A stretch of DNA of 64,000 nucleotides. It comes from Pseudomonas fragi. Lineage in GTDB: Bacteria > Pseudomonadota > Gammaproteobacteria > Pseudomonadales > Pseudomonadaceae. The notes under the pieces are model-generated. The model was not told the origin of the DNA and searched no databases. It was given only the letters and a program-made list of their open reading frames with translations. The translations under genes and the position numbers were made by a program. Location: assembly GCF_900105835.1 (NCBI RefSeq), contig NZ_LT629783.1:4238501-4302500 (forward strand). Direction: 5' to 3'. Of the stretch, positions 1-64,000 are shown piece after piece (position 1 is the first letter of the stretch; each line of letters opens with the position of its first letter).

Positions 1-118
1 CCCCCACAGCCGCGCCCAGCAGCGCCCCCAGGCCGAGCACGCCCAGCGCCAGGGTTTTGCCAGGCCTGCGTTTGGGCCTGGCCTTGATCGATGGGTCTAG
101 CGCCTGATGTGCGGTCAT
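1..118 (-). CDS. HlyD-family membrane fusion protein, N-terminal fragment
   Basis: Only the first 39 codons are inside the window; the gene runs off the left edge. The visible protein starts MTAHQALDPSIKARPKRRPG and continues into a Gly/Ala/Leu-rich stretch that looks like the single N-terminal membrane anchor of a periplasmic adaptor (HlyD/EmrA/YbhG type). It diverges from a CecR-like TetR gene, and that regulator type commonly sits beside a YbhG-like adaptor and an ABC exporter. The family is inferred from the anchor and the neighbour only. The ATG is at 118, 10 bases from a perfect inverted repeat that is a good operator candidate. Confidence 0.5.
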   Translation of the reverse strand, partial: MTAHQALDPSIKARPKRRPGKTLALGVLGLGALLGAAVG

Positions 119-127
119 GGTGTTCTC

Positions 128-150
128 AATTGTTAGCGGTTGTAACAATT
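128..150. promoter_or_regulatory. Candidate TetR/CecR operator palindrome
   Basis: AATTGTTA (128-135) and TAACAATT (143-150) form a perfect 8-bp inverted repeat with a 7-bp spacer, between the divergent exporter and regulator genes. Size and place fit the operator of a TetR-family dimer controlling both genes. Seen directly; the binding is inferred. Confidence 0.6.
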
Positions 151-225
151 ATTACGATCGGTAAAATTATGTCAATCGATATAAATTCAGGCACACTCGC
201 GGCTTCATCGATCAAGGAGAAGCCC

Positions 226-954
226 ATGACCACCATTCACCGGCGCCGACCTGCCAGCGAAGGCGGCTATACGTGTGGGGATGAAACCAGTGCGCGGATT
301 ATCGAAGCGGCCCTCAACCTGTTTGGCGAGCGCGGCTACGAGGGTGCCTCGACCCGCGATATCGCCGAGCTGGCAGGGGTGAATGCGCCAGCACTGAATT
401 ACTACTTCAAGAACAAGGAAGGGGTGTACAGCGCCTGCACCGAGTACATGGTGGAGCGGATCTGGGATTACCTGGCGCCGACCATCGAAGCGGCCCAGGC
501 GTTGCTGGGCACACGGCCGGACACCGAACAATTGATCGACACCTTCTGCGCCATCCAGAGCAAGATTGCCGAGTTCATGCTGGTGTCCAACCGCACCAAC
601 AGCTGGCGCAAGTTCTATGCGCGTGAGCAGGCGGGGCTGGGGCCCAGTGGCGGGGAAGAAATGATCAGCCAGCGCATAGGCCAGCGCATCATCGGCGTCA
701 CCAGCGGGATTATTTCGCGGCTGATGGGCCCGGATGCCAGCGATGAAGAATGCATCCTGCGCTCCATGACCCTGACCGGGCAGTTGCTGCCGTTCCACCT
801 GACCCGCACCAGCTCGCTCAAGTCACTGGGCTGGGACACACTGACGCCCGAGCGCTACGCCATGCTGATGGGGATTGTGCGTGAGCAGACGGTAACCCTG
901 TTGCGCGGGTTGGGTGGGAGCGGGCTTGCTCGCGATGGTCTCGACGCGGTGTAG
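226..954 (+). CDS. TetR/AcrR family regulator, CecR-like (DUF1956)
   Basis: A 242-residue one-domain regulator. An N-terminal TetR helix-turn-helix covers about residues 24-70 (ARIIEAALNLFGERGYEG, then ISTRDIAELA-like and NYYFKNKEGVY), followed by a helical ligand-binding domain of the CecR/YbiH type. I start it at ATG 226 because AAGGAG lies 7 bases upstream; an open frame continues upstream to 91 but has no such site. It is divergent from an HlyD-type exporter gene, so it probably represses a drug or solvent efflux system. Oddity: the last 14 or so codons (GSGLARDGLDAV) are read from a REP element, so this C-terminus was probably remade by a REP insertion. Confidence 0.85.
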   Translation: MTTIHRRRPASEGGYTCGDETSARIIEAALNLFGERGYEGASTRDIAELAGVNAPALNYYFKNKEGVYSACTEYMVERIWDYLAPTIEAAQALLGTRPDTEQLIDTFCAIQSKIAEFMLVSNRTNSWRKFYAREQAGLGPSGGEEMISQRIGQRIIGVTSGIISRLMGPDASDEECILRSMTLTGQLLPFHLTRTSSLKSLGWDTLTPERYAMLMGIVREQTVTLLRGLGGSGLARDGLDAV

Positions 955-999
955 CAGGAAAACCCGCGGCGCCCGGATCGCGAGCAAGCCCGCTCCCAC
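914..999. repeat. REP pair (P. fluorescens-type), overlapping the 3' end of the TetR gene
   Basis: Two inverted copies of the core GTGGGAGCGGGCTTGCTCGC (914-935 and 978-999). The left copy is inside the TetR reading frame and contributes its C-terminal codons; the stop codon lies in the loop between the copies. Confidence 0.9.
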
Positions 1000-1008
1000 A
1001 ACAGCCGG

Positions 1009-1878
1009 CTAGCCCCGGCCCTTCCACGGCACCAGTTTGCGTTCCAGCCAGCGCATGCCCAGGTCGAACAGCAGGGCCAGCGCACCGATCACCAGGATGC
1101 CCATGATCACCACATCGGTGGCCATGAACTTGGACGCCGTGAGCACCATAAAGCCCAGCCCTGCCGTGGCCGCGACCATCTCGGCGGCCACCAGGGTGGT
1201 CCAGCCAAAGCCAATGGCGATGCGCATGCCGGTCAGTATCTCCGGCAGGGCGGCAGGCATGATCACCTGCCTGAGCACTTGCCCGCGGCTGGCCCCCATC
1301 GAATAGGCGGCGTGGATCTGTTCAATGGCCACCGACTTGACCCCGGCCCGGGCGCTGAGTGCCAGCGGCGCAAACATCGCCAGGTAAATCAGGAGGATTT
1401 TCGAGCCTTCGCCAATGCCCATCCAGATCACCACCAGCGGCAGGTAGGCCAGCGGCGGCAACGGGCGGTAAAACTCCACCAGCGGGTCGAACACGCCCCG
1501 GGCGACCCGGTTGACGCCCATCAGAATGCCCACCGGAATCGCCGTTACCACTGCCAGGGCAAAGGCGCCAAACACCCGCAGGGCACTCCAGCCGATATGC
1601 GTCCACAGGCTGGCATCGGCAAACCCGTCGCGGCTCACCTCCACGATCTGCGCCCACACCGCCTGGGGTGAGGGCAAAAACAGTGGCTTGATCCAACCAC
1701 CATTGGTGGCGATGTACCACAGGGCAAATACGACGATGAGGGTGCCCACACTCAGGCCCATGCTGGAGCCATTGCCCGGTGCGCCATATTGCTCGCCAGG
1801 TTTTGCCGGTGCGGCGCGGCGCAGTTCGTTGAGGGTGCGCAGTACGGCGTTGCGTTGTTTTTCGTCCAAAAGGCTCAT
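1009..1878 (-). CDS. tauC: Taurine/sulfonate ABC transporter permease
   Basis: Inner-membrane permease of a TauABC/SsuABC importer, 289 residues, close to the usual TauC length. Hydrophobic spans are visible from about residue 45 (GTLIVVFALWYIATNGG) onward. The cytoplasmic coupling loop reads AAYSMGASRGQVLRQVIMPA, the EAA motif that contacts the ATPase. The ATG overlaps the tauB stop by one base (TAATG), so the two are translationally coupled. The order tauA, tauB, tauC with a divergent MocR regulator supports taurine or a related sulfonate as substrate; no tauD dioxygenase follows, unlike sulfur-scavenging tauABCD operons. Confidence 0.88.
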   Translation of the reverse strand: MSLLDEKQRNAVLRTLNELRRAAPAKPGEQYGAPGNGSSMGLSVGTLIVVFALWYIATNGGWIKPLFLPSPQAVWAQIVEVSRDGFADASLWTHIGWSALRVFGAFALAVVTAIPVGILMGVNRVARGVFDPLVEFYRPLPPLAYLPLVVIWMGIGEGSKILLIYLAMFAPLALSARAGVKSVAIEQIHAAYSMGASRGQVLRQVIMPAALPEILTGMRIAIGFGWTTLVAAEMVAATAGLGFMVLTASKFMATDVVIMGILVIGALALLFDLGMRWLERKLVPWKGRG

Positions 1879-2714
1879 TATGCTGCCTCCTCGTCACCGT
1901 GGATGATGCTCAGGATTTGCTCGCGCAGGGCAATAAAGTCGGGGCTGGACTTGACCGCGCGGGCGTCGCGGCACTTGAGGAAACGCTGGCCGAAATCCAC
2001 CGCAAATTCGTGGGTGATGCGCCCCGGGCGCGGTGACATGATGATCAGCCGGGTGGCCATGAACAGCGCCTCTTCGACATCATGGGTGATAAAGAACATC
2101 ATCTTTTGCGTGCGCTGCCAGATCTCCAGGATCAGTTCCTGCAGGCGTTCGCGGGTCAGGGCATCCAGCGCGCCCAGCGGTTCGTCGAGCAGCAGCATTT
2201 TCGGGTCGTTGGTCAGGGCGCGGGCAATCCCGACGCGTTGCTGCATACCGCCCGACAGTTGGTAAGTGGCGTGATTGCGAAACTCCGCCAGCCCGGTCAA
2301 CTGCAAGAAATGCAGGGCGCGTTCTTCGCGTTCGGCTTTGGGAATGCCGCGCAACTTGAGGCCGAAGGCTACGTTGTCGATCACGTTGAGCCACGGCAGC
2401 AGCGCGTGCTTCTGAAACACCACACCGCGTTCGGCACCGGGGCCGGTGACCTGGTCGCGCAGCTCGGCGCCGTCGATCCGCGCGGGTACCTGACCGTGAT
2501 AATCGCCCAAGGTAATCACTCCGCTGCTGGGCTGGATAAAGCCGGCCATCAGGTTGAGCAGGGTGGTTTTGCCGCAGCCTGAGGCCCCGAGGGCGACGAC
2601 AAAATCACCGGCGGCAATGTCCAGATTGACCCCGGACAGAGCCCGTACCGGCTGACCCTTTTGCTGCCCGGGGTAGAGCACCGACACATCATGGATTTTA
2701 AGGCTGAGGGGCAT
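1878..2714 (-). CDS. tauB: Taurine/sulfonate ABC transporter ATP-binding protein
   Basis: Cytoplasmic ATPase that powers the TauABC importer, 278 residues. It has Walker [17 protein letters not shown] (about 43-58), the signature [15 protein letters not shown], Walker [13 protein letters not shown] and the switch histidine in [15 protein letters not shown] 2714 is preceded by GAGGAA. It is the middle gene of tauA-tauB-tauC. The 185-base gap from tauA holds a repeat pair, which may lower expression of tauBC relative to the binding protein. Confidence 0.9.
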
Positions 2715-2746
2715 GGAGTGTTCCTCGTTTCAGCGTTTTGGATTCC

Positions 2747-2877
2747 GTAGCAGCTGCCGAAGGCTGCGTCCGGCTGCGCAGCAGTCGCAAAACCAAATTT
2801 CCGGGTGCGCCTGACACAACGAAGTACCTGACTTTACGTCTGCTTCGCAGCCGGACGCAGCCTGCGGCAGCTGCTAC
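2747..2877. repeat. Second REP family, inverted pair between tauA and tauB
   Basis: GTAGCAGCTGCCGAAGGCTG at 2747 and its inverted counterpart ending 2877 (GGACGCAGCCTGCGGCAGCT then GCTAC) flank about 60 bases of spacer. The core differs from the GTGGGAGCGGG family found elsewhere in the window. It can form a large hairpin in the tauABC transcript. Confidence 0.8.
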
Positions 2878-2899
2878 AGGGGTTGTATGCACCTGCGGG

Positions 2900-3898
2900 T
2901 TATTGGGTGTTCTGCACAAACGTCGGGTTGATCGCCGCGCTGTAGTCAGGCAGCAATGCCGGGATTTTCTTTTGAGCTTTCAAAAACTCGGCGGTGGCGG
3001 CCAGTGCCTTGGCCGCGCCACCGCCCAGCCACGCCGGACCGGCCTGCTCGCTGGCCAGCGGGAACTGGTACAGCGCCAGTACCGGCGGCACTTCTTCAGG
3101 CTTGGCCCCGGACTGTTTGGCGACGTTGATGACCTGCGGCGATTCTGCGGTCCAGGTTTTCGGGGCTGCGACGTAGTTCGCCGTGCTGTCTTGCAGCACC
3201 TGGGTAAACGCCTGCATGCCGGGGCCGTTGGCGGCAGCGAACTGCTTGTCCACCACCAGGCCGTCGAAAGTGGCTTTGCCCCAATCAGTCAATTGGCCCG
3301 AGGTCAGCAGCACATGGCCGCTTTGCTTGAGGCGGCCCAGGGCCGGGTCCCAGATAAACGCTGCATCGATATCCCCGCGCTCCCAGGCTGCCGGAATGTC
3401 CGAGGGTTGCAGGTTGATCACCTTGACCTTGCCGGTCAGGCCGAACTGCTCAAGGGCAAACAACGCATGGAAGTGGGTGGTGGAGACAAAGGGCACAGCG
3501 AGGGTTTTGCCGGCCAGGTCCTGCGGCGCGACGATGCCGCTGCCATTGCGTACCACCAGCGCCTCGGCGTCGGCGATGTTGTCGAGAATCCAGAACAACT
3601 GCGCGTCCACCCCGCGGCTTACCGCTGCAGCAATCGGGCTGCTGCCCGCCACGCCGATCTGCACATCGCCCGAGGCCATCGCCATCATCACGTCGCCGCC
3701 GCTGTCGAAGTTGCGCCATTTGATATCCCAGCCGGTGGCTTTCTCGAACTGCTTTTGCGCGATGGCGTCCTTCCAGGGTGCAAACATGCTTTGCACGCCG
3801 ATGGTGACGGTCTGGGCCTGGGCGTTGGCCACCAGGGCCACGGCGGTCAGTGGCAACAGCACTGCGCGGCGGATCCATTTGTTCAGGGGCTTGAGCAT
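2900..3898 (-). CDS. tauA: Taurine-binding periplasmic protein
   Basis: Substrate-binding protein of the TauABC importer, 332 residues. A Sec signal peptide ends near residue 28 (VALVANAQA then QTVTIGVQSMFAP). The mature part has the TauA-family pattern: TIGVQ at its start, GDVQIGVAGSSPIAAAVSRG, then DIPAAWERGDIDAAFIWDPAL. ATG 3898 has GGAG upstream. First gene of the operon; a TauR-type site lies 72-103 bases upstream. The aminotransferase and reductase next door make taurine the best guess for ligand, but other short amino-sulfonates cannot be excluded. Confidence 0.9.
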   Translation of the reverse strand: MLKPLNKWIRRAVLLPLTAVALVANAQAQTVTIGVQSMFAPWKDAIAQKQFEKATGWDIKWRNFDSGGDVMMAMASGDVQIGVAGSSPIAAAVSRGVDAQLFWILDNIADAEALVVRNGSGIVAPQDLAGKTLAVPFVSTTHFHALFALEQFGLTGKVKVINLQPSDIPAAWERGDIDAAFIWDPALGRLKQSGHVLLTSGQLTDWGKATFDGLVVDKQFAAANGPGMQAFTQVLQDSTANYVAAPKTWTAESPQVINVAKQSGAKPEEVPPVLALYQFPLASEQAGPAWLGGGAAKALAATAEFLKAQKKIPALLPDYSAAINPTFVQNTQ

Positions 3899-3969
3899 GG
3901 TGAGACTCCGAGCTGGGGGGAGGTCTGTTTTTTGTCAGCCCGATCTTAGGCGCTGGCTCGGCGCTTGCT

Positions 3970-4001
3970 TTAGATCCAGTTGCTGCAAGCTGTGGTGCCA
4001 G
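3970..4001 (-). promoter_or_regulatory. Candidate MocR/TauR binding site upstream of tauA
   Basis: Plus strand TTAGATCCAG (3970-3979; minus CTGGATCTAA) is followed 13 bases later by TGGTGCCAG (3993-4001). CTGGATCTAA fits the CTGGACYTAA-type repeat reported for TauR of Rhodobacter in all but one or two bases. The same two-part layout recurs, twice and mirrored, at 7121-7186. A weaker partial copy (7 of 10) is at 3939-3948. Confidence 0.6.
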
Positions 4002-4082
4002 GGGTCGTTGCAGGCCTTGTGGGGCAAGGGCTGTAGCGCATCGGGTGCGCCATGACGGGGCGCCGGGCGAGGAGCTTGAACC

Positions 4083-5567
4083 ATGTTGGAGCGTTATTTT
4101 CGGCCCTTCGAAGCCGGGCGGGGTTTGCAGGAGCAACTGCGCGAGAGTTTGCTCAGCGCGATCCTCGACGGGGCCATGCCGCCCAGTGAGCCGATGCCGT
4201 CCTCGCGCAAGCTGTGCGAGCTGCTCAAGGTGTCGCGCAATACTGTGGTGCTGGTGTACGAGCAGTTGGTGCAGGACGGTTACCTGATCCCGTCGGACCG
4301 GCGCGGTTACTTTATCAACGAGAAGTACCTGCGCCAGCAGCTCAATGTCAGCCTCAAGCCCGCCACGCAAAAAATCTTCGAGCGCCCCGACCATGCACCG
4401 GACTGGGAGGCACGCCTGCAAAGCAGTTCGTCGCAGCTGCGGGCCATTGTCAAACCGCGCAACTGGCGTGAGTACCGTTACCCGTTTATCTACGGTCAGG
4501 TCGAGGCCGATGAGCAAACCGCTGCCCGCTGGCGCGACTGTTCGCGCATCGCCAGCACTGGCGCACATATGCGCAGTTGGGTTGATGATCAGGTGATGCT
4601 CGACGATCCGCTGTTGATTGAACAGATCGTGCAGCGCGTGCTGCCCAAGCGCGGCATCAGCGTATCGGCGCAGGAAGTGATGATCACCATCGGTACGCAG
4701 AACTCGCTGTATATGCTCGCCCGGCTGCTGGGCCGCCCGGGGCTGGTAATGGGGCTTGAAGAGCCGGGTTATGTGGATGCGCGCAACATCTTCGGCCTGA
4801 GCGGTTGTGAGCTCAAACCCTTGCGCATCGATCGCCAGGGGCTGGTGGTCAATGAGCAACTGGCGGACTGCGAGATGGTGTTTTGCACACCCAGCCATCA
4901 GTCGCCCACTGGCGTGACCATGCCGCTGTACCGACGCCTGGAGTTGATGGCCAGTGCCCGCGAGCGGGACTTCTTGATCATCGAAGACGACTACGAAAAC
5001 GAGCAGAATTTCCTGGGCAGCAACCATCCTGCATTGAAGAGTTTTGATGACAGCGGGCGGGTGATCTATCTGGGCAGCCTGACCAAAAGCCTGCTGCCGG
5101 GTGTGCGGCTGGGGTTTATTGCCGCGGATGCCGAATTGATCCACGAGTTGCGCGCACTGCGCCGGTATATCTACCGGCATCCGCCGTCGAATAACCAGCG
5201 CACCCTGGCGCTGTTTTTATCGATGGGGCATTACGACGCCCATGCGCGGCGCTTGCGTGATCGGCTGGCGCGCAAGTGGCGGGTGATCAGTCGGGCAATG
5301 GCCGAACACCTGCCGCAGCTCAATGCCAGTGGCATGGCGGGGGGCTCGTCGCTATGGGTCAGTTGCCCGGTGGATGTGGATGCCTGGGTGTTGCAGCGGC
5401 TGGTGGCCAGGCGTGGTGTGTTGATTGAACCGGGGGATATTCATTATTTGAGCGAGCAGCGGCCGTTGAATTGCTTTCGGCTGGGCTTCGGCGCGATTGC
5501 CGAAGAGTTGATTGAACCGGGGATCATGGCGCTGGGCGAGGCATGGCGGGAGATGCAGGCAGGATGA
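4083..5567 (+). CDS. tauR: MocR-family (GntR-PLP) transcriptional regulator, TauR-like
   Basis: A 494-residue fusion of an N-terminal GntR winged helix (about 15-78; SRKLCELLKVSRNTVVLVYE) to a fold-type I aminotransferase-like domain (about 100-490). The PLP-binding lysine is K335 in GSLTKSLLPGVRLGF, so it should bind PLP and sense an amine ligand. The regulator diverges from tauABC and lies between the transporter and the taurine-type aminotransferase, as TauR does. Three copies of a CTGGATCTAA-like element in the two flanking intergenic regions are its likely targets. ATG 4083 has GAGGAG about 9 bases upstream. Confidence 0.85.
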   Translation: MLERYFRPFEAGRGLQEQLRESLLSAILDGAMPPSEPMPSSRKLCELLKVSRNTVVLVYEQLVQDGYLIPSDRRGYFINEKYLRQQLNVSLKPATQKIFERPDHAPDWEARLQSSSSQLRAIVKPRNWREYRYPFIYGQVEADEQTAARWRDCSRIASTGAHMRSWVDDQVMLDDPLLIEQIVQRVLPKRGISVSAQEVMITIGTQNSLYMLARLLGRPGLVMGLEEPGYVDARNIFGLSGCELKPLRIDRQGLVVNEQLADCEMVFCTPSHQSPTGVTMPLYRRLELMASARERDFLIIEDDYENEQNFLGSNHPALKSFDDSGRVIYLGSLTKSLLPGVRLGFIAADAELIHELRALRRYIYRHPPSNNQRTLALFLSMGHYDAHARRLRDRLARKWRVISRAMAEHLPQLNASGMAGGSSLWVSCPVDVDAWVLQRLVARRGVLIEPGDIHYLSEQRPLNCFRLGFGAIAEELIEPGIMALGEAWREMQAG

Positions 5568-5640
5568 TGTGGGAAGGGGGGGATGGTGTGAGAGGGAGGG
5601 AATTAGGTCAGCATCATGCCTTGAGGGCACCACTGAACCT

Positions 5641-5725
5641 GTGGGAGCTGGCTTGCCTGCGATGCAGACGACGTGGTCTGCATGGTAAACCGCAGCGATA
5701 CCTTCGCGAGCAAGCCCGCTCCCAC
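5641..5725. repeat. REP pair between tauR and the aminotransferase gene
   Basis: Inverted copies of the GTGGGAGC...GC core; the left copy is diverged (GTGGGAGCTGGCTTGCCTGC). It lies between two convergent genes, where it may help end or protect both transcripts. Confidence 0.85.
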
Positions 5726-5739
5726 AGAGGGAGTGTGGC

Positions 5740-7050
5740 TTACAAAACCTCACGCCCCAGGGTGTCTTTCAATATGGCAAACATCCCGTCCAGATCGGCC
5801 CGCCCAGTCACCAGCGCCGGGGCAAAAATGATCGCGTCGCCGGTGGTTTTCACATGCAGCCCGGCGTCATACAGCGCCCTTTGCACCCGTGCCCCTTTGG
5901 CCCCCGGCGCATCCCCGGGCGTCAGTTGAATCCCGCTGAGCAAACCATAACCACGCAAGTCGCTGACCTGCGGCAAGCCTTGCAACCCGCTCAGGCACTC
6001 CAGAAAATACGGCGCCAGTTGCGCGCCTTTGGCGAACAAGTCCTCGTCACGGTAGATATCCAGCGAAGCCAGCGCCGCCGCACAGGCCACCGGGTGCCCG
6101 GAGTAGGTATAACCGTGGAACAGCTCCGGGCCGCCGCCCTTGCTGGCATTGATCACCGTGTCGTAGACCATCTCGTTCACTGCCACCGCACCCATCGGGA
6201 TTGCCCCGTTGGTCAGGGCCTTGGCCATGGTGATGAGGTCCGGCTTCACATCAAAGCTCTGCGCTGCAAAGGCCTGGCCGGTGCGGCCAAAACCGGTGAT
6301 GACTTCATCGAACACCAGCAAGATCCCGTGTTTGTCACAGATATCACGCAGGCGCTTGAGGTAACCCGCCGGCGGCACATAAACGCCGATGGAGCCGGCA
6401 ATCGGCTCCACAAAACAGGCGGCAATGCTGTCGCCGCCGTGCATGGCGATGATCCGTTCAAGGTCGCTGGCCAGGTCAGCGCCCTGTTGCGGTTCGCCCA
6501 ACTGGTAGCGCTGGTCTTCCTGCCAGGTGTGACGCATATGGCTGACGTGGGGCAGGCCGCCGGTGGCGAAGGCCTGGCGGTTGCGCATCATTCCCGACAG
6601 CGCCACGCCGCCAAAATTGACCCCATGATAGGCCCACTCCCGGGACACAAATCGGGTGCGCTGGGCTTCACCGCGGGCACGGTGATAGGCCAGGGCAATC
6701 TTCATCGCGCTGTCCACCGACTCGGAGCCGGAGTTGGTGAAAAACAGCTTGTTCAGCCCCTCGGGCAGCAGTTCGCTCAAACGCTCGGCCAACTCGAAGG
6801 ACAACGGCGAGGCGCGCTGGAAGTGCGGGGTGAAATCCAGGGTCAGCAATTGCTTGCACACCGCTTCGGCGATCTCGGTACGGCCATGCCCGGCGGCGCT
6901 GCAGAACAGCCCGGAGCTGCCATCGAGCAACTCGCGGCCTTCAGCATTCCAGTAGCGCACGCCCTCGGCGCGGACGAACAACTGCGGTGCGCGCTGGAAC
7001 TCGCGGTTGTCGGTGAAAGGCATCCATTGGTGGTTCAGATTCGTCGCCAT
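5740..7050 (-). CDS. Class III aminotransferase, probable taurine:pyruvate (or hypotaurine) aminotransferase
   Basis: A 436-residue class III omega-aminotransferase, likely moving the amino group of taurine to pyruvate or 2-oxoglutarate to give sulfoacetaldehyde. Visible features: substrate pocket HQWMPFTDNREF, PLP-phosphate motif TNSGSE (106-111), D248 in LLVFDEV, and the PLP lysine K277 in MAKALTNGAIPMG. The sequence also resembles omega-amino acid:pyruvate aminotransferases acting on beta-alanine, so the taurine call rests on neighbours (tauABC, TauR-like, IsfD-like). I start at ATG 7050, where AGGAG is 8 bases upstream; a GTG at 7059 is also possible. Confidence 0.75.
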   Translation of the reverse strand: MATNLNHQWMPFTDNREFQRAPQLFVRAEGVRYWNAEGRELLDGSSGLFCSAAGHGRTEIAEAVCKQLLTLDFTPHFQRASPLSFELAERLSELLPEGLNKLFFTNSGSESVDSAMKIALAYHRARGEAQRTRFVSREWAYHGVNFGGVALSGMMRNRQAFATGGLPHVSHMRHTWQEDQRYQLGEPQQGADLASDLERIIAMHGGDSIAACFVEPIAGSIGVYVPPAGYLKRLRDICDKHGILLVFDEVITGFGRTGQAFAAQSFDVKPDLITMAKALTNGAIPMGAVAVNEMVYDTVINASKGGGPELFHGYTYSGHPVACAAALASLDIYRDEDLFAKGAQLAPYFLECLSGLQGLPQVSDLRGYGLLSGIQLTPGDAPGAKGARVQRALYDAGLHVKTTGDAIIFAPALVTGRADLDGMFAILKDTLGREVL

Positions 7051-7120
7051 GCGTGTCACTCCTGAGGCTCGGCCCGGTGCGGCCAGTTGCTCGCAGACTA
7101 GTCACGACCGGGGCCGATCC

Positions 7121-7186
7121 TTAGCTCCAGATGGGGTTTTCGATAGGGCCAGTTCTGGCCCCATCGAAAGCCCAGGCTGGATCTAA
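7121..7186. promoter_or_regulatory. 66-bp two-fold symmetric element with TauR motifs at both ends
   Basis: The left 33 bases match the reverse complement of the right 33 at 26 positions. The ends are TTAGCTCCAG (7121-7130) and CTGGATCTAA (7177-7186); the centre is TTTCGATAGGGCCAG, TT, CTGGCCCCATCGAAA (7138-7169). It is between the divergent aminotransferase and exporter genes and probably binds the MocR regulator on both halves so that both promoters respond. Confidence 0.7.
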
Positions 7187-7241
7187 GTGCCGGGGTGTGC
7201 GGCTGACTACAGTGGCGCCATTGAGCACCCCGGAGCTGCGT

Positions 7242-9536
<2,295 letters not shown>

Positions 9537-9680
9537 GACAATCCTTGTACAAGAGACAGGCCCGTTGCAGTCCTGAGGGCGTTTTGGCGGCGGGGAGTTT
9601 ATCGTATTTAACGGGGTTGTTGCAGATGGGTTTTATTCGCGTTTGCGAGGCGTAGCACCCGTTAGACCGCGCAGCTACCA

Positions 9681-9734
9681 TCGCGAGCAAGCCCGCTCCC
9701 ACAGGAGAGGATGTGGGAGCGGGCTTGCTCGCGA
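9681..9734. repeat. Tight REP pair downstream of the TonB receptor gene
   Basis: Two full cores, 9681-9702 and 9713-9734, in outward order with only a 10-base loop, so the element is a near-perfect 22-bp stem. It lies just past the receptor stop (9745) and may serve as its transcript end or as an RNA stabiliser. Confidence 0.9.
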
Positions 9735-9744
9735 TTTGTATTAC

Positions 9745-12171
9745 TCAAAAATCAGCCTTGAGCGACATCACAAAGTTGCGCGGTTCACCGTAGAAGTTGC
9801 CGAACCCTTCGGTGCCAACGGTGGCGTAGTAGCGTTTGTCGAACAGGTTGTTGCCGTTCAGGGCCACCGACCAGGTGTCGTCGATTCGGTAGCCAATCCG
9901 GCCGTTCCAGATGGCGTAACCCGCCTGGGTAATGTCGTTGCCGCTGATGGGTGAAACCCGGTAGTTGCTGCTTTGTGCATTGACCCCGGCGCCGATCGTG
10001 ACCCGTTCCAGAGCACCGCTCAGGGCGTAATCACCCCATACGCGCAGCAGATGGCGCGGCACATAGGAGTTGTAGGCCAGCCCGTCCTGGGCTGCATCGG
10101 CGTCTTCCAGAACCTTGGTCTGGGTATAGGTATAACCGGCCAGCAATTGCAGGCGCTCGATCACTTCACCGCTGACCTCGGCTTCAAAACCCTGGGCGCG
10201 AACCTTGCCGGAGTTCAGCGAGCAGCCACCGTCCGGGCACAGCGGGTCGGTCTGGGCCGCGTCTTTCTGGACAGTGCGGAACAGGTTGAATGAACTGTTG
10301 AGCCGACCGTTGAACCACTCGCCCTTGATCCCCAGCTCGTAGCTTTGCCCGATCAGCGGCTTGAGGGTCGCGCCGCTGATGGTTCGATAGCCGCCCTGGG
10401 GGGTGAAGATATCGGTGTAGCTGGCATAGGTGGTCAGGTTGTCGTTGAGGTCGAACAACAAGGCGGCAAACGGCGTGACTTGCCCGCTCTCTTTGGCCTC
10501 GGAGTACACCGGGGTGCCTTCGCCGCGCCAGTAGGAGATGGCGTCGTTGGTCGATGAGTACCAGCTGACCCGGCTGCCCAGCACGAAGGTCAGCGGATCA
10601 GCCAGTTTCAAGCGGGCCAGGGAGTAGGCGCCGTACTGCTTGACGTGGATGTCCACCGGGCCGCCCCGTGAGGCATTGGCCAGGTAGTAGCTTTCATCGG
10701 GGCGCGGCAGGTTGTGGTTGGGGTTCAACACATTTTGACGATCTGCCAGCGCGGCCACGGCGTAGAAGTCATCCTTGTGCGAGCGGCTGGCGTTGGCACC
10801 CACGATCAGTTCGTGCTGCTGGCCAAAGGCGTCGAATTTACCGTCTACATAGGCATCGAAGCCGTAGTCGGTCTGGTTGTAGTCATAGATGCTGCCGAGC
10901 ATCAGGGTGTTGCTGCTGGTTGCGCCCACGGGTACCGCGCCGCTGGGGAAGGCGTACTCCATGTCCTGGGTATTTTTTGAATAGACCCCGGCCACCTTCA
11001 GTGCCCAGTCGTCATTGATTTGCTGCTTGAGGTCCGCGAACCAGGTGGTGCGCTTGCTGCGCTGGTTGTTCCACGAGGTGTTCAGGCAGGTGGAGCGCTT
11101 GAGTTTCAGGTCGCTGCCATCGGCATAGCGCGGCAGGCCGCCCCAGCAGGGTGTGGCGTCGACGTCTTCATAGGCCAGGCCCAGCCCCAGGGTGGTGTCG
11201 GGGCTGAGGTCGAAGTCCAGTGCGCCGTAGTAGACCTGATCCTTGCGGGCGGCAACGTCATAGAAATACTGGCGGGTTTGTTGGGTCACGACCGCCCGGC
11301 CACGCAGGGTGCCGGCTTCGTTCAGCGGGCCGCCGGTATCGACTTGCCCGCGGTAGTTGTCCCAGGTGCCGGCCGACAGCGCCAGTTGTGTGTGCGGGGT
11401 GGCTTCGCCGCGCTTGCGCACAAAATTCACCCCGCCTGCCGTGCCGCCGGCGCCTTTCATCATCCCGGCTGCGCCGCGCAGAACTTCGACGCGGTCATAG
11501 ATCGCCATATCGCTGTTGAAGCTGTCGGCCTGTACATAGCTGCTGCCGATGTCCAGTGGCACGCCGTCGTACTGGTACTGGCCGCTCATGCGAAAGCCGC
11601 GGGAGTAGAAGTATTTGCCGCCCATGGGCGAGTCGTAGACGGTGATCCCCGGGGTTTTTTCCATCACCTGTTCAATGGTGTTGAGGTTCTGGTCGTCGAG
11701 CATTTTTCGGGTGATGACGGTGACCGATTGCGGGGTGTCTTTGAGCGTGTGGGCACCCTTGCCGATGGTGACGGCTTGCGCAGTGTAGGAACCCGAGCCT
11801 TCGGTAGTGGCGTCGAGGCTGCGCTCGGTGACGTTGGTGACGCCCAGTTGCAGCGCAGCGCCGGTTTGCGGGGCCGGCTCAACGCTGAAATTGCCTTGTC
11901 CGGTGATGCGCAATTGCAGGCCGCTGCCGCGCAAAGCCGTGTCCATCGCCTGTTCCGCGGACATCAGGCCGATCACCGCCGGGGCTTGCTTGCCCTGCAC
12001 CAGCACGGGCTCCAGCGAGACAATCCGGCCGCTCTGGCTGGCAATGGCATTCAGGCTGTTGGCCAGCGGGCCGGCGGGCAGGTTGAAGCTTATATCCTGG
12101 GCCAGGGCAGGGCTGGCCAGGGTTGCCAGGGCAACGGCGACGCTAAGGGTGTGGGGCCACGGGTTGAGCAC
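9745..12171 (-). CDS. TonB-dependent siderophore receptor with signalling (STN) domain
   Basis: An 808-residue outer-membrane receptor. Order of parts: signal peptide (to about 24, PALAQDISFN), STN domain (about 25-100; FNLPAGPLANSLNAIASQSG), plug domain (TLKDTPQSVTVITRKMLDDQ onward) and a 22-strand barrel ending in F (NFVMSLKADF). The STN domain marks a transducer that contacts a FecR-type anti-sigma factor when loaded. The start is GTG 12171 with AGGAG 6-10 bases upstream. It follows the sigma/anti-sigma pair in the same direction. It is of the FpvA/FiuA/FoxA kind, likely for an exogenous ferric siderophore; the ligand cannot be read from sequence. Confidence 0.88.
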   Translation of the reverse strand: MLNPWPHTLSVAVALATLASPALAQDISFNLPAGPLANSLNAIASQSGRIVSLEPVLVQGKQAPAVIGLMSAEQAMDTALRGSGLQLRITGQGNFSVEPAPQTGAALQLGVTNVTERSLDATTEGSGSYTAQAVTIGKGAHTLKDTPQSVTVITRKMLDDQNLNTIEQVMEKTPGITVYDSPMGGKYFYSRGFRMSGQYQYDGVPLDIGSSYVQADSFNSDMAIYDRVEVLRGAAGMMKGAGGTAGGVNFVRKRGEATPHTQLALSAGTWDNYRGQVDTGGPLNEAGTLRGRAVVTQQTRQYFYDVAARKDQVYYGALDFDLSPDTTLGLGLAYEDVDATPCWGGLPRYADGSDLKLKRSTCLNTSWNNQRSKRTTWFADLKQQINDDWALKVAGVYSKNTQDMEYAFPSGAVPVGATSSNTLMLGSIYDYNQTDYGFDAYVDGKFDAFGQQHELIVGANASRSHKDDFYAVAALADRQNVLNPNHNLPRPDESYYLANASRGGPVDIHVKQYGAYSLARLKLADPLTFVLGSRVSWYSSTNDAISYWRGEGTPVYSEAKESGQVTPFAALLFDLNDNLTTYASYTDIFTPQGGYRTISGATLKPLIGQSYELGIKGEWFNGRLNSSFNLFRTVQKDAAQTDPLCPDGGCSLNSGKVRAQGFEAEVSGEVIERLQLLAGYTYTQTKVLEDADAAQDGLAYNSYVPRHLLRVWGDYALSGALERVTIGAGVNAQSSNYRVSPISGNDITQAGYAIWNGRIGYRIDDTWSVALNGNNLFDKRYYATVGTEGFGNFYGEPRNFVMSLKADF

Positions 12172-12274
12172 AGCATTCTCCTGATCGTGTGGAAGTCTCA
12201 GGAGATAGGTGGGCCGAGATCTGAAAACCGGACACGAATGCGATCAATTATCAAAAAAACTTTTCACCGGGGGC

Positions 12275-13243
12275 TTATGCGGGCCGAATGATGGTGAGCC
12301 ATGGGCTGTAGTGATCCACACGAATGGGCAGCGTTTCGGCCAGTGCCGTGAAGGCGCGCTCAGGGTTGTCCAGTGGGTATACGCCCTGTACCCGCAGACC
12401 GCGCACCTCGGGGGCCACGCGGACAAAACCGCGGGTATAGGGGCGCAGGGCCGCGACGACGTCTTCCAGCGGGTCATCCAGCACGTTGAGCCTGGCCCGC
12501 AGCCAGTCGGCACGATAGCGCTGGTCGCCGCTCATGGGCACGATGCTGCGCGGGTAGAGCATGGCCGCCTGACCTTCTTGCAGGTCGAGGGTCAGGCCGC
12601 TGAACAACCGGGCCTGGACGCTGTGCTGCAGCACCACCAGCCGGGTTGCCTGCTCCTGTTGGGCGACCAGAAAGCGCGTGCCCAGGGCACTGATTTCACC
12701 TTCGGCACTGCGCACCCGTAACGGGCGCTCGGGGTCGGGTGCCACCTTGATCACCAGTTCGCCGTGGCGCAGGATCACCAGCCGTTGCCGCGCAGTGAAG
12801 TGCAGGTCAACGGCGCTGCTGGCGTTCAGGCTCAGGCGGCTGCCATCGGCCAGGTTGAAGTCCTGGCGCTGGCCGCGACCGGTGGACAGGTCCGCCAGCA
12901 GCGAGTCACCCAGCGGAGTGCTGGCGCCCAGCCATAAACCACCGCCGAGCAGGCCCAGGCCGGTGATTGCGCGCAGTGCGTCGCGGCGTGATGCCGAGGG
13001 TTGCAAGAGCAGTTGGCGGGCTTCCCCTGCCTGGCCCGGGAGGCGTTGCTCCAGCGTGCGCAGTGTGTTGAAGGAGCCGCCCAGGCGCCTGTGCAATTGT
13101 TCCCAGGCCTGGGCATGGGCCGGGTCCTTGGCCAGCCACAGGTTGAACCGTTCTTGCAGCGCGGCATCGGGCGTAGCGGCGCGCAGCTTGACCATCCAGT
13201 CGATGGTCTGCTCGCTCAAGGGGTCCAGACGTTGTTTGCTCAC
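12275..13243 (-). CDS. fecR: FecR-family anti-sigma factor
   Basis: A 322-residue single-pass inner-membrane regulator. DUF4880 N-terminus (about 8-50; EQTIDWMVKLRAATPDAALQ) holds the sigma factor; residues 92-108 (AITGLGLLGGGLWLG) are the membrane span; the periplasmic FecR domain follows and its C-terminus should meet the receptor STN domain. A twin arginine (R86-R87, SASRRDALRAITG) directly precedes the span, as in FecR proteins exported by Tat. The start is GTG 13243, which overlaps the sigma stop (GTGA); a much longer upstream frame is only a shadow of the sigma gene. Confidence 0.88.
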   Translation of the reverse strand: MSKQRLDPLSEQTIDWMVKLRAATPDAALQERFNLWLAKDPAHAQAWEQLHRRLGGSFNTLRTLEQRLPGQAGEARQLLLQPSASRRDALRAITGLGLLGGGLWLGASTPLGDSLLADLSTGRGQRQDFNLADGSRLSLNASSAVDLHFTARQRLVILRHGELVIKVAPDPERPLRVRSAEGEISALGTRFLVAQQEQATRLVVLQHSVQARLFSGLTLDLQEGQAAMLYPRSIVPMSGDQRYRADWLRARLNVLDDPLEDVVAALRPYTRGFVRVAPEVRGLRVQGVYPLDNPERAFTALAETLPIRVDHYSPWLTIIRPA

Positions 13244-13746
13244 AGGCTGGCCTCGCTCAGGTAGCACTGGCGCAAAGCCTGTTTCATATAACGGCTGACG
13301 GTGCGTTCCGACAGCCCCAGCTTTTGCGCGATGGCCACATAGCTCAGGCCATCGAGCTGGCTGTAGAGGAAGGTGGCCTTGACGATCATCGGCAAGCCGT
13401 CGATGGCGCGGTCGATGGCCACCAGGGCCTCGATCAGTTGCAGTTGTTCCTCGGGGGACGGCGCTACGGCCTCGGGCAACAAGGCCAGACGATCCAGGTA
13501 GGCGGTCTCCAGCTTGCGCCGGCGATGGCGGTCGAACATCAGGCGCCGGGCAATGGTGGACAGGTAGGCACGAGGTTGCTCGATGCTGTCCGGGTCGACC
13601 CGTGCCGCCAGCATCTGGCAAAAGGTATCGGCGGCGGTGTCCTCTGCATCTGCGTGATTGCGCAGACGACGCTGAATATGTTGCAGCAACCAGCGGTGAT
13701 GGTGGCTGAAAAAGAAGCCCAGCTTGTGAGTCGGGAGAGAGGGCAC
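13240..13746 (-). CDS. fecI: ECF sigma factor, FecI family
   Basis: A 168-residue extracytoplasmic-function sigma factor that should direct RNA polymerase to the receptor promoter on signal. Region 2 is at about 10-75 (HHRWLLQHIQRRLRNHADAE, DTFCQMLAARV, ARRLMFDRHRRRKL) and region 4 at about 100-160 (LVAIDRAIDGLPMIVKATFL, YVAIAQKLGLSERTVSRYMK). The start is GTG 13746 with GGAAG 9 bases upstream. It overlaps fecR by 4 bases, so the pair is made in step. Fur control would be expected; a weak Fur-like stretch lies upstream but is not convincing. Confidence 0.9.
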   Translation of the reverse strand: MPSLPTHKLGFFFSHHHRWLLQHIQRRLRNHADAEDTAADTFCQMLAARVDPDSIEQPRAYLSTIARRLMFDRHRRRKLETAYLDRLALLPEAVAPSPEEQLQLIEALVAIDRAIDGLPMIVKATFLYSQLDGLSYVAIAQKLGLSERTVSRYMKQALRQCYLSEASL

Positions 13747-13862
13747 CGGTCGAGCTTCCAGATGTGAGTGCGAATCGTTCCCAATGGTATCGGCAAGATG
13801 ATGGCCACTGCAATCCCGGTGCGTAAATCCCTTCGCCAGCTGCTACGCAGGGAGGGGCTTTA

Positions 13863-14750
13863 TCAATAGGCAAACACCTTGCGGTGCTTCTCTACAAAGT
13901 CCTCCCAGCTCACCGGCTGGCGCCCTGTGATCTGGCTGAAGTTGTCGAACGTCTCTTCCACGCCGGGGATCTGCCGTGCAGCCATGCGGGTGAAGTTGTC
14001 ATGTACGCAGTTCATGTAAGCCATTTCTGCACCAGCCGCGCGCATATTCTCCACAAACACGTCAGGTGACTGTGCGTCATAACGAAATGGCTGGCCCAGC
14101 ACCCGGCTCATGATCGCGGCGATATCGCCATAGGACTGCACATCGTAGCCCAGCCGATAGGTCTGGCCGGCGTGCCTGTCCGGGTGCAGCAATGCTTGCG
14201 CAGCCACCCGGGCAACGTCTTCACCGTCGACCCAGCTGAACCGCGCATCGCCGGTGTACTGCTCGATCACTCCGTTGATGACTGCCCGGGTGCCATCGTA
14301 GCTGAGCAGGTTTTGCATAAAACACTCCGGGCGCAAATGGGTAAACGAGAACCCCGACCACTCGATGTAGCGCTCCACAAACTGGTGCCAGGCCCAGTGG
14401 CCGATGGTGGTGTCGTCCCGCCCGCACGCACCGAGATGCACCATGTGCTGCACGCCGGATTTTTTCGCCTGGTCGATAAATGCCTTGCTCTGGCGCAGCA
14501 TGTCCACGGTGTAGCCGGTGACCAGCAGGGCGCGGTCGATGCCCTCCAGCGCCGGGGCCAGGGTGTGTTCCTGGTCGAAGTCCATGATCACGGTACGAAT
14601 GCCCTGTGCTGCAAAGGGCTGCGCCTTGGCGTGGGAGCGCACGGCCGCGACCAGCGTAATGCTCTGGTCGGCTTGCAGGTTGCGCAGGGTGTCGCCGCCG
14701 ATCTGGCCGGTGGCGCCGGTGATTAAAACGGTGGGTTTGTGCGAAGTCAT
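13863..14750 (-). CDS. NmrA-family NAD(P)-binding oxidoreductase
   Basis: A 295-residue atypical SDR with the dinucleotide motif TGATGQIGG (11-19) and an NmrA-like body (HLGACGRDDTTIGHW, LRPECFMQNLL, FSWVDGEDVARVAA). The usual YxxxK pair is not evident, as in the NmrA/HSCARG sensor group, so it may be a redox sensor or quinone reductase-like enzyme (compare YtfG/QorB). It is divergent from a LysR gene with nested palindromes between them, so it is probably that regulator's target. The substrate is unknown. Confidence 0.75.
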   Translation of the reverse strand: MTSHKPTVLITGATGQIGGDTLRNLQADQSITLVAAVRSHAKAQPFAAQGIRTVIMDFDQEHTLAPALEGIDRALLVTGYTVDMLRQSKAFIDQAKKSGVQHMVHLGACGRDDTTIGHWAWHQFVERYIEWSGFSFTHLRPECFMQNLLSYDGTRAVINGVIEQYTGDARFSWVDGEDVARVAAQALLHPDRHAGQTYRLGYDVQSYGDIAAIMSRVLGQPFRYDAQSPDVFVENMRAAGAEMAYMNCVHDNFTRMAARQIPGVEETFDNFSQITGRQPVSWEDFVEKHRKVFAY

Positions 14751-14815
14751 AAATACGCCTGATGCTTGAGTAAGTTCTTGGTGTAAAAGCTTACTGGGGA
14801 ACTGATGGCGTATTT
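14751..14815. promoter_or_regulatory. Nested concentric palindromes between NmrA and LysR genes
   Basis: AAATACGCC (14751-14759) pairs with GGCGTATTT (14807-14815), and inside it AGTAAG (14769-14774) pairs with CTTACT (14790-14795). The two share one centre (about 14782). The outer arm starts right at the NmrA start codon. Likely operator region of the LysR regulator. Confidence 0.5.
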
Positions 14816-14867
14816 ACGATGCCTTTTACCTAATAAGATGAACTGAATTCACTAATGAGGGCCGTGC

Positions 14868-15785
14868 ATGTTCGCTTCCGAGCGCCTGAAAGGGATCGAT
14901 GTATTTGTCTGTGTCGCCGACTCGGGCAGCTTCAGGGCTGCTGCCGAGCGCCTGAACCTGACGGCTTCGGCGATCAGCAAGGGTATCGCCCGGCTGGAAG
15001 ACAGGCTTGGGGTGCGCTTGTTCCAGCGCACCACGCGGCGCCTGGCATTGACTGATGCCGGTGCGGCTTTTTACCGGACCTGCACTGGGGTTCTGGCCGA
15101 ACTGGAAGAGGCCGAGCTGGCCATGCAGGCCGACAATGCCGAGCCGCAGGGCAGGCTCCGCATTGATTTGCCAGCGGCCTTCGGGCGTTTGCAGGCGTTG
15201 CCGGTGATTTTGCAGTTTGTGCAGAAACACGCGCTGCTGCTGCCGCATATTTCCTTCTCCGACCGCTTTATCGATCCGGTCGAAGAGGGCGTGGATATCG
15301 TCGTGCGGGTTGGTGGGCCGGATATCTGGCCTGCGGCGCTGGAGCATCGCTTTCTGGGGCGCGAGCGGCATGTGTTCTGTGCTGCGCCGGCTTATCTGAA
15401 CATTTACGGCACGCCTGTGACCGACCGCGATCTGGAGCATCACCAGTGTGTGGCCTATGGGCGGGCCGACGGCACCGTCAGCCCCTGGAACTTCGCGGGC
15501 AGCCGCCCTGGAGAGATCGAGCGCCGGGTAATGCCCGCCAGGTACATCGTGGGTGATGGGGAAGGGCAAGTGATGACAGTGCTGGCGGGGTGCGGCATCG
15601 CCCAACTGCCCACCTGGCTGATCAAGCAGCATCTGGCTGATGGTTCACTTGTGCAGGTGTTGCCACATCTGGCGAGCGAGGGGCTGGCGATCAACCTGGT
15701 GTGGCCAAAAAGCCGCAAGTCCCTGCCCAAGGTCAGCGCCTTGCTCGATGCCCTGACAGTCGGGTTGATGCCGTTGGCGGATTAA
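14868..15785 (+). CDS. LysR-family transcriptional regulator
   Basis: A 305-residue LysR-type regulator. The winged helix is at about 1-65 (VCVADSGSFRAAAERLNLTA, then AISKGIARLEDRLGVRLFQR) and the periplasmic-binding-like effector domain at about 90-300. ATG 14868 has GAGGG about 9 bases upstream. Divergence from the NmrA-type gene and the palindromes between them suggest it controls that gene and itself. The effector is unknown. It belongs to the CrgA/AaeR-like group whose targets are often stress or aromatic-compound genes. Confidence 0.88.
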   Translation: MFASERLKGIDVFVCVADSGSFRAAAERLNLTASAISKGIARLEDRLGVRLFQRTTRRLALTDAGAAFYRTCTGVLAELEEAELAMQADNAEPQGRLRIDLPAAFGRLQALPVILQFVQKHALLLPHISFSDRFIDPVEEGVDIVVRVGGPDIWPAALEHRFLGRERHVFCAAPAYLNIYGTPVTDRDLEHHQCVAYGRADGTVSPWNFAGSRPGEIERRVMPARYIVGDGEGQVMTVLAGCGIAQLPTWLIKQHLADGSLVQVLPHLASEGLAINLVWPKSRKSLPKVSALLDALTVGLMPLAD

Positions 15786-15806
15786 TTTGCGGGTTGCACT
15801 CGACCT

Positions 15807-15891
15807 GTGGGAGCGGGCTTGCTCGCGATTGGATCACTGCGGTTTTACAGTGACAGCGCATCGCCTGCATCGCAGGCAAGCCAGCCCCCAC
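15807..15891. repeat. REP pair downstream of the LysR gene
   Basis: Left copy is a full core (15807-15828); the right copy (about 15870-15891) is diverged (GCAGGCAAGCCAGCCCCCAC). It lies between two convergent genes. Confidence 0.85.
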
Positions 15892-15907
15892 ACGTTTTTA
15901 TGCAGCC

Positions 15908-16360
15908 TCACAACGGCAGCATGCGGTCCTGAATAACCCGCTTCATCACCAGTGTGGAGGTCAGGCGTTGCACGTTGGGCAATGAGGTCAGGCGTTCATC
16001 GTAGAGCTGCTGGAAGGCCGGCAGGTCGGCGGCGACCACATGCAGCAGGTAGTCGGGGTCGCCGAATAGCCTTTGTGCGTCGACGATTTGCGAGGTCTCG
16101 ATCACGGCCGCTTCAAAGTCGGCAATGGCCTGGCGCGTCACTTCGCGCAGGGTGACAAACACCATCGCGGAAAAGTTAAGCCCCAGCTCACTCGGCGCCA
16201 GCAGGGCGCGATAGCCAAGGATCACGCCGGAGTCTTCCAGCGCCCGCACGCGCCGATGGCAAGGGGAGAGGCTCAAGCCCACCCGATCTGCCAGCTCAGT
16301 GAGCGAAAGTCGGCCATCGGCTTGCAGTTGCGCAAGAATATTTCTGTCAATGCGATCCAT
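15908..16360 (-). CDS. Lrp/AsnC-family regulator
   Basis: A 150-residue feast/famine regulator: N-terminal helix-turn-helix (MDRIDRNILAQLQADGRLSL, ELADRVGLSLSPCHRRVRAL) and a C-terminal RAM ligand-binding domain (about 65-145). ATG 16360 has GGAAGG upstream. It diverges from a LysE-type amino acid exporter, the usual pairing in which the regulator senses an amino acid and switches on its export. The particular amino acid is not readable from sequence. Confidence 0.9.
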   Translation of the reverse strand: MDRIDRNILAQLQADGRLSLTELADRVGLSLSPCHRRVRALEDSGVILGYRALLAPSELGLNFSAMVFVTLREVTRQAIADFEAAVIETSQIVDAQRLFGDPDYLLHVVAADLPAFQQLYDERLTSLPNVQRLTSTLVMKRVIQDRMLPL

Positions 16361-16530
16361 ATGGAAGAACCTTCCTTGGCTGTGGCTTTTTATTAGGATA
16401 AACGAAAGATAATCCTGGAGGCATTTGCTTATTCTTCTTTTGCCCGCTGACGCCTTTCCAGGTGGCGGCGGCGAGGGGCTTGTGGCCCATCTCTCATTCT
16501 TAAAGTTGCAGCGTAGAAAGGAAATGTCCC

Positions 16531-17148
16531 GTGACTCTCAGCGTCCTGGCCGCGTTTTGGGCGGTATCGTTCTTGTTTATCATCACCCCCGGCGCAGACT
16601 GGGCCTATGCGATTTCTGCGGGCATGCGCGGCCGGCTGGTGACGCCGGCGGTGGCGGGCATGCTCTCGGGGCATTTGCTGGCAACGGTGATTGTGGCGGC
16701 AGGCGTAGGCGGGCTGGTGGCGCGTAACCCGATGATCCTCAGCGTGCTGACGGTTGCGGGGGCGCTGTATTTGCTCTGGCTGGGGGTGTGCATGCTCAGG
16801 GATCCCGCAACGCCGCAGTCCGGGCAGGGGCAGGCATCTGATTCATGGTCGCGCTGGGCGTGGAAGGGGTTGTGTGTCAGCGGCCTGAATCCCAAGGTGT
16901 TGTTATTGTTTCTTGCGCTTTTGCCGCAGTTCACCGACCCGCTGTCGAACTGGTCGATACCGACACAGATCATTGCCCTGGGCGGGCTGCATGCAGTGAG
17001 TTGCGCGCTGGTGTATCTGGCGGTCGGCTTCAGTGCCCATGCCGTATTGCGCACCAGGCCAGGGGCGGCGAAAAACGTCAGCCGGGTATCGGGGGCGATA
17101 ATGATCCTGATTGCGGTGGTGCTGCTGGCGGAGCAGGCCTACAGTTGA
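16531..17148 (+). CDS. LysE/RhtB-family amino acid exporter
   Basis: A 205-residue inner-membrane exporter with about six hydrophobic segments. The family signature is PGADWAYAISAGMRGR near residues 20-35, and the region GLNPKVLLLFLALLPQF marks the LysE/RhtB fold. The start is GTG 16531 with AGAAAGGAAA 8-17 bases upstream; the nearby ATG at 16524 is in another frame. It is divergent from the Lrp-type regulator, which probably activates it. The substrate is likely a hydrophobic or neutral amino acid, not determined. Confidence 0.85.
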   Translation: MTLSVLAAFWAVSFLFIITPGADWAYAISAGMRGRLVTPAVAGMLSGHLLATVIVAAGVGGLVARNPMILSVLTVAGALYLLWLGVCMLRDPATPQSGQGQASDSWSRWAWKGLCVSGLNPKVLLLFLALLPQFTDPLSNWSIPTQIIALGGLHAVSCALVYLAVGFSAHAVLRTRPGAAKNVSRVSGAIMILIAVVLLAEQAYS

Positions 17149-17177
17149 GGCTTGGCCAACAACGTGAGGATGAGACT

Positions 17178-17738
17178 GTGGCAGCGACCGGGAAGGATGA
17201 GCAGGTAACACCGCAAGCGGTCATCGAGTTCTGGAAACAGGCGGGCCCCAAGCATTGGTTCGCCAAGGATAAAGCCTTCGATACCTTGTTTCGCGACACC
17301 TTTTACAGCGCCCATTTCCTGGCCGCCAGTCGCCAGCTGGAGCACTGGCTGGCACAACCGGAAGGTGCCCTGGCATTGCTGTTGCTGCTGGACCAGTACC
17401 CGCGCAATGCCTTCCGTGGAACTGCACATATGTTTGCCACCGACTCCCTGGCGCGCTTTTATGCCCGGCACATGATCGATGGCAGCATGGACAAGGCGCT
17501 TGAGGCCGACTTGCGGCTGTTTTGTTATTTGCCGTTCGAGCATTCCGAAGACGCTGCCGACCAGCAACTGTCGTTGCAACTGCATCACAGCCTTGGTCCG
17601 CAAGCGAGCGTATGGGCACAAGAGCACGCCGAGATCATCCAGCGATTTGGGCGCTTTCCCCATCGCAATGAGGTGCTGGGGCGCGAGACCACTGAGCAGG
17701 AGCGCATGTTTCTGGATCAAGGTGGATTTGCGGGTTAA
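17178..17738 (+). CDS. DUF924 family protein
   Basis: A 186-residue alpha-helical protein of the DUF924 family, recognisable from IEFWKQAGPKHWFAKDKAFD, LLDQYPRNAFRG and RFGRFPHRNEVLGR. The family is tetratricopeptide-like in fold and has no settled biochemical role. I start it at GTG 17178, 9 bases after GAGG; the open frame continues upstream inside the exporter gene without a better start. It follows the exporter by 29 bases and may be cotranscribed with it. Confidence 0.8.
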   Translation: MAATGKDEQVTPQAVIEFWKQAGPKHWFAKDKAFDTLFRDTFYSAHFLAASRQLEHWLAQPEGALALLLLLDQYPRNAFRGTAHMFATDSLARFYARHMIDGSMDKALEADLRLFCYLPFEHSEDAADQQLSLQLHHSLGPQASVWAQEHAEIIQRFGRFPHRNEVLGRETTEQERMFLDQGGFAG

Positions 17739-17830
17739 AGCCGTGTCTTGACCATCAGCAAGGTGCTACTGCAGATGAGCAGGCATAATTGCCGCCTGAG
17801 CCTGAACACCCTCACCTGATGGAGTTGCCG

Positions 17831-18214
17831 ATGAAGTCCCCAGCCTTGTTGACCCTGAGCCTGTGTGCCGCGCTGCTGAGTAACAGTGCGATAGCCGCGG
17901 GGGATGCTGAAGCGGGGGGCAAGCTGTTCACTAAAACCTGTGGCGGTTGCCACAGCATCGGGGTTAACGCGCGCAATGGTTTTGGCCCGCAGCTCAATGG
18001 TGTGATCGGACGCCAGGCGGGCACCAGCGAGGGCTACCTGTACTCCGACGCCATGAAAAATTCAGGCGTGGTGTGGACCAGGGAAAAACTCGCCGCCTAC
18101 ATTGAGGCCCCGAAAAAAGTGGTGAGCGGCACGCGGATGATCTTCTGGGGCATCAGCGACCAGGAGAAGATCGACAACCTGCTGGCCTATATCGAGTCCG
18201 TTCAGGGGCAGTGA
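17831..18214 (+). CDS. Periplasmic c-type monohaem cytochrome
   Basis: A 127-residue class I cytochrome c. The signal peptide ends near residue 23 (LLSNSAIAA then GDAEAG). The haem site is C37-x-x-C40-H41 (TCGGCHSIG), and the likely sixth ligand is M103 (GTRMIFWG). It resembles cytochrome c2/c550 electron carriers. ATG 17831 has GGAG 7 bases upstream. Single gene, stopping one base before a convergent gene; its redox partner cannot be told from context. Confidence 0.88.
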   Translation: MKSPALLTLSLCAALLSNSAIAAGDAEAGGKLFTKTCGGCHSIGVNARNGFGPQLNGVIGRQAGTSEGYLYSDAMKNSGVVWTREKLAAYIEAPKKVVSGTRMIFWGISDQEKIDNLLAYIESVQGQ

Positions 18215-18544
18215 TTACTGCACGTCCTTGAGGTAATCCTTGAGTGTCAGCAGTGCCGGGTGCATTTGTTCCAGGGTGTGGGCATTGCGTACATCACCGG
18301 ACAGCTTCTGCAGCTCGCGGCCCATCGGGCTCTGCTCGCCCCCCAGGGCTGCCAGCGCCAGCGCCAGGCAGCGCTCGATTTTACCCTGGATGGCCGCGAT
18401 ATCGCCCTTGCGCACGTCGAAGGCAAAAACATCGCGCTGATAGTCGCTCATGGCCGGATCGTCGCGCAAAATCGGGCTCGAGCCTTCGCGCTCATACGCC
18501 AGCTTGAGTGCATAAAGGGCGACTGTTTCCAGTGGCAATTCCAT
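18215..18544 (-). CDS. Conserved hypothetical protein, 109 residues
   Basis: A small, soluble, probably all-helical protein starting MELPLETVALYALKLAYERE, with no signal peptide or membrane span. I do not recognise a family. GAGGAA lies 7 bases before ATG 18544, and the frame has codon use like its neighbours, so it looks real. Its stop abuts the stop of the convergent cytochrome gene with no gap, so both transcripts must end inside the other gene. Confidence 0.7.
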   Translation of the reverse strand: MELPLETVALYALKLAYEREGSSPILRDDPAMSDYQRDVFAFDVRKGDIAAIQGKIERCLALALAALGGEQSPMGRELQKLSGDVRNAHTLEQMHPALLTLKDYLKDVQ

Positions 18545-19143
18545 CTTCAGGTTCCTCTTTTATATCGGGCACTGCATAAGCGGCGTGCAGGGTGCGGCGA
18601 TTGTACTGGCACTGGGGCAGGCAGGATACAGGCGGCGGAGTAATGGCTGAGTTGCAGGGCTTACAACAGCTGGGGTTTTTAAATCGACTGTTTGATCAAT
18701 AATATTTAAGAGGCGGGGGCGAGTTGGCGGATCGGCATAAGCCACGGGAAAGCCGTTTAAATGGTTCTAAGAATATTTGGTTAGTACACGCCTTGGTGAT
18801 GTATTTATTGAAGTTGTGTAAAGGGCGAAGGCGGAATTGAACAGCCAGTTAGAGCGGCTGGTGACGGAGTGGCCGAGGTGGCTTAGTTGTGGGTTAACAG
18901 GGGTGGCGAAGCGTGCGATAAACGGCATTATTTTTTTTATTCCATTCAAAAGCATGGGTTGCAAGGTGGGCGCGAATTTTTATCAATGCATATGCGTGCT
19001 TTTAACTGTCAGTTATGACAGTTTTTCAACAGTGGGAAATTGCAAGTCCGCCTGCCTGGCGTCCGTAGGCGTCGAGGAAGTGGGTAAGTTGCTGCTAAAA
19101 TTAGTTTTAACAATATTATTAAAATCAGCGTCTCGGATGTAAG
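18545..19143. other. AT-rich intergenic stretch of about 600 bases
   Basis: No convincing gene on either strand; short frames here lack start signals. The stretch has long A/T runs (for example near 18929-18941 and 19100-19125) unlike the surrounding high-GC DNA. It holds one clear hairpin (19004-19027). With the orphan gene that follows and the tRNA-Leu beyond, it looks like acquired or decaying DNA. Confidence 0.5.
19004..19027 (+). terminator. Hairpin with T-run upstream of the orphan membrane gene
   Basis: AACTGTCA (19004-19011) and TGACAGTT (19016-19023) form a perfect 8-bp stem with a 4-base loop, followed by TTT. It could be a terminator protecting the orphan gene from read-through, or an operator. 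Confidence 0.4.
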
Positions 19144-20193
19144 ATGAACAGTCCGGTTATTATGCTGGAAGAGCAGTTGGGCGATATACATTCGAGTCAG
19201 ATTGCTTACAAGCTAACTGTGCGCAATGCCAGTGCGGAACCCCTGTTGATAATGGCGCTGCAGCCCCATGTGCCTAAAGGTGCGCAACTAATGGATGTGT
19301 CGGACAGCGAGTCGGAGACGGGAAACTCTACCCGGTCAGCATTGATTGTTGAACTTAATAACTTGCTCAATGATTTTTTATGGATGGAGCTGCAGGCATT
19401 CAGGAAAGACTTTATTGCCGCCCAAGTGGACAGCTACAGGTCGATCTTCAAGTTCAAGGGGGTACTCAAGGCCTATCTGTATATTGCCAATCGGCGGGAC
19501 GTTTTTGAAAGACATGTGAGAGTGAATATTACCAGTTTTCGCTATGAAATAGCCTCGGGAGACGATGCGCGTCGCGCCTACTCAACCTGGCTGGATGAAA
19601 GCGATAGTTCTTTTGCCGGGCCGCATCATGATCAACAAGGCATCAGAGTCTTGTTCAAGGCGAAGCTTGCACAACTGGAGGCGGTCGAGGCCAGGCTATT
19701 GGAAATCGTGAGGGAGGGCTCTGACCTCACGTTTATCGAGCCTGAAACCTCTTTTTCGGCAACTTATGTAATGCGGTTTGACAGGGCCCTGCTGGAGCCA
19801 AGGAAATACCAGGTGGGTTTTGATGTTCGCTACAAGTTGGCGGGAGCAAAGGTGCCAAAATCGGCCTCCGTGGCCACCAATATACAAATCACCCCCTCGC
19901 CGTTGAGCCTGTCGATTGTTGCCATAGTGGCCGCGATACTTGGGGCGACGCTGCGCGGTTCACTGGAGGGGGACGTCAACAAGTTCGAGGAGATCATAAA
20001 GTCGGCAACCACGGGGCAAATCATTGTTGGCCCGATCGTCGCGTTGGTGTTCTTCAACATCTACGAGCACACCAGGTTGGGCAAGGAGTTGAATTTTTCT
20101 ATCAGTTGGAGGAGTGCGCTGTTTGTCGGGGCGCTTTGCGGCCTGGCACAGGATCGGGTGATCGCGGCACTGACAGCGTTGATTGGTGGATGA
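19144..20193 (+). CDS. Orphan membrane protein of unknown function
   Basis: A 349-residue protein I do not recognise. Residues 1 to about 250 look soluble, with a strand-rich opening (YKLTVRNASAEPLLIMALQP) and a helical middle (LNNLLNDFLWMELQAFRKDF). Three hydrophobic segments follow: LSLSIVAIVAAILGATLRG, TGQIIVGPIVALVFFNIY, and ALFVGALCGLAQ to the end. So a large cytoplasmic or periplasmic domain is tied to a C-terminal membrane anchor. Codon use is less GC-biased than in neighbours and no strong ribosome site precedes ATG 19144. It sits between an AT-rich stretch and tRNA-Leu and ends with a clear terminator. Confidence 0.65.
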   Translation: MNSPVIMLEEQLGDIHSSQIAYKLTVRNASAEPLLIMALQPHVPKGAQLMDVSDSESETGNSTRSALIVELNNLLNDFLWMELQAFRKDFIAAQVDSYRSIFKFKGVLKAYLYIANRRDVFERHVRVNITSFRYEIASGDDARRAYSTWLDESDSSFAGPHHDQQGIRVLFKAKLAQLEAVEARLLEIVREGSDLTFIEPETSFSATYVMRFDRALLEPRKYQVGFDVRYKLAGAKVPKSASVATNIQITPSPLSLSIVAIVAAILGATLRGSLEGDVNKFEEIIKSATTGQIIVGPIVALVFFNIYEHTRLGKELNFSISWRSALFVGALCGLAQDRVIAALTALIGG

Positions 20194-20212
20194 GGGGGTA
20201 ATCGACAGGCAC

Positions 20213-20242
20213 AAAAAAACCGGCGCCAGGGCCGGTTTTTTT
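20213..20242. terminator. Bidirectional rho-independent terminator
   Basis: Seven A, ACCGGC stem, 6-base loop, GCCGGT stem, seven T. It can end both the orphan gene (plus strand) and the tRNA-Leu transcript (minus strand). Confidence 0.88.
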
Positions 20243-20283
20243 GTGTGTTCAAGGTGCATTGAGCGGCACCTTGAATCTATGTT

Positions 20284-20368
20284 TGGTGCCCCGAGGGAGA
20301 ATCGAACTCCCACTTCTTTCGAAAACGGATTTTGAATCCGCCGCGTCTACCAATTCCGCCATCAGGGC
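20284..20368 (-). tRNA. tRNA-Leu (anticodon CAA)
   Basis: The minus strand gives an 85-base tRNA with encoded CCA. The acceptor stem is GCCCTGA with TCGGGGC; the D arm has GGCGGAATTGGTAGAC; the anticodon loop TTCAAAA gives CAA; there is a long variable arm as in leucine tRNAs; the T arm reads GGAGTTCGATTCTCC. It decodes UUG. Leucine tRNA genes are common integration points for mobile DNA, relevant to the odd DNA downstream (18545-20193). Confidence 0.95.
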
Positions 20369-20381
20369 TCAATGGCGGCGA

Positions 20382-20410
20382 AGTATAGAGATGAGGTTTA
20401 GGTCGGTCAA
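20382..20410 (-). promoter_or_regulatory. Sigma-70 promoter of tRNA-Leu
   Basis: Reading the minus strand, TTGACC (20410-20405), 17-base spacer, TATACT (20387-20382), with the tRNA 5' end 14 bases past the -10 box. Near-consensus spacing and sequence. Confidence 0.8.
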
Positions 20411-20417
20411 CAACTTA

Positions 20418-20447
20418 TTGGTCTATTTTTGCCAAGTCCGTTAAACT
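20418..20447 (+). promoter_or_regulatory. Possible promoter of queA
   Basis: TTGGTC (20418-20423), 18-base spacer, TAAACT (20442-20447), 27 bases before the queA start. A moderate match, placed back to back with the tRNA promoter. Confidence 0.35.
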
Positions 20448-20474
20448 CCCCGGCCCTGCTAGACGAAACCTATC

Positions 20475-22663
<2,189 letters not shown>

Positions 22664-22705
22664 GTTTCGGACCTTTAAGAAACAACATTGCAACTGGAGT
22701 GCTTA

Positions 22706-23044
22706 ATGAGCTTTTTCATCTCTTCCGCTTTCGCGGACGCTGCTGCACCTGCCGCTGCTGGCCCTATGGGCGGCGGTTTTGAATGGATTTTCCTGGTCGG
22801 CTTCCTGGTCATCTTCTACCTGATGATCTGGCGTCCACAGGCCAAGCGCGCCAAAGAGCAGAAAGCCCTGTTGGGTAACCTGCAAAAAGGCGACGAGATC
22901 GTGACCACTGGCGGTATCGCCGGCAAAATCGTCAAGGTTTCCGATGCTTTTGTAGTCATCGAAGTGTCTGACACTGTCGAGCTGAAAATTCAGAAAGGCT
23001 CGGTTGCAGCCACGTTGCCTAAAGGCACGCTGAAAGCGATCTAA
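22706..23044 (+). CDS. yajC: Preprotein translocase subunit YajC
   Basis: A 112-residue inner-membrane protein with one span (about 22-43; FEWIFLVGFLVIFYLMIWRP) and a cytoplasmic tail with the family motif GDEIVTTGGIAGKIVKV. It joins SecDF in the Sec holo-translocon. ATG 22706 has CTGGAG 8 bases upstream; an in-frame extension to 22688 is not supported. Lies in the standard tgt-yajC-secD-secF order. Confidence 0.95.
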   Translation: MSFFISSAFADAAAPAAAGPMGGGFEWIFLVGFLVIFYLMIWRPQAKRAKEQKALLGNLQKGDEIVTTGGIAGKIVKVSDAFVVIEVSDTVELKIQKGSVAATLPKGTLKAI

Positions 23045-23065
23045 GTTTCAACTTTCAACAATCGA

Positions 23066-23092
23066 CGGGGCGCGCAAGGCGCCCCGCGTTTT
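23066..23092 (+). terminator. Intercistronic hairpin between yajC and secD
   Basis: CGGGGCGC (23066-23073), 5-base loop, GCGCCCCG (23079-23086), then CGTTTT. A perfect 8-bp GC stem with a short T-run; probably a partial terminator or RNA processing site that sets YajC above SecDF. Confidence 0.55.
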
Positions 23093-23110
23093 AAGCGGGC
23101 GGCGTGATTG

Positions 23111-24979
23111 ATGCTGAACAAATACCCTCTGTGGAAATACATACTGATCCTGGCAGTGCTGGCGATCGGTTTTATTTATTCCGCTCCCAATCTGTACCCT
23201 GATGATCCGGCCATTCAAGTGTCGGGTGCGAGCACGGCCCTGCAGGTCACTCAAGCTGATCTGGATCGCGCAAGCAAGGCGCTGACGGATGCAGGCATTG
23301 CGGTAAAGGGCGCCTCTGTGGCCCAGAACGGCAAAGGTGGCCTGTTACGCCTGGTCAAGAAAGACGACCAGTTGCCAGCCAAGGATGTAGTACGCAAGGC
23401 CCTGGGCGACGACTATGTCGTAGCGCTCAACCTGGCACAGACCACGCCACAATGGTTGCGCAGTCTGGGTGCTCACCCGATGAAACTGGGTCTGGACTTG
23501 TCGGGCGGTGTGCACTTCCTGCTGGAAGTGGACATGGACAAAGCTGTCGATGCACGCATGAAAGTGTACGAGAGCGACGTCAAAAGCCTGCTGCGCAAAG
23601 AAAAAGTGCGTTATCGCAGCCTGCCGCAACTCAACGGTGCCATTCAGTTGGGCTTTACTGATGAAGCAGCCCGTGAGCAAGCGCGCAGCCTGATCCGCAA
23701 GAGCTTCAATGACTTCGACATTACCGCTGCAGACCTGAACGGTCAGCCGGTGCTGCGTCTGGCGATGACCCCGGCCAAGCTGGCGGAAATCCGTGAATAT
23801 TCCATCAAGCAAAACCTGACAACCGTCCGTAACCGGGTCAACGAGTTGGGTGTTGCCGAGCCTCTGGTTCAGCGTCAGGGTGCCAACCGCATCGTGGTTG
23901 AGCTGCCAGGCGTACAAGACACCGCCGAAGCCAAGCGTATCCTGGGCAAGACGGCCAACCTTGAGTTCCGTCTGGCAGCAGAGCCGGGCGCTTCCAAAGC
24001 CACTTCCGAAACTTTCGAGTTCCGTGAAGGCAACCGTCCTTCTGCACAGATCGAGCGCGGCCTGATCATCACCGGTGACCAGGTAACCGACGCCCAGGCA
24101 GGTTTTGACGAGCACGGCCGTCCACAGGTGAACATCAAGCTTGATGGTCACGGTGGCGAGTTGATGAGCCGTTCGACCCGCAGCAACGTGGGCCGCAGCA
24201 TGGCGGTAATCTTCATCGAGCAGAAGCCGGTGACGACTTACACCAAGCAAGTGGTTGACGGTGTCGAGAAGGACGTACCGGTTCAGTCGTTCAAGGAAGA
24301 GAAGAAGATCATCAGCCTGGCGACCATCCAGTCGCCGCTGGGTAGCCAGTTCCGCATTACCGGCCTCAATGGCCAGGGTGAGGCTTCCGAGCTGGCCCTG
24401 CTGTTGCGTGCCGGTGGTCTGGCCGCGCCAATGTACTTCGCTGAAGAGCGCACCATTGGTCCGAGCCTGGGTGCTGACAACATCACCAAGGGTATCGATG
24501 CTTCCTTGTGGGGCATGCTGTTCGTGTCGATCTTCATCATCGCCATCTACCGTTTCTTCGGTGTGATCGCGACGGTGGCACTGGCGGGCAACATGGTCTT
24601 GTTGCTGGCGCTGATGTCGGTGCTGGGTGCAACCCTGACCCTGCCGGGTATTGCCGGTATCGTGTTGACGATGGGTATGGCGGTCGATGCCAACGTACTG
24701 ATCTTCTCGCGTATCCGTGAAGAGATTGCCAATGGCATGACACCGCAGCGGGCGATCAATGAAGGTTTCAACCGTGCCTTTACGGCCATTGTTGACTCCA
24801 ACCTGACAACCCTGCTGGTCGGCGGGATCCTTTTCGCCATGGGTACCGGGCCGGTCAAAGGCTTCGCGGTGACCATGTCGCTGGGTATCTTTACCTCGAT
24901 GTTCACGGCCATTATGGTCACCCGCGCACTGGTCAACCTGGTGTATGGCGGTCGGGACTTCAAGAAGTTGTGGATTTAA
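23111..24979 (+). CDS. secD: Protein translocase subunit SecD
   Basis: SecD (622 residues) uses the proton gradient to help pull preproteins through SecYEG. N-terminal span (WKYILILAVLAIGFIYSAPN), large periplasmic P1 domain including LGLDLSGGVHFLLEVDMD, then five spans near the C-terminus with the RND-type motifs LGADNITKGIDASLWGMLF and ALTLPGIAGIVLTMGMAVDA-like sequence ending in DANVLIFSRIREE. I start at ATG 23111 rather than the TTG at 23108. Followed by secF after 9 bases. Confidence 0.96.
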   Translation: MLNKYPLWKYILILAVLAIGFIYSAPNLYPDDPAIQVSGASTALQVTQADLDRASKALTDAGIAVKGASVAQNGKGGLLRLVKKDDQLPAKDVVRKALGDDYVVALNLAQTTPQWLRSLGAHPMKLGLDLSGGVHFLLEVDMDKAVDARMKVYESDVKSLLRKEKVRYRSLPQLNGAIQLGFTDEAAREQARSLIRKSFNDFDITAADLNGQPVLRLAMTPAKLAEIREYSIKQNLTTVRNRVNELGVAEPLVQRQGANRIVVELPGVQDTAEAKRILGKTANLEFRLAAEPGASKATSETFEFREGNRPSAQIERGLIITGDQVTDAQAGFDEHGRPQVNIKLDGHGGELMSRSTRSNVGRSMAVIFIEQKPVTTYTKQVVDGVEKDVPVQSFKEEKKIISLATIQSPLGSQFRITGLNGQGEASELALLLRAGGLAAPMYFAEERTIGPSLGADNITKGIDASLWGMLFVSIFIIAIYRFFGVIATVALAGNMVLLLALMSVLGATLTLPGIAGIVLTMGMAVDANVLIFSRIREEIANGMTPQRAINEGFNRAFTAIVDSNLTTLLVGGILFAMGTGPVKGFAVTMSLGIFTSMFTAIMVTRALVNLVYGGRDFKKLWI

Positions 24980-24988
24980 GGGGCTGCC

Positions 24989-25903
24989 ATGTTACGTACA
25001 ATCAACTTCATGGGCGTTCGCAACGTAGCGTTCGGCGTCACTGTACTGCTTACCGTGCTGGCCTTGTTCAGCATGTTCCACAAGGGCATGAACTACGGCC
25101 TGGACTTCACCGGCGGTACGCTGATCGAGCTGACCTACGAGAAGCCGGCTGACCTGACCAAGGTGCGCAATGAGCTGGTTACGGCCGGTTTCCACGATGC
25201 CGTGGTGCAGAGCTTTGGTGCGACGACCGACTTGCTGGTGCGCATGCCTGGCGATGATCCGCTGCTGGGCAACAAGGTAGCGGCTGCGCTGGGCCAGGCA
25301 GATACCAGCAACCCGGCGGTGATCAAGCGCGTCGAGTTCGTTGGCCCGCAGGTAGGTGAAGAGCTGCGCGACCAGGGCGGCCTCGGCATGCTGATGGCGC
25401 TGGGCGGCATCATGCTGTACCTGGCGTTCCGCTTTCAGTGGAAGTTTGCGGTCGGCGCGATCGTGTCCCTGGTTCACGACGTAATCGTGACGATGGGTAT
25501 CCTGTCGTGGTTCCAGATTACCTTCGACCTGACGGTATTGGCGGCGGTGCTGGCGATCATCGGTTACTCGCTCAACGACACCATCGTGGTATTTGACCGG
25601 GTGCGCGAGAACTTCCGGGTGCTGCGCAAGGCCAGCCTGATCGAGAACATCAACATCTCGACCACGCAAACCCTGCTGCGCACGATGGCGACCTCGATCT
25701 CCACCTTGCTGGCCATTGCCGCACTGCTGATCTTCGGCGGCGACAACCTGTGGGGCTTCTCGATTGCACTGTTCGTGGGTGTATTGGCGGGTACCTACTC
25801 GTCGATCTACATCGCCAACGTGGTGTTGATCTGGCTGAATCTCAGTGCAGAGGATCTGATCCCGCCTGCAGCGAGCGAGAAGGAAGTCGACGACCGTCCA
25901 TAA
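24989..25903 (+). CDS. secF: Protein translocase subunit SecF
   Basis: SecF (304 residues) pairs with SecD in the membrane. One N-terminal span, the MNYGLDFTGGTLIELTYEK start of its periplasmic domain, then five spans; the motif LNDTIVVFDRVRENFR carries the conserved charged residues of the proton path. Length is normal. It is nine bases after secD and ends before a strong terminator. Confidence 0.96.
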   Translation: MLRTINFMGVRNVAFGVTVLLTVLALFSMFHKGMNYGLDFTGGTLIELTYEKPADLTKVRNELVTAGFHDAVVQSFGATTDLLVRMPGDDPLLGNKVAAALGQADTSNPAVIKRVEFVGPQVGEELRDQGGLGMLMALGGIMLYLAFRFQWKFAVGAIVSLVHDVIVTMGILSWFQITFDLTVLAAVLAIIGYSLNDTIVVFDRVRENFRVLRKASLIENINISTTQTLLRTMATSISTLLAIAALLIFGGDNLWGFSIALFVGVLAGTYSSIYIANVVLIWLNLSAEDLIPPAASEKEVDDRP

Positions 25904-25930
25904 CTCATAGTTATCGACAGGCTGTCACCT

Positions 25931-25965
25931 AAAAGGCGCGAGTTATTGAACTCGCGCCTTTTTTT
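25931..25965 (+). terminator. Rho-independent terminator after secF
   Basis: AAGGCGCGAGTT, short loop, AACTCGCGCCTT followed by seven T. Ends the queA-to-secF transcript. Confidence 0.92.
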
Positions 25966-26025
25966 ATGCTCCAACTCCAGGATTGGTGTGGGACTGTTCC
26001 CACTTAAGATGGTCTGGAGGTTCAC

Positions 26026-26553
26026 GTGAACAAGTCATTGCTGGTGGGTGCTGTACTGGGTGCTGTCGGTGTTACAGCCGGTGGTGCTTTTGCCACTTAC
26101 AGCTTGGTGAAAGGCCCTGAGTCTGCGCAGGTGCTGGCCGTTGTGCCAGTTAACCAGCAGGTCAAAACGCCGCGTGAGGTGTGCAAGGACGTGACTGTGA
26201 CGCGCCAGGCGCCGGTCAAGGATCAACATCAGATCGTCGGCAGCGTGATTGGCGCAGTGGCTGGCGGTTTGCTGGGTAATCAGGTGGGTGGCGGTAACGG
26301 CAAAAAGATTGCCACGGTTGCCGGTGCGGTGGGTGGCGGTTATGCCGGTAACAAGGTGCAGGAAGGCATGCAGGAGCGTGATACCTACACCACGACCCAG
26401 ACGCGCTGTAACACCGTCAATGACATCAGTAGCAAGGTCGTTGGCTACGACGTGCGCTATTCGTTGAATGGCAAGGAAGGCAAGGTGCGCATGGATCATG
26501 AGCCGGGCAATGAAATTGCCGTGGACAAAGAAGGCAAGCTGATCCTGAATTAA
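26026..26553 (+). CDS. Glycine-zipper 2TM domain protein
   Basis: A 175-residue envelope protein. N-terminal signal/anchor (LLVGAVLGAVGVTAGGAFA), a periplasmic stretch, then a glycine-zipper pair (IVGSVIGAVAGGLLGNQVGG and VAGAVGGGYAGNKVQ, about 75-115) of the Rickettsia 17-kDa-antigen/SlyB type. Cys50 and Cys126 could form a disulfide. The start is GTG 26026 with CTGGAGG 6 bases upstream. Probably helps envelope integrity; no precise role is known. Single gene. Confidence 0.8.
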   Translation: MNKSLLVGAVLGAVGVTAGGAFATYSLVKGPESAQVLAVVPVNQQVKTPREVCKDVTVTRQAPVKDQHQIVGSVIGAVAGGLLGNQVGGGNGKKIATVAGAVGGGYAGNKVQEGMQERDTYTTTQTRCNTVNDISSKVVGYDVRYSLNGKEGKVRMDHEPGNEIAVDKEGKLILN

Positions 26554-26559
26554 GTTCTT

Positions 26560-26644
26560 GTGGGAGCGGGCTTGCCCGCGATGCAGGCGGCGCGGTCTGT
26601 CAGGCAAATCGCGGTGATGCTATCGCGGGCAAGCCCGCTCCCAC
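26560..26644. repeat. REP pair after the glycine-zipper gene
   Basis: Inverted copies GTGGGAGCGGGCTTGCCCGC (26560) and GCGGGCAAGCCCGCTCCCAC (ending 26644). Both arms carry GCCCGC instead of GCTCGC, so they have changed together. Confidence 0.9.
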
Positions 26645-26664
26645 AGTGGGTTGAATTCAAGGCC

Positions 26665-26695
26665 AAAAAAAAGCACCCCGAAGGGTGCTTTTTTT
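26665..26695. terminator. Bidirectional rho-independent terminator
   Basis: A-run, AAGCACCC stem, CCGAA loop region, GGGTGCTT stem, T-run. Serves the glycine-zipper gene and the convergent suhB. Confidence 0.9.
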
Positions 26696-26710
26696 GTCTG
26701 CGGTATTCGC

Positions 26711-27526
26711 TTAGCGTTTCAGCGAGGTTGGCAGGTGTGGCTGGATTGCAGTCAGAACGGCTTTGAAGCACTTGGTGTTACCGGCAACGATATGACCTTT
26801 TTCAAGGAAGTCGTGGCTACCGGTAAAGTCGCTGACCAGGCCGCCTGCTTCTTGAATCAGCAGTGCGCCTGCAGCCATGTCCCACTCGGACAGGCCCGAC
26901 TCCCAGAATGCGTCGAAACGACCTGCAGCCACATAGGCCAGATCCAGGCTGGCAGCGCCTGCACGGCGGATACCGGCAGTCTGGCCAACCAGGCTGCGGA
27001 ACATGCCCAGGTAGTTGTCCAGGTTGTCCATCTGGTTGTCGCGGAACGGGAAGCCCGTGCCCAGCAGGGCGCCTTCGAGGCTGGTGCGACCGCTTACACG
27101 CAGGCGGCGACCGTTCAGTTGTGCGCCACGGCCACGGCTGGCAGTGAATTCTTCCTGGCGAACCGGGTCGAGTACCACTGCGTGCTCAAGACGGCCACGG
27201 TATTTGCAAGCGATGCTGACGGCGAAATGTGGAACGCCGCGCAGGAAGTTGGTGGTGCCATCCAGTGGGTCGATGATCCACAGGTAGTCTTCACCTTCAC
27301 CGCTGCCTGGGTGCATGCCGGTTTCTTCACCGAGGATGCCGTGCGTCGGGTAAGCCTTGCGCAGGGCGTCGATGATTTTCTGTTCAGCAGCACGATCGAC
27401 TTCAGAGACGTAATCCTTGGCGTCTTTTTCGTCAACCTTGATGGTATCCAGGCGCTCGATGGAGCGGAAAATCAATTCACTGGCGCTGCGGGCGGCGCGC
27501 AGCGCGATATTCAGCATGGGCTGCAT
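26711..27526 (-). CDS. suhB: Inositol-1-monophosphatase, SuhB
   Basis: A 271-residue Mg2+-dependent sugar phosphatase of the IMPase family. Metal-binding motifs: GEETGMHPGSGE (with E67-type ligand), WIIDPLDGTTNF, and the C-terminal WDMAAGALLIQEAGG. Beyond phosphatase activity, SuhB joins NusA/B/E/G rRNA antitermination complexes and in Pseudomonas affects virulence genes. It diverges from trmJ, as is standard in gammaproteobacteria. Confidence 0.95.
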   Translation of the reverse strand: MQPMLNIALRAARSASELIFRSIERLDTIKVDEKDAKDYVSEVDRAAEQKIIDALRKAYPTHGILGEETGMHPGSGEGEDYLWIIDPLDGTTNFLRGVPHFAVSIACKYRGRLEHAVVLDPVRQEEFTASRGRGAQLNGRRLRVSGRTSLEGALLGTGFPFRDNQMDNLDNYLGMFRSLVGQTAGIRRAGAASLDLAYVAAGRFDAFWESGLSEWDMAAGALLIQEAGGLVSDFTGSHDFLEKGHIVAGNTKCFKAVLTAIQPHLPTSLKR

Positions 27527-27670
27527 GGACGTTTCACCTAAGGTTGTTAAAGAAAGCCGAATATTCTATCAGAAAACTTTGGTAGATGAAGGTTTGCGTT
27601 AGCTTTCGTAGCTTATGACGTTTTGCTTAGGTAAGATTTGCTCCCTTTTGCTGGTCTGTGAGCGCTTCCA

Positions 27671-28441
27671 TTGCTGCCTAATATTCGTGTCGTTCTGGTC
27701 AATACCAGCCATCCCGGGAACATCGGCGGTGCTGCGCGTGCCATGAAGAACATGGGGTTGTCGCGGCTGGTTCTGGTTGAGCCAAGGGTGTTCCCGCACC
27801 ATGAAGCCGATGCGCGGGCCTCGGGTGCCGGCGATATTCTGGAAAACGCAGAGGTTGTCGCCAGCCTTGAAGATGCCCTGGTGGGCTGCAATCTGGTGCT
27901 CGGCACCAGTGCTCGCGACCGCCGTATCCCCTGGCCACTGCTGGACCCGCGCGAGTGCGGGCAAAAAGTGGTTGCAGAGGCGGCCCAGGGTGCTGAAATC
28001 GCGTTGGTGTTCGGTCGTGAAGATTCCGGCCTGACCAATGACGAGTTGCAGCGCTGTCACTTCCATGTGCATATCCCCTCGGATCCCGAGTTCAGTTCCC
28101 TGAATCTGGGTGCCGCCGTGCAGGTGCTCAGCTACGAAATCCGCATGGCCTGGCTGGCGGCCCAGGGTCAGCCGAGCAAGATCGAGAAAGAAGAAGTGGC
28201 GTCCACCAAGAGTGGCGAGCTGGCGACCATGGATGAGCTGGAGCGCTTTTACGAGCATCTGGAACAAACCCTGGTGGCCATTGAATTCATGGATCCGGAA
28301 AAGCCGCGTCACCTGATGGCGCGCCTGCGCCGGCTATATGGGCGCAGCGCTGTCAGCCGTGCCGAGATGAATATTTTGCGTGGCATTCTCACCGAAACCC
28401 AAAAAGCAGCCCGTGGCGAGCTGCTCAAGCGCAAGGATTAA
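27671..28441 (+). CDS. trmJ: tRNA (cytidine/uridine-2'-O-)-methyltransferase TrmJ
   Basis: A 256-residue SPOUT-class enzyme that methylates the ribose at position 32 of several tRNAs. SPOUT knot elements: [20 protein letters not shown] at the start, [16 protein letters not shown] and [18 protein letters not shown]. The start appears to be TTG 27671 (reading MLPNIRVVL); upstream ribosome site is weak. The stop shares one base with the cysE start, so trmJ-cysE are coupled. The locus sits just before the isc operon, as commonly seen. Confidence 0.95.
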
Positions 28442-29220
28442 TGATGTTCGAGCGTCTGCGTGAAGATATCCAAAGTGTGTTTCATCGTGATCCGGCTGCG
28501 CGCAATGCTTTTGAGGTGCTGACGTGTTATCCGGGGATGCATGCGATCTGGATTCACCGCTTGTCGGCGCTGTTGTGGCATGCCGGCTGGAAGTGGCTGG
28601 CGCGCCTGGTGTCCAATTTCGGGCGCTGGCTGACCGGGATTGAGATTCACCCGGGGGCCAAGGTGGGGCGTCGCTTCTTTATCGATCACGGCATGGGTAT
28701 AGTGATTGGCGAAACCGCTGAAATCGGTGATGACGTGACCTTGTACCAGGGCGTGACCCTGGGCGGCACCAGTTGGAACAAGGGCAAGCGCCATCCCACT
28801 CTGGAAAATGGCGTTGTTGTCGGTGCGGGTGCCAAAGTGCTGGGCCCGTTCACGGTGGGGGCGGGGGCCAAGGTCGGCTCCAATGCGGTGGTGACCAAGG
28901 CTGTGCCGCCGGGTGCAACCGTGGTCGGTATTCCGGGGCGGATCATTATCAAGAATGACGATGAGACCGAGGCCAAGCGCAAGGCAATGGCCGAGAAGAT
29001 CGGTTTTGACGCCTACGGTGTCAGCGAAGACATGCCGGACCCGGTCGCGCGGGCCATTGGCCAGTTGCTCGACCACCTGCAGGCCGTCGACGGCAAGCTG
29101 GACGGGATGTGTGGCGCGCTGAAAGACCTGGGCAGTCCTTACTGTGCGAAAGATCTGCCTGAGTTGCGTGAAGAAGACTTCGCCAGCGTGAAGGACAAGG
29201 ATGAAAGCAAGGCGGTGTAA
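28441..29220 (+). CDS. cysE: Serine O-acetyltransferase
   Basis: A 259-residue CysE that makes O-acetylserine from serine and acetyl-CoA, the first step of cysteine synthesis. N-terminal helical part, then left-handed beta-helix hexapeptide repeats ([20 protein letters not shown] with the catalytic histidine, [35 protein letters not shown]). Cysteine supplied here feeds the neighbouring isc operon. ATG 28441 is followed by a second in-frame ATG at 28444; either can be the start. Confidence 0.95.
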
Positions 29221-29241
29221 GGCTCGTGGGCTGAATTAGCT

Positions 29242-29326
29242 GTGGGAGCGGGCTTGCTCGCGATGGCATCACGGCGATCCCCCTGAAGGGTTGCGTGGGC
29301 CCCATCGCGAGCAAGCCCGCTCCCAC
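29242..29326. repeat. REP pair between cysE and iscR
   Basis: Two full inverted cores (29242-29263 and about 29305-29326) around a 41-base spacer. Confidence 0.92.
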
Positions 29327-29415
29327 AAGATATGTGTCATGTGCCATTACGCCGCAGACCCTGCTACAATGCGCGCGCTCTTTTGCGGGTAATCCCGACT
29401 AAAGTACTAGGTCTA

Positions 29416-29440
29416 ATAGTTGACTTAATTAGTCGGGTAT
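29416..29440 (+). promoter_or_regulatory. IscR type-1 binding site in the isc promoter
   Basis: A 25-bp element beginning ATAGTTGACT and ending AGTCGGGTAT matches the known type-1 IscR consensus (ATASYYGACTRwwwYAGTC...) at every defined position. It overlaps a -35 box TTGACT (29420-29425) with a 17-base spacer to CATACT (29443-29448). [2Fe-2S]-IscR bound here should repress the operon. Confidence 0.85.
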
Positions 29441-29480
29441 AACATACTCGCCCTCATTCCGAATTCCGTGGTACCTGTCC

Positions 29481-29972
29481 ATGAGACTGACTACAAAAGG
29501 CCGTTACGCCGTAACTGCAATGCTCGATTTGGCGTTGCACGCACAGCATGGGCCGGTGTCCCTGGCCGATATTTCCGAGCGCCAAGGCATCTCGCTTTCC
29601 TACCTTGAGCAACTGTTTGCCAAATTGCGCCGCAGCAGTCTGGTTTCCAGTGTGCGTGGCCCAGGCGGCGGCTATCAGCTGTCGCGCGACATGCAGGGCA
29701 TCCAGGTAGCTCAGGTGATCGATGCCGTGAACGAGTCGGTCGACGCAACACGTTGCCAGGGCCTTGGCGACTGCCATGCCGGCGACACCTGCCTGACCCA
29801 CCACCTGTGGTGCGACCTCAGCCTGCAAATCCACGATTTTCTCAGCGGTATCAGCTTGGCTGATCTTGTCACTCGCCGTGAGGTACAAGAAGTAGCCCAG
29901 CGTCAGGATCAGCGCCGCTGTAATGGCAAGGCGCCGCACCTGGATAAGATCGAAGCGTCCGCCGTCGAGTGA
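29481..29972 (+). CDS. iscR: Fe-S cluster-sensing regulator IscR
   Basis: A 163-residue Rrf2-family regulator. Winged helix at about 1-70 ([40 protein letters not shown]). The [2Fe-2S] ligands C92, C98, C104 and H107 are all present ([18 protein letters not shown]). Holo-IscR represses the isc operon through the type-1 site 41 bases upstream. First gene of the operon; iscS follows after 49 bases. Confidence 0.96.
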
Positions 29973-30021
29973 TTGCATAAAAACGACGGTGCGCCAGCCA
30001 GCCTGATTTAGGAGATAGTCC

Positions 30022-31236
30022 ATGAAGTTGCCAATTTACCTCGATTACTCAGCCACTACCCCGGTTGATCCGCGCGTTGCTCAAAAAATGAGCGACTGCT
30101 TGCTGGTTGACGGGAACTTCGGTAACCCGGCCTCGCGTTCCCACGTATTTGGCTGGAAAGCCGAAGAAGCGGTCGAGAACGGTCGTCGTCAGGTCGCTGA
30201 CCTGGTCAATGCCGACCCGCGTGAAATTGTCTGGACCTCCGGTGCGACCGAAGCCAACAACCTGGCAATCAAGGGTGCTGCGCATTTCTATGCCACTAAA
30301 GGCAAGCACCTGATCACCGACAAGATTGAACACAAGGCCGTTCTCGACACCATGCGCCAGCTGGAGCGTGAAGGCTTTGAAGTGACTTACATCGAGCCGG
30401 GCACCGATGGCCTGGTAACACCCGCGATGGTTGAAGCCGCGATGCGCGACGACACCATCCTGGTTTCCATCATGCATGTGAACAACGAAATCGGCACCAT
30501 CAACGACATCGCTGCCATTGGTGAGCTGACTCGCTCGCGCGGCGTGTTGTTCCATGTTGATGCGGCACAGTCCACCGGCAAGGTGGAAATCGACCTGGCC
30601 AAGCTGAAAGTCGACATGATGTCCTTCTCGGCACACAAGACCTACGGCCCTAAAGGGATCGGCGCACTGTATGTAAGCCGCAAGCCTCGCGTGCGTATTG
30701 AAGCTGCCATGCACGGCGGTGGTCACGAGCGCGGCATGCGTTCGGGTACGCTGGCCACCCACCAGATCGTGGGTATGGGCGAAGCGTTCCAGATCGCCAA
30801 AGAAGAAATGGCCGCTGAAAACATCCGGATCAAGGCGTTGAGCGATCGCTTCTTCAAGCAGGTTGAACACCTTGAAGAACTGTACGTCAACGGCAGCATG
30901 ATCCACCGCGTACCGCACAACCTGAACCTGAGCTTCAACTACGTTGAAGGCGAGTCGCTGATCATGGCACTCAAGGATCTGGCGGTGTCGTCCGGTTCGG
31001 CCTGTACTTCGGCCTCCCTGGAGCCGTCCTACGTATTGCGTGCCCTGGGTCGCAATGACGAGCTGGCGCACAGCTCCATCCGCTTCACCTTCGGCCGTTT
31101 CACCACCGAAGAAGAAATCGATTACGCCGCGCAGAAGGTTTGCGAGGCTGTTACCAAGCTGCGCGCTCTGTCGCCGCTGTGGGACATGTACAAAGACGGC
31201 ATCGACATCTCGAAAATCGAATGGGCGGCGCACTAA
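30022..31236 (+). CDS. iscS: Cysteine desulfurase IscS
   Basis: A 404-residue PLP enzyme that takes sulfur from cysteine as a persulfide for Fe-S clusters and tRNA thiolation. PLP lysine K206 ([12 protein letters not shown]) and the mobile persulfide cysteine C328 ([14 protein letters not shown]). H104 region (DKIEHKAV) stacks on PLP. GGAG lies upstream of ATG 30022. A strong hairpin (31257-31297) separates it from iscU in the message. Confidence 0.97.
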
Positions 31237-31256
31237 CAATTTAAGTTGCCGTAAGT

Positions 31257-31297
31257 AGACGCTGTAAGCGCAGCGAACAGCAGCTTTTACAGCGTCT
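31257..31297 (+). other. RNA hairpin between iscS and iscU
   Basis: AGACGCTGTAA (31257-31267) and TTACAGCGTCT (31287-31297) form a perfect 11-bp stem with a 19-base loop and no T-run. It looks like an mRNA processing or stability element that lets iscRS and iscUA parts of the transcript be kept at different levels. Confidence 0.65.
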
Positions 31298-31332
31298 CAA
31301 GAGCAACTCTCTGATGAGTGAGGATTAGTACC

Positions 31333-31719
31333 ATGGCTTACAGCGAAAAGGTCATCGACCACTACGAAAACCCGCGCAACGTCGGCAAGATGAACGCGGA
31401 AGACCCGGATGTCGGCACCGGCATGGTCGGCGCCCCGGCGTGCGGCGACGTAATGCGCCTGCAGATCAAGGTTAACGAGCAGGGCATCATTGAAGATGCC
31501 AAGTTCAAGACCTATGGTTGCGGTTCGGCAATCGCTTCCAGCTCCCTGGCTACCGAGTGGATGAAAGGCAAGACTCTGGATGAAGCAGAGACCATCAAGA
31601 ACACTCAGTTGGCCGAAGAACTGGCTTTGCCACCGGTAAAAATTCACTGCTCGGTACTCGCTGAAGACGCCATCAAGGCCGCCGTTCGCGATTACAAGCA
31701 GAAGAAAGGTTTGATCTGA
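31333..31719 (+). CDS. iscU: Fe-S cluster scaffold IscU
   Basis: A 128-residue scaffold on which IscS sulfur and iron are built into [2Fe-2S]. All ligands present: C37 and D39 (GAPACGDV), C63 (YGCGSAIAS), H105-C106 (KIHCSVLAED). The LPPVK motif that HscA recognises is at 99-103. ATG 31333 chosen; an extension to 31318 lacks support. Confidence 0.97.
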   Translation: MAYSEKVIDHYENPRNVGKMNAEDPDVGTGMVGAPACGDVMRLQIKVNEQGIIEDAKFKTYGCGSAIASSSLATEWMKGKTLDEAETIKNTQLAEELALPPVKIHCSVLAEDAIKAAVRDYKQKKGLI

Positions 31720-31786
31720 TCCGTGCTGCCTGTGCCCTTGATGGCGCAGGCAAGGTGAAGAAACTGGCAAAAGGTAAGGAGTCACG

Positions 31787-32110
31787 ATGGCTATCAGCAT
31801 GACAGAAGCGGCTGCGCGACACATTCGCCGCTCCCTTGATGGGCGCGGCAAAGGTGAGGGGATTCGTCTGGGTGTTCGCACCACGGGCTGTTCCGGTCTT
31901 GCCTATGTGCTGGAGTTTGTCGATGAAGTGGGCGAAGAAGACCAGGTCTTCGAAACCCATGGCGAAAAAGTGATCATTGATCCAAAAAGCCTGACATACC
32001 TTGACGGCACCGAACTGGATTTCGTCAAGGAAGGCCTGAACGAAGGCTTCAAGTTCAATAACCCTAACGTGCGCGGTGAATGTGGCTGCGGCGAAAGCTT
32101 CAACATCTGA
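31787..32110 (+). CDS. iscA: Iron-sulfur assembly protein IscA
   Basis: A 107-residue A-type carrier that takes clusters from IscU to target proteins. Ligand cysteines C35 (TTGCSGLAY), C99 and C101 (ECGCGESF). AAGGAG-like site upstream of ATG 31787. Standard order iscU-iscA-hscB. Confidence 0.96.
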
Positions 32111-32118
32111 GGCTAGTC

Positions 32119-32640
32119 GTGGGTACTCCTTGTCATTTTGCTTTGTTTGAGCTGCAACCGGGTTTCAATCTGGACCTCGATCAGCTGGCTGTGCGTTATC
32201 GAGAGTTGGCGCGCGGTGTTCACCCGGATCGCTTTGCTGATGCTTCCGAACGCGAGCAACGTCTGGCGCTGGAACAGTCCGCCAGCCTAAATGAGGCCTA
32301 CCAGACACTCAAAAGCCCTGCCAAGCGCGCGCGTTATCTGCTGGCATTGAAGGGTGGCGAGTTGCCGCTGGAAGTTACGGTGCACGATCCCGAGTTTCTG
32401 ATGCAGCAGATGCAGTGGCGCGAAGAACTTGAAGATTTGCATGACAGCGCCGATATGGCCGGTATTGCAGCATTCAAGCGTCGACTGAAAGTCGCTCAGG
32501 AACAACTGAACGACAGCTTCGCTGCTTGTTGGGATGACGCTGCGCAACGCGAACAGGCCGAACGCCTGATGCGGCGCATGCAGTTCCTCGACAAGCTCAC
32601 TTACGAAGTGCGCCAGCTAGAAGAGCGCCTCGACGATTAA
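32119..32640 (+). CDS. hscB: Fe-S co-chaperone HscB
   Basis: A 173-residue J-protein that brings IscU to HscA. J-domain at about 1-75 with the HPD motif ([10 protein letters not shown]) and a C-terminal three-helix domain that binds IscU. The start is GTG 32119, with GAGG 6 bases upstream in the iscA stop region; an extended frame to 32080 overlaps iscA and is unlikely. Confidence 0.95.
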
Positions 32641-32690
32641 CTCCGTGCTTCCCTGATGGCACGCCTGATTACAGATAAGTCCTGATTACG

Positions 32691-34553
32691 ATGGCCCTAC
32701 TGCAGATCGCCGAACCCGGCCAAAGTCCTCAACCGCACCAGCGTCGTCTGGCTGTGGGGATCGACTTGGGCACTACCAATTCGCTGGTCGCTGCGTTGCG
32801 CAGCGGCCTTTCCGAGCCTCTGGCCGACGCAAATGGCAATGTCATTTTGCCGTCTGCGGTGCGCTATCACGCTGATCGCGTCGAGGTAGGTGAGTCGGCA
32901 CGTCTGGCGGCCTCCAGCGATCCTTTCAACACCGTGCTGTCGGTCAAGCGCCTGATGGGTCGTGGTCTGTCCGACGTCAAGCAATTGGGCGAGCAGCTGC
33001 CTTACCGCTTTGTGGGTGGTGAGTCGCACATGCCGTTTATCGACACTGTGCAGGGCCCGAAAAGCCCGGTTGAAGTGTCGGCTGAAATCCTCAAGGTACT
33101 GCGTGAGCGCGCCGAAAAGACCCTGGGTGGCGAGCTGGTAGGGGCGGTAATTACTGTTCCTGCCTATTTCGACGATGCCCAGCGCCAGGCCACCAAGGAC
33201 GCTGCCAAACTTGCCGGCCTTAATGTGCTGCGCCTGCTCAATGAGCCGACTGCTGCGGCGGTGGCCTATGGTCTGGATCAGTCTGCTGAAGGCGTTGTGG
33301 CTATTTATGACCTGGGCGGGGGCACGTTCGATATCTCGATCCTGCGCCTGACCGGCGGTGTGTTTGAAGTACTGGCCACCGGTGGCGACAGCGCCCTGGG
33401 CGGCGATGACTTCGACCATGCGATCGCCAGCTGGATGGTGGCAGAGGCCGGTTTGTCGGCCGACCTCGATCCGGGCACCCAGCGTACCTTGCTGCAAGCT
33501 GCTTGCGCCGCCAAAGAAGCGCTGACCGATGCGTCCTCTGTAACCGTTGCCTTTGGTGACTGGCAGTCAGAGCTGACCCGCGAAGCCTTCGATGCGCTGA
33601 TCGAACCGATGGTGGCGCGCAGCCTCAAGGCTTGCCGCCGTGCCGTGCGCGACGCCAATATCGAGATTGATGACGTTCAGGCCGTGGTCATGGTTGGCGG
33701 TTCGACCCGCGTGCCTCGCGTGCGCGAAGCCGTCGCCGAGATGTTTGGCCGTGAGCCGCTGACCGATATCGACCCTGATCAAGTGGTCGCCATTGGTGCT
33801 GCGATCCAGGCCGACACCCTGGCGGGCAACAAGCGTGATGGTGGCGAGCTGCTTCTGCTTGATGTGATTCCCCTGTCCCTCGGTCTTGAGACCATGGGCG
33901 GCCTGATGGAAAAGGTCATTCCGCGCAATACCACGATCCCGGTGGCGCGTGCGCAGGACTTCACCACCTATAAAGATGGCCAGACGGCCATGATGATTCA
34001 TGTGCTGCAGGGCGAGCGCGAGCTGATCAGCGATTGCCGTTCCCTGGCGCGCTTTGAATTGCGTGGCATTCCGCCGATGGTGGCCGGTGCCGCGAAAATT
34101 CGCGTGACCTTCCAGGTGGATGCCGATGGTCTGCTCAGTGTGTCGGCCCGCGAGCTGGGCTCGGGTGTTGAAGCCAATATCCAGGTCAAGCCGTCCTACG
34201 GCTTGACCGACGGCGAAATTGCCAAAATGCTCAAGGATTCGTTCCAGTACGCCAGCGACGACAAGGTTGCCCGCGTATTGCGTGAACAGCAGGTGGATGC
34301 CCAGCGTCTGATCGAGGCTGTGCAAGCAGCTCTCGAAGTCGATGGCGAGCGTTTGCTGGATGCCGAAGAGCGTATGGTCATCGAGCTGCAGATGCAGGAG
34401 CTGTCCGAATTGTTGAAAGGCACCGATGGTTACGCCATCGAGCAGCAGACCAAGCGTCTGTCGCAAGTGACCGATGCCTTTGCTGCCCGGCGCATGGACT
34501 TGACCGTCAAGGCCGCCCTGTCGGGTCGCAACCTGAATGAAATCGAGGAATAA
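32691..34553 (+). CDS. hscA: Fe-S chaperone HscA (Hsp70 class)
   Basis: A 620-residue specialised Hsp70. ATPase domain with [26 protein letters not shown] and [17 protein letters not shown]; then the substrate-binding domain (about 395-510) and helical lid. With HscB it uses ATP to release clusters from IscU by binding its LPPVK motif. Length matches the family. Confidence 0.97.
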
Positions 34554-34556
34554 CTG

Positions 34557-34898
34557 ATGCCGCAGATCATTTTTCTGCCACACGCCGAGCATTGCCCGGA
34601 CGGTATGGTTGTAGAGGCTGAGACCGGCAAGACCATTCTCGAAGTGGCCCACGACAACCACATCGAAATCGAAAGTGCCTGCGGTGGCGTCTGTGCCTGC
34701 ACCACTTGTCACTGCGTGATTCGCGAGGGTTTCGACTCGCTGAACGAGGCTGACGAGCTGGAAGAGGACTATCTTGATAGAGCCTGGGGCCTGGAAGCGA
34801 CTTCGCGCCTGAGCTGTCAGGCCCGCGTTGGCACTGAAGACCTTACCGTCGAGATTCCGAAGTACTCGCTCAACCATGCTGCCGAAGCGCCGCACTGA
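34557..34898 (+). CDS. fdx: [2Fe-2S] ferredoxin Fdx of the ISC system
   Basis: A 113-residue adrenodoxin-type ferredoxin that gives electrons for cluster building. Ligands C42, C48, C51 (ACGGVCACTTC) and C87 (RLSCQAR). Starts 3 bases after hscA, so probably coupled. Confidence 0.96.
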   Translation: MPQIIFLPHAEHCPDGMVVEAETGKTILEVAHDNHIEIESACGGVCACTTCHCVIREGFDSLNEADELEEDYLDRAWGLEATSRLSCQARVGTEDLTVEIPKYSLNHAAEAPH

Positions 34899-34910
34899 TA
34901 AGGAATTGGC

Positions 34911-35111
34911 ATGAGCCTTAAATGGGTTGATGTGCAGGAAATCGCCATCCAGCTGGCTGAAGCTCACCCGGATGTCGATCCGCTCTCGGTGAATTTCGTC
35001 ACGCTGCGCAATCTGGTCATGGCGTTGCCGGAGTTCGACGATATCCCTGATCGGGGTGGCGAGAAGGTTCTCGAAGCCATCCAGGGTTTGTGGATCGAAG
35101 AAGCCGACTAA
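34911..35111 (+). CDS. iscX: IscX (YfhJ)
   Basis: A 66-residue acidic protein that binds IscS and iron and tunes the rate of cluster assembly. Family signatures: LKWVDVQEIAIQLAEAHPDV and the C-terminal LWIEEAD. RBS AAGGAA precedes ATG 34911. Last gene of the isc operon, ended by the hairpin at 35145. Confidence 0.94.
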   Translation: MSLKWVDVQEIAIQLAEAHPDVDPLSVNFVTLRNLVMALPEFDDIPDRGGEKVLEAIQGLWIEEAD

Positions 35112-35144
35112 GCTTGTAAACGACGTAATTATGCAACGCCCAAG

Positions 35145-35175
35145 AACCCGCGTATAATTCGCGGGTTTAATTTTT
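35145..35175 (+). terminator. isc operon terminator with a TATAAT in its loop
   Basis: AACCCGCG (35145-35152), loop TATAATT, CGCGGGTT (35160-35167), then TAATTTTT. The loop contains a perfect -10 hexamer (35153-35158) placed to start an ndk transcript; the -35 region is poor. Confidence 0.75.
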
Positions 35176-35205
35176 CGCTTAAATCACTGTTTCTGGAGTT
35201 ACACC

Positions 35206-35631
35206 ATGGCTGTTCAACGTACTTTCTCCATCATCAAGCCTGACGCCGTTGCTAAAAACGTTATCGGCAAGATCGTTACCCGTTTCGAAGACGCTGGCCT
35301 GAAGGTTGTAGCTTCCAAACTGAAGCAACTGTCCAAAGCTGAAGCTGAAGGCTTCTACGCTGAGCACAGCGAGCGCGGCTTCTTCGGCGACCTGGTTGCT
35401 TTCATGATCTCCGGTCCTGTTGTTGTTCAGGTTCTGGAAGGCGAAAACGCTATCGCTCTGAACCGCGAGCTGATGGGCGCTACCAACCCTAAAGAAGCAG
35501 CTGCCGGCACTATCCGCGCTGATTTCGCTGAATCCATCGACGCTAACGCTGTTCACGGTTCCGACTCGGAAGCCGCTGCTGCACGCGAAATCTCGTACTT
35601 TTTCGCAGCTACTGAAGTAACCACTCGCTAA
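35206..35631 (+). CDS. ndk: Nucleoside diphosphate kinase
   Basis: A 141-residue kinase that balances NTP and dNTP pools by a phosphohistidine intermediate. Active H117 in [13 protein letters not shown]-loop-like [12 protein letters not shown] at 7-18. Codon use is strongly biased to GCT/GGT/CGT types, as in highly expressed genes. TGGAG lies 8 bases upstream of ATG 35206. Confidence 0.97.
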
Positions 35632-35659
35632 GTATTGGCTTGTGAGTGAGGGTGAAGAC

Positions 35660-36808
35660 ATGATTGCAACGACTGGCAAAACCAACCTGTTGGGTTTGAC
35701 TCAACCGGAAATGGAGAAATTCTTCGACTCAATCGGGGAGAAGCGTTTCCGTGCCGGTCAGGTCATGAAGTGGATTCACCACTTTGGCGTCGATGATTTC
35801 GACGCCATGACTAACGTCAGCAAGGCCTTGCGCGACAAGCTCAAGGCCATTGCTGAGGTTCGTGGGCCTGAAGTCGTCAGCGAGGACATCTCCAGCGATG
35901 GCACCCGTAAATGGGTGGTGCGCGTAGAGTCCGGCAGCTGCGTCGAGACCGTTTATATTCCCTCGGGCAAACGTGGCACCTTGTGCGTTTCGTCCCAGGC
36001 TGGCTGTGCCCTGGACTGCAGTTTTTGCTCCACCGGCAAGCAAGGCTTCAACAGCAACCTCACCGCCGCCGAAGTGATCGGCCAGGTGTGGATTGCCAAC
36101 AAATCCTTTGGCAGCGTCCCGGCAACCATCGACCGTGCCATCACCAACGTGGTGATGATGGGCATGGGCGAGCCGCTGCTGAACTTCGACAACGTCATCT
36201 CTGCCATGCACCTGATGATGGATGACCTGGGTTACGGCATCTCCAAGCGCCGGGTGACCCTGTCTACCTCCGGCGTGGTGCCGATGATCGATGAGCTGGC
36301 CAAGCACATCGACGTCTCCCTGGCGTTGTCGCTGCACGCACCCAATGACGCATTGCGCAGTCAATTGGTGCCGATCAACAAGAAGTACCCGCTGGCCATG
36401 CTGCTTGATTCCTGCCGCCGCTACATGGCGACCCTGGGCGAAAAGCGCGTGTTGACCGTGGAATACACCTTGCTCAAGGACGTGAACGATCATGTTGATC
36501 ACGCCCGTGAAATGATCGAGCTGTTAAAAGACACGCCGTGCAAGATCAACCTGATCCCGTTCAACCCGTTCCCGCATTCCGGCTATGAGCGCCCGAGCAA
36601 CAATGCCATTCGCCGTTTCCAGGAGCTGTTGCAGCAGGCCGGCTACAACGTGACCGTGCGCACCACCCGTGGTGAAGACATCGACGCGGCGTGCGGGCAG
36701 CTGGTAGGGCAGGTCAATGACCGTACCCGCCGCAGTTCGCGCCTGATCGCGGCCCGTGAGCTGAGTGCCGACGCCGATACAGCGCAAAACGCTGCTTCTG
36801 CGCCCTGA
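35660..36808 (+). CDS. rlmN: Dual-specificity 23S rRNA/tRNA methyltransferase RlmN
   Basis: A 382-residue radical-SAM enzyme that makes 2-methyladenosine at 23S rRNA A2503 and tRNA A37. The cluster cysteines are C116, C120 and C123 (CALDCSFC); the methyl-carrying cysteine is near the C-terminus (DIDAACGQL). ATG 35660 has GAGGGTG upstream and gives the usual family length. Followed by pilF in the same direction. Confidence 0.96.
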
Positions 36809-36820
36809 GAGAGGACATTC

Positions 36821-37579
36821 ATGATCCTGCGCGCTGCGCTTCCGGTCGTTTTGGTCAGCTTTTTGGCTGGCTGCGTGTCATCGGGTGATTCAGGCCCGAT
36901 GGCTGGCGACAAAGGGCGTAACGAGGCGCGTCAGGCTTATGTTCAGCTGGGGCTGGGCTATCTGCAGCAAGGGCTGACCGAACAGGCCAAAGTCCCTTTG
37001 CGCAAGGCCCTTGAACTCGACAGGAACGACCCGGACACCAACGCCGCACTGGCCTTGGTGTTTCAGGCCGAAATGGAGTTTGCCCTGGCCGAACAGGCCT
37101 TCCGTACCGCGCTCAACGGTCGGCCTGGCGATGCCCGGATCCTCAATAATTACGGCAGTTTCCTGTTTCAGCGTCAGCGCTATCAGGAAGCCAGCGAGCA
37201 GTTTCAAAAAGCGGCGGCAGACAACCTTTACCCGGAACGCTCCCGTGTCTACGAAAATCTGGGTATAACGTCCCTTGAGTTGGGGCAGCGTGAAACGGGG
37301 CGCCAGCAGCTTGAAAAAGCCCTGCGCCTGAACCCTCGGCAACCCCGTGCACTGCTTGAAATGGCCGAGATGGCCTATCAGGACAAGCAATATGTGACGG
37401 CGCGAGACTTTTACGATCGTTTTAGCCTGCTTAGCGGGCAAAATGCACGTAGTCTATTGCTTGGTGCGCGACTGGCGAGTGTTTTCGACGAGCGTACCCC
37501 AACTGCCAACCATGGCCAGCAACTACAACGACTCTATCCCGGCACGCCGGAATATCAGCAATACCTGTCGGAGCAATGA
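36821..37579 (+). CDS. pilF: Type IV pilus biogenesis lipoprotein PilF/PilW
   Basis: A 252-residue outer-membrane lipoprotein pilotin. Lipobox FLAGC with the lipidated cysteine at residue 18, then six TPR-like repeats (for example YVQLGLGYLQQGLTEQAKVP, NYGSFLFQRQRYQEASEQFQ). In P. aeruginosa PilF places the PilQ secretin in the outer membrane. Overlaps rodZ by 4 bases (ATGA). Position between rlmN and rodZ is standard in the genus. Confidence 0.92.
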   Translation: MILRAALPVVLVSFLAGCVSSGDSGPMAGDKGRNEARQAYVQLGLGYLQQGLTEQAKVPLRKALELDRNDPDTNAALALVFQAEMEFALAEQAFRTALNGRPGDARILNNYGSFLFQRQRYQEASEQFQKAAADNLYPERSRVYENLGITSLELGQRETGRQQLEKALRLNPRQPRALLEMAEMAYQDKQYVTARDFYDRFSLLSGQNARSLLLGARLASVFDERTPTANHGQQLQRLYPGTPEYQQYLSEQ

Positions 37580-38568
37580 TGAAAGCGGCGCAACCCGAAG
37601 TTCTAGCAGCGACTCGTGTCAATCCCGGTGAGACCCTGCGTCAGGCCCGTGAAAACAATGGCTGGACGCTGGCTGAAGTCGCCTTGAAACTCAATCTCAC
37701 GGCCAGCTCCCTGAGCAACCTTGAGACGGGCGCGTTCGACAAGCTGCCCGGGCATACCTTTGCCCGTGGCTACATCCGCGCCTATGCCAAATTGCTGGGC
37801 ATGGACCAGGCAGCCCTGGTGCGTGAGTTTGACCTGTACACCGGCACTGATGCCAACGGCAGCAACGTGCACAGCCTGGGTCGCATAGAAGAGCCAGTGC
37901 GTGTGTCGCATACCATCTTGCGTATCGTTAGCCTGTTGCTGCTGATTGCCGTAATCGGTGGCGGCTTTATCTGGTGGCAAGACCAGACGTCGATGCGTGC
38001 CAAGGATCTGATTGGCCTGGCCCCGGAACACGTTGAAGTCGAAGGGGCTGACGGCACAACCCGCATTCATCCGCTGGACGAGCCTGAAGATCAGGCAGTC
38101 GCCGAGGCCAAGGCCGAAGGCGAAACCCCACCAGCGACCGAAACGCTGCCAGAGCAGGGCGCAACCACCGCACTGGCATTGCCGGGTGCTGCAATCGTTG
38201 AGCCCCAGGCGCCAGCCGCTGCTGCAGCTCAGCCTGCTCCTGTAGCAGCACCTGCACCTGTTACGCCGGTAGCCGCACCTGTTACGCCAGCCGCACCTGC
38301 AGCCACGGCTAGCGCCCCGGTTGCCGGTGCTGGCAAGGTAAGCGTGCAATACACCGCTGATTGCTGGACTCAAGTCACCGACGGCACGGGCAAAGTGCTG
38401 TTCGGCGGCTTGAAGCGCAAGGGCGAAAATCTAGAAGTGAGCGGCAAGCCTCCACTGAGCCTGCGTCTGGGTTATGCCCGCGGTGCGCAGGTTAGCTACA
38501 ACGGCCAGCCTGTGGATGTCGCTCCTTTCACCAGTGGCGAGACTGCTCGCCTGAAGTTGGGTCAATAA
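37576..38568 (+). CDS. rodZ: Cytoskeletal protein RodZ
   Basis: A 330-residue single-pass membrane protein linking MreB to the wall machinery and keeping rod shape. Helix-turn-helix domain at about 17-85 (LRQARENNGWTLAEVALKLN), one span at about 113-135 (ILRIVSLLLLIAVIGGGFIW), a long Ala/Pro-rich periplasmic linker (about 200-255) and a C-terminal DUF4115 domain (VSVQYTADCWTQVTDGTGKV). Two ATG codons in a row at 37576; the first overlaps the pilF stop. Confidence 0.93.
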   Translation: MMKAAQPEVLAATRVNPGETLRQARENNGWTLAEVALKLNLTASSLSNLETGAFDKLPGHTFARGYIRAYAKLLGMDQAALVREFDLYTGTDANGSNVHSLGRIEEPVRVSHTILRIVSLLLLIAVIGGGFIWWQDQTSMRAKDLIGLAPEHVEVEGADGTTRIHPLDEPEDQAVAEAKAEGETPPATETLPEQGATTALALPGAAIVEPQAPAAAAAQPAPVAAPAPVTPVAAPVTPAAPAATASAPVAGAGKVSVQYTADCWTQVTDGTGKVLFGGLKRKGENLEVSGKPPLSLRLGYARGAQVSYNGQPVDVAPFTSGETARLKLGQ

Positions 38569-38571
38569 GTC

Positions 38572-39681
38572 ATGCACGGCGAATCACCAATCAAGCGTCG
38601 CGAATCGCGCAAAATCTGGGTCGGCAATGTACCCGTAGGTGGCGATGCCCCTATTGCTGTACAGAGCATGACCAACAGTGACACCAATGACGTCGCTGCA
38701 ACCGTTGCGCAAATCAACCGTCTGGAAGCTGCTGGCGTCGATATCGTGCGGGTTTCCGTGCCGGATATGGACGCAGCCGAGGCGTTTGGCCGGATCAAGC
38801 AACTGGTCAAGGTGCCATTGGTCGCCGATATCCACTTCGATTACCGTATCGCCCTGCGCGTTGCGGAACTGGGTGTGGATTGCCTGCGCATCAACCCGGG
38901 CAACATCGGTCGTGAAGACCGCGTGCGCGCCGTGGTGGATGCCGCCCGCGATCGCGGCATCCCGATCCGTATCGGCGTCAACGCCGGTTCCCTGGAAAAA
39001 GACCTGCAAAAGAAATACGGCGAACCGACGCCGGCCGCTCTGGTCGAATCGGCACTGCGTCACGTTGAGCACCTTGAGCGCCTGAATTTCAAGGACTTCA
39101 AGGTCAGCGTGAAGGCCTCCGACGTGTTTATGGCGGTTGATGCCTATCGCCTGCTGGCCAAGGAAATTGTCCAGCCGCTGCATTTGGGCATTACTGAAGC
39201 CGGTGGTTTGCGCTCAGGCACAGTGAAATCTGCCGTGGGCCTAGGTATGCTGCTCGCCGAGGGGATTGGCGACACCATTCGTATTTCCCTGGCGGCAGAC
39301 CCGGTTGAGGAAGTAAAGGTCGGTTACGACATCCTCAAGTCCTTGCACCTGCGCTCGCGCGGCATCAATTTTATCGCGTGCCCAAGCTGCTCGCGGCAGA
39401 ACTTCGACGTGGTGAAAACCATGAACGAACTCGAAGTTCGCCTCGAAGACCTGCTGGTGCCGCTGGATGTTGCCGTTATCGGTTGTGTGGTCAACGGCCC
39501 GGGCGAAGCCAAGGAAGCCCATGTGGGGCTCACCGGTGGTACGCCCAACCTGATTTACATCGACGGCAAGCCGTCGCAGAAACTGACGAATGACAACCTG
39601 GTGGATGAGCTCGAAAGACTGATCCGGCAGAAGGCGGCCGAAAAGGTCGAAGCTGACGCAGCCGTTATCGCGCGCGGCTAA
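38572..39681 (+). CDS. ispG: 4-hydroxy-3-methylbut-2-enyl diphosphate synthase
   Basis: The 369-residue IspG (GcpE) carries out the sixth step of the MEP isoprenoid pathway with a [4Fe-4S] cluster. TIM-barrel part with [15 protein letters not shown] and [10 protein letters not shown]; cluster cysteines in [10 protein letters not shown] and [12 protein letters not shown]. Needs the ISC products made by the nearby operon. Three bases after rodZ; hisS follows. Confidence 0.97.
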
Positions 39682-39703
39682 CCAGACGAATAAAGGATTT
39701 ATT

Positions 39704-40993
39704 GTGAGCAAGTCTTTGCAAGCCATTCGTGGCATGAACGACATCCTGCCGGAGCAGACGCCTCTGTGGCGTTACTTCGAGAGCAAGGTTTCGCGTTTGC
39801 TGGATAACTACGGTTACAAGCAAATCCGTATGCCTATCGTCGAATTCACCGAGTTGTTCAAGCGCTCGATCGGTGAAGTGACCGATATCGTCGAAAAAGA
39901 GATGTACACCTTCGAAGACCGCAACGGCGATTCGCTGACGCTGCGTCCTGAAGGTACCGCTGCGTGCGTGCGTGCGGTGCTTGAGCACGGCATCACCGGC
40001 GGTGGCCAGGTGCAAAAACTCTGGTACATCGGCCCGATGTTCCGCCACGAGCGCCCGCAAAAAGGCCGTTATCGCCAGTTTCACCAGATCGGTGTCGAGG
40101 TGTTCAACCTTGATGGTCCGGACATCGATGCCGAACTGATCGTGCTGACCTGGCGCCTGTGGGGCGAGCTGGGCATCCGCGATGCGGTCAAGCTCGAACT
40201 CAACAGCCTGGGCACCAGCGAAGCCCGTGCGCGCTATCGTGCCGCCCTGGTCGAGTATTTGTCCTCGCGTCTGAGCGAGCTTGACGAAGACAGCCAGCGC
40301 CGTCTCAAATCCAACCCGCTGCGTGTACTCGACACCAAGAATGCCGATACCCAGGCTGTTCTCGTCGATGCGCCGAAGCTGGTGGACTACCTGGACGAAG
40401 AATCCCGCGTGCATTTCGAGGGCCTCAAGGCGCGCCTCGATGCCGCCGGCATCCCGTACACGATCAACCCGAAACTGGTTCGTGGCCTGGATTACTACAG
40501 CAAGACCGTATTTGAATGGGTGACCGATAAACTGGGCGCCCAGGGCACTGTGTGCGCGGGCGGCCGTTATGACGGCCTGGTCGAGCAGATGGGTGGCAAG
40601 CCTACGGCCGGTGTCGGTTTTGCAATGGGCATCGAGCGTCTGATCCTGCTGCTTGAAACCCTTGAGCAGATCCCGGAAGAAATCGCACGTCAGGTCGATG
40701 TTTACCTGTGTGCTTTCGGTGAGGCTGCCGAACTGGCAGCGCTGGCGTTGAGCGAACGTGTTCGTGACCAGCTGCCGAACCTGCGCCTGCAGATCAATGC
40801 CGGTGCGGGCAGCTTTAAAAGCCAGTTCAAAAAGGCTGACAAGAGCGGCGCACTGTATGCGCTGATCCTGGGTGACGACGAATTGGCCCAGCAAGTGGTA
40901 GGTGTAAAACCCCTGCGTGGCCAGGGCGAACAACAAACGATTGCCTGGGATGCTCTAGCCGAGCACTTGGCCACCTGCATCGTGCAGGGTTGA
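39704..40993 (+). CDS. hisS: Histidyl-tRNA synthetase
   Basis: The 429-residue class II HisRS charges tRNA-His. Motif 2 region ([20 protein letters not shown]), histidine-A motifs [15 protein letters not shown] and [14 protein letters not shown], and a C-terminal anticodon-binding domain from about 330. The start is GTG 39704 after AAAGGA. Part of ispG-hisS-yfgM-bamB-der. Confidence 0.97.
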
Positions 40994-41033
40994 AGCTGCA
41001 AAACAGCCGATTTAGCGAATAAGGAGTGTTGGG

Positions 41034-41675
41034 GTGTCGAGTAACGAAGATGATCAGCTGGGCGAGTTGAAAGACTGGTGGCAGCGCAACGGCAAACCCC
41101 TGCTGACTGGCGGCTTGCTTGCGCTGGTTGTGGTGTCCGGCTGGCAGCTCTGGCACAAATATCAGACGAATCAGTCGCAAGGTGCGTCGGTTCTCTACCA
41201 ACAACTGCTGGAAACCACGCTCACCCCTGACGGCAAGCCTGATGTGGCCCGTGTGGCGGATCTGGCCAACAAGCTGAAAAGCGAATACGCAGGCACTGCC
41301 TACTCGCAATTTGGCGGCCTGTTCGTGGCCAAGGTGGCGGTGGACAACGGCAAGCTCGATGACGCAGCTGTCGAGTTGAAAGCCATTGTCGACAAGCCGG
41401 CCAATGCCACCCTGGGCGAAGTGGCGCGTCAGCGTCTGGCTCAGGTGCTGGCGGCACAGGGCAAGGTTGACGATGCCCTGAAGCTGCTGGAAGGTGATTC
41501 GGACAAGGCATTCCAGGCCAGCCGTGAAGAACTCAAGGGTGACCTGCTGGTGCAGCAGGGCCGTACTGACGACGCTCGTGCAGCCTACGAAAAGGCCAAG
41601 GCCGGATTGTCGGATGAAGCAGCAGTAGGCGGCTTGCAAATCAAGCTCGATGACCTGGCCAAAGGGGATGCGTGA
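41034..41675 (+). CDS. yfgM: YfgM-like ancillary SecYEG translocon subunit
   Basis: A 213-residue membrane-tethered protein: short cytoplasmic N-terminus (EDDQLGELKDWWQRNGKPLL), one span at about 24-42, then TPR-like helices in the periplasm (for example LAQVLAAQGKVDDALKLLEG). In E. coli YfgM works with PpiD at SecYEG and affects the Rcs response. Start is GTG 41034 with AAGGAG upstream. Sits between hisS and bamB, the usual place. Confidence 0.92.
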   Translation: MSSNEDDQLGELKDWWQRNGKPLLTGGLLALVVVSGWQLWHKYQTNQSQGASVLYQQLLETTLTPDGKPDVARVADLANKLKSEYAGTAYSQFGGLFVAKVAVDNGKLDDAAVELKAIVDKPANATLGEVARQRLAQVLAAQGKVDDALKLLEGDSDKAFQASREELKGDLLVQQGRTDDARAAYEKAKAGLSDEAAVGGLQIKLDDLAKGDA

Positions 41676-41676
41676 C

Positions 41677-42819
41677 GTGATGCGATGGAAACATGCGGCA
41701 TTGCTGGCTCTGGTCGTTTTGGCCGCGGGTTGCAGCAGCAACAGCAAAAAAGAACTGCCACCGGCTGAGCTGACCGACTTCAAAGAAGAAGTCGTGCTGC
41801 AGAAGCAGTGGAGCCGCTCGATCGGTGACGGTCAGGGCAAAACCTACAACATGCTGGTGCCAGCGGTTGAAGGTAATAACATCTACGCCGCTGACGTAAC
41901 GGGTGTAGTGATGTCTCTGGACCGCATGAACGGCGACGTTGAGTGGAAAAAAGACCTCGATCTGCCGGTATCCGGTGCAGTTGGCCTGGGCTATGGCCTG
42001 GTCATGCTCGGCACCTTGCAAGGTGACGTGATTGCCCTGGACTCCAGCACCGGCGAAGAAAAATGGCGCGCTCGCGTCAACAGCGAAGTGCTTGCACCTC
42101 CTGCGACCAACGGTGATGTGGTGGTGGTACAGACCCAGGACGATCGCCTGATCGGCCTGGATGCTGACACCGGCAATCAGCGCTGGACGTATGACAGCAC
42201 GCCGGGCGTGCTGACCCTGCGTGGTACAGGGGCGCCACTGGTGACCAATCACCTGGCCATCGGCGGTTTGTCGACTGGTAAAGTGGTCGCCCTGGATACA
42301 CGCAACGGCGTACCTGTGTGGGAGCAACGTGTTGCCATCCCGCAGGGTCGCTCCGAGCTTGAACGCATTGTCGATATCGACGGTGGCCTGCTGTTGTCTG
42401 GCGGTACACTGTACGTTGCCAGCTACCAGGGCCGCATGGCGGCACTGGAAATGGAATCGGGTCGTGTGCTCTGGCAACGCGATGCATCCAGCTATGCCGG
42501 TGTCGCCCAAGGTTTTGGCAGCGTCTACGTCAGCCTGGCATCGGGCACTGTAGAAGGCGTTGACGAGCGTTCGACCACCTCGCTGTGGAGCAATGATGCT
42601 CTGGCTCGCCGCCAACTGTCGGCACCGGAAGTCTTCTCCAGCTACGTGGCGGTCGGTGACATGGAAGGCTATCTGCACCTGCTGAGCCAGGTCGATGGTC
42701 GTTTCGTGGGCCGTACCCGCGTTGACAGTGATGGCCTTCGGGCACGTCCGCTGGTGGTCGGTGACATGATTTACGTGTTTGGTAACAGCGGCAAACTGGA
42801 AGCCCTGACCATTCGCTAA
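41677..42819 (+). CDS. bamB: Outer-membrane assembly lipoprotein BamB
   Basis: A 380-residue lipoprotein of the BAM complex that helps fold outer-membrane proteins. Lipobox LAAGC near residue 20, then an eight-bladed PQQ-type propeller (VMSLDRMNGDVEWKKDLDLP, VIALDSSTGEEKWRARVNSE). GTG 41677 is 9 bases after AGGGG and is my choice; ATG 41680 is the alternative. Two bases separate it from yfgM. Confidence 0.95.
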   Translation: MMRWKHAALLALVVLAAGCSSNSKKELPPAELTDFKEEVVLQKQWSRSIGDGQGKTYNMLVPAVEGNNIYAADVTGVVMSLDRMNGDVEWKKDLDLPVSGAVGLGYGLVMLGTLQGDVIALDSSTGEEKWRARVNSEVLAPPATNGDVVVVQTQDDRLIGLDADTGNQRWTYDSTPGVLTLRGTGAPLVTNHLAIGGLSTGKVVALDTRNGVPVWEQRVAIPQGRSELERIVDIDGGLLLSGGTLYVASYQGRMAALEMESGRVLWQRDASSYAGVAQGFGSVYVSLASGTVEGVDERSTTSLWSNDALARRQLSAPEVFSSYVAVGDMEGYLHLLSQVDGRFVGRTRVDSDGLRARPLVVGDMIYVFGNSGKLEALTIR

Positions 42820-42902
42820 GGCGTCTATGCTTGAGGCTTCAGGGCCTCGGGCAGCCTTGCTCTGGCAAGGTTTGCGGCACATTTGTGCTGTTCCGAACTC
42901 TG

Positions 42903-42930
42903 GCCGCTGCCTTGCAGCGGCTTTTGTATT
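42903..42930 (+). terminator. Hairpin between bamB and der
   Basis: GCCGCTG (42903-42909), 5-base loop, CAGCGGC (42915-42921), then TTTTGTATTTT. Fits a terminator or partial terminator that separates der from the upstream genes. Confidence 0.65.
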
Positions 42931-42957
42931 TTCTGAAATAACGAAGTGGAGAGCCGC

Positions 42958-44427
42958 ATGGTTCCCGTAATCGCCCTGGTGGGCCGACCAAACGTCGGCA
43001 AGTCCACCTTGTTCAACCGCCTGACCAGGACTCGTGACGCCATCGTTGGCGACTTGTCCGGTCTGACCCGTGATCGCCAATACGGTGAGGCCAAGTGGCA
43101 AGGGCGTTCCTACATTCTGGTCGACACCGGTGGTATCTCCGGTGACGAGCACGGTATGGACGAAAAGATGGCCGAGCAGTCGCTGCTGGCCATCGAAGAA
43201 GCTGACGTCGTTCTGTTCCTGGTAGATGCAAAGGCAGGCTTCACTGCCGCTGACCAGATGATCGGCGAGCACCTTCGCAAACGTAACAAGCGTTCTTACG
43301 TGGTGGCCAACAAGGTCGACAATATCGACCCGGACATGGCTCGCGCCGAGTTCGCCCCTCTGGGCATGGGCGACGCGATCCCGATCGCCGGTGCCCACGG
43401 CCGTGGTATCACGCAGATGCTGGAAATTGCCCTGAGCAACTTCCCGCGTGACGAAGAAGAGCCGGAAGACGGTGAAGAAGAAGTCGTTCTCGAAGGTGAG
43501 GAAGCCAAGCGCATTCCTGGCCCTAGCGAAAAAGACGGCATCAAGATCGCCATTATCGGTCGTCCGAACGTCGGCAAATCGACACTGGTCAACCGCATGC
43601 TCGGTGAAGACCGGGTTATCGTGTATGACCAGCCCGGCACTACTCGCGACAGTATCTACATCCCGTTCGAGCGTAACGACGAGAAGTACACGCTGATCGA
43701 CACCGCTGGTGTGCGCAAGCGCGGCAAGATCCACGAAGAAGTTGAAAAATTCTCCGTGGTCAAAACCCTGCAAGCGATCAAAGACGCCAACGTGGTGATC
43801 TTTGTGATGGACGCGCGTGAAGGCGTGGTTGACCACGACCTTAACCTGTTGGGCTTTGCCCTTGAGGCCGGTCGGGCTCTGGTTATCGCGATCAACAAGT
43901 GGGACGGCATGACCCCGAGCGAGCGCGAGTTCGTCAAGGTCGAGCTGACCCGTCGCCTGTTCTTCGTCGACTTCGCCGATATCCACTTTATCTCGGCGCT
44001 GCACGGCACTGGCGTGGGCAACCTGTACCAGTCGGTGCAGAACTCCTTCAAGTCGGCGGTCACCCGCTGGCCGACCAACCGTCTGACCCAGATTCTGGAA
44101 GACGCGGTCAGCGAGCACGCGCCACCGATGGTTAACAGCCGCCGGATCAAACTGCGTTATGCCCACTTGGGTGGTGCCAACCCGCCGATTATCGTGATCC
44201 ACGGTAACCAGGTTGAGAAGGTTCCGAAGTCTTACGTCCGTTATCTCGAAAACACCTACCGTCGTGTCTTGAAGCTGGTCGGTACGCCGATTCGCATCGA
44301 GTTCAAAGGTGGCGAGAACCCGTACGAAGGCAACAAGAACTCGCTGACCGACCGTCAGGTCAACAAGAAACGCCGCATGATGTCGCACCACAAGAAAGCC
44401 GAGAAAAATCGCAAAGACAAGCGCTAA
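42958..44427 (+). CDS. der: GTPase Der (EngA)
   Basis: The 489-residue double GTPase for 50S ribosome assembly. Two G domains, each with GRPNVGKST (8-16 and about 201-209), an acidic linker between them ([20 protein letters not shown]), NKVD and NKWD motifs, and a C-terminal KH-like domain ending in a basic tail ([20 protein letters not shown]). I start at ATG 42958; an in-frame GTG at 42946 is less likely. Confidence 0.96.
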
Positions 44428-44452
44428 CCGCGCAGGCTCAAAGCGTAATGAG

Positions 44453-44476
44453 AAAGGGTCCGAAAGGACCCTTTTT
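44453..44476 (+). terminator. Rho-independent terminator after der
   Basis: AAAGGGTCC, 4-base loop, GGACCCTTT with a further TT. Nine-bp perfect stem. Confidence 0.9.
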
Positions 44477-44550
44477 CGTGTCCGGCGTTTGGGCTATCCT
44501 CGGTGGGTCCTGTGCCGCAGTCAGTGCCGGGAACTCAACAGGGAACGGCC

Positions 44551-45699
44551 ATGATCACCAGCAAGTTGCCGAACGTCGGCACCACCATCTTCACGCGCAT
44601 GTCGCAGCTCGCGGCAGAAACCGGCGCAATCAACCTGTCTCAGGGGTTCCCTGACTTCGATGGCCCGCAGGCGTTGCGTGATGCAGTTGGCCAGCACATT
44701 GCCAGTGGCCATAACCAATATTCCCCAATGACCGGCCTGCCTGCATTGCGTACCCAAGTGGCGGCCAAGATCGCCCGCAGTTATGGCGTGCAGGTCGATG
44801 CCGATACTGAAGTGACCATCACCCCGGGTGCGACCCAGGCCATTTTCTGTGCGATCCAGGCCGTGATTCATGCAGGCGATGAAGTTATCGTGTTCGACCC
44901 GTGCTACGACAGCTACGAGCCTTCGGTCGAGTTGGCGGGCGGTCGTTGCGTGCATGTGCAGCTGGGGCTGGATGACTTTTCGATCGACTGGCAAAAACTT
45001 GAAGATGCGCTGAGTCCGCGTACGCGCATGATTATCCTCAACAGCCCGCACAACCCCAGCGGTGCGTTGATCAGCCGTGCCGAGCTGGACCAGTTGGCCC
45101 GCCTGATTGCAGATCGTGATATCTACCTCATCAGCGATGAGGTGTACGAACACCTGGTGTTCGATGGCGTGCCCCATGTCAGTGTTTTGTCCCATCCCGA
45201 ACTGTACGATCGTGCCTTCGTTGTCAGCTCATTCGGCAAGACCTATCACGTTACGGGCTGGAAAACCGGTTATGTGGTGGCACCGCCGGCGCTGACTGCC
45301 GAATTGCGCAAGGTTCACCAGTACGTCAGTTTTTGCGGGGTGACGCCTCTGCAATATGCGCTGGCTGACTTTATGAGTGCCCACCCGGAGCATGTTGAAG
45401 AGTTGCCCGGGTTTTACCAGGCCAAGCGGGACCTGTTTTGTGATTTGCTGAGCCCATCGCGTTTTACCTTCAAACCGGTGGCAGGGACGTATTTCCAGCT
45501 GGTGGATTACTCCCGTATTCGTCCGGACCTGAATGATGTCGACATGGCTGTGTGGCTGACCCGCGAGCACGGCGTGGCGACCATTCCGGTATCGGTGTTC
45601 TACCAGACCCCGCCCGCAGGGCAGCGGCTGGTTCGCCTGTGTTTTGCCAAACGCGAGGAGACGCTGCGTGAAGCAGCAGAAAAACTATGCGTGATCTAA
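44551..45699 (+). CDS. Methionine/glutamine aminotransferase (YbdL/MtnE type)
   Basis: A 382-residue fold-type I aminotransferase, with PLP lysine K230 (SSFGKTYHVTGWKTG), NSPHNPSG at 164-171 and D196 in ISDEVYEH. It resembles YbdL, which prefers methionine and turns 4-methylthio-2-oxobutanoate back into methionine. The gene overlaps an omega-amidase by 13 bases; that pairing supports glutamine as amino donor, because the amidase clears the product 2-oxoglutaramate. ATG 44551 chosen over the upstream GTG 44503. Confidence 0.85.
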   Translation: MITSKLPNVGTTIFTRMSQLAAETGAINLSQGFPDFDGPQALRDAVGQHIASGHNQYSPMTGLPALRTQVAAKIARSYGVQVDADTEVTITPGATQAIFCAIQAVIHAGDEVIVFDPCYDSYEPSVELAGGRCVHVQLGLDDFSIDWQKLEDALSPRTRMIILNSPHNPSGALISRAELDQLARLIADRDIYLISDEVYEHLVFDGVPHVSVLSHPELYDRAFVVSSFGKTYHVTGWKTGYVVAPPALTAELRKVHQYVSFCGVTPLQYALADFMSAHPEHVEELPGFYQAKRDLFCDLLSPSRFTFKPVAGTYFQLVDYSRIRPDLNDVDMAVWLTREHGVATIPVSVFYQTPPAGQRLVRLCFAKREETLREAAEKLCVI

Positions 45700-46478
45700 A
45701 GGGATTACCCGATTTAACTGTGGCGCTGGTGCAAACCACGCTGGCCTGGCATGACCGTCAGGCCAACTTCGATCATTTTGACGAACTGCTGGAGCAGGCT
45801 CGCGGCGCCGACCTGGTGGTGTTGCCGGAAATGTTCACCACCGGCTTCAGTATGGAATCCAGCACCCTGGCTGAGCCCGAGAGTGGCCCGACGACCGACT
45901 GGCTGCGCAAACAGGCAAAAAGGCTGAATGCCGTGGTGACGGGCAGCGTGATTGTCCTCGCGGCGGATGGCAGCCACCGCAACCGCCTGTTGTGGGCGCG
46001 GCCAGATGGCGAAGTGCTGCACTACGACAAACGCCATCTGTTCCGCATGGCTGGCGAGCATGAGCATTTCACCCCGGGTGAGCGTCAGGTGCAGTTTGAG
46101 GTCAAGGGCTGGCGTGTTCGGCCATTGATTTGCTACGACCTGCGTTTCCCGGTGTGGAGCTGCGACCCCCATGACACTGATCTTTTGCTGTACACCGCCA
46201 ACTGGCCAGGTGCGCGACGGCTGCACTGGAACCGTTTGCTGCCTGCGCGGGCCATCGAAAATCTGTGTTATGTCGCTGCGGTAAACCGGGTGGGCACGGA
46301 CGGTAAGGGTCTGGTGTATACCGGAGACAGTCATATCCTCGATTTTCAGGGCGAGTCGCTGCTTAGCGCAGGGGAGGCGGATGGCGTGTTTACCATGAGC
46401 CTGAACGCGGCCGACCTTGGCGCTTACCGTGAGCGGTTCCCGGCTAACCTGGATGCGGATGATTTTGAGCTGCGCTGA
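45687..46478 (+). CDS. Omega-amidase, YafV/Nit2 type (nitrilase superfamily)
   Basis: A 263-residue carbon-nitrogen hydrolase with the catalytic triad E48 (VLPEMFTTGF), K115 (YDKRHLFRMAG) and C149 (LICYDLRFPVW). Very probably splits 2-oxoglutaramate to 2-oxoglutarate and ammonia, making the upstream glutamine-dependent transamination irreversible. It starts inside the end of the aminotransferase gene, so the two are coupled. Confidence 0.88.
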   Translation: MRDLKGLPDLTVALVQTTLAWHDRQANFDHFDELLEQARGADLVVLPEMFTTGFSMESSTLAEPESGPTTDWLRKQAKRLNAVVTGSVIVLAADGSHRNRLLWARPDGEVLHYDKRHLFRMAGEHEHFTPGERQVQFEVKGWRVRPLICYDLRFPVWSCDPHDTDLLLYTANWPGARRLHWNRLLPARAIENLCYVAAVNRVGTDGKGLVYTGDSHILDFQGESLLSAGEADGVFTMSLNAADLGAYRERFPANLDADDFELR

Positions 46479-46511
46479 TTTGTGGAAGCACTTATCAACG
46501 ACGTAAAACCT

Positions 46512-46597
46512 GTGGGAGCGTGGCTTGCCCGCGATGGCATCACCGCGGTCTGCCTGCCAAATCGCGCCGCCTGAATCGCGAGCAAGCCCGCTCCCAC
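46512..46597. repeat. REP pair downstream of the omega-amidase gene
   Basis: Left copy GTGGGAGCGTGGCTTGCCCG (46512; diverged) and full right core ending 46597, between convergent genes. Confidence 0.88.
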
Positions 46598-46625
46598 AGG
46601 GGCTAGTGATTCCCGGTCAGGCAAT

Positions 46626-46660
46626 AAAAAGCCCCCAAGGCTCTCACCTTGGGGGCTTTT
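46626..46660. terminator. Bidirectional terminator between omega-amidase and leuA
   Basis: A-run, AAGCCCCCAAGG, loop, CCTTGGGGGCTT, T-run. Ends both convergent transcripts. Confidence 0.92.
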
Positions 46661-46678
46661 GTGTTTCTGGCTGTGCGC

Positions 46679-48358
46679 TTACGCTGCTTTCGCCTCGGCT
46701 TCGCTCAGTGAGCGGTTCAGGGCGCTGAACAGGGCCTTGAAGCTTGCCGTAGTGATGTTTTCATCGATGCCCACGCCGTGTACGGCACGGCCGCCATTGA
46801 CCCGCAGCTCGATGTAGGCAGCGGCCTTGGCGTTGGTGCCCGCGCCAATCGCGTGCTCGTTGTAGTCCATTATTTCGGCATTGACCGGCAGACCGGCCAC
46901 CAGCGCTTCCAGTGCGCCATTGCCTTTGCCGCTCCAGCGCAGGTTGGTCTCGCCATCACCCTTGGCCGATACTTCCACCTCGACTGCACTGTGGCCGTTT
47001 TCTTCCTGCAAGCGATGGCTGACCAGCGCGTACGGGGTATTGGCCTGCAAGTATTCGGTGCGCAGCAAACTGTGAATCTGCTGGGCAGTCATTTCCAGGC
47101 CCAGGCGGTCGGTTTCGCGCTGTACCACCTGGCTGAATTCGATCTGCATGCGACGCGGCAGGCTGATGCCGTATTCCTGCTCCAGCAGGTAGGCAATCCC
47201 GCCTTTGCCGGACTGGCTGTTAACCCGGATCACGGCCTCGTAGCTGCGACCGATATCCGCCGGGTCGATCGGCAAGTACGGCACTTCCCACAGGGCGTCC
47301 GGTTTTTGCTGGGCGAAGCCTTTGCGGATGGCGTCCTGGTGCGAGCCGGAGAACGCGGTGTGCACCAGGTCGCCCACATACGGGTGACGCGGGTGAACCG
47401 GGATCTGGTTGCACTCTTCGACAACCTTGCGCACGCCATCGATATCCGAGAAGTCCAGCTGCGGGTCCAGGCCCTGGGTGTACATGTTCAGGGCCACTGT
47501 CACCAGGTCGACGTTGCCGGTACGCTCGCCGTTGCCGAACAGGCAACCTTCGACACGGTCGGCGCCGGCCATCAGGCCCAGCTCGGTAGCGGCCACGCCG
47601 GTGCCGCGGTCGTTGTGGGTGTGCAGGCTAATCAGCACGCTGTCACGGCGGTTGATATTGCGCCCGAACCACTCGATCTGGTCGGCATAGATGTTCGGTG
47701 TTGCGCACTCAACCGTGGCCGGCAGGTTGAGGATCATCTTGTGCTCAGGGGTCGGGTTCCACACCTCGATCACCGCGTCACACACTTCTTTGGCGAACTC
47801 CAGCTCGGTGGCGCTGAAGGTCTCTGGCGAGTACTCGAACGTCCACTGGGTTTCCGGCTGCTGGGCGGCGTATTTGACGAACAGCTTGGCCGCGCTGACC
47901 GCGATTTCCTTGATGCCGTCCTTGTCCTGGTTGAACACGATGCGGCGGAACGCAGGGCAGGTGGCGTTGTACAGGTGAACGATGGCTTTTTTCGCCCCGC
48001 GCAGCGACTCGAAGGTGCGCGCGATCAAGTCTTCACGGCCCTGGGTGAGCACCTGGATGGTGGTGTCGTCCGGGATATGGCCATCTTCGATCAAGGTGCG
48101 CACAAAGTCGAAGTCGGTTTGCGATGCCGCCGGGAACGATGCCTCGATTTCTTTAACGCCCACGCTGACCAGGGTCTTCCAGAAACGTAGCTTCTTCACC
48201 GCATCCATCGGCTCGATCAGCGACTGGTTGCCGTCGCGCAGGTCGGAGCTGCACCAGATCGGCGCGCTGGTGATGGTTTTCGACGGCCAGGTACGGTCGG
48301 GCAAATCAATGACCGGGAAGGCGCGGTATTTGGAAGACGGGTCTTTGAGCATGGTCAT
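46679..48358 (-). CDS. leuA: 2-isopropylmalate synthase
   Basis: The 559-residue LeuA condenses acetyl-CoA with 2-ketoisovalerate, the first committed step to leucine. Catalytic TIM barrel with [11 protein letters not shown] (metal and catalytic residues), [20 protein letters not shown] and [13 protein letters not shown]-terminal regulatory domain (about 425-555) that binds leucine for feedback inhibition. This is the longer LeuA form found in pseudomonads and yeast. ATG 48358 has AAGGA about 10 bases upstream. A 25-codon leader ORF and two alternative hairpins lie upstream, suggesting attenuation by leucine supply. Confidence 0.96.
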
Positions 48359-48406
48359 CAGGCAATCCTTAATATGCAGGCCGACGATTCAAACGCGGCC
48401 AGCCGG

Positions 48407-48449
48407 AAAAATACAAAGCAGAAGGCGAGGCACCGCAACTAGCTTTGCA
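48407..48449 (-). terminator. Candidate leuA attenuator terminator (3:4 hairpin)
   Basis: In the leuA transcript, TGCAAAGC (48449-48442) pairs with GCTTTGTA (48419-48412) over 8 positions (one G-U) and is followed by five T (48411-48407). The first arm is the end of a leader ORF and can instead pair with CTTTGC at 48471-48466. Confidence 0.6.
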
Positions 48450-48516
48450 GTCGTGCGCTGACGAGGCAAAGGCTGCGATGTTGGCGAAGCAGAAAGAGGG
48501 TATGTGATGTGTTCAT
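48439..48516 (-). CDS. Candidate leuA leader peptide, 25 codons
   Basis: Short frame starting ATG 48516, 3 bases after GAGG, and ending TAG 81 bases before leuA. The peptide begins MNTSHTLFLLRQHRSL and has 6 leucines in 25 residues; four of them use CTT or CTC, which are rare in this GC-rich genome where CTG dominates. Its codons 16-17 (CTTTGC) can pair with codons 23-25 (GCAAAG), and that pairing excludes the terminator hairpin at 48407-48449. This is what a leucine-sensing leader would look like. Not a recognised protein; inferred from position, codons and RNA structure. Confidence 0.5.
   Translation of the reverse strand: MNTSHTLFLLRQHRSLCLVSARLQS
48443..48471 (-). promoter_or_regulatory. 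Candidate leuA antiterminator hairpin (2:3)
   Basis: CTTTGC (48471-48466) with GCAAAG (48448-48443), reinforced by an inner GTC/GAC pair. It uses the same GCAAAG arm as the terminator, so only one of the two can form. Confidence 0.5.
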
Positions 48517-48757
48517 GACCTCAACCCTAACCATTGGTGAGAAGGATGGCAAGCCAACAAAAAAGATTGAGAGGACTGCTCGTATATGGCGCGTATTTGG
48601 GTTTTTATTGCGCCTTACGGTTAGCGACATAGCATTAATTGCGCAGCTAAACAGCTGGGCGTATGTCGGGTGCTGTTGGCTTGATGGCATTTATGCCTGG
48701 GCAGGTTCAATCAGCAAGAGCCCCTGGCAGCTCGACAGGGTTTTTCGCCGGTGAAGC

Positions 48758-48830
48758 TGTGAGCCGCTGCTGTCACAAACCGTGAAAACCTGTGAAAAGC
48801 CCTGTTTTAAAGTGCTTGGGCATGAGCACT
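48758..48830 (+). promoter_or_regulatory. Repeat-rich region upstream of the pilus operon
   Basis: Contains TGTGA/TCACA (48758-48777) as an inverted pair with 10-base spacing, a direct repeat GTGAAAACC/GTGAAAAGC about one helical turn apart (from 48782), and AGTGCT/AGCACT (48811-48816 and 48825-48830). Plausible target of the pilus regulator encoded at 55959; no sigma-70 box stands out. Confidence 0.35.
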
Positions 48831-48937
48831 GATGAGGGTTTTCACTTCACCATACAAACCGTCGTAATACTTGGCCCCGCTTCCACAGCAGCGAAACACG
48901 CTCTGTAGAGAACAGTTATCAGCAGCCGGGTATTACG

Positions 48938-49687
48938 ATGCGTATTTATAGCTATCTCTTTCTGATGATGGGTTGCCTTGGGGGGGCAAGCGCTTCACCT
49001 GCGATCAATCCAGGGCCGATGTTCGGCTTTCTGGATGACGGCAAAAGCGCGGTCCTCAAGCGTATTTACAATTCTGGAACCAGTACCGCATTTGTCAAAG
49101 TGGTGGTTCAGGAAATCACCTATGACGCCAGTGGCCAGCCTGTAGAGCAACCGCCCAAGGCCCTGTCGGCGGCGCCCCTGGCGCAGCAGAACACCTTGCT
49201 GGCCAGCCCGGCACGGATGATTATTCCAGCCAACGGCATGCAATCCACCCGGTTGTTGTTTATGGGCAGTCGGGCACAAGAGCGCTATTACCGGGTTCGT
49301 TTTATTCCTGTGCTGCCGTCCAGTGCCGACAGTTTTGATCAAAGTGCAGATGATCAGCAGGCCTACAAGAACACCCTGGCGGCGCAAGTCACGTTATTAA
49401 CCGGCTTTGGCACGCTGTTGTTTGTTCGCCCGGACAAGGTTGTTTTTGATACGCGGTTAAAAGACGAAAAAGATACTTACAGTGTTCACAATGCCGGTAA
49501 CAGTGTCATTGCACTGGACTTCGTTAAAACCTGCCACGTTGAAATAACCACGCAGTGTTCGGCCATTGCCCAACATTATGTCTTGCCGGGCAGAACTTAT
49601 ACGTTCACTAAAGAGCCTGACAAGGTCCACAGTTTTGTCCTTCAAGAAGGCCGTGCCGAGCGCACGATATCGTTCAGCACGACCTGA
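48938..49687 (+). CDS. CFA/I (CS1)-type fimbrial chaperone
   Basis: A 249-residue periplasmic pilus chaperone: signal peptide to about residue 19 (GGASA then SPAINPGPMFGFLDDG), then two immunoglobulin-like domains. The PARMIIPANGMQSTRLLF stretch holds the conserved arginine/strand used for donor-strand complementation, and AQVTLLTGFGTLLFVRPDKV is the domain junction. It is of the alternate chaperone class (CfaA, CooB, CblB), not PapD. First gene in the order chaperone, pilin, usher, tip, the same as cfaABCE. Confidence 0.85.
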   Translation: MRIYSYLFLMMGCLGGASASPAINPGPMFGFLDDGKSAVLKRIYNSGTSTAFVKVVVQEITYDASGQPVEQPPKALSAAPLAQQNTLLASPARMIIPANGMQSTRLLFMGSRAQERYYRVRFIPVLPSSADSFDQSADDQQAYKNTLAAQVTLLTGFGTLLFVRPDKVVFDTRLKDEKDTYSVHNAGNSVIALDFVKTCHVEITTQCSAIAQHYVLPGRTYTFTKEPDKVHSFVLQEGRAERTISFSTT

Positions 49688-49746
49688 GAGTTGATCACCG
49701 ATAAATGTTTCACCCCTAACTATAAACCTGAAAAAAGGAAGTAAAA

Positions 49747-50277
49747 ATGCAACGCACTTTTATGGCTACTGTGAGTCCATTGGCTCTTGCCTTGTTTGCC
49801 ACCCTGGGCGCTACACATGTTTCGGCGGCTGACCCTGTCGAAGTGCAAGTTCAGTTGGTCGCGAGTGTTCCATCGAGCTCGTTCTATGTTGTACCCGCTG
49901 ATACTGGCTGGATCGGCGTGCCACAGCGCATGGAGTGGACGCCTGATCCGGTCTCGCCCGGTGGCGGCAAGTTGAGCACCTTGCGTAAAGCCTTTGATGT
50001 AAAAAACAGCTCAGGGGCTATTGCTGCGCGCTTGACCGACAGCGGCGGCGCTTACCTGTATGCAGGGACCGGCATGGTGCCCCTGGAAGTTAAATTCAAT
50101 AATATGGAACTTAATTCCACCGCCAATCAGGAAGTTGTCAGCGCCACTGAAGCGGCCGCCGGTAAACGTGTGGATCTGACCATTGCAACGGTTTATACCG
50201 GCAGTGCAATCCCGCCCGGCGAATATACCGGTATCGTCAATATGACGTTTGATGCAGTTGCCCCTGCGGCCATTTAA
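49747..50277 (+). CDS. CS1-type major pilin subunit
   Basis: A 176-residue pilin with a signal peptide ending near residue 27 (GATHVSA then ADPVEVQVQLVA). The mature protein lacks cysteines, and its opening PVEVQVQLVASVPSS is the donor strand that fills the neighbouring subunit, as in CfaB/CooA/CblA. The end ...EYTGIVNMTFDA fits the family. GGAAG lies 7 bases before ATG 49747. A strong hairpin downstream (50317) probably keeps this message at a higher level than the usher. Confidence 0.88.
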   Translation: MQRTFMATVSPLALALFATLGATHVSAADPVEVQVQLVASVPSSSFYVVPADTGWIGVPQRMEWTPDPVSPGGGKLSTLRKAFDVKNSSGAIAARLTDSGGAYLYAGTGMVPLEVKFNNMELNSTANQEVVSATEAAAGKRVDLTIATVYTGSAIPPGEYTGIVNMTFDAVAPAAI

Positions 50278-50316
50278 AACGTCTCTGCTCACTGACACGT
50301 TCTAACGCTCTCTTTT

Positions 50317-50354
50317 CAGGCAGTCGACTGGCGCTTGACGCTTGCGCCTGCCTG
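50317..50354 (+). other. Hairpin between pilin and usher genes
   Basis: CAGGCA (50317-50322) pairs with TGCCTG (50349-50354), and GGCGC (50330-50334) with GCGCC (50344-50348). No T-run follows, so it likely stabilises the pilin message or partly stops transcription. Confidence 0.6.
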
Positions 50355-50422
50355 GAAATAGAGGTGTGCAGTTTTATATAAACGATGTCCGTTCGTTTGG
50401 ATAACTACAATTGAACTCTGCA

Positions 50423-52930
50423 ATGGCTCGTGCCCTGATAGTGTGCTGCTCGATATTAATGACGGGCGGCGTTATGGCTGAAGTTAAAGCGCCGTCAACC
50501 CTGGGAGTGTTAAGTCAGGCAGAACAGTTGCCGGCCGGCTTTCAGGAACACTTCTTTGATGTGCCTCTGGCGGTGCGTGTCGATGTCAACGCACAGTTGC
50601 TCGGGGATGCACTGGTGGTGCTTGGTCGCGATGAAACCATCCGCCTGCTGAGCTTTACCGATACCCAGGCCAGCGCCTTGCCCGAGGCCGATCGTGCCCA
50701 GTGGCTGGCGCAATTGTCCACGCCGACGGCTCTGGGCAGTTGCACCGCGAACTGTGGCAATGGCCTGGTGGCCTTGCATTACAACCTGCAGGACTCGCAG
50801 TTTTCGATTTTGACCGACGCGGTAGAGCGGGAGCGCGCACCCGCCCAGTACCATGCCCTGCCCGAAGACGGCAGTGATGGCCTGATTTTGCACAATCAGT
50901 TGAACATCGCCCGCAGTGGCGGCTCCCAGGCTGGCACGGCAGCACGCTATAACGTCCAGGCCTCGAGCAGCCTCGGCAACTGGACCCAGGTGGCTTCGGC
51001 CGAACTGGCGCGAACCGGTGAACCCGGTGCCCCCACCTATCACTCCCTGAACCAGCTTTACGGCCAGCGCGAGTTCGCCGGCAACTTTTTCCGCCTGGGC
51101 TATTTCACCCCCGACGCACTGGGTGTGTATCGCCGGCCCCGCAATTTTGGCGCCAGCCCGGACACCACGCTGGGTTTCATGTATGGCACCAGCGACAGCC
51201 TGGCGGTCAGCAACGCCAGCCCCAGTACCTACCCCATTTATGTCACGCCAAGCCGGCAGGGCCTGGTCGAGGTGTACCGCGACGGCGTGCTGATTTACAG
51301 CCAGGCGGTTGCCAGCGGCTTGCAGACCCTGGACACCCGGCGTTTGCCCGGTGGTATCTACCCGGTGCAGGTGCGTCTGCTCGAGGATGGCCAAGTGACG
51401 TCCACGACCGAAGAAATGATCTACAAACCCACCAACTGGCGTAATGCCGATCAACCCTGGCGTTACAGCGTTTTTGCCGGGAAACGCCGCCAGTTGTTGA
51501 ACAACTGGGGTGATGACGTGCAATACGATCAGGGGCTGACTTACGGTGCCCTGGTCAATTACCTGCTGCACCCGCGAGTGATTCTGGGGGTTGATGCCCA
51601 GCGCGTCGCGCAAAAAATGCAATACGGCAGCTCGCTCGACTGGGGCCTGTCAGACCATTTCAGCCTCTACAGCAATGTGTATCAAACGGCTGGCTACGGC
51701 ACAGGCATGGACCTGCAGGCGCGTTACCAATATCACGGCGGCAGTGCGATGTTTTCTCACTCGCGGTCCTGGCTGGATACGCGCAACGATATTGATTACC
51801 TGGACACCGTCGCGGTTCGCCCCAGGAGCCGCTACAACGGCCGTACGCAAAACACGGCGGTGTCCTTGACCCAGCGCCTGAGCGCGAGCAGCAGCCTGAC
51901 CGGCCGGGTCAGCCACAGCAGTGGCAACACCAACGGTACCGGCGTTGATCTGAGCTGGATCCGCAGCAGCAAGTTGTTTGGCAGTGATGTGCACTGGCAG
52001 GTATCGCTGTTCGACCGCCCGGCCACCCTCAGCACCGGGAACCAGCGTAACCGCGGCATCGACCTGAGCATCAACCTGGCGCTGGGCAAGCCGGCCGGCA
52101 GCCTGTCGGCCAGTATCGGCAGCCGTACTGCGCGTGATGGCGCACGCGAACTCAATGGCTCGCTGGGCTACAACAAGACCCTTGAAGGCGACTTCTTCAA
52201 AAGCTATTCCACCGGCCTTACCGCCGACAGTTATGGCGTGGGCCTCAATGCCTCGACCCAGTTTGAAACCCCTGAACTCAACGGCGATGCCTACGCCCAG
52301 CGGTCGTCCTATGACGGTGAGTTCAGCGGTGGCTTGAACATCAACAGTACCGTGGCCGCTGGCGCGGGCGCCCTGGCGGCCAGCGGCAGTTTTTACGGCG
52401 GTGACGGGGCAATGATTGTCGACCTCGACTCGGATATCGACAACCTGGTGTTGCGTGCCGATGACATGGGCGGCAGCTATGGTGCCCAGCTCAAGCCCGG
52501 TCGCAACATGGTGCCGGTGGCGGCTTACAAAAGTGGCACGGTGCACTTCGATTTTACGGGCAATGATGCCCATGCCGCGTCCATCCAGCCGCCACACGCG
52601 CGTTATCACCTCAATAAAGGCGGTGTGCTGTACCAGCAGGTGCGGGTGCTTAAAACCGTGTCGGTACTTGGCCGGGTGGTCGACCCCCAGGGTCGCCCGA
52701 TGGCGGGCGCTCATATTCTCAATCACGCCAGCAGCGGGGTCAGCGAGGCCGACGGGTTCTTTGTGCTGGAGATGAGCGAGTCGTCACCCAGCCTGCAAAT
52801 ACATCATCGGGGGCAACCGGCCTGCAATGTTGTGCTGGAACCCGACCGGCACAAGCGGGAAAACAATGTGTTGCTGGTGGCCGATATCGTCTGTCGCGCA
52901 GCTTCACTGGGGGTCGCCAAGGGGGCATGA
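50423..52930 (+). CDS. CS1-type outer-membrane usher
   Basis: An 835-residue usher (CfaC/CooC/CblC class) that exports and joins pilin subunits. Signal peptide (ARALIVCCSILMTGGVMAEV), N-terminal periplasmic domain, a large barrel (about 130-700; GTAARYNVQASSSLGNWTQV and YSVFAGKRRQLLNNWGDDVQ) and C-terminal domains including a carboxypeptidase-like fold (VLGRVVDPQGRPMAGAHILN). I prefer ATG 50423 to TTG 50411; neither has a good ribosome site, which suggests low translation. Usual length for the class. Confidence 0.85.
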   Translation: MARALIVCCSILMTGGVMAEVKAPSTLGVLSQAEQLPAGFQEHFFDVPLAVRVDVNAQLLGDALVVLGRDETIRLLSFTDTQASALPEADRAQWLAQLSTPTALGSCTANCGNGLVALHYNLQDSQFSILTDAVERERAPAQYHALPEDGSDGLILHNQLNIARSGGSQAGTAARYNVQASSSLGNWTQVASAELARTGEPGAPTYHSLNQLYGQREFAGNFFRLGYFTPDALGVYRRPRNFGASPDTTLGFMYGTSDSLAVSNASPSTYPIYVTPSRQGLVEVYRDGVLIYSQAVASGLQTLDTRRLPGGIYPVQVRLLEDGQVTSTTEEMIYKPTNWRNADQPWRYSVFAGKRRQLLNNWGDDVQYDQGLTYGALVNYLLHPRVILGVDAQRVAQKMQYGSSLDWGLSDHFSLYSNVYQTAGYGTGMDLQARYQYHGGSAMFSHSRSWLDTRNDIDYLDTVAVRPRSRYNGRTQNTAVSLTQRLSASSSLTGRVSHSSGNTNGTGVDLSWIRSSKLFGSDVHWQVSLFDRPATLSTGNQRNRGIDLSINLALGKPAGSLSASIGSRTARDGARELNGSLGYNKTLEGDFFKSYSTGLTADSYGVGLNASTQFETPELNGDAYAQRSSYDGEFSGGLNINSTVAAGAGALAASGSFYGGDGAMIVDLDSDIDNLVLRADDMGGSYGAQLKPGRNMVPVAAYKSGTVHFDFTGNDAHAASIQPPHARYHLNKGGVLYQQVRVLKTVSVLGRVVDPQGRPMAGAHILNHASSGVSEADGFFVLEMSESSPSLQIHHRGQPACNVVLEPDRHKRENNVLLVADIVCRAASLGVAKGA

Positions 52931-53015
52931 GGGGCGCCACCGGGGGCTGTGTACGAGGGAGGATGCCGGGAACACAAGGAGGGTGTGATTATTATTTTCG
53001 AGACGAGTAATCATT

Positions 53016-54293
53016 ATGCGGATGTCACGACTGTTTGAATCAACACGCCTCCTGTACTACGCACTGGCGCTGCTGTTGATGGGCCATGCGTTACAGGCTT
53101 CAGGCTACGATAAAACCATCGAGGCGGTGTACAAGCCCGACCCGAACAACCCGAGCCAAAAAACCTTTGTCATCGTCACGCCTGGGGAAGGCCATTGCGG
53201 AGGGCGGCCTACGCCTTGCCCAGGAGCCCTGGGCGTGAGTTTACCCATTGTGTTTGAGTCTGCGGCGGGAATTGATGCGTCAACCAACGCGCTCAACCCA
53301 AGGCAGGGAGCCTATTTAAAGATCCCCCTGAGTTGGCGCAGCGTCATGCTCACCAACACCCGGACGGGCTCGCAGGCAGAGTTGAAAGTGCGTGCGATGG
53401 CATTTGGCGCCCGCTATGTGTTGATCAAACCGGCAGCCGAATTGTCCCCCGGTGGTCCGACCGCGCCTTATCTGGGGCACGGCCTGCTGTGGCAGGGCGG
53501 TACCTGGCATGAATCCGTGCAGCCGTGCTATTCGTCCCGACTGTGGTATCTGGCTGCCAAAGTGCATGAGTTTTTCTGGCGTTATTCCAGTAATGATACC
53601 TGTACTAAAAAAGCACTGTTCGATATCCCCGGCCCTTTTATTTATAACCGGGCCGAAACCGGTTTTGAGTTTGCAATGCCCAACCCGCTGGAGATGGAGC
53701 CCGGTGAGTATACGGCCACCACGCTATACAGCCTGGGGCCGGGCCAGGATTTTGATATGGGCGACCTGATGCTGCCCTCCGACAACCAGATCGCGCTCAA
53801 CTTCAAGTTTGTGGTGCACAGTGCGTTGACGGTGGACTTCCCCCCGGGTGCGCAACGGGCAGTTCTGCAACCGCGCGAAGGCTGGCAGGGCTGGCTGAAC
53901 TCGGGGCGGCGGCCGCCAGCCTTGAGTGCCTGGCAAGACTTCAGGTTGTCGGCGTCCAGTAACTTCAGGATGTATCTGGACTGTCAGTATTTGATAGGGA
54001 CCGACTGCGGCATTTACGCCGAATCGGCCACGCAAAATACCAAGGTGGCGGTCAATACCACGGTGAGTTTTCCGGCCGGCATCACCCTGATGCCGGGCAA
54101 GCAACCGGCGTTCAAGGTGCCCTTGGCGCAGGGCATCCACAATGCGGTGAGCTTTGCAGTCGATGGCGTGCAAATGTCGCAGCGGGCCATGCTGAACTAT
54201 GAAATCACACCTGAGGTGACGGCGTTGATGGTTGAAAACCCCGGCAGTACTTACAGCGGCGTCGTCACGATTGTATTTGATGCCAATACCTGA
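53016..54293 (+). CDS. CS1-type tip adhesin / minor subunit, first copy
   Basis: A 425-residue secreted protein related to CfaE/CooD/CblD. Signal peptide to about residue 29 (MGHALQASGYDKTIEAVYKP). N-terminal adhesin half with four cysteines (HCGGRPTPCPG, VQPCYSSRLW, SNDTCTKKALF), then a pilin-like half: NPLEMEPGEYTATTLYSLGP, GPGQDFDMGD, PPGAQRAVLQPREGWQGWLN, ending ENPGSTYSGVVTIVFDAN. Paralogue of the next gene. No pilin-type donor strand is needed at a tip, so it should cap the fibre and bind the receptor. Confidence 0.82.
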   Translation: MRMSRLFESTRLLYYALALLLMGHALQASGYDKTIEAVYKPDPNNPSQKTFVIVTPGEGHCGGRPTPCPGALGVSLPIVFESAAGIDASTNALNPRQGAYLKIPLSWRSVMLTNTRTGSQAELKVRAMAFGARYVLIKPAAELSPGGPTAPYLGHGLLWQGGTWHESVQPCYSSRLWYLAAKVHEFFWRYSSNDTCTKKALFDIPGPFIYNRAETGFEFAMPNPLEMEPGEYTATTLYSLGPGQDFDMGDLMLPSDNQIALNFKFVVHSALTVDFPPGAQRAVLQPREGWQGWLNSGRRPPALSAWQDFRLSASSNFRMYLDCQYLIGTDCGIYAESATQNTKVAVNTTVSFPAGITLMPGKQPAFKVPLAQGIHNAVSFAVDGVQMSQRAMLNYEITPEVTALMVENPGSTYSGVVTIVFDANT

Positions 54294-54406
54294 GGCCGCA
54301 TTGGCCTTGCACGTCGGCCGCCGTAATTGCACCGTTGCAGCGGCCGTGTCGCCCTGGCGTTGAGCGCAGGGCATTTATCGTTATTCGCCATGGGAGAACG
54401 CACACC

Positions 54407-55660
54407 GTGCGAGCGTTGATTTTTTTTAAGTTGCCGGCCTTTTTTTTTACAACGGTTACCAGTGTGTGCGTGCAACTGCTGTTTGCGGGTACGCCTTTGG
54501 CGGCGGCGGAGCAATTGATTACCGCCGTGTTTAGCCCCGATCATCACAACCCTTCCCACAACCGGTTTATCAACACCACTCCGGTCGCCGGGTATTGCCT
54601 TATCTTGCCTGGCCAATGCGCCGCCAACGGTTTTTCCAGTGTCAATTTCCCGGTGGATTTTGATGCCTCGCAAGAACTCGACCCGCAGGAGGCGCTGGCT
54701 GACAGGCGTAAAGCGGCTTATATGCGGGTGCCGTCGAACTTTCGCAATGTGACCATCACCCACGATCAAACCGGGCAGAGCGCACAGGTGCAATGGCGGA
54801 TTTCCGGGTTTGGCGGGCGGTATATCCTCAGTAGTGGCACCTGGCATGGTCACCTGTGGGGCTCCTCCTGGGTCACGGCGCCCAGCCCCTGCACTTATGG
54901 CGGGGTGGGCAGTGGCAACGCCACGTTTTACGACTACTTCTGGAAAGTGCCGCAGAGTGCGACAACGGCCTGCGTAAAACTGCCCAAGGTGCAGATCCCG
55001 ACACCGTTTCGATACCGCAACATGAACATCAGCTACGAGCTACATACCCCCAACCCCCTGAGCATGGAGATGGGCACTTATTCGGGCAGCATCACCTATG
55101 GCATCGGCCCCGGCCAGGACTTTGATTTCGGCGACCGCATGGTGGCCAGCGATGACCGCATCACGTTCACGTTCAAGCTCACGGTCAACCACCTGCTCAG
55201 CCTTGATTTTTCCCCCGGTGCGCAGCGAGCCGTGCTGCAACCCGCGCAGGGCTGGCAAGGCTGGCTGGCCAGCGGTCGAACAGCACCTGCGCTGTTTGCC
55301 GACCATGATTTCAAGATTTCTAGCTCCGGGCGCTTCAAGGTCTACCTGGAGTGCAAGTACGCCTTTGCGCAGACCTGCGGTATTCGTGCGTCAGCCCAGC
55401 AACAGCTGACGGCGGGGGTTGATATTCAATTGTCCCTGCCCGCCGGCATTGCGCTCGAGGCCAGTGGCCAGCCTGCACGGCGGATTCCGCTGCAGGCCGG
55501 GGCGCACAACGCCGTGGTGTTCAAGACCCTGAGCAGCCAGTTTGATCGCAAGGCCACCCTGCACTACAGGGTGCAAAGTGCCTCCACCGAACAGATGGTC
55601 AAGTACCCCGGCAGTACATTCACGGGCAATGCCACAATCATTTTTGATGCCAATATTTAA
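54407..55660 (+). CDS. CS1-type tip adhesin / minor subunit, second copy
   Basis: A 417-residue paralogue of the preceding protein. Signal peptide to about residue 36 (LLFAGTPLAAAEQLITAVFS). Shared blocks with the first copy: NPLSMEMGTYSGSITYGIGP, GPGQDFDFGD, SPGAQRAVLQPAQGWQGWLA and the last KYPGSTFTGNATIIFDAN. The N-terminal, receptor-facing half is much less alike (for example FRNVTITHDQTGQSAQVQWR), so the two copies may bind different targets. Start GTG 54407, 9 bases after GGGAGA. Two tip genes in one CS1 operon is unusual. Confidence 0.82.
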   Translation: MRALIFFKLPAFFFTTVTSVCVQLLFAGTPLAAAEQLITAVFSPDHHNPSHNRFINTTPVAGYCLILPGQCAANGFSSVNFPVDFDASQELDPQEALADRRKAAYMRVPSNFRNVTITHDQTGQSAQVQWRISGFGGRYILSSGTWHGHLWGSSWVTAPSPCTYGGVGSGNATFYDYFWKVPQSATTACVKLPKVQIPTPFRYRNMNISYELHTPNPLSMEMGTYSGSITYGIGPGQDFDFGDRMVASDDRITFTFKLTVNHLLSLDFSPGAQRAVLQPAQGWQGWLASGRTAPALFADHDFKISSSGRFKVYLECKYAFAQTCGIRASAQQQLTAGVDIQLSLPAGIALEASGQPARRIPLQAGAHNAVVFKTLSSQFDRKATLHYRVQSASTEQMVKYPGSTFTGNATIIFDANI

Positions 55661-55664
55661 GTAC

Positions 55665-55700
55665 TTTGCTTGCGGGGGGGTACCTGCAAGCAAATTTATA
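55665..55700 (+). terminator. Terminator of the pilus operon
   Basis: TTTGCTTGC (55665-55673), 12-base loop with a G-run, GCAAGCAAA (55686-55694), then TTTATATT. A nine-bp perfect stem 5 bases after the last tip gene. Confidence 0.75.
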
Positions 55701-55958
55701 TTGATCAGGTGATTCCTGCCCGCCATTCACCCGGCATTCTGCACTCCGACAACGCCTGCATTAACGCAACTGTTCAAGGTGTGAAACCGTTGTGCCAGTG
55801 TTTAATAATCGTAGGAATACATGTGTTTAAACCGTGCGTCATACGCGGTTATGAGCGCATGCAACCATGACTAAGCGAGGTGCATTGTTTATTTAAATCG
55901 GTGTTTGGAATGACGGAAGATGGCACTTCATCTACTCGTTTTATAAGGCTGTAATACG

Positions 55959-56777
55959 ATGGCCCGTTACTTGATAGCTGGCGTGATGTTATTTGATGAT
56001 GAGTTGTATGAAGTTTCAGGGCTGGACACTGCTGTCGCCCCGGTGGTGCTGGGAGCGGCAGCCAGTCGCTGCTTTTCGACATTGCTTGAAGCCCAGGGTG
56101 CCATTGTCACCAAAAAGCAACTATTGCATGCGGGTTGGGAGCGTTATGGGCAGCAAGTATCTGCCAACAGTGTCAATCAATCCATCGCCCAGATCCGTCG
56201 TTGCCTGTCTACCGTAGGGCATTGTGACTATGTGGTTACAGTGCCGCGCATTGGCTACAAAATCAGCGATGCCCTGTCGATTGAACGGCTGGGCGACAGT
56301 GCCTTGCCGCCAGGAGGCGAGGGTGTGAGAGGAGGGCGAGATGTCGCGCCGTTGCCGATCACGCTCAACGATGACGTTGCACTGGTTTCGACCAAGGTGA
56401 GCCGTTGCCGGCGCTATCTGACCGTTATGGCCGGGGTTTTATTGCTCAACGGCTTTCTGGCCTTTGCCTGGCAGGCCGCGCAATTGAGCTCGCCGCTGGC
56501 GTCGGCAATAGAACTGCACTACTCGCCGCTGCCCGATACCTATAAACAACATCTGTTTTCGGCGCCGGGTTTAAACATCACGCCTGAGCGAATCAATGCC
56601 CATATGTTGAAGTTGAAGAATAAACCGCCTGCGTTTACGGCCCTGGCGAGTTATGCGTATGTGTATTTGAATGGTGCGCTAAGGGATAACGCGTATGGCT
56701 ACTTCTTATGCCGCGACCCGATTGAAGTCAGTGTGTCGGGGTGTATTTCCTATTTTGTCCTGGATGAGTCCGAGTAA
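55959..56777 (+). CDS. Membrane-bound winged-helix regulator, ToxR/CadC/PsaE-like
   Basis: A 272-residue one-component regulator. Cytoplasmic OmpR-type winged helix (about 10-105; LLEAQGAIVTKKQLLHAGWE, SANSVNQSIAQIRRCLSTVG, YVVTVPRIGYKI), a linker, one membrane span (about 149-170; LTVMAGVLLLNGFLAFAWQA) and a periplasmic domain of about 100 residues with two cysteines (YFLCRDPIEVSVSGCISYF) that can form a disulfide. The next gene overlaps by one base and encodes a small membrane partner, as in toxRS and psaEF. Most likely controls the pilus operon just upstream. Confidence 0.8.
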   Translation: MARYLIAGVMLFDDELYEVSGLDTAVAPVVLGAAASRCFSTLLEAQGAIVTKKQLLHAGWERYGQQVSANSVNQSIAQIRRCLSTVGHCDYVVTVPRIGYKISDALSIERLGDSALPPGGEGVRGGRDVAPLPITLNDDVALVSTKVSRCRRYLTVMAGVLLLNGFLAFAWQAAQLSSPLASAIELHYSPLPDTYKQHLFSAPGLNITPERINAHMLKLKNKPPAFTALASYAYVYLNGALRDNAYGYFLCRDPIEVSVSGCISYFVLDESE

Positions 56778-57298
56778 TGGTGGCGGCAAAATGGAGCGCT
56801 CGCGGTCTGATTGTAGCCCTGTTGGTGGTTTTGCCCTGGCTGGCGGCCTCGTGGTTGTACTCGGCTGACCGGGTCGTGTGGGAATGCCATCTGGACTTTG
56901 AAATGCTGGCCATTTCAGCGGACCACACGGCTGAGCGCACCCTGGGTTCGTACAGTCAGTTCTTTCGCGGCAATGACCTGGGTTTTTCACGAATCGGCGG
57001 CCGCAAGGTGCAGGTAGCGAAGGGCGGCGATACCCATGTGTACAACTTCCACCGCTTTGTCGACTTCAAGTATGTACAGGCTGGGCCCTACCTGAAAAAT
57101 ACCGTCACCAAAATCACGCGCAAGAAGGGCGACACCCTGGATGATGACCAGGACCTGGCCTTTATGAACGCCCCGGGGGAGGACGTTTATGTTCAGGTAT
57201 TGAAACTGGGCCCCAGTACCTATTCGTTCGGACGGCTGGGCATGCCCTTGCAGATTTGCCAGGGCCGCCAGGGGTGGCTGATGCCGCGTTTGCGCTAG
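56777..57298 (+). CDS. Small membrane partner protein, ToxS/PsaF-like by position
   Basis: A 173-residue protein with an N-terminal membrane anchor (GLIVALLVVLPWLAASWLYS, about 10-29) and a periplasmic domain with two cysteines (VVWECHLDFEM, LQICQGRQGW). I see no clear sequence family; the ToxS/PsaF analogy comes from size, topology and one-base coupling (TAATG) to the membrane regulator. Probably binds and protects the regulator's periplasmic domain. Its last four bases overlap the end of the convergent peptidase gene, sharing CTAG. Confidence 0.65.
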   Translation: MVAAKWSARGLIVALLVVLPWLAASWLYSADRVVWECHLDFEMLAISADHTAERTLGSYSQFFRGNDLGFSRIGGRKVQVAKGGDTHVYNFHRFVDFKYVQAGPYLKNTVTKITRKKGDTLDDDQDLAFMNAPGEDVYVQVLKLGPSTYSFGRLGMPLQICQGRQGWLMPRLR

Positions 57299-58119
57299 GG
57301 CTGGAACGCGCCGATAAAGATCGCCGGGTCAACCCGCGCATCATTGAGGCTGACGTTCCAGTGCATGTGCGGGCCTGTGGCACGGCCCGTCGAGCCAACC
57401 TTGCCCACCACATCACCGCGGGCCAGTTGCTGGCCCACTCGGGTGTCGATTTTCGACATATGGCAGAACATGCTGATAAAGCCCTGGCCGTGGTCGACAA
57501 ACACGGTATTGCCATTGAAGAAGTAATTGCCGATCAGGATCACCTTGCCCGCTGCGGGGGTCTTGATCGGTGTGCCAGCAGGCACTGCGAAGTCGAGACC
57601 GGCGTGAGGGTTGCGCTCTTCGCCATTGAAGAAACGGCGCACGCCGAACTTGCTCGACAGCGGCCCGTTGACCGGCTTGTCCAGCAACAGGTTGCTCGGC
57701 GTGTTGGGGCTGAAGGTGCGGTAGGCCTTGATCTGGATGGCCAGTTCGTTGTCGATGCGCTTGATATCGGCCGGGTCGGGGTTAACCTGACGCTTGTTTT
57801 TCAGGGTGATGTGTTGCTCGGGGTATTTCTTGCTGCCCACGGCGAAGCTCAGGTCGCGCCCACCAGAACTGATCCGTTGGGTGCCCGGCTTGACCGTCAG
57901 CGGAATGCCGACAATGGCCCGCCAGGTGTCCTGTTCCTTGATGACCATGACCGGCTTGCCGTCATAGCTGGCCTTGGGCGCCTGGGCGCCGGTGCCCAGT
58001 TCGATCACGGCGACGCCGCCGGGTACCGGTTTGTTCAGCAGGCGGGTGATATAGCTGTCAGCTGCCTGAGCATTGAGGGTCAGGCACAGCAACAGCGCAG
58101 CAGAGAAAAAACGCGGCAT
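57295..58119 (-). CDS. M23-family metallopeptidase (LytM-type)
   Basis: A 274-residue periplasmic protein with a signal peptide (MPRFFSAALLLCLTLNAQA). The N-terminal half is a beta-domain (GGVAVIELGTGAQAPKASYD); the C-terminal M23 domain has the zinc ligands: H and D of NPHAGLDFAVP, and HMHW with the preceding H of MFCHMSK. All look intact, so it is probably an active peptidoglycan endopeptidase rather than an EnvC-like activator. It is four bases upstream of xseA's stop and has the same direction, an arrangement common in Pseudomonas. Confidence 0.88.
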   Translation of the reverse strand: MPRFFSAALLLCLTLNAQAADSYITRLLNKPVPGGVAVIELGTGAQAPKASYDGKPVMVIKEQDTWRAIVGIPLTVKPGTQRISSGGRDLSFAVGSKKYPEQHITLKNKRQVNPDPADIKRIDNELAIQIKAYRTFSPNTPSNLLLDKPVNGPLSSKFGVRRFFNGEERNPHAGLDFAVPAGTPIKTPAAGKVILIGNYFFNGNTVFVDHGQGFISMFCHMSKIDTRVGQQLARGDVVGKVGSTGRATGPHMHWNVSLNDARVDPAIFIGAFQP

Positions 58120-58122
58120 CAG

Positions 58123-59502
58123 TTAATCCAGTAAAGAAAGGGTGACGGGCGTGAGGTGATTATCCTCGACGCGCACTTGCAGTTCGCCTTCGCCCAGCCT
58201 GGCCTTCAAGCGTTGACCGTTTTGAGTTTGCGCAGCGCTGCGGATGGCATTGCCCTTTTCATCGAGCAGAATGCTGTAGCCACGACCCAGGGTGGCCAGC
58301 GGGCTGACCACATGCAGGGTCTGCATCTGGCTGTGCAGCTGCATGCGGCGCGCCTTGAGGCCTTCACGCATGGCTCGGGGCAAGCGCTCGGCGAGGCTGT
58401 CCAGGCGCTGGCGCAGCATGGCCAGCTGGCGGCCCGGATGCTGGGCGGCCAGGCGCGTTTCCAGGCGGATCAGGCGTTCGCGGCGGGTGTTGAGGCTGCG
58501 CTCGAAAGCCCGGCGCATGCGCATGTCCAGGTCATCCAGGCGCTGGGCCTGCTGGCGCAGACGTTCGCCGGGGTGGCGCAGGCGTCGCGCCAGGCCGTCG
58601 AGGCGCAAGCGGTCGCGCATCAGGCGGTCGCGGATACGCATCACCAGCCGGCGGTGCAGGCTGTCGATACGCCGTTGCAGGTCGCTGGAGTCCGGGGCCA
58701 GCAACTCGGCTGCGGCTGACGGGGTAGGGGCGCGTACATCCGCGACAAAGTCGGCGATCGACACGTCGGTTTCATGGCCGACAGCGCTGACGATGGGCGT
58801 GACGCAGGCATCGATGGCGCGGGCCACGGCTTCTTCGTTGAAGCACCACAGGTCTTCCAGCGAGCCGCCGCCGCGGGCCAGGATCAGTGCATCAAAGCCC
58901 CGTGCATCGGCCAGCTTGAGCGCCCGGACGATCTGCGCCGTGGCTTCGCGGCCTTGTACGGCGGTGGGGATCAGGGTCAGTTCGACTTGCGGCGCCCGGC
59001 GGCGGAACACGCTGATGATGTCGCGAATCACGGCCCCGGTGGGCGAGCTGACAATGCCGATGCGCTGCGGGTGAGCGGGCAGGGCGACCTTGCGCTCGGG
59101 GCTGAACAGGCCTTCGGCGCTGAGTTTTTCCTTCAGCGCATCGAAGGCCAGGCGCAGCGCGCCGTCGCCAGCGGGTTCCACGGTATCGAGGATCAACTGG
59201 TAATCGCCACGGCCTTCAAACAGCGAGACCTTGCCGCGTACCTTGACCGCCAGGCCGTCCTTGAGCGCCTGACGCACCCGTGCTGCGTTGTTGCGAAACA
59301 GTGCGCAACGCACCTGGGCACCGCTGTCCTTGAGGGTGAAGTACACATGGCCAGAGGCCGGGCGGGCGAGGTTGGAGATTTCGCCTTCTACCCAGATATT
59401 GCTGAATACGTCTTCGAGCAGCACCCGCGCCCGGCCATTGAGCTGGCTGACGGTCAGGACTTCCCGGTCGAGATTGAATCTTGCAAAGGGGTCTTTAATC
59501 AT
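58123..59502 (-). CDS. xseA: Exodeoxyribonuclease VII large subunit
   Basis: The 459-residue XseA, with XseB, degrades single-stranded DNA in both directions. N-terminal OB fold (about 15-110; LTVSQLNGRARVLLEDVFSN), catalytic domain with IGIVSSPTGAVIRDIISVFR, LILARGGGSLEDLW and SAVGHETDVSIADFVADVRA, then long Arg-rich coiled coils. I start at ATG 59502 (MIKDPFARFNLDREV), matching the usual pseudomonad N-terminus; ATGs at 59511 and 59514 add 3-4 residues. Confidence 0.95.
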   Translation of the reverse strand: MIKDPFARFNLDREVLTVSQLNGRARVLLEDVFSNIWVEGEISNLARPASGHVYFTLKDSGAQVRCALFRNNAARVRQALKDGLAVKVRGKVSLFEGRGDYQLILDTVEPAGDGALRLAFDALKEKLSAEGLFSPERKVALPAHPQRIGIVSSPTGAVIRDIISVFRRRAPQVELTLIPTAVQGREATAQIVRALKLADARGFDALILARGGGSLEDLWCFNEEAVARAIDACVTPIVSAVGHETDVSIADFVADVRAPTPSAAAELLAPDSSDLQRRIDSLHRRLVMRIRDRLMRDRLRLDGLARRLRHPGERLRQQAQRLDDLDMRMRRAFERSLNTRRERLIRLETRLAAQHPGRQLAMLRQRLDSLAERLPRAMREGLKARRMQLHSQMQTLHVVSPLATLGRGYSILLDEKGNAIRSAAQTQNGQRLKARLGEGELQVRVEDNHLTPVTLSLLD

Positions 59503-59582
59503 GCGGGCCATCATAAGGGCGGATTGTTATCACTGCACCTGTCTGATAGAAGTCTGCGCACTTAAAACAAGGAAGCAGAGCA

Positions 59583-60329
59583 ATGGAGTTGCCGTTCAGT
59601 GGTGGTGAGTGGGTGTTGCTGGAACTGGCCATTGCCCTGGCCTATATCGTCTTTGGTGTGGCCGGGTTCGGCACGGCGCTGGTGGCCGGGCCACTGCTGA
59701 TCCTGTGCCTGCCGCTGTCGAAAATCATCCCGCTGCTGGTGCTGCTGGATTTTGTCGCGGCATTTGGCAACTGGCTGCCGTCGCGTCGGGATGTGGCGCG
59801 GCCCGAGTTGCTGCGCTTGCTGCCGTGCATGGCGATTGGTTGTGTGATCGGCGTAGGGTTTTTGCTGAACCTCAAGTCCGACCTGTTGCTGCTGTTGATG
59901 GGACTTTTTATCACGGCTTACGCCTTGTACAGCCTGGCAGTCAAGGTGAAACCGACACAGGTCGCTGCTGGCTGGGCCATCCCCACGGGGATCACGGGTG
60001 GATTGTTTGGGGCGTTGTTTGGCAGTGGCGGTTTTTTGTATGCGCTTTATCTGAATGCACGCTTGCCCAAGGACGCAGCCCGCGCCACCCAGAGTGCGTT
60101 GATCAGTTGCAGCACCATGGTGCGCCTGACGCTGTTTGTACTTGCGGGCGTATATGCCGACGGCGCGTTGCTGTTGCTGGGCGCCTGCCTGTTGCCGGCG
60201 ATGGCACTGGGGCTGTGGATTGGCCGACGGCTGACGCGCAAATTGTCCCGCGAGGCGTTTGTGCGGCTGGTAACGTGGCTGGTGCTGGCCAGCGGCATTG
60301 CGCTGATCGCGCGCTACCTGAGCGCTTGA
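59583..60329 (+). CDS. TSUP/TauE-SafE family membrane permease
   Basis: A 248-residue inner-membrane protein with about eight hydrophobic segments and the family pattern (AYIVFGVAGFGTALVAGPLL, FGALFGSGGFLYALYLNARL). Second TauE-family member in this window, but only distantly like the one at 7242. It stands alone, diverging from xseA, so its cargo (sulfite, sulfonates or other organic acids) is unknown. ATG 59583 has GAAGCAGAG just upstream. Confidence 0.8.
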   Translation: MELPFSGGEWVLLELAIALAYIVFGVAGFGTALVAGPLLILCLPLSKIIPLLVLLDFVAAFGNWLPSRRDVARPELLRLLPCMAIGCVIGVGFLLNLKSDLLLLLMGLFITAYALYSLAVKVKPTQVAAGWAIPTGITGGLFGALFGSGGFLYALYLNARLPKDAARATQSALISCSTMVRLTLFVLAGVYADGALLLLGACLLPAMALGLWIGRRLTRKLSREAFVRLVTWLVLASGIALIARYLSA

Positions 60330-60423
60330 CCTTGTGGGGTGAGGCTTTAAGCTGCGCGCTTGATCCTGCCCGCTCCCACAGATCCAGTGTGTTGCTCTTA
60401 TCTCACGTACATGTGCCGTCCCC

Positions 60424-60972
60424 ATGAATTCGCAAAGCATCATCGTTCCCAAAATCTCCACCTTGCCGGTGCATGAGCCGCGTGCCCGGGCCATCGTGCG
60501 CTGGCTGGTGCGCAAGAACATCATCGAAGAAGAGCTCACCACCTGCGGCCGTACGGGCAATGGCATGGCCTATGCCATCGCGCCCGGTGCCCGTGAGGTG
60601 GTGTTGCACCCCGAGGCGCTGCCATTCGGTGAGCCGGTCAATGGCCTGGAGATCATCACCAAGCGTTGCATCTATACGCCGGCCAAAGGCTTTCTTGAAG
60701 AAGCCGGTTGCGCCGAGTGCCGCAAGGAAGTGGGCGAGGCGCTGTTCGACAGCCTCGAAGACTGGATGCCGGGGCGTACCGACAACTTCATCTGCCCGCT
60801 GTGCGCCCATGAAGACGACATCAACGGTTTTCTGTTTTTGCAGGCGTGTGCGTTCTCCAATTTGGGTTTTATTTTCAACAACTGGGCCGAAGCGGGCTTC
60901 AAGCAAAGCTTTCTCGACGAGTTCGCCGACTGGCTCGACCAGCCGGTGGCGTGGGTGAAGGTCGAACTGTGA
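60424..60972 (+). CDS. Conserved hypothetical protein with CxxC pairs
   Basis: A 182-residue soluble protein. Two cysteine pairs (AGCAECRKEVG near 95-105 and FICPLCAHEDD near 123-133) spaced like a zinc ribbon suggest a structural metal site. The C-terminal part is aromatic and acidic (FNNWAEAGFKQSFLDEFADW). No named family recognised; found widely in Pseudomonas as far as I recall. Single gene between the TSUP permease and guaB. Confidence 0.75.
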   Translation: MNSQSIIVPKISTLPVHEPRARAIVRWLVRKNIIEEELTTCGRTGNGMAYAIAPGAREVVLHPEALPFGEPVNGLEIITKRCIYTPAKGFLEEAGCAECRKEVGEALFDSLEDWMPGRTDNFICPLCAHEDDINGFLFLQACAFSNLGFIFNNWAEAGFKQSFLDEFADWLDQPVAWVKVEL

Positions 60973-60980
60973 CCGATGGT

Positions 60981-61078
60981 GTGGGAGCGGGCTTGCTCGC
61001 GATGGTCGTTAACGATGACGCGTATTTACTGAGTAAATGCGGTGCTCTGAAGACCATCGCGAGCAAGCCCGCTCCCAC
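60981..61078. repeat. REP pair upstream of guaB
   Basis: Two full inverted cores (60981-61002 and about 61057-61078) around a 54-base spacer. Confidence 0.92.
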
Positions 61079-61152
61079 ACTTGAACTGCGTTCCTCTTAA
61101 GTGAACTGTATTGCGCTCCCACAGAGGGTTTTTTGCCCACTTGCTGTCCTGA

Positions 61153-62736
<1,584 letters not shown>

Positions 62737-62743
62737 TAGTGGT

Positions 62744-62808
62744 CGCGCCCGGGTTCACGCCCGGGTGCGATACGAATTAAATCACCGGGGCTGTTTGATT
62801 CAGCCCCG
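62744..62808 (+). other. Two hairpins between guaB and guaA
   Basis: First: CGCGCCCGGG (62744-62753) with CCCGGGTGCG (62760-62769), ten pairs with one G-U. Second: CGGGGCTG (62786-62793), 7-base loop, CAGCCCCG (62801-62808). Neither has a T-run; probably message stability or partial termination elements. Confidence 0.6.
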
Positions 62809-62839
62809 TGTCGTTTCTGAAATTAATCGAGATTTTGTC

Positions 62840-64000
62840 ATGGCCCTCGACATTCACGCTCACCGCATCCTGATCCTGGACTTCGGTTCCCAGTACACCC
62901 AGCTGATCGCTCGCCGCGTGCGCGAAATCGGCGTTTACTGCGAACTGCACCCGTTCGACATGGACGACGCAGCGATCCGCGAATTCGCCCCTAAAGGCAT
63001 CATCCTGGCCGGTGGCCCGGAGTCGGTACACGAAGCCGGCAGCCCGCGCGCCCCACAAGCTGTATTTGACCTGGGCGTACCGGTTTTCGGTATCTGCTAC
63101 GGCATGCAGACCATGGCCGAGCAACTGGGCGGCAAGGTTGAAGGTTCCGAGCTGCGCGAGTTCGGTTATGCCCGCGTCGACGTGGTTGGCAAAAGCCGCC
63201 TGCTGGACGGCATCGAAGACCATATCGACGCCGACGGCCTGTTCGGCCTGGACGTGTGGATGAGCCACGGTGACAAGGTCACCAAGATGCCGTCCGACTT
63301 CCACATTCTGGCCAGCACCCCAAGCTGCCCGATTGCTGGCATGTTCAACGACGAGCGCGGCTACTACGGCGTGCAGTTCCACCCGGAAGTGACCCACACC
63401 AAGCAGGGCGGTCGCATCCTGTCGCGCTTTATCCTCGACATCTGCGGCTGTGAAGCCCTGTGGACACCGTCGAAAATCGCCGAAGACGCCATTGCCAACA
63501 TCCGTGCCCAGGTCGGTACCGACAACGTATTGCTGGGCTTGTCCGGCGGCGTTGACTCCTCGGTTGTTGCAGCTTTGCTGCACAAGGCCATCGGCGACCA
63601 GTTGACCTGCGTTTTCGTGGACAACGGCCTGCTGCGCCTGCACGAAGGTGAGCAAGTGATGGCCATGTTCGCCGAGAACATGGGCGTCAAGGTGATCCGC
63701 GCCAACGCTGCCGACCAGTTCCTGAACAACCTGGCTGGCGAAAGCGACCCGGAGAAAAAGCGCAAGATCATCGGCCGTACCTTTATCGACGTGTTCGATG
63801 CCGAATCCTGCAAGCTGGAAAACATCAAGTACCTGGCCCAGGGCACCATCTACCCGGACGTGATCGAGTCGGCTGGCGCCAAGAGCGGCAAGGCTCACGT
63901 GATCAAGTCGCACCACAACGTGGGCGGCCTGCCGGATGAAATGAACCTCAAGCTGGTTGAACCGCTGCGTGAGCTGTTCAAGGACGAAGTCCGTCGTCTG
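62840..64000 (+). CDS. guaA: GMP synthase (glutamine-hydrolysing), 5' part
   Basis: The first 387 codons; the gene continues past the right edge. Class I glutamine amidotransferase domain with C86 ([10 protein letters not shown]), H181 and E183 (QFHPEVTH), then the ATP-pyrophosphatase domain with P-loop SGGVDS (235-240). Converts XMP to GMP with glutamine and ATP, directly after the GuaB step. ATG 62840 gives the usual N-terminus [20 protein letters not shown]. Confidence 0.97.

Follow-up and report, generated by a model that had tools for sequence, protein, structure and literature searches.

Directly upstream of leuA in Pseudomonas fragi lies a short reading frame whose product is conserved at the level of its amino-acid sequence, not only here but in much of the Pseudomonadaceae. 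We think that this frame is probably a genuine conserved regulatory leader and that its translation matters to leuA. With somewhat more confidence than doubt, we propose that the leader controls leuA by ribosome-gated, probably Rho-dependent, attenuation. Amino-acid leader peptides are usually recognized by runs of a single codon and by terminator hairpins; most of the family has neither at this locus, so searches of that kind would miss a leader that persists upstream of leuA across much of a large and well-studied family.

Layout of the leuA locus

The DNA analyzed is a stretch of 64,000 nucleotides (the window), and coordinates are counted from its first letter. Read directly on the minus strand, the leader begins with an ATG at 48516 and ends with a TAG at 48441-48439, and leuA begins with an ATG at 48358. 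The features of the locus are as follows.

48559..48568 (−): T-rich, UP-like tract AATCTTTTTT upstream of the -35 element; T tract conserved in 41 representatives, UP function putative
48547..48552 (−): predicted -35 element TTGCCA, with a 17-base spacer to the -10 element; TTGC and the final A invariant in 41/41 representatives
48524..48529 (−): predicted -10 element TAGGGT, ending 7 bases before the leader ATG; TANNNT 6-8 bases from the ATG in 167/167 distinct sequences
48439..48516 (−): leader peptide frame, 25 codons plus TAG, MNTSHTLFLLRQHRSLCLVSARLQS, from sequence; homologs in 80 named Pseudomonas loci and in 66/119 family genomes
48451..48453 (−): Arg22 codon CGA; CGA in 137/138 distinct leaders
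48412..48449 (−): terminator-like stem of TGCAAAGC (48449-48442) with GCTTTGTA (48419-48412), loop of 22, then TTTTT; window and clade L001-L005
48359..48438 (−): spacer of 80 bases from the leader stop to leuA, a candidate rut region; C-rich across most of the family, the window excepted; here it holds the GCTTTG arm and a T run
48366..48370 (−): leuA Shine-Dalgarno (SD) sequence AAGGA, from sequence and anti-SD energy
46679..48358 (−): leuA, 2-isopropylmalate synthase, 559 aa; TIGR00970 at 792.6 bits (cut-off 697.4), NF002991 also over its cut-off, HMGL-like, LeuA_dimer

A sequence-only reading of this DNA had described the frame as the leader of a leucine-sensing attenuator. Its 25 codons are borne out as a real frame, strongly conserved before leuA, at a spacing of 80 bases where that reading gave 81, and the minus strand does hold six leucine codons (CTC, CTG, CTT, CTT, CTC and CTG), four of them CTT or CTC. 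Divergent from leuA, a CS1-type fimbrial cluster occupies 48938-52930 (+), with the CS1 major subunit at 49747-50277 (+) and a TcfC/CooC-like usher at 50411-52930 (+); for the first gene of the cluster, of 249 aa, no Pfam or NCBIfam model passed the cut-offs applied. The window also carries a tRNA-Leu with anticodon CAA at 20284-20368 (−).

The leader peptide is conserved in much of the Pseudomonadaceae

The family consensus of the peptide is approximately MKTAHTLILLRQHxCLxLVSPRLRG. The leader precedes leuA in 80/80 named Pseudomonas loci, these being the best 80 of 593 matches, and its commonest form there is MKTSHTLIQLRQHRSLCLVSARLPG. Across the genus it is found in 97 of 99 genomes, 86 by a DNA match across the leader and 11 by peptide profile, with the frame itself read at those loci whose sequence was retrieved. 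The DNA search gave 88 matches, from which two genomes (G013 and G093) were excluded from the leader count because their matches touch the leuA start only. In G014 and G093, the two genus genomes that lack the peptide, promoter and ATG persist above short decayed frames. In genome G046 (L091/L269), a frameshift falls within an otherwise normal leader, where true loss and sequencing error are indistinguishable.

A peptide search of the family matched 67 of 119 Pseudomonadaceae genomes at E ≤ 0.001. One of these matches (G200, E 6e-4) contains an internal stop, was taken as chance and was dropped; 66/119 genomes match at E ≤ 1.8e-8 and are spread over 11 of the 19 genera. Eighteen unmatched family genomes were examined further; one of these (G108) carries a divergent relative, MNISQALFLPKQHLRLQHLVSSRLRN, and no such frame was seen in the remaining 17. 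Outside the family, searches of the order (293 genomes), class (369), and phylum (299) gave no convincing match, with best E values of 3.3e-4, 1.4e-3, and 5.2e-4, respectively; with no more than 23 to 29 candidates scored in each genome, distant relatives may have been missed. The weak matches in the order and class came to 17 loci, 13 of which were inspected and none of which lay before leuA; outside this inspection were L145, L150, L155, and L158, which are too short, and the phylum match G1061, which has an internal stop. The window's genome holds a single match to the leader peptide, at leuA, and NCBIfam and Pfam scans of three leader peptides returned no family.

The pattern of substitution points to selection on the peptide itself, because the amino acids persist while the third bases of their codons change. 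In a set of 124 distinct leaders (65 peptides, drawn from 174/183 loci and 167 distinct regions), the entropies in codons 11-23 are 0.42, 0.16, and 0.89 bits for codon positions 1, 2, and 3, and pN/pS over the same codons is 0.28 (34 spread leaders out of the 124). The AT-rich relatives L184 and L185 likewise keep the residues with different codons. In 23 diverse rows, M1, L7, R11, Q12, L18, V19, R22, and L23 are invariant; the leader of L263 is an exception in which both R11 and R22 are lost. Length is also well kept, at 25 aa in 151/167 distinct leaders, with nine leaders of 31 aa. Leucine occupies codons 7, 18, and 23 in 124/124 distinct leaders and codon 16 in 121/124, but codon 9 in only 76/124 and codon 10 in only 107/124. 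The proposal that the ribosome stalls at Leu codons 7-10 is therefore not supported at family scale.

A promoter at a fixed distance from the leader start codon

We searched for promoters at distances of 2 to 39 bases upstream of the leader ATG. In 167/167 distinct upstream regions, the best-scoring one has the form TTGNNN, 17 or 18 bases, TANNNT and ends 6-8 bases before the ATG (6 bases in 13 sequences, 7 in 147, and 8 in 7). In 41 representatives of less than 85% similarity, drawn from 165 sequences with a complete spacer, the TTGC..A of the -35 element and the TA...T of the -10 element are 100% conserved, the promoter spacer columns stand at about 0.4-0.7, and the T tract directly upstream of the -35 element reaches 0.98 per column. 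Because the promoter sits at this fixed distance from the ATG, we predict that the leuA mRNA probably begins at the leader ATG and is leaderless.

The two starts of the locus differ in their pairing with the anti-SD sequence. An energy of at most −4.4 kcal/mol is reached by 151/165 leuA starts versus 30/165 leader starts, and the pairing at leader starts is moderate, with a mean of −3.97 versus 0.30 in a control stretch. This pairing probably comes from the AGGG of the -10 region. The GAGG of the window, which had been read as the leader's own ribosome site, ends 2 bases before the ATG, a gap too close for a functional SD site, and it is not conserved; with the pairing probably due to the -10 AGGG, it is better read as part of the stretch between the -10 element and the start. 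A start farther upstream, with SD-led translation of the leader, may be an alternative to the leaderless start.

We also scanned 19 leuA loci from other families of the order, some of which have unrelated Leu-rich short frames upstream (L239, L232, L227, and L236). At two of the 19, L232 (MNMIPGHCERLLELALLLAQ) and L239 (MNSHNTLTLLLTSLLGLL), the ATG follows a promoter-like -10 element by 6-7 bases. Because their promoter-to-ATG spacing is alike, leaderless Leu leaders may be old in the order, the Pseudomonadaceae form having since been fixed as a peptide.

Codon 22 of the leader is almost always CGA

A second feature of the leader is its Arg22 codon, which is CGA in 137/138 distinct leaders (L263, the exception, has CAA for Gln) and also in three divergent leaders outside that set (L068, L196, and L277). 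In the leuA genes of the same loci (141 sequences), CGA makes up 0.6% of Arg codons, and at each of 20 invariant Arg positions of LeuA in these loci it occurs 0 to 2 times. Arg11 of the leader, nearly as invariant as Arg22, uses CGC, CGT, CGG, and CGA. That a rare codon is nearly fixed where other third positions drift freely is a sign of codon-level control that can be tested directly.

RNA structure was tested as a reason for CGA22. Replacing CGA22 with CGG stabilizes the local fold by an average of 1.25 to 1.7 kcal/mol, and replacing it with CGC or CGT destabilizes the fold by 0.6 to 1.3 kcal/mol. Pairing alone fails to explain the codon, since CGG would be the more stable choice and is also commoner than CGA in leuA (2.2% versus 0.6%), yet is absent at codon 22 in the 138 distinct leaders. 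Two neighboring codons are biased as well: V19 is GTC in 134/138 distinct leaders, and S20 is AGT in 49/124, far above its usage in leuA (2.7% of Ser codons). These biases would fit a tiny hairpin, and codons 18-24 may contain an RNA element.

CGA may be a slow codon in Pseudomonas. In most bacteria it is described as being decoded by an inosine tRNA that also decodes CGU and CGC (PMC3711424). Against the idea of slow decoding, a tract of CGA codons in Bacillus subtilis is reported not to have impeded translation (PMC10454642).

Composition of the spacer between leader and leuA

Across 158 distinct spacers, the mean C content is 0.388 and the mean G content 0.218, and C exceeds G in 155 of them. 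The exceptions are the window (C 0.276, G 0.293), L002, and L185, and in L001 and L003 the two are near even. The 5' flanks of other genes in the window have C at 0.273 and G at 0.263, with C exceeding G in 13/26. In the 41 representatives, C exceeds G in 41/41 spacers versus 33/41 sequences upstream of the promoter. The C-rich spacer of the family would suit Rho. Several observations speak against a Rho model, however: neither the spacer of the window nor those of its nearest relatives (L001-L003) are C-rich, G in the spacers (0.222) is no lower than in the control upstream of the promoter (0.196), and both the leader of L267, which stops 12 bases before leuA, and the nine leaders of 31 aa leave Rho little untranslated room. 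By eye, a hairpin of the GGCC-loop-GGCC type recurs just before the leuA SD in family spacers (e.g. L010 and L119), with no T run after it.

A proposed ribosome-gated model for leuA

From the sequence we have the peptide, the promoter spacing, CGA22, the lack of a conserved terminator or shared hairpin (see below), and a mostly C-rich spacer; from these we infer a ribosome-gated model, under which these genes would respond to leucine. If a ribosome is slowed in the latter half of the leader, transcription would carry on into leuA; if it finishes the leader quickly, transcription would be free to stop. The ribosome would sense Leu-tRNA at Leu16, Leu18, and Leu23 and pause at CGA22, and the nascent RQH..L.LVS.R chain may help to hold it. 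The output would be premature, probably Rho-dependent, termination in the spacer, perhaps with Rho blocked by the slowed ribosome; in the clade of the window, termination possibly proceeds through a weak GCAAAGC/GCTTTG hairpin followed by five U. The speed at which the leader is read would in this way report leucine scarcity, and leuA would be expressed when needed.

More tentatively, and as a possibility that we consider clearly less likely than not, the stall may be programmed across the whole family. The nascent RQH..L.LVS. and an obligatory slow CGA22, read by inosine-adenine wobble, would then hold the ribosome one codon before Leu23, and the leader would be a leaderless, codon-encoded leucine sensor that gates Rho-dependent entry into leuA without a codon run or attenuator hairpins.

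The TruA enzyme modifies the anticodon arms of many tRNAs, so the effect of its loss on LeuA may be indirect. In a ΔtruA strain of Pseudomonas putida, LeuA (PP_1025) was raised 4.2-fold (p 3.2e-5), 18 proteins of the 2856 quantified showed a significant change of 2-fold or more, and HisD and HisC were likewise up (PMC7822408). The rise of LeuA fits ribosome-gated attenuation, because slower decoding raising LeuA is what that model predicts. The available text of the study discusses leader peptides for the his genes only and offers no explanation for the rise of LeuA, for which the leuA leader provides a simple one (PMC7822408). A check of hisG that these data suggested found a like leader, and the same promoter-ATG pattern, at 0/25 loci (31 genomes had hisG), though HisD and HisC rose.

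Part of the same evidence would suit a ligand-sensing arrest peptide, in which the nascent RQH..L.LVS.R, while in the exit tunnel, would sense leucine or an intermediate of the pathway and stall at CGA22, much as TnaC responds to tryptophan, the supply of Leu-tRNA being secondary. Four of the residues invariant in the 23 diverse rows are not leucine (R11, Q12, V19, and R22), the length of 25 aa is well kept, and a rare codon closes the conserved block. We nevertheless consider this unlikely. Sensing of tRNA accounts just as well for the TruA effect and for the kept leucines, and neither arginine is retained in L263.

RNA structure and the classical attenuator

The sequence-only reading had a CTTTGC/GCAAAG antiterminator compete with a TGCAAAGC/GCTTTGTA terminator and its five U, with a ribosome stalled at Leu codons 7-10 giving read-through. 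All three arms exist in the window where they had been placed and are complementary, CTTTGC at 48471-48466, GCAAAG at 48448-48443, and GCTTTGTA at 48419-48412 with five T after it. Folding, which had been suggested as a check, lends the scheme no support: the 121-nt segment is no more stable than its shuffles (z −0.31; 73/200 shuffles at least as stable). Between 48000 and 49200, a standard scan for terminators picked up 0 candidate sites, with shuffles giving 1.2, and a looser scan that allows loops up to 30 accepts the TGCAAAGC/GCTTTGTA stem with its 22-base loop. In an Rfam scan of the window, no family but a tRNA reached its gathering score, and Leu_leader was not matched.

Across the 41 representatives, competing hairpins are not supported as a shared property. 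The helix of leader codons 22-26 with the spacer beats dinucleotide-shuffled spacers at p ≤ 0.05 in only 5/41, a slight excess over the 2 expected (mean z −0.36), and terminator-like hairpins occur in 3/41 with loops of at most 12 and in 8/41 with loops of at most 30. Leader folds are somewhat more stable than those of synonymous resamples (mean z −0.80 and −0.90, with 6/41 each at p ≤ 0.05), and no common leader fold emerged among 14 folds compared. Both structure tests thus lean slightly toward structure (means −0.36 and −0.80).

In the clade of the window, the GCAAAGC/GCTTTG stem is kept in 6/6 members (the window and L001-L005) and is absent from the rest of the family. It makes the intrinsic terminator a weak candidate within this clade, where the C-rich spacer is also lost. 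The five-T run after the stem is present in 3/6 and missing in L003, L004, and L005, and L005 has CTCTGC, which breaks the antiterminator pairing. Within the clade, the terminator arms are identical throughout, which leaves no compensatory change in that stem. Leu9 and Leu10 are not conserved among the distinct leaders. The clade of the window also shows the leader end CTGCAAAGC together with the spacer GCTTTG, and its spacers are less C-rich in most members. A local change of terminator type may have taken place here.

As a family-wide mechanism, the classical ribosome-mediated attenuator is not supported: the leaders show no Leu-codon run, no conserved exclusive hairpins, and no conserved intrinsic terminator. 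It also does not explain the kept RQH..L.LVS.RL and the single CGA codon. We therefore regard it as quite unlikely overall, and as possible within the window's own clade. What stands of the sequence-only reading is a leader peptide tied to leuA, conserved genus-wide, Leu-rich, and probably read by the ribosome to set leuA expression; on present evidence, its hairpin mechanism does not, except perhaps in the clade of the window.

Translational control and action in trans

Leader translation might instead open or close the leuA ribosome site, or reinitiation might couple the two frames. The distance from codon 25 of the leader to the leuA ATG is 51-256 bases (median 84), and in L267 the gap from stop to start is only the 12 bases noted above. 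Such control is distinctly improbable in our view, for leuA has a good SD of its own, and sequestration of its ribosome site by the leader, tested by masking in the 41 representatives with pseudoknots outside the model, showed no clear effect: predicted accessibility is 0.538 when the RNA is free, 0.561 once its first 78 bases are masked (higher in 24/41), and 0.534 with synonymous leaders. It is very unlikely that the peptide acts in trans after its release, like peTrpL, with its conservation having little to do with cis attenuation; the conserved peptide sequence and the precedent of a leaderless trpL sORF (PMC7298713) would favor this, but the window's genome has its one match at leuA, and the near-invariant CGA codon points to events during translation.

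Comparison with known leader peptides

In our literature search, which covered few subscription papers, no title listed describes this leader. The main text of a Pseudomonas aeruginosa 3'-end mapping paper names neither PA3792 nor leucine (PMC8297930).

The leader of the enterobacterial leu operon (leuL, Rfam Leu_leader) is, like the one described here, a Leu-containing peptide upstream of leuA. In its textbook form, Leu codons follow one another directly, the leader is served by an SD of its own, and an intrinsic terminator follows. The leucines of the Pseudomonadaceae leader are scattered, and the window has no match to the Rfam Leu_leader model. TnaC of the Escherichia coli tna operon is a non-repetitive peptide of about 24-25 aa followed by Rho-dependent termination; both it and the Pseudomonadaceae leader are non-repetitive, similar in length, and conserved upstream of a gene. 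The Pseudomonadaceae leader differs from TnaC in its predicted leaderless start and its conserved CGA, its arrest is putative, and the opposite regulatory sense would be expected for a biosynthetic gene. The link of TnaC to Rho is mentioned in PMC1262725.

Leaderless leaders of biosynthetic genes have been described elsewhere. In Sinorhizobium meliloti, the leader ORF's own ATG forms the 5' end of the trpL RNA (PMC7298713), as we predict here for leuA; trpL differs in that it encodes a 14-aa Trp leader (peTrpL) of trpE(G) attenuation, and the sequence conservation of alphaproteobacterial trpL peptides is called low in that report. Streptomyces lividans LeuL1, a leuA leader, is reported to be transcribed leaderless and without a typical Rho-independent terminator (PMC8079986; PMC1262725). 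LeuL1, which is grouped with the actinobacterial LEU element, shares with the Pseudomonadaceae a leader peptide before leuA and a leaderless start, predicted in our case. For the actinobacterial leaders, it has been proposed that a pseudoknot element arises by pairing between the leuA SD and a run of Leu codons (MRFGLLLLSCRGEGL). Unlike these, the Pseudomonadaceae leader has no Leu run and no predicted hiding of the SD (pseudoknots lying outside the model used), and it combines a conserved non-Leu core with a near-invariant CGA codon.
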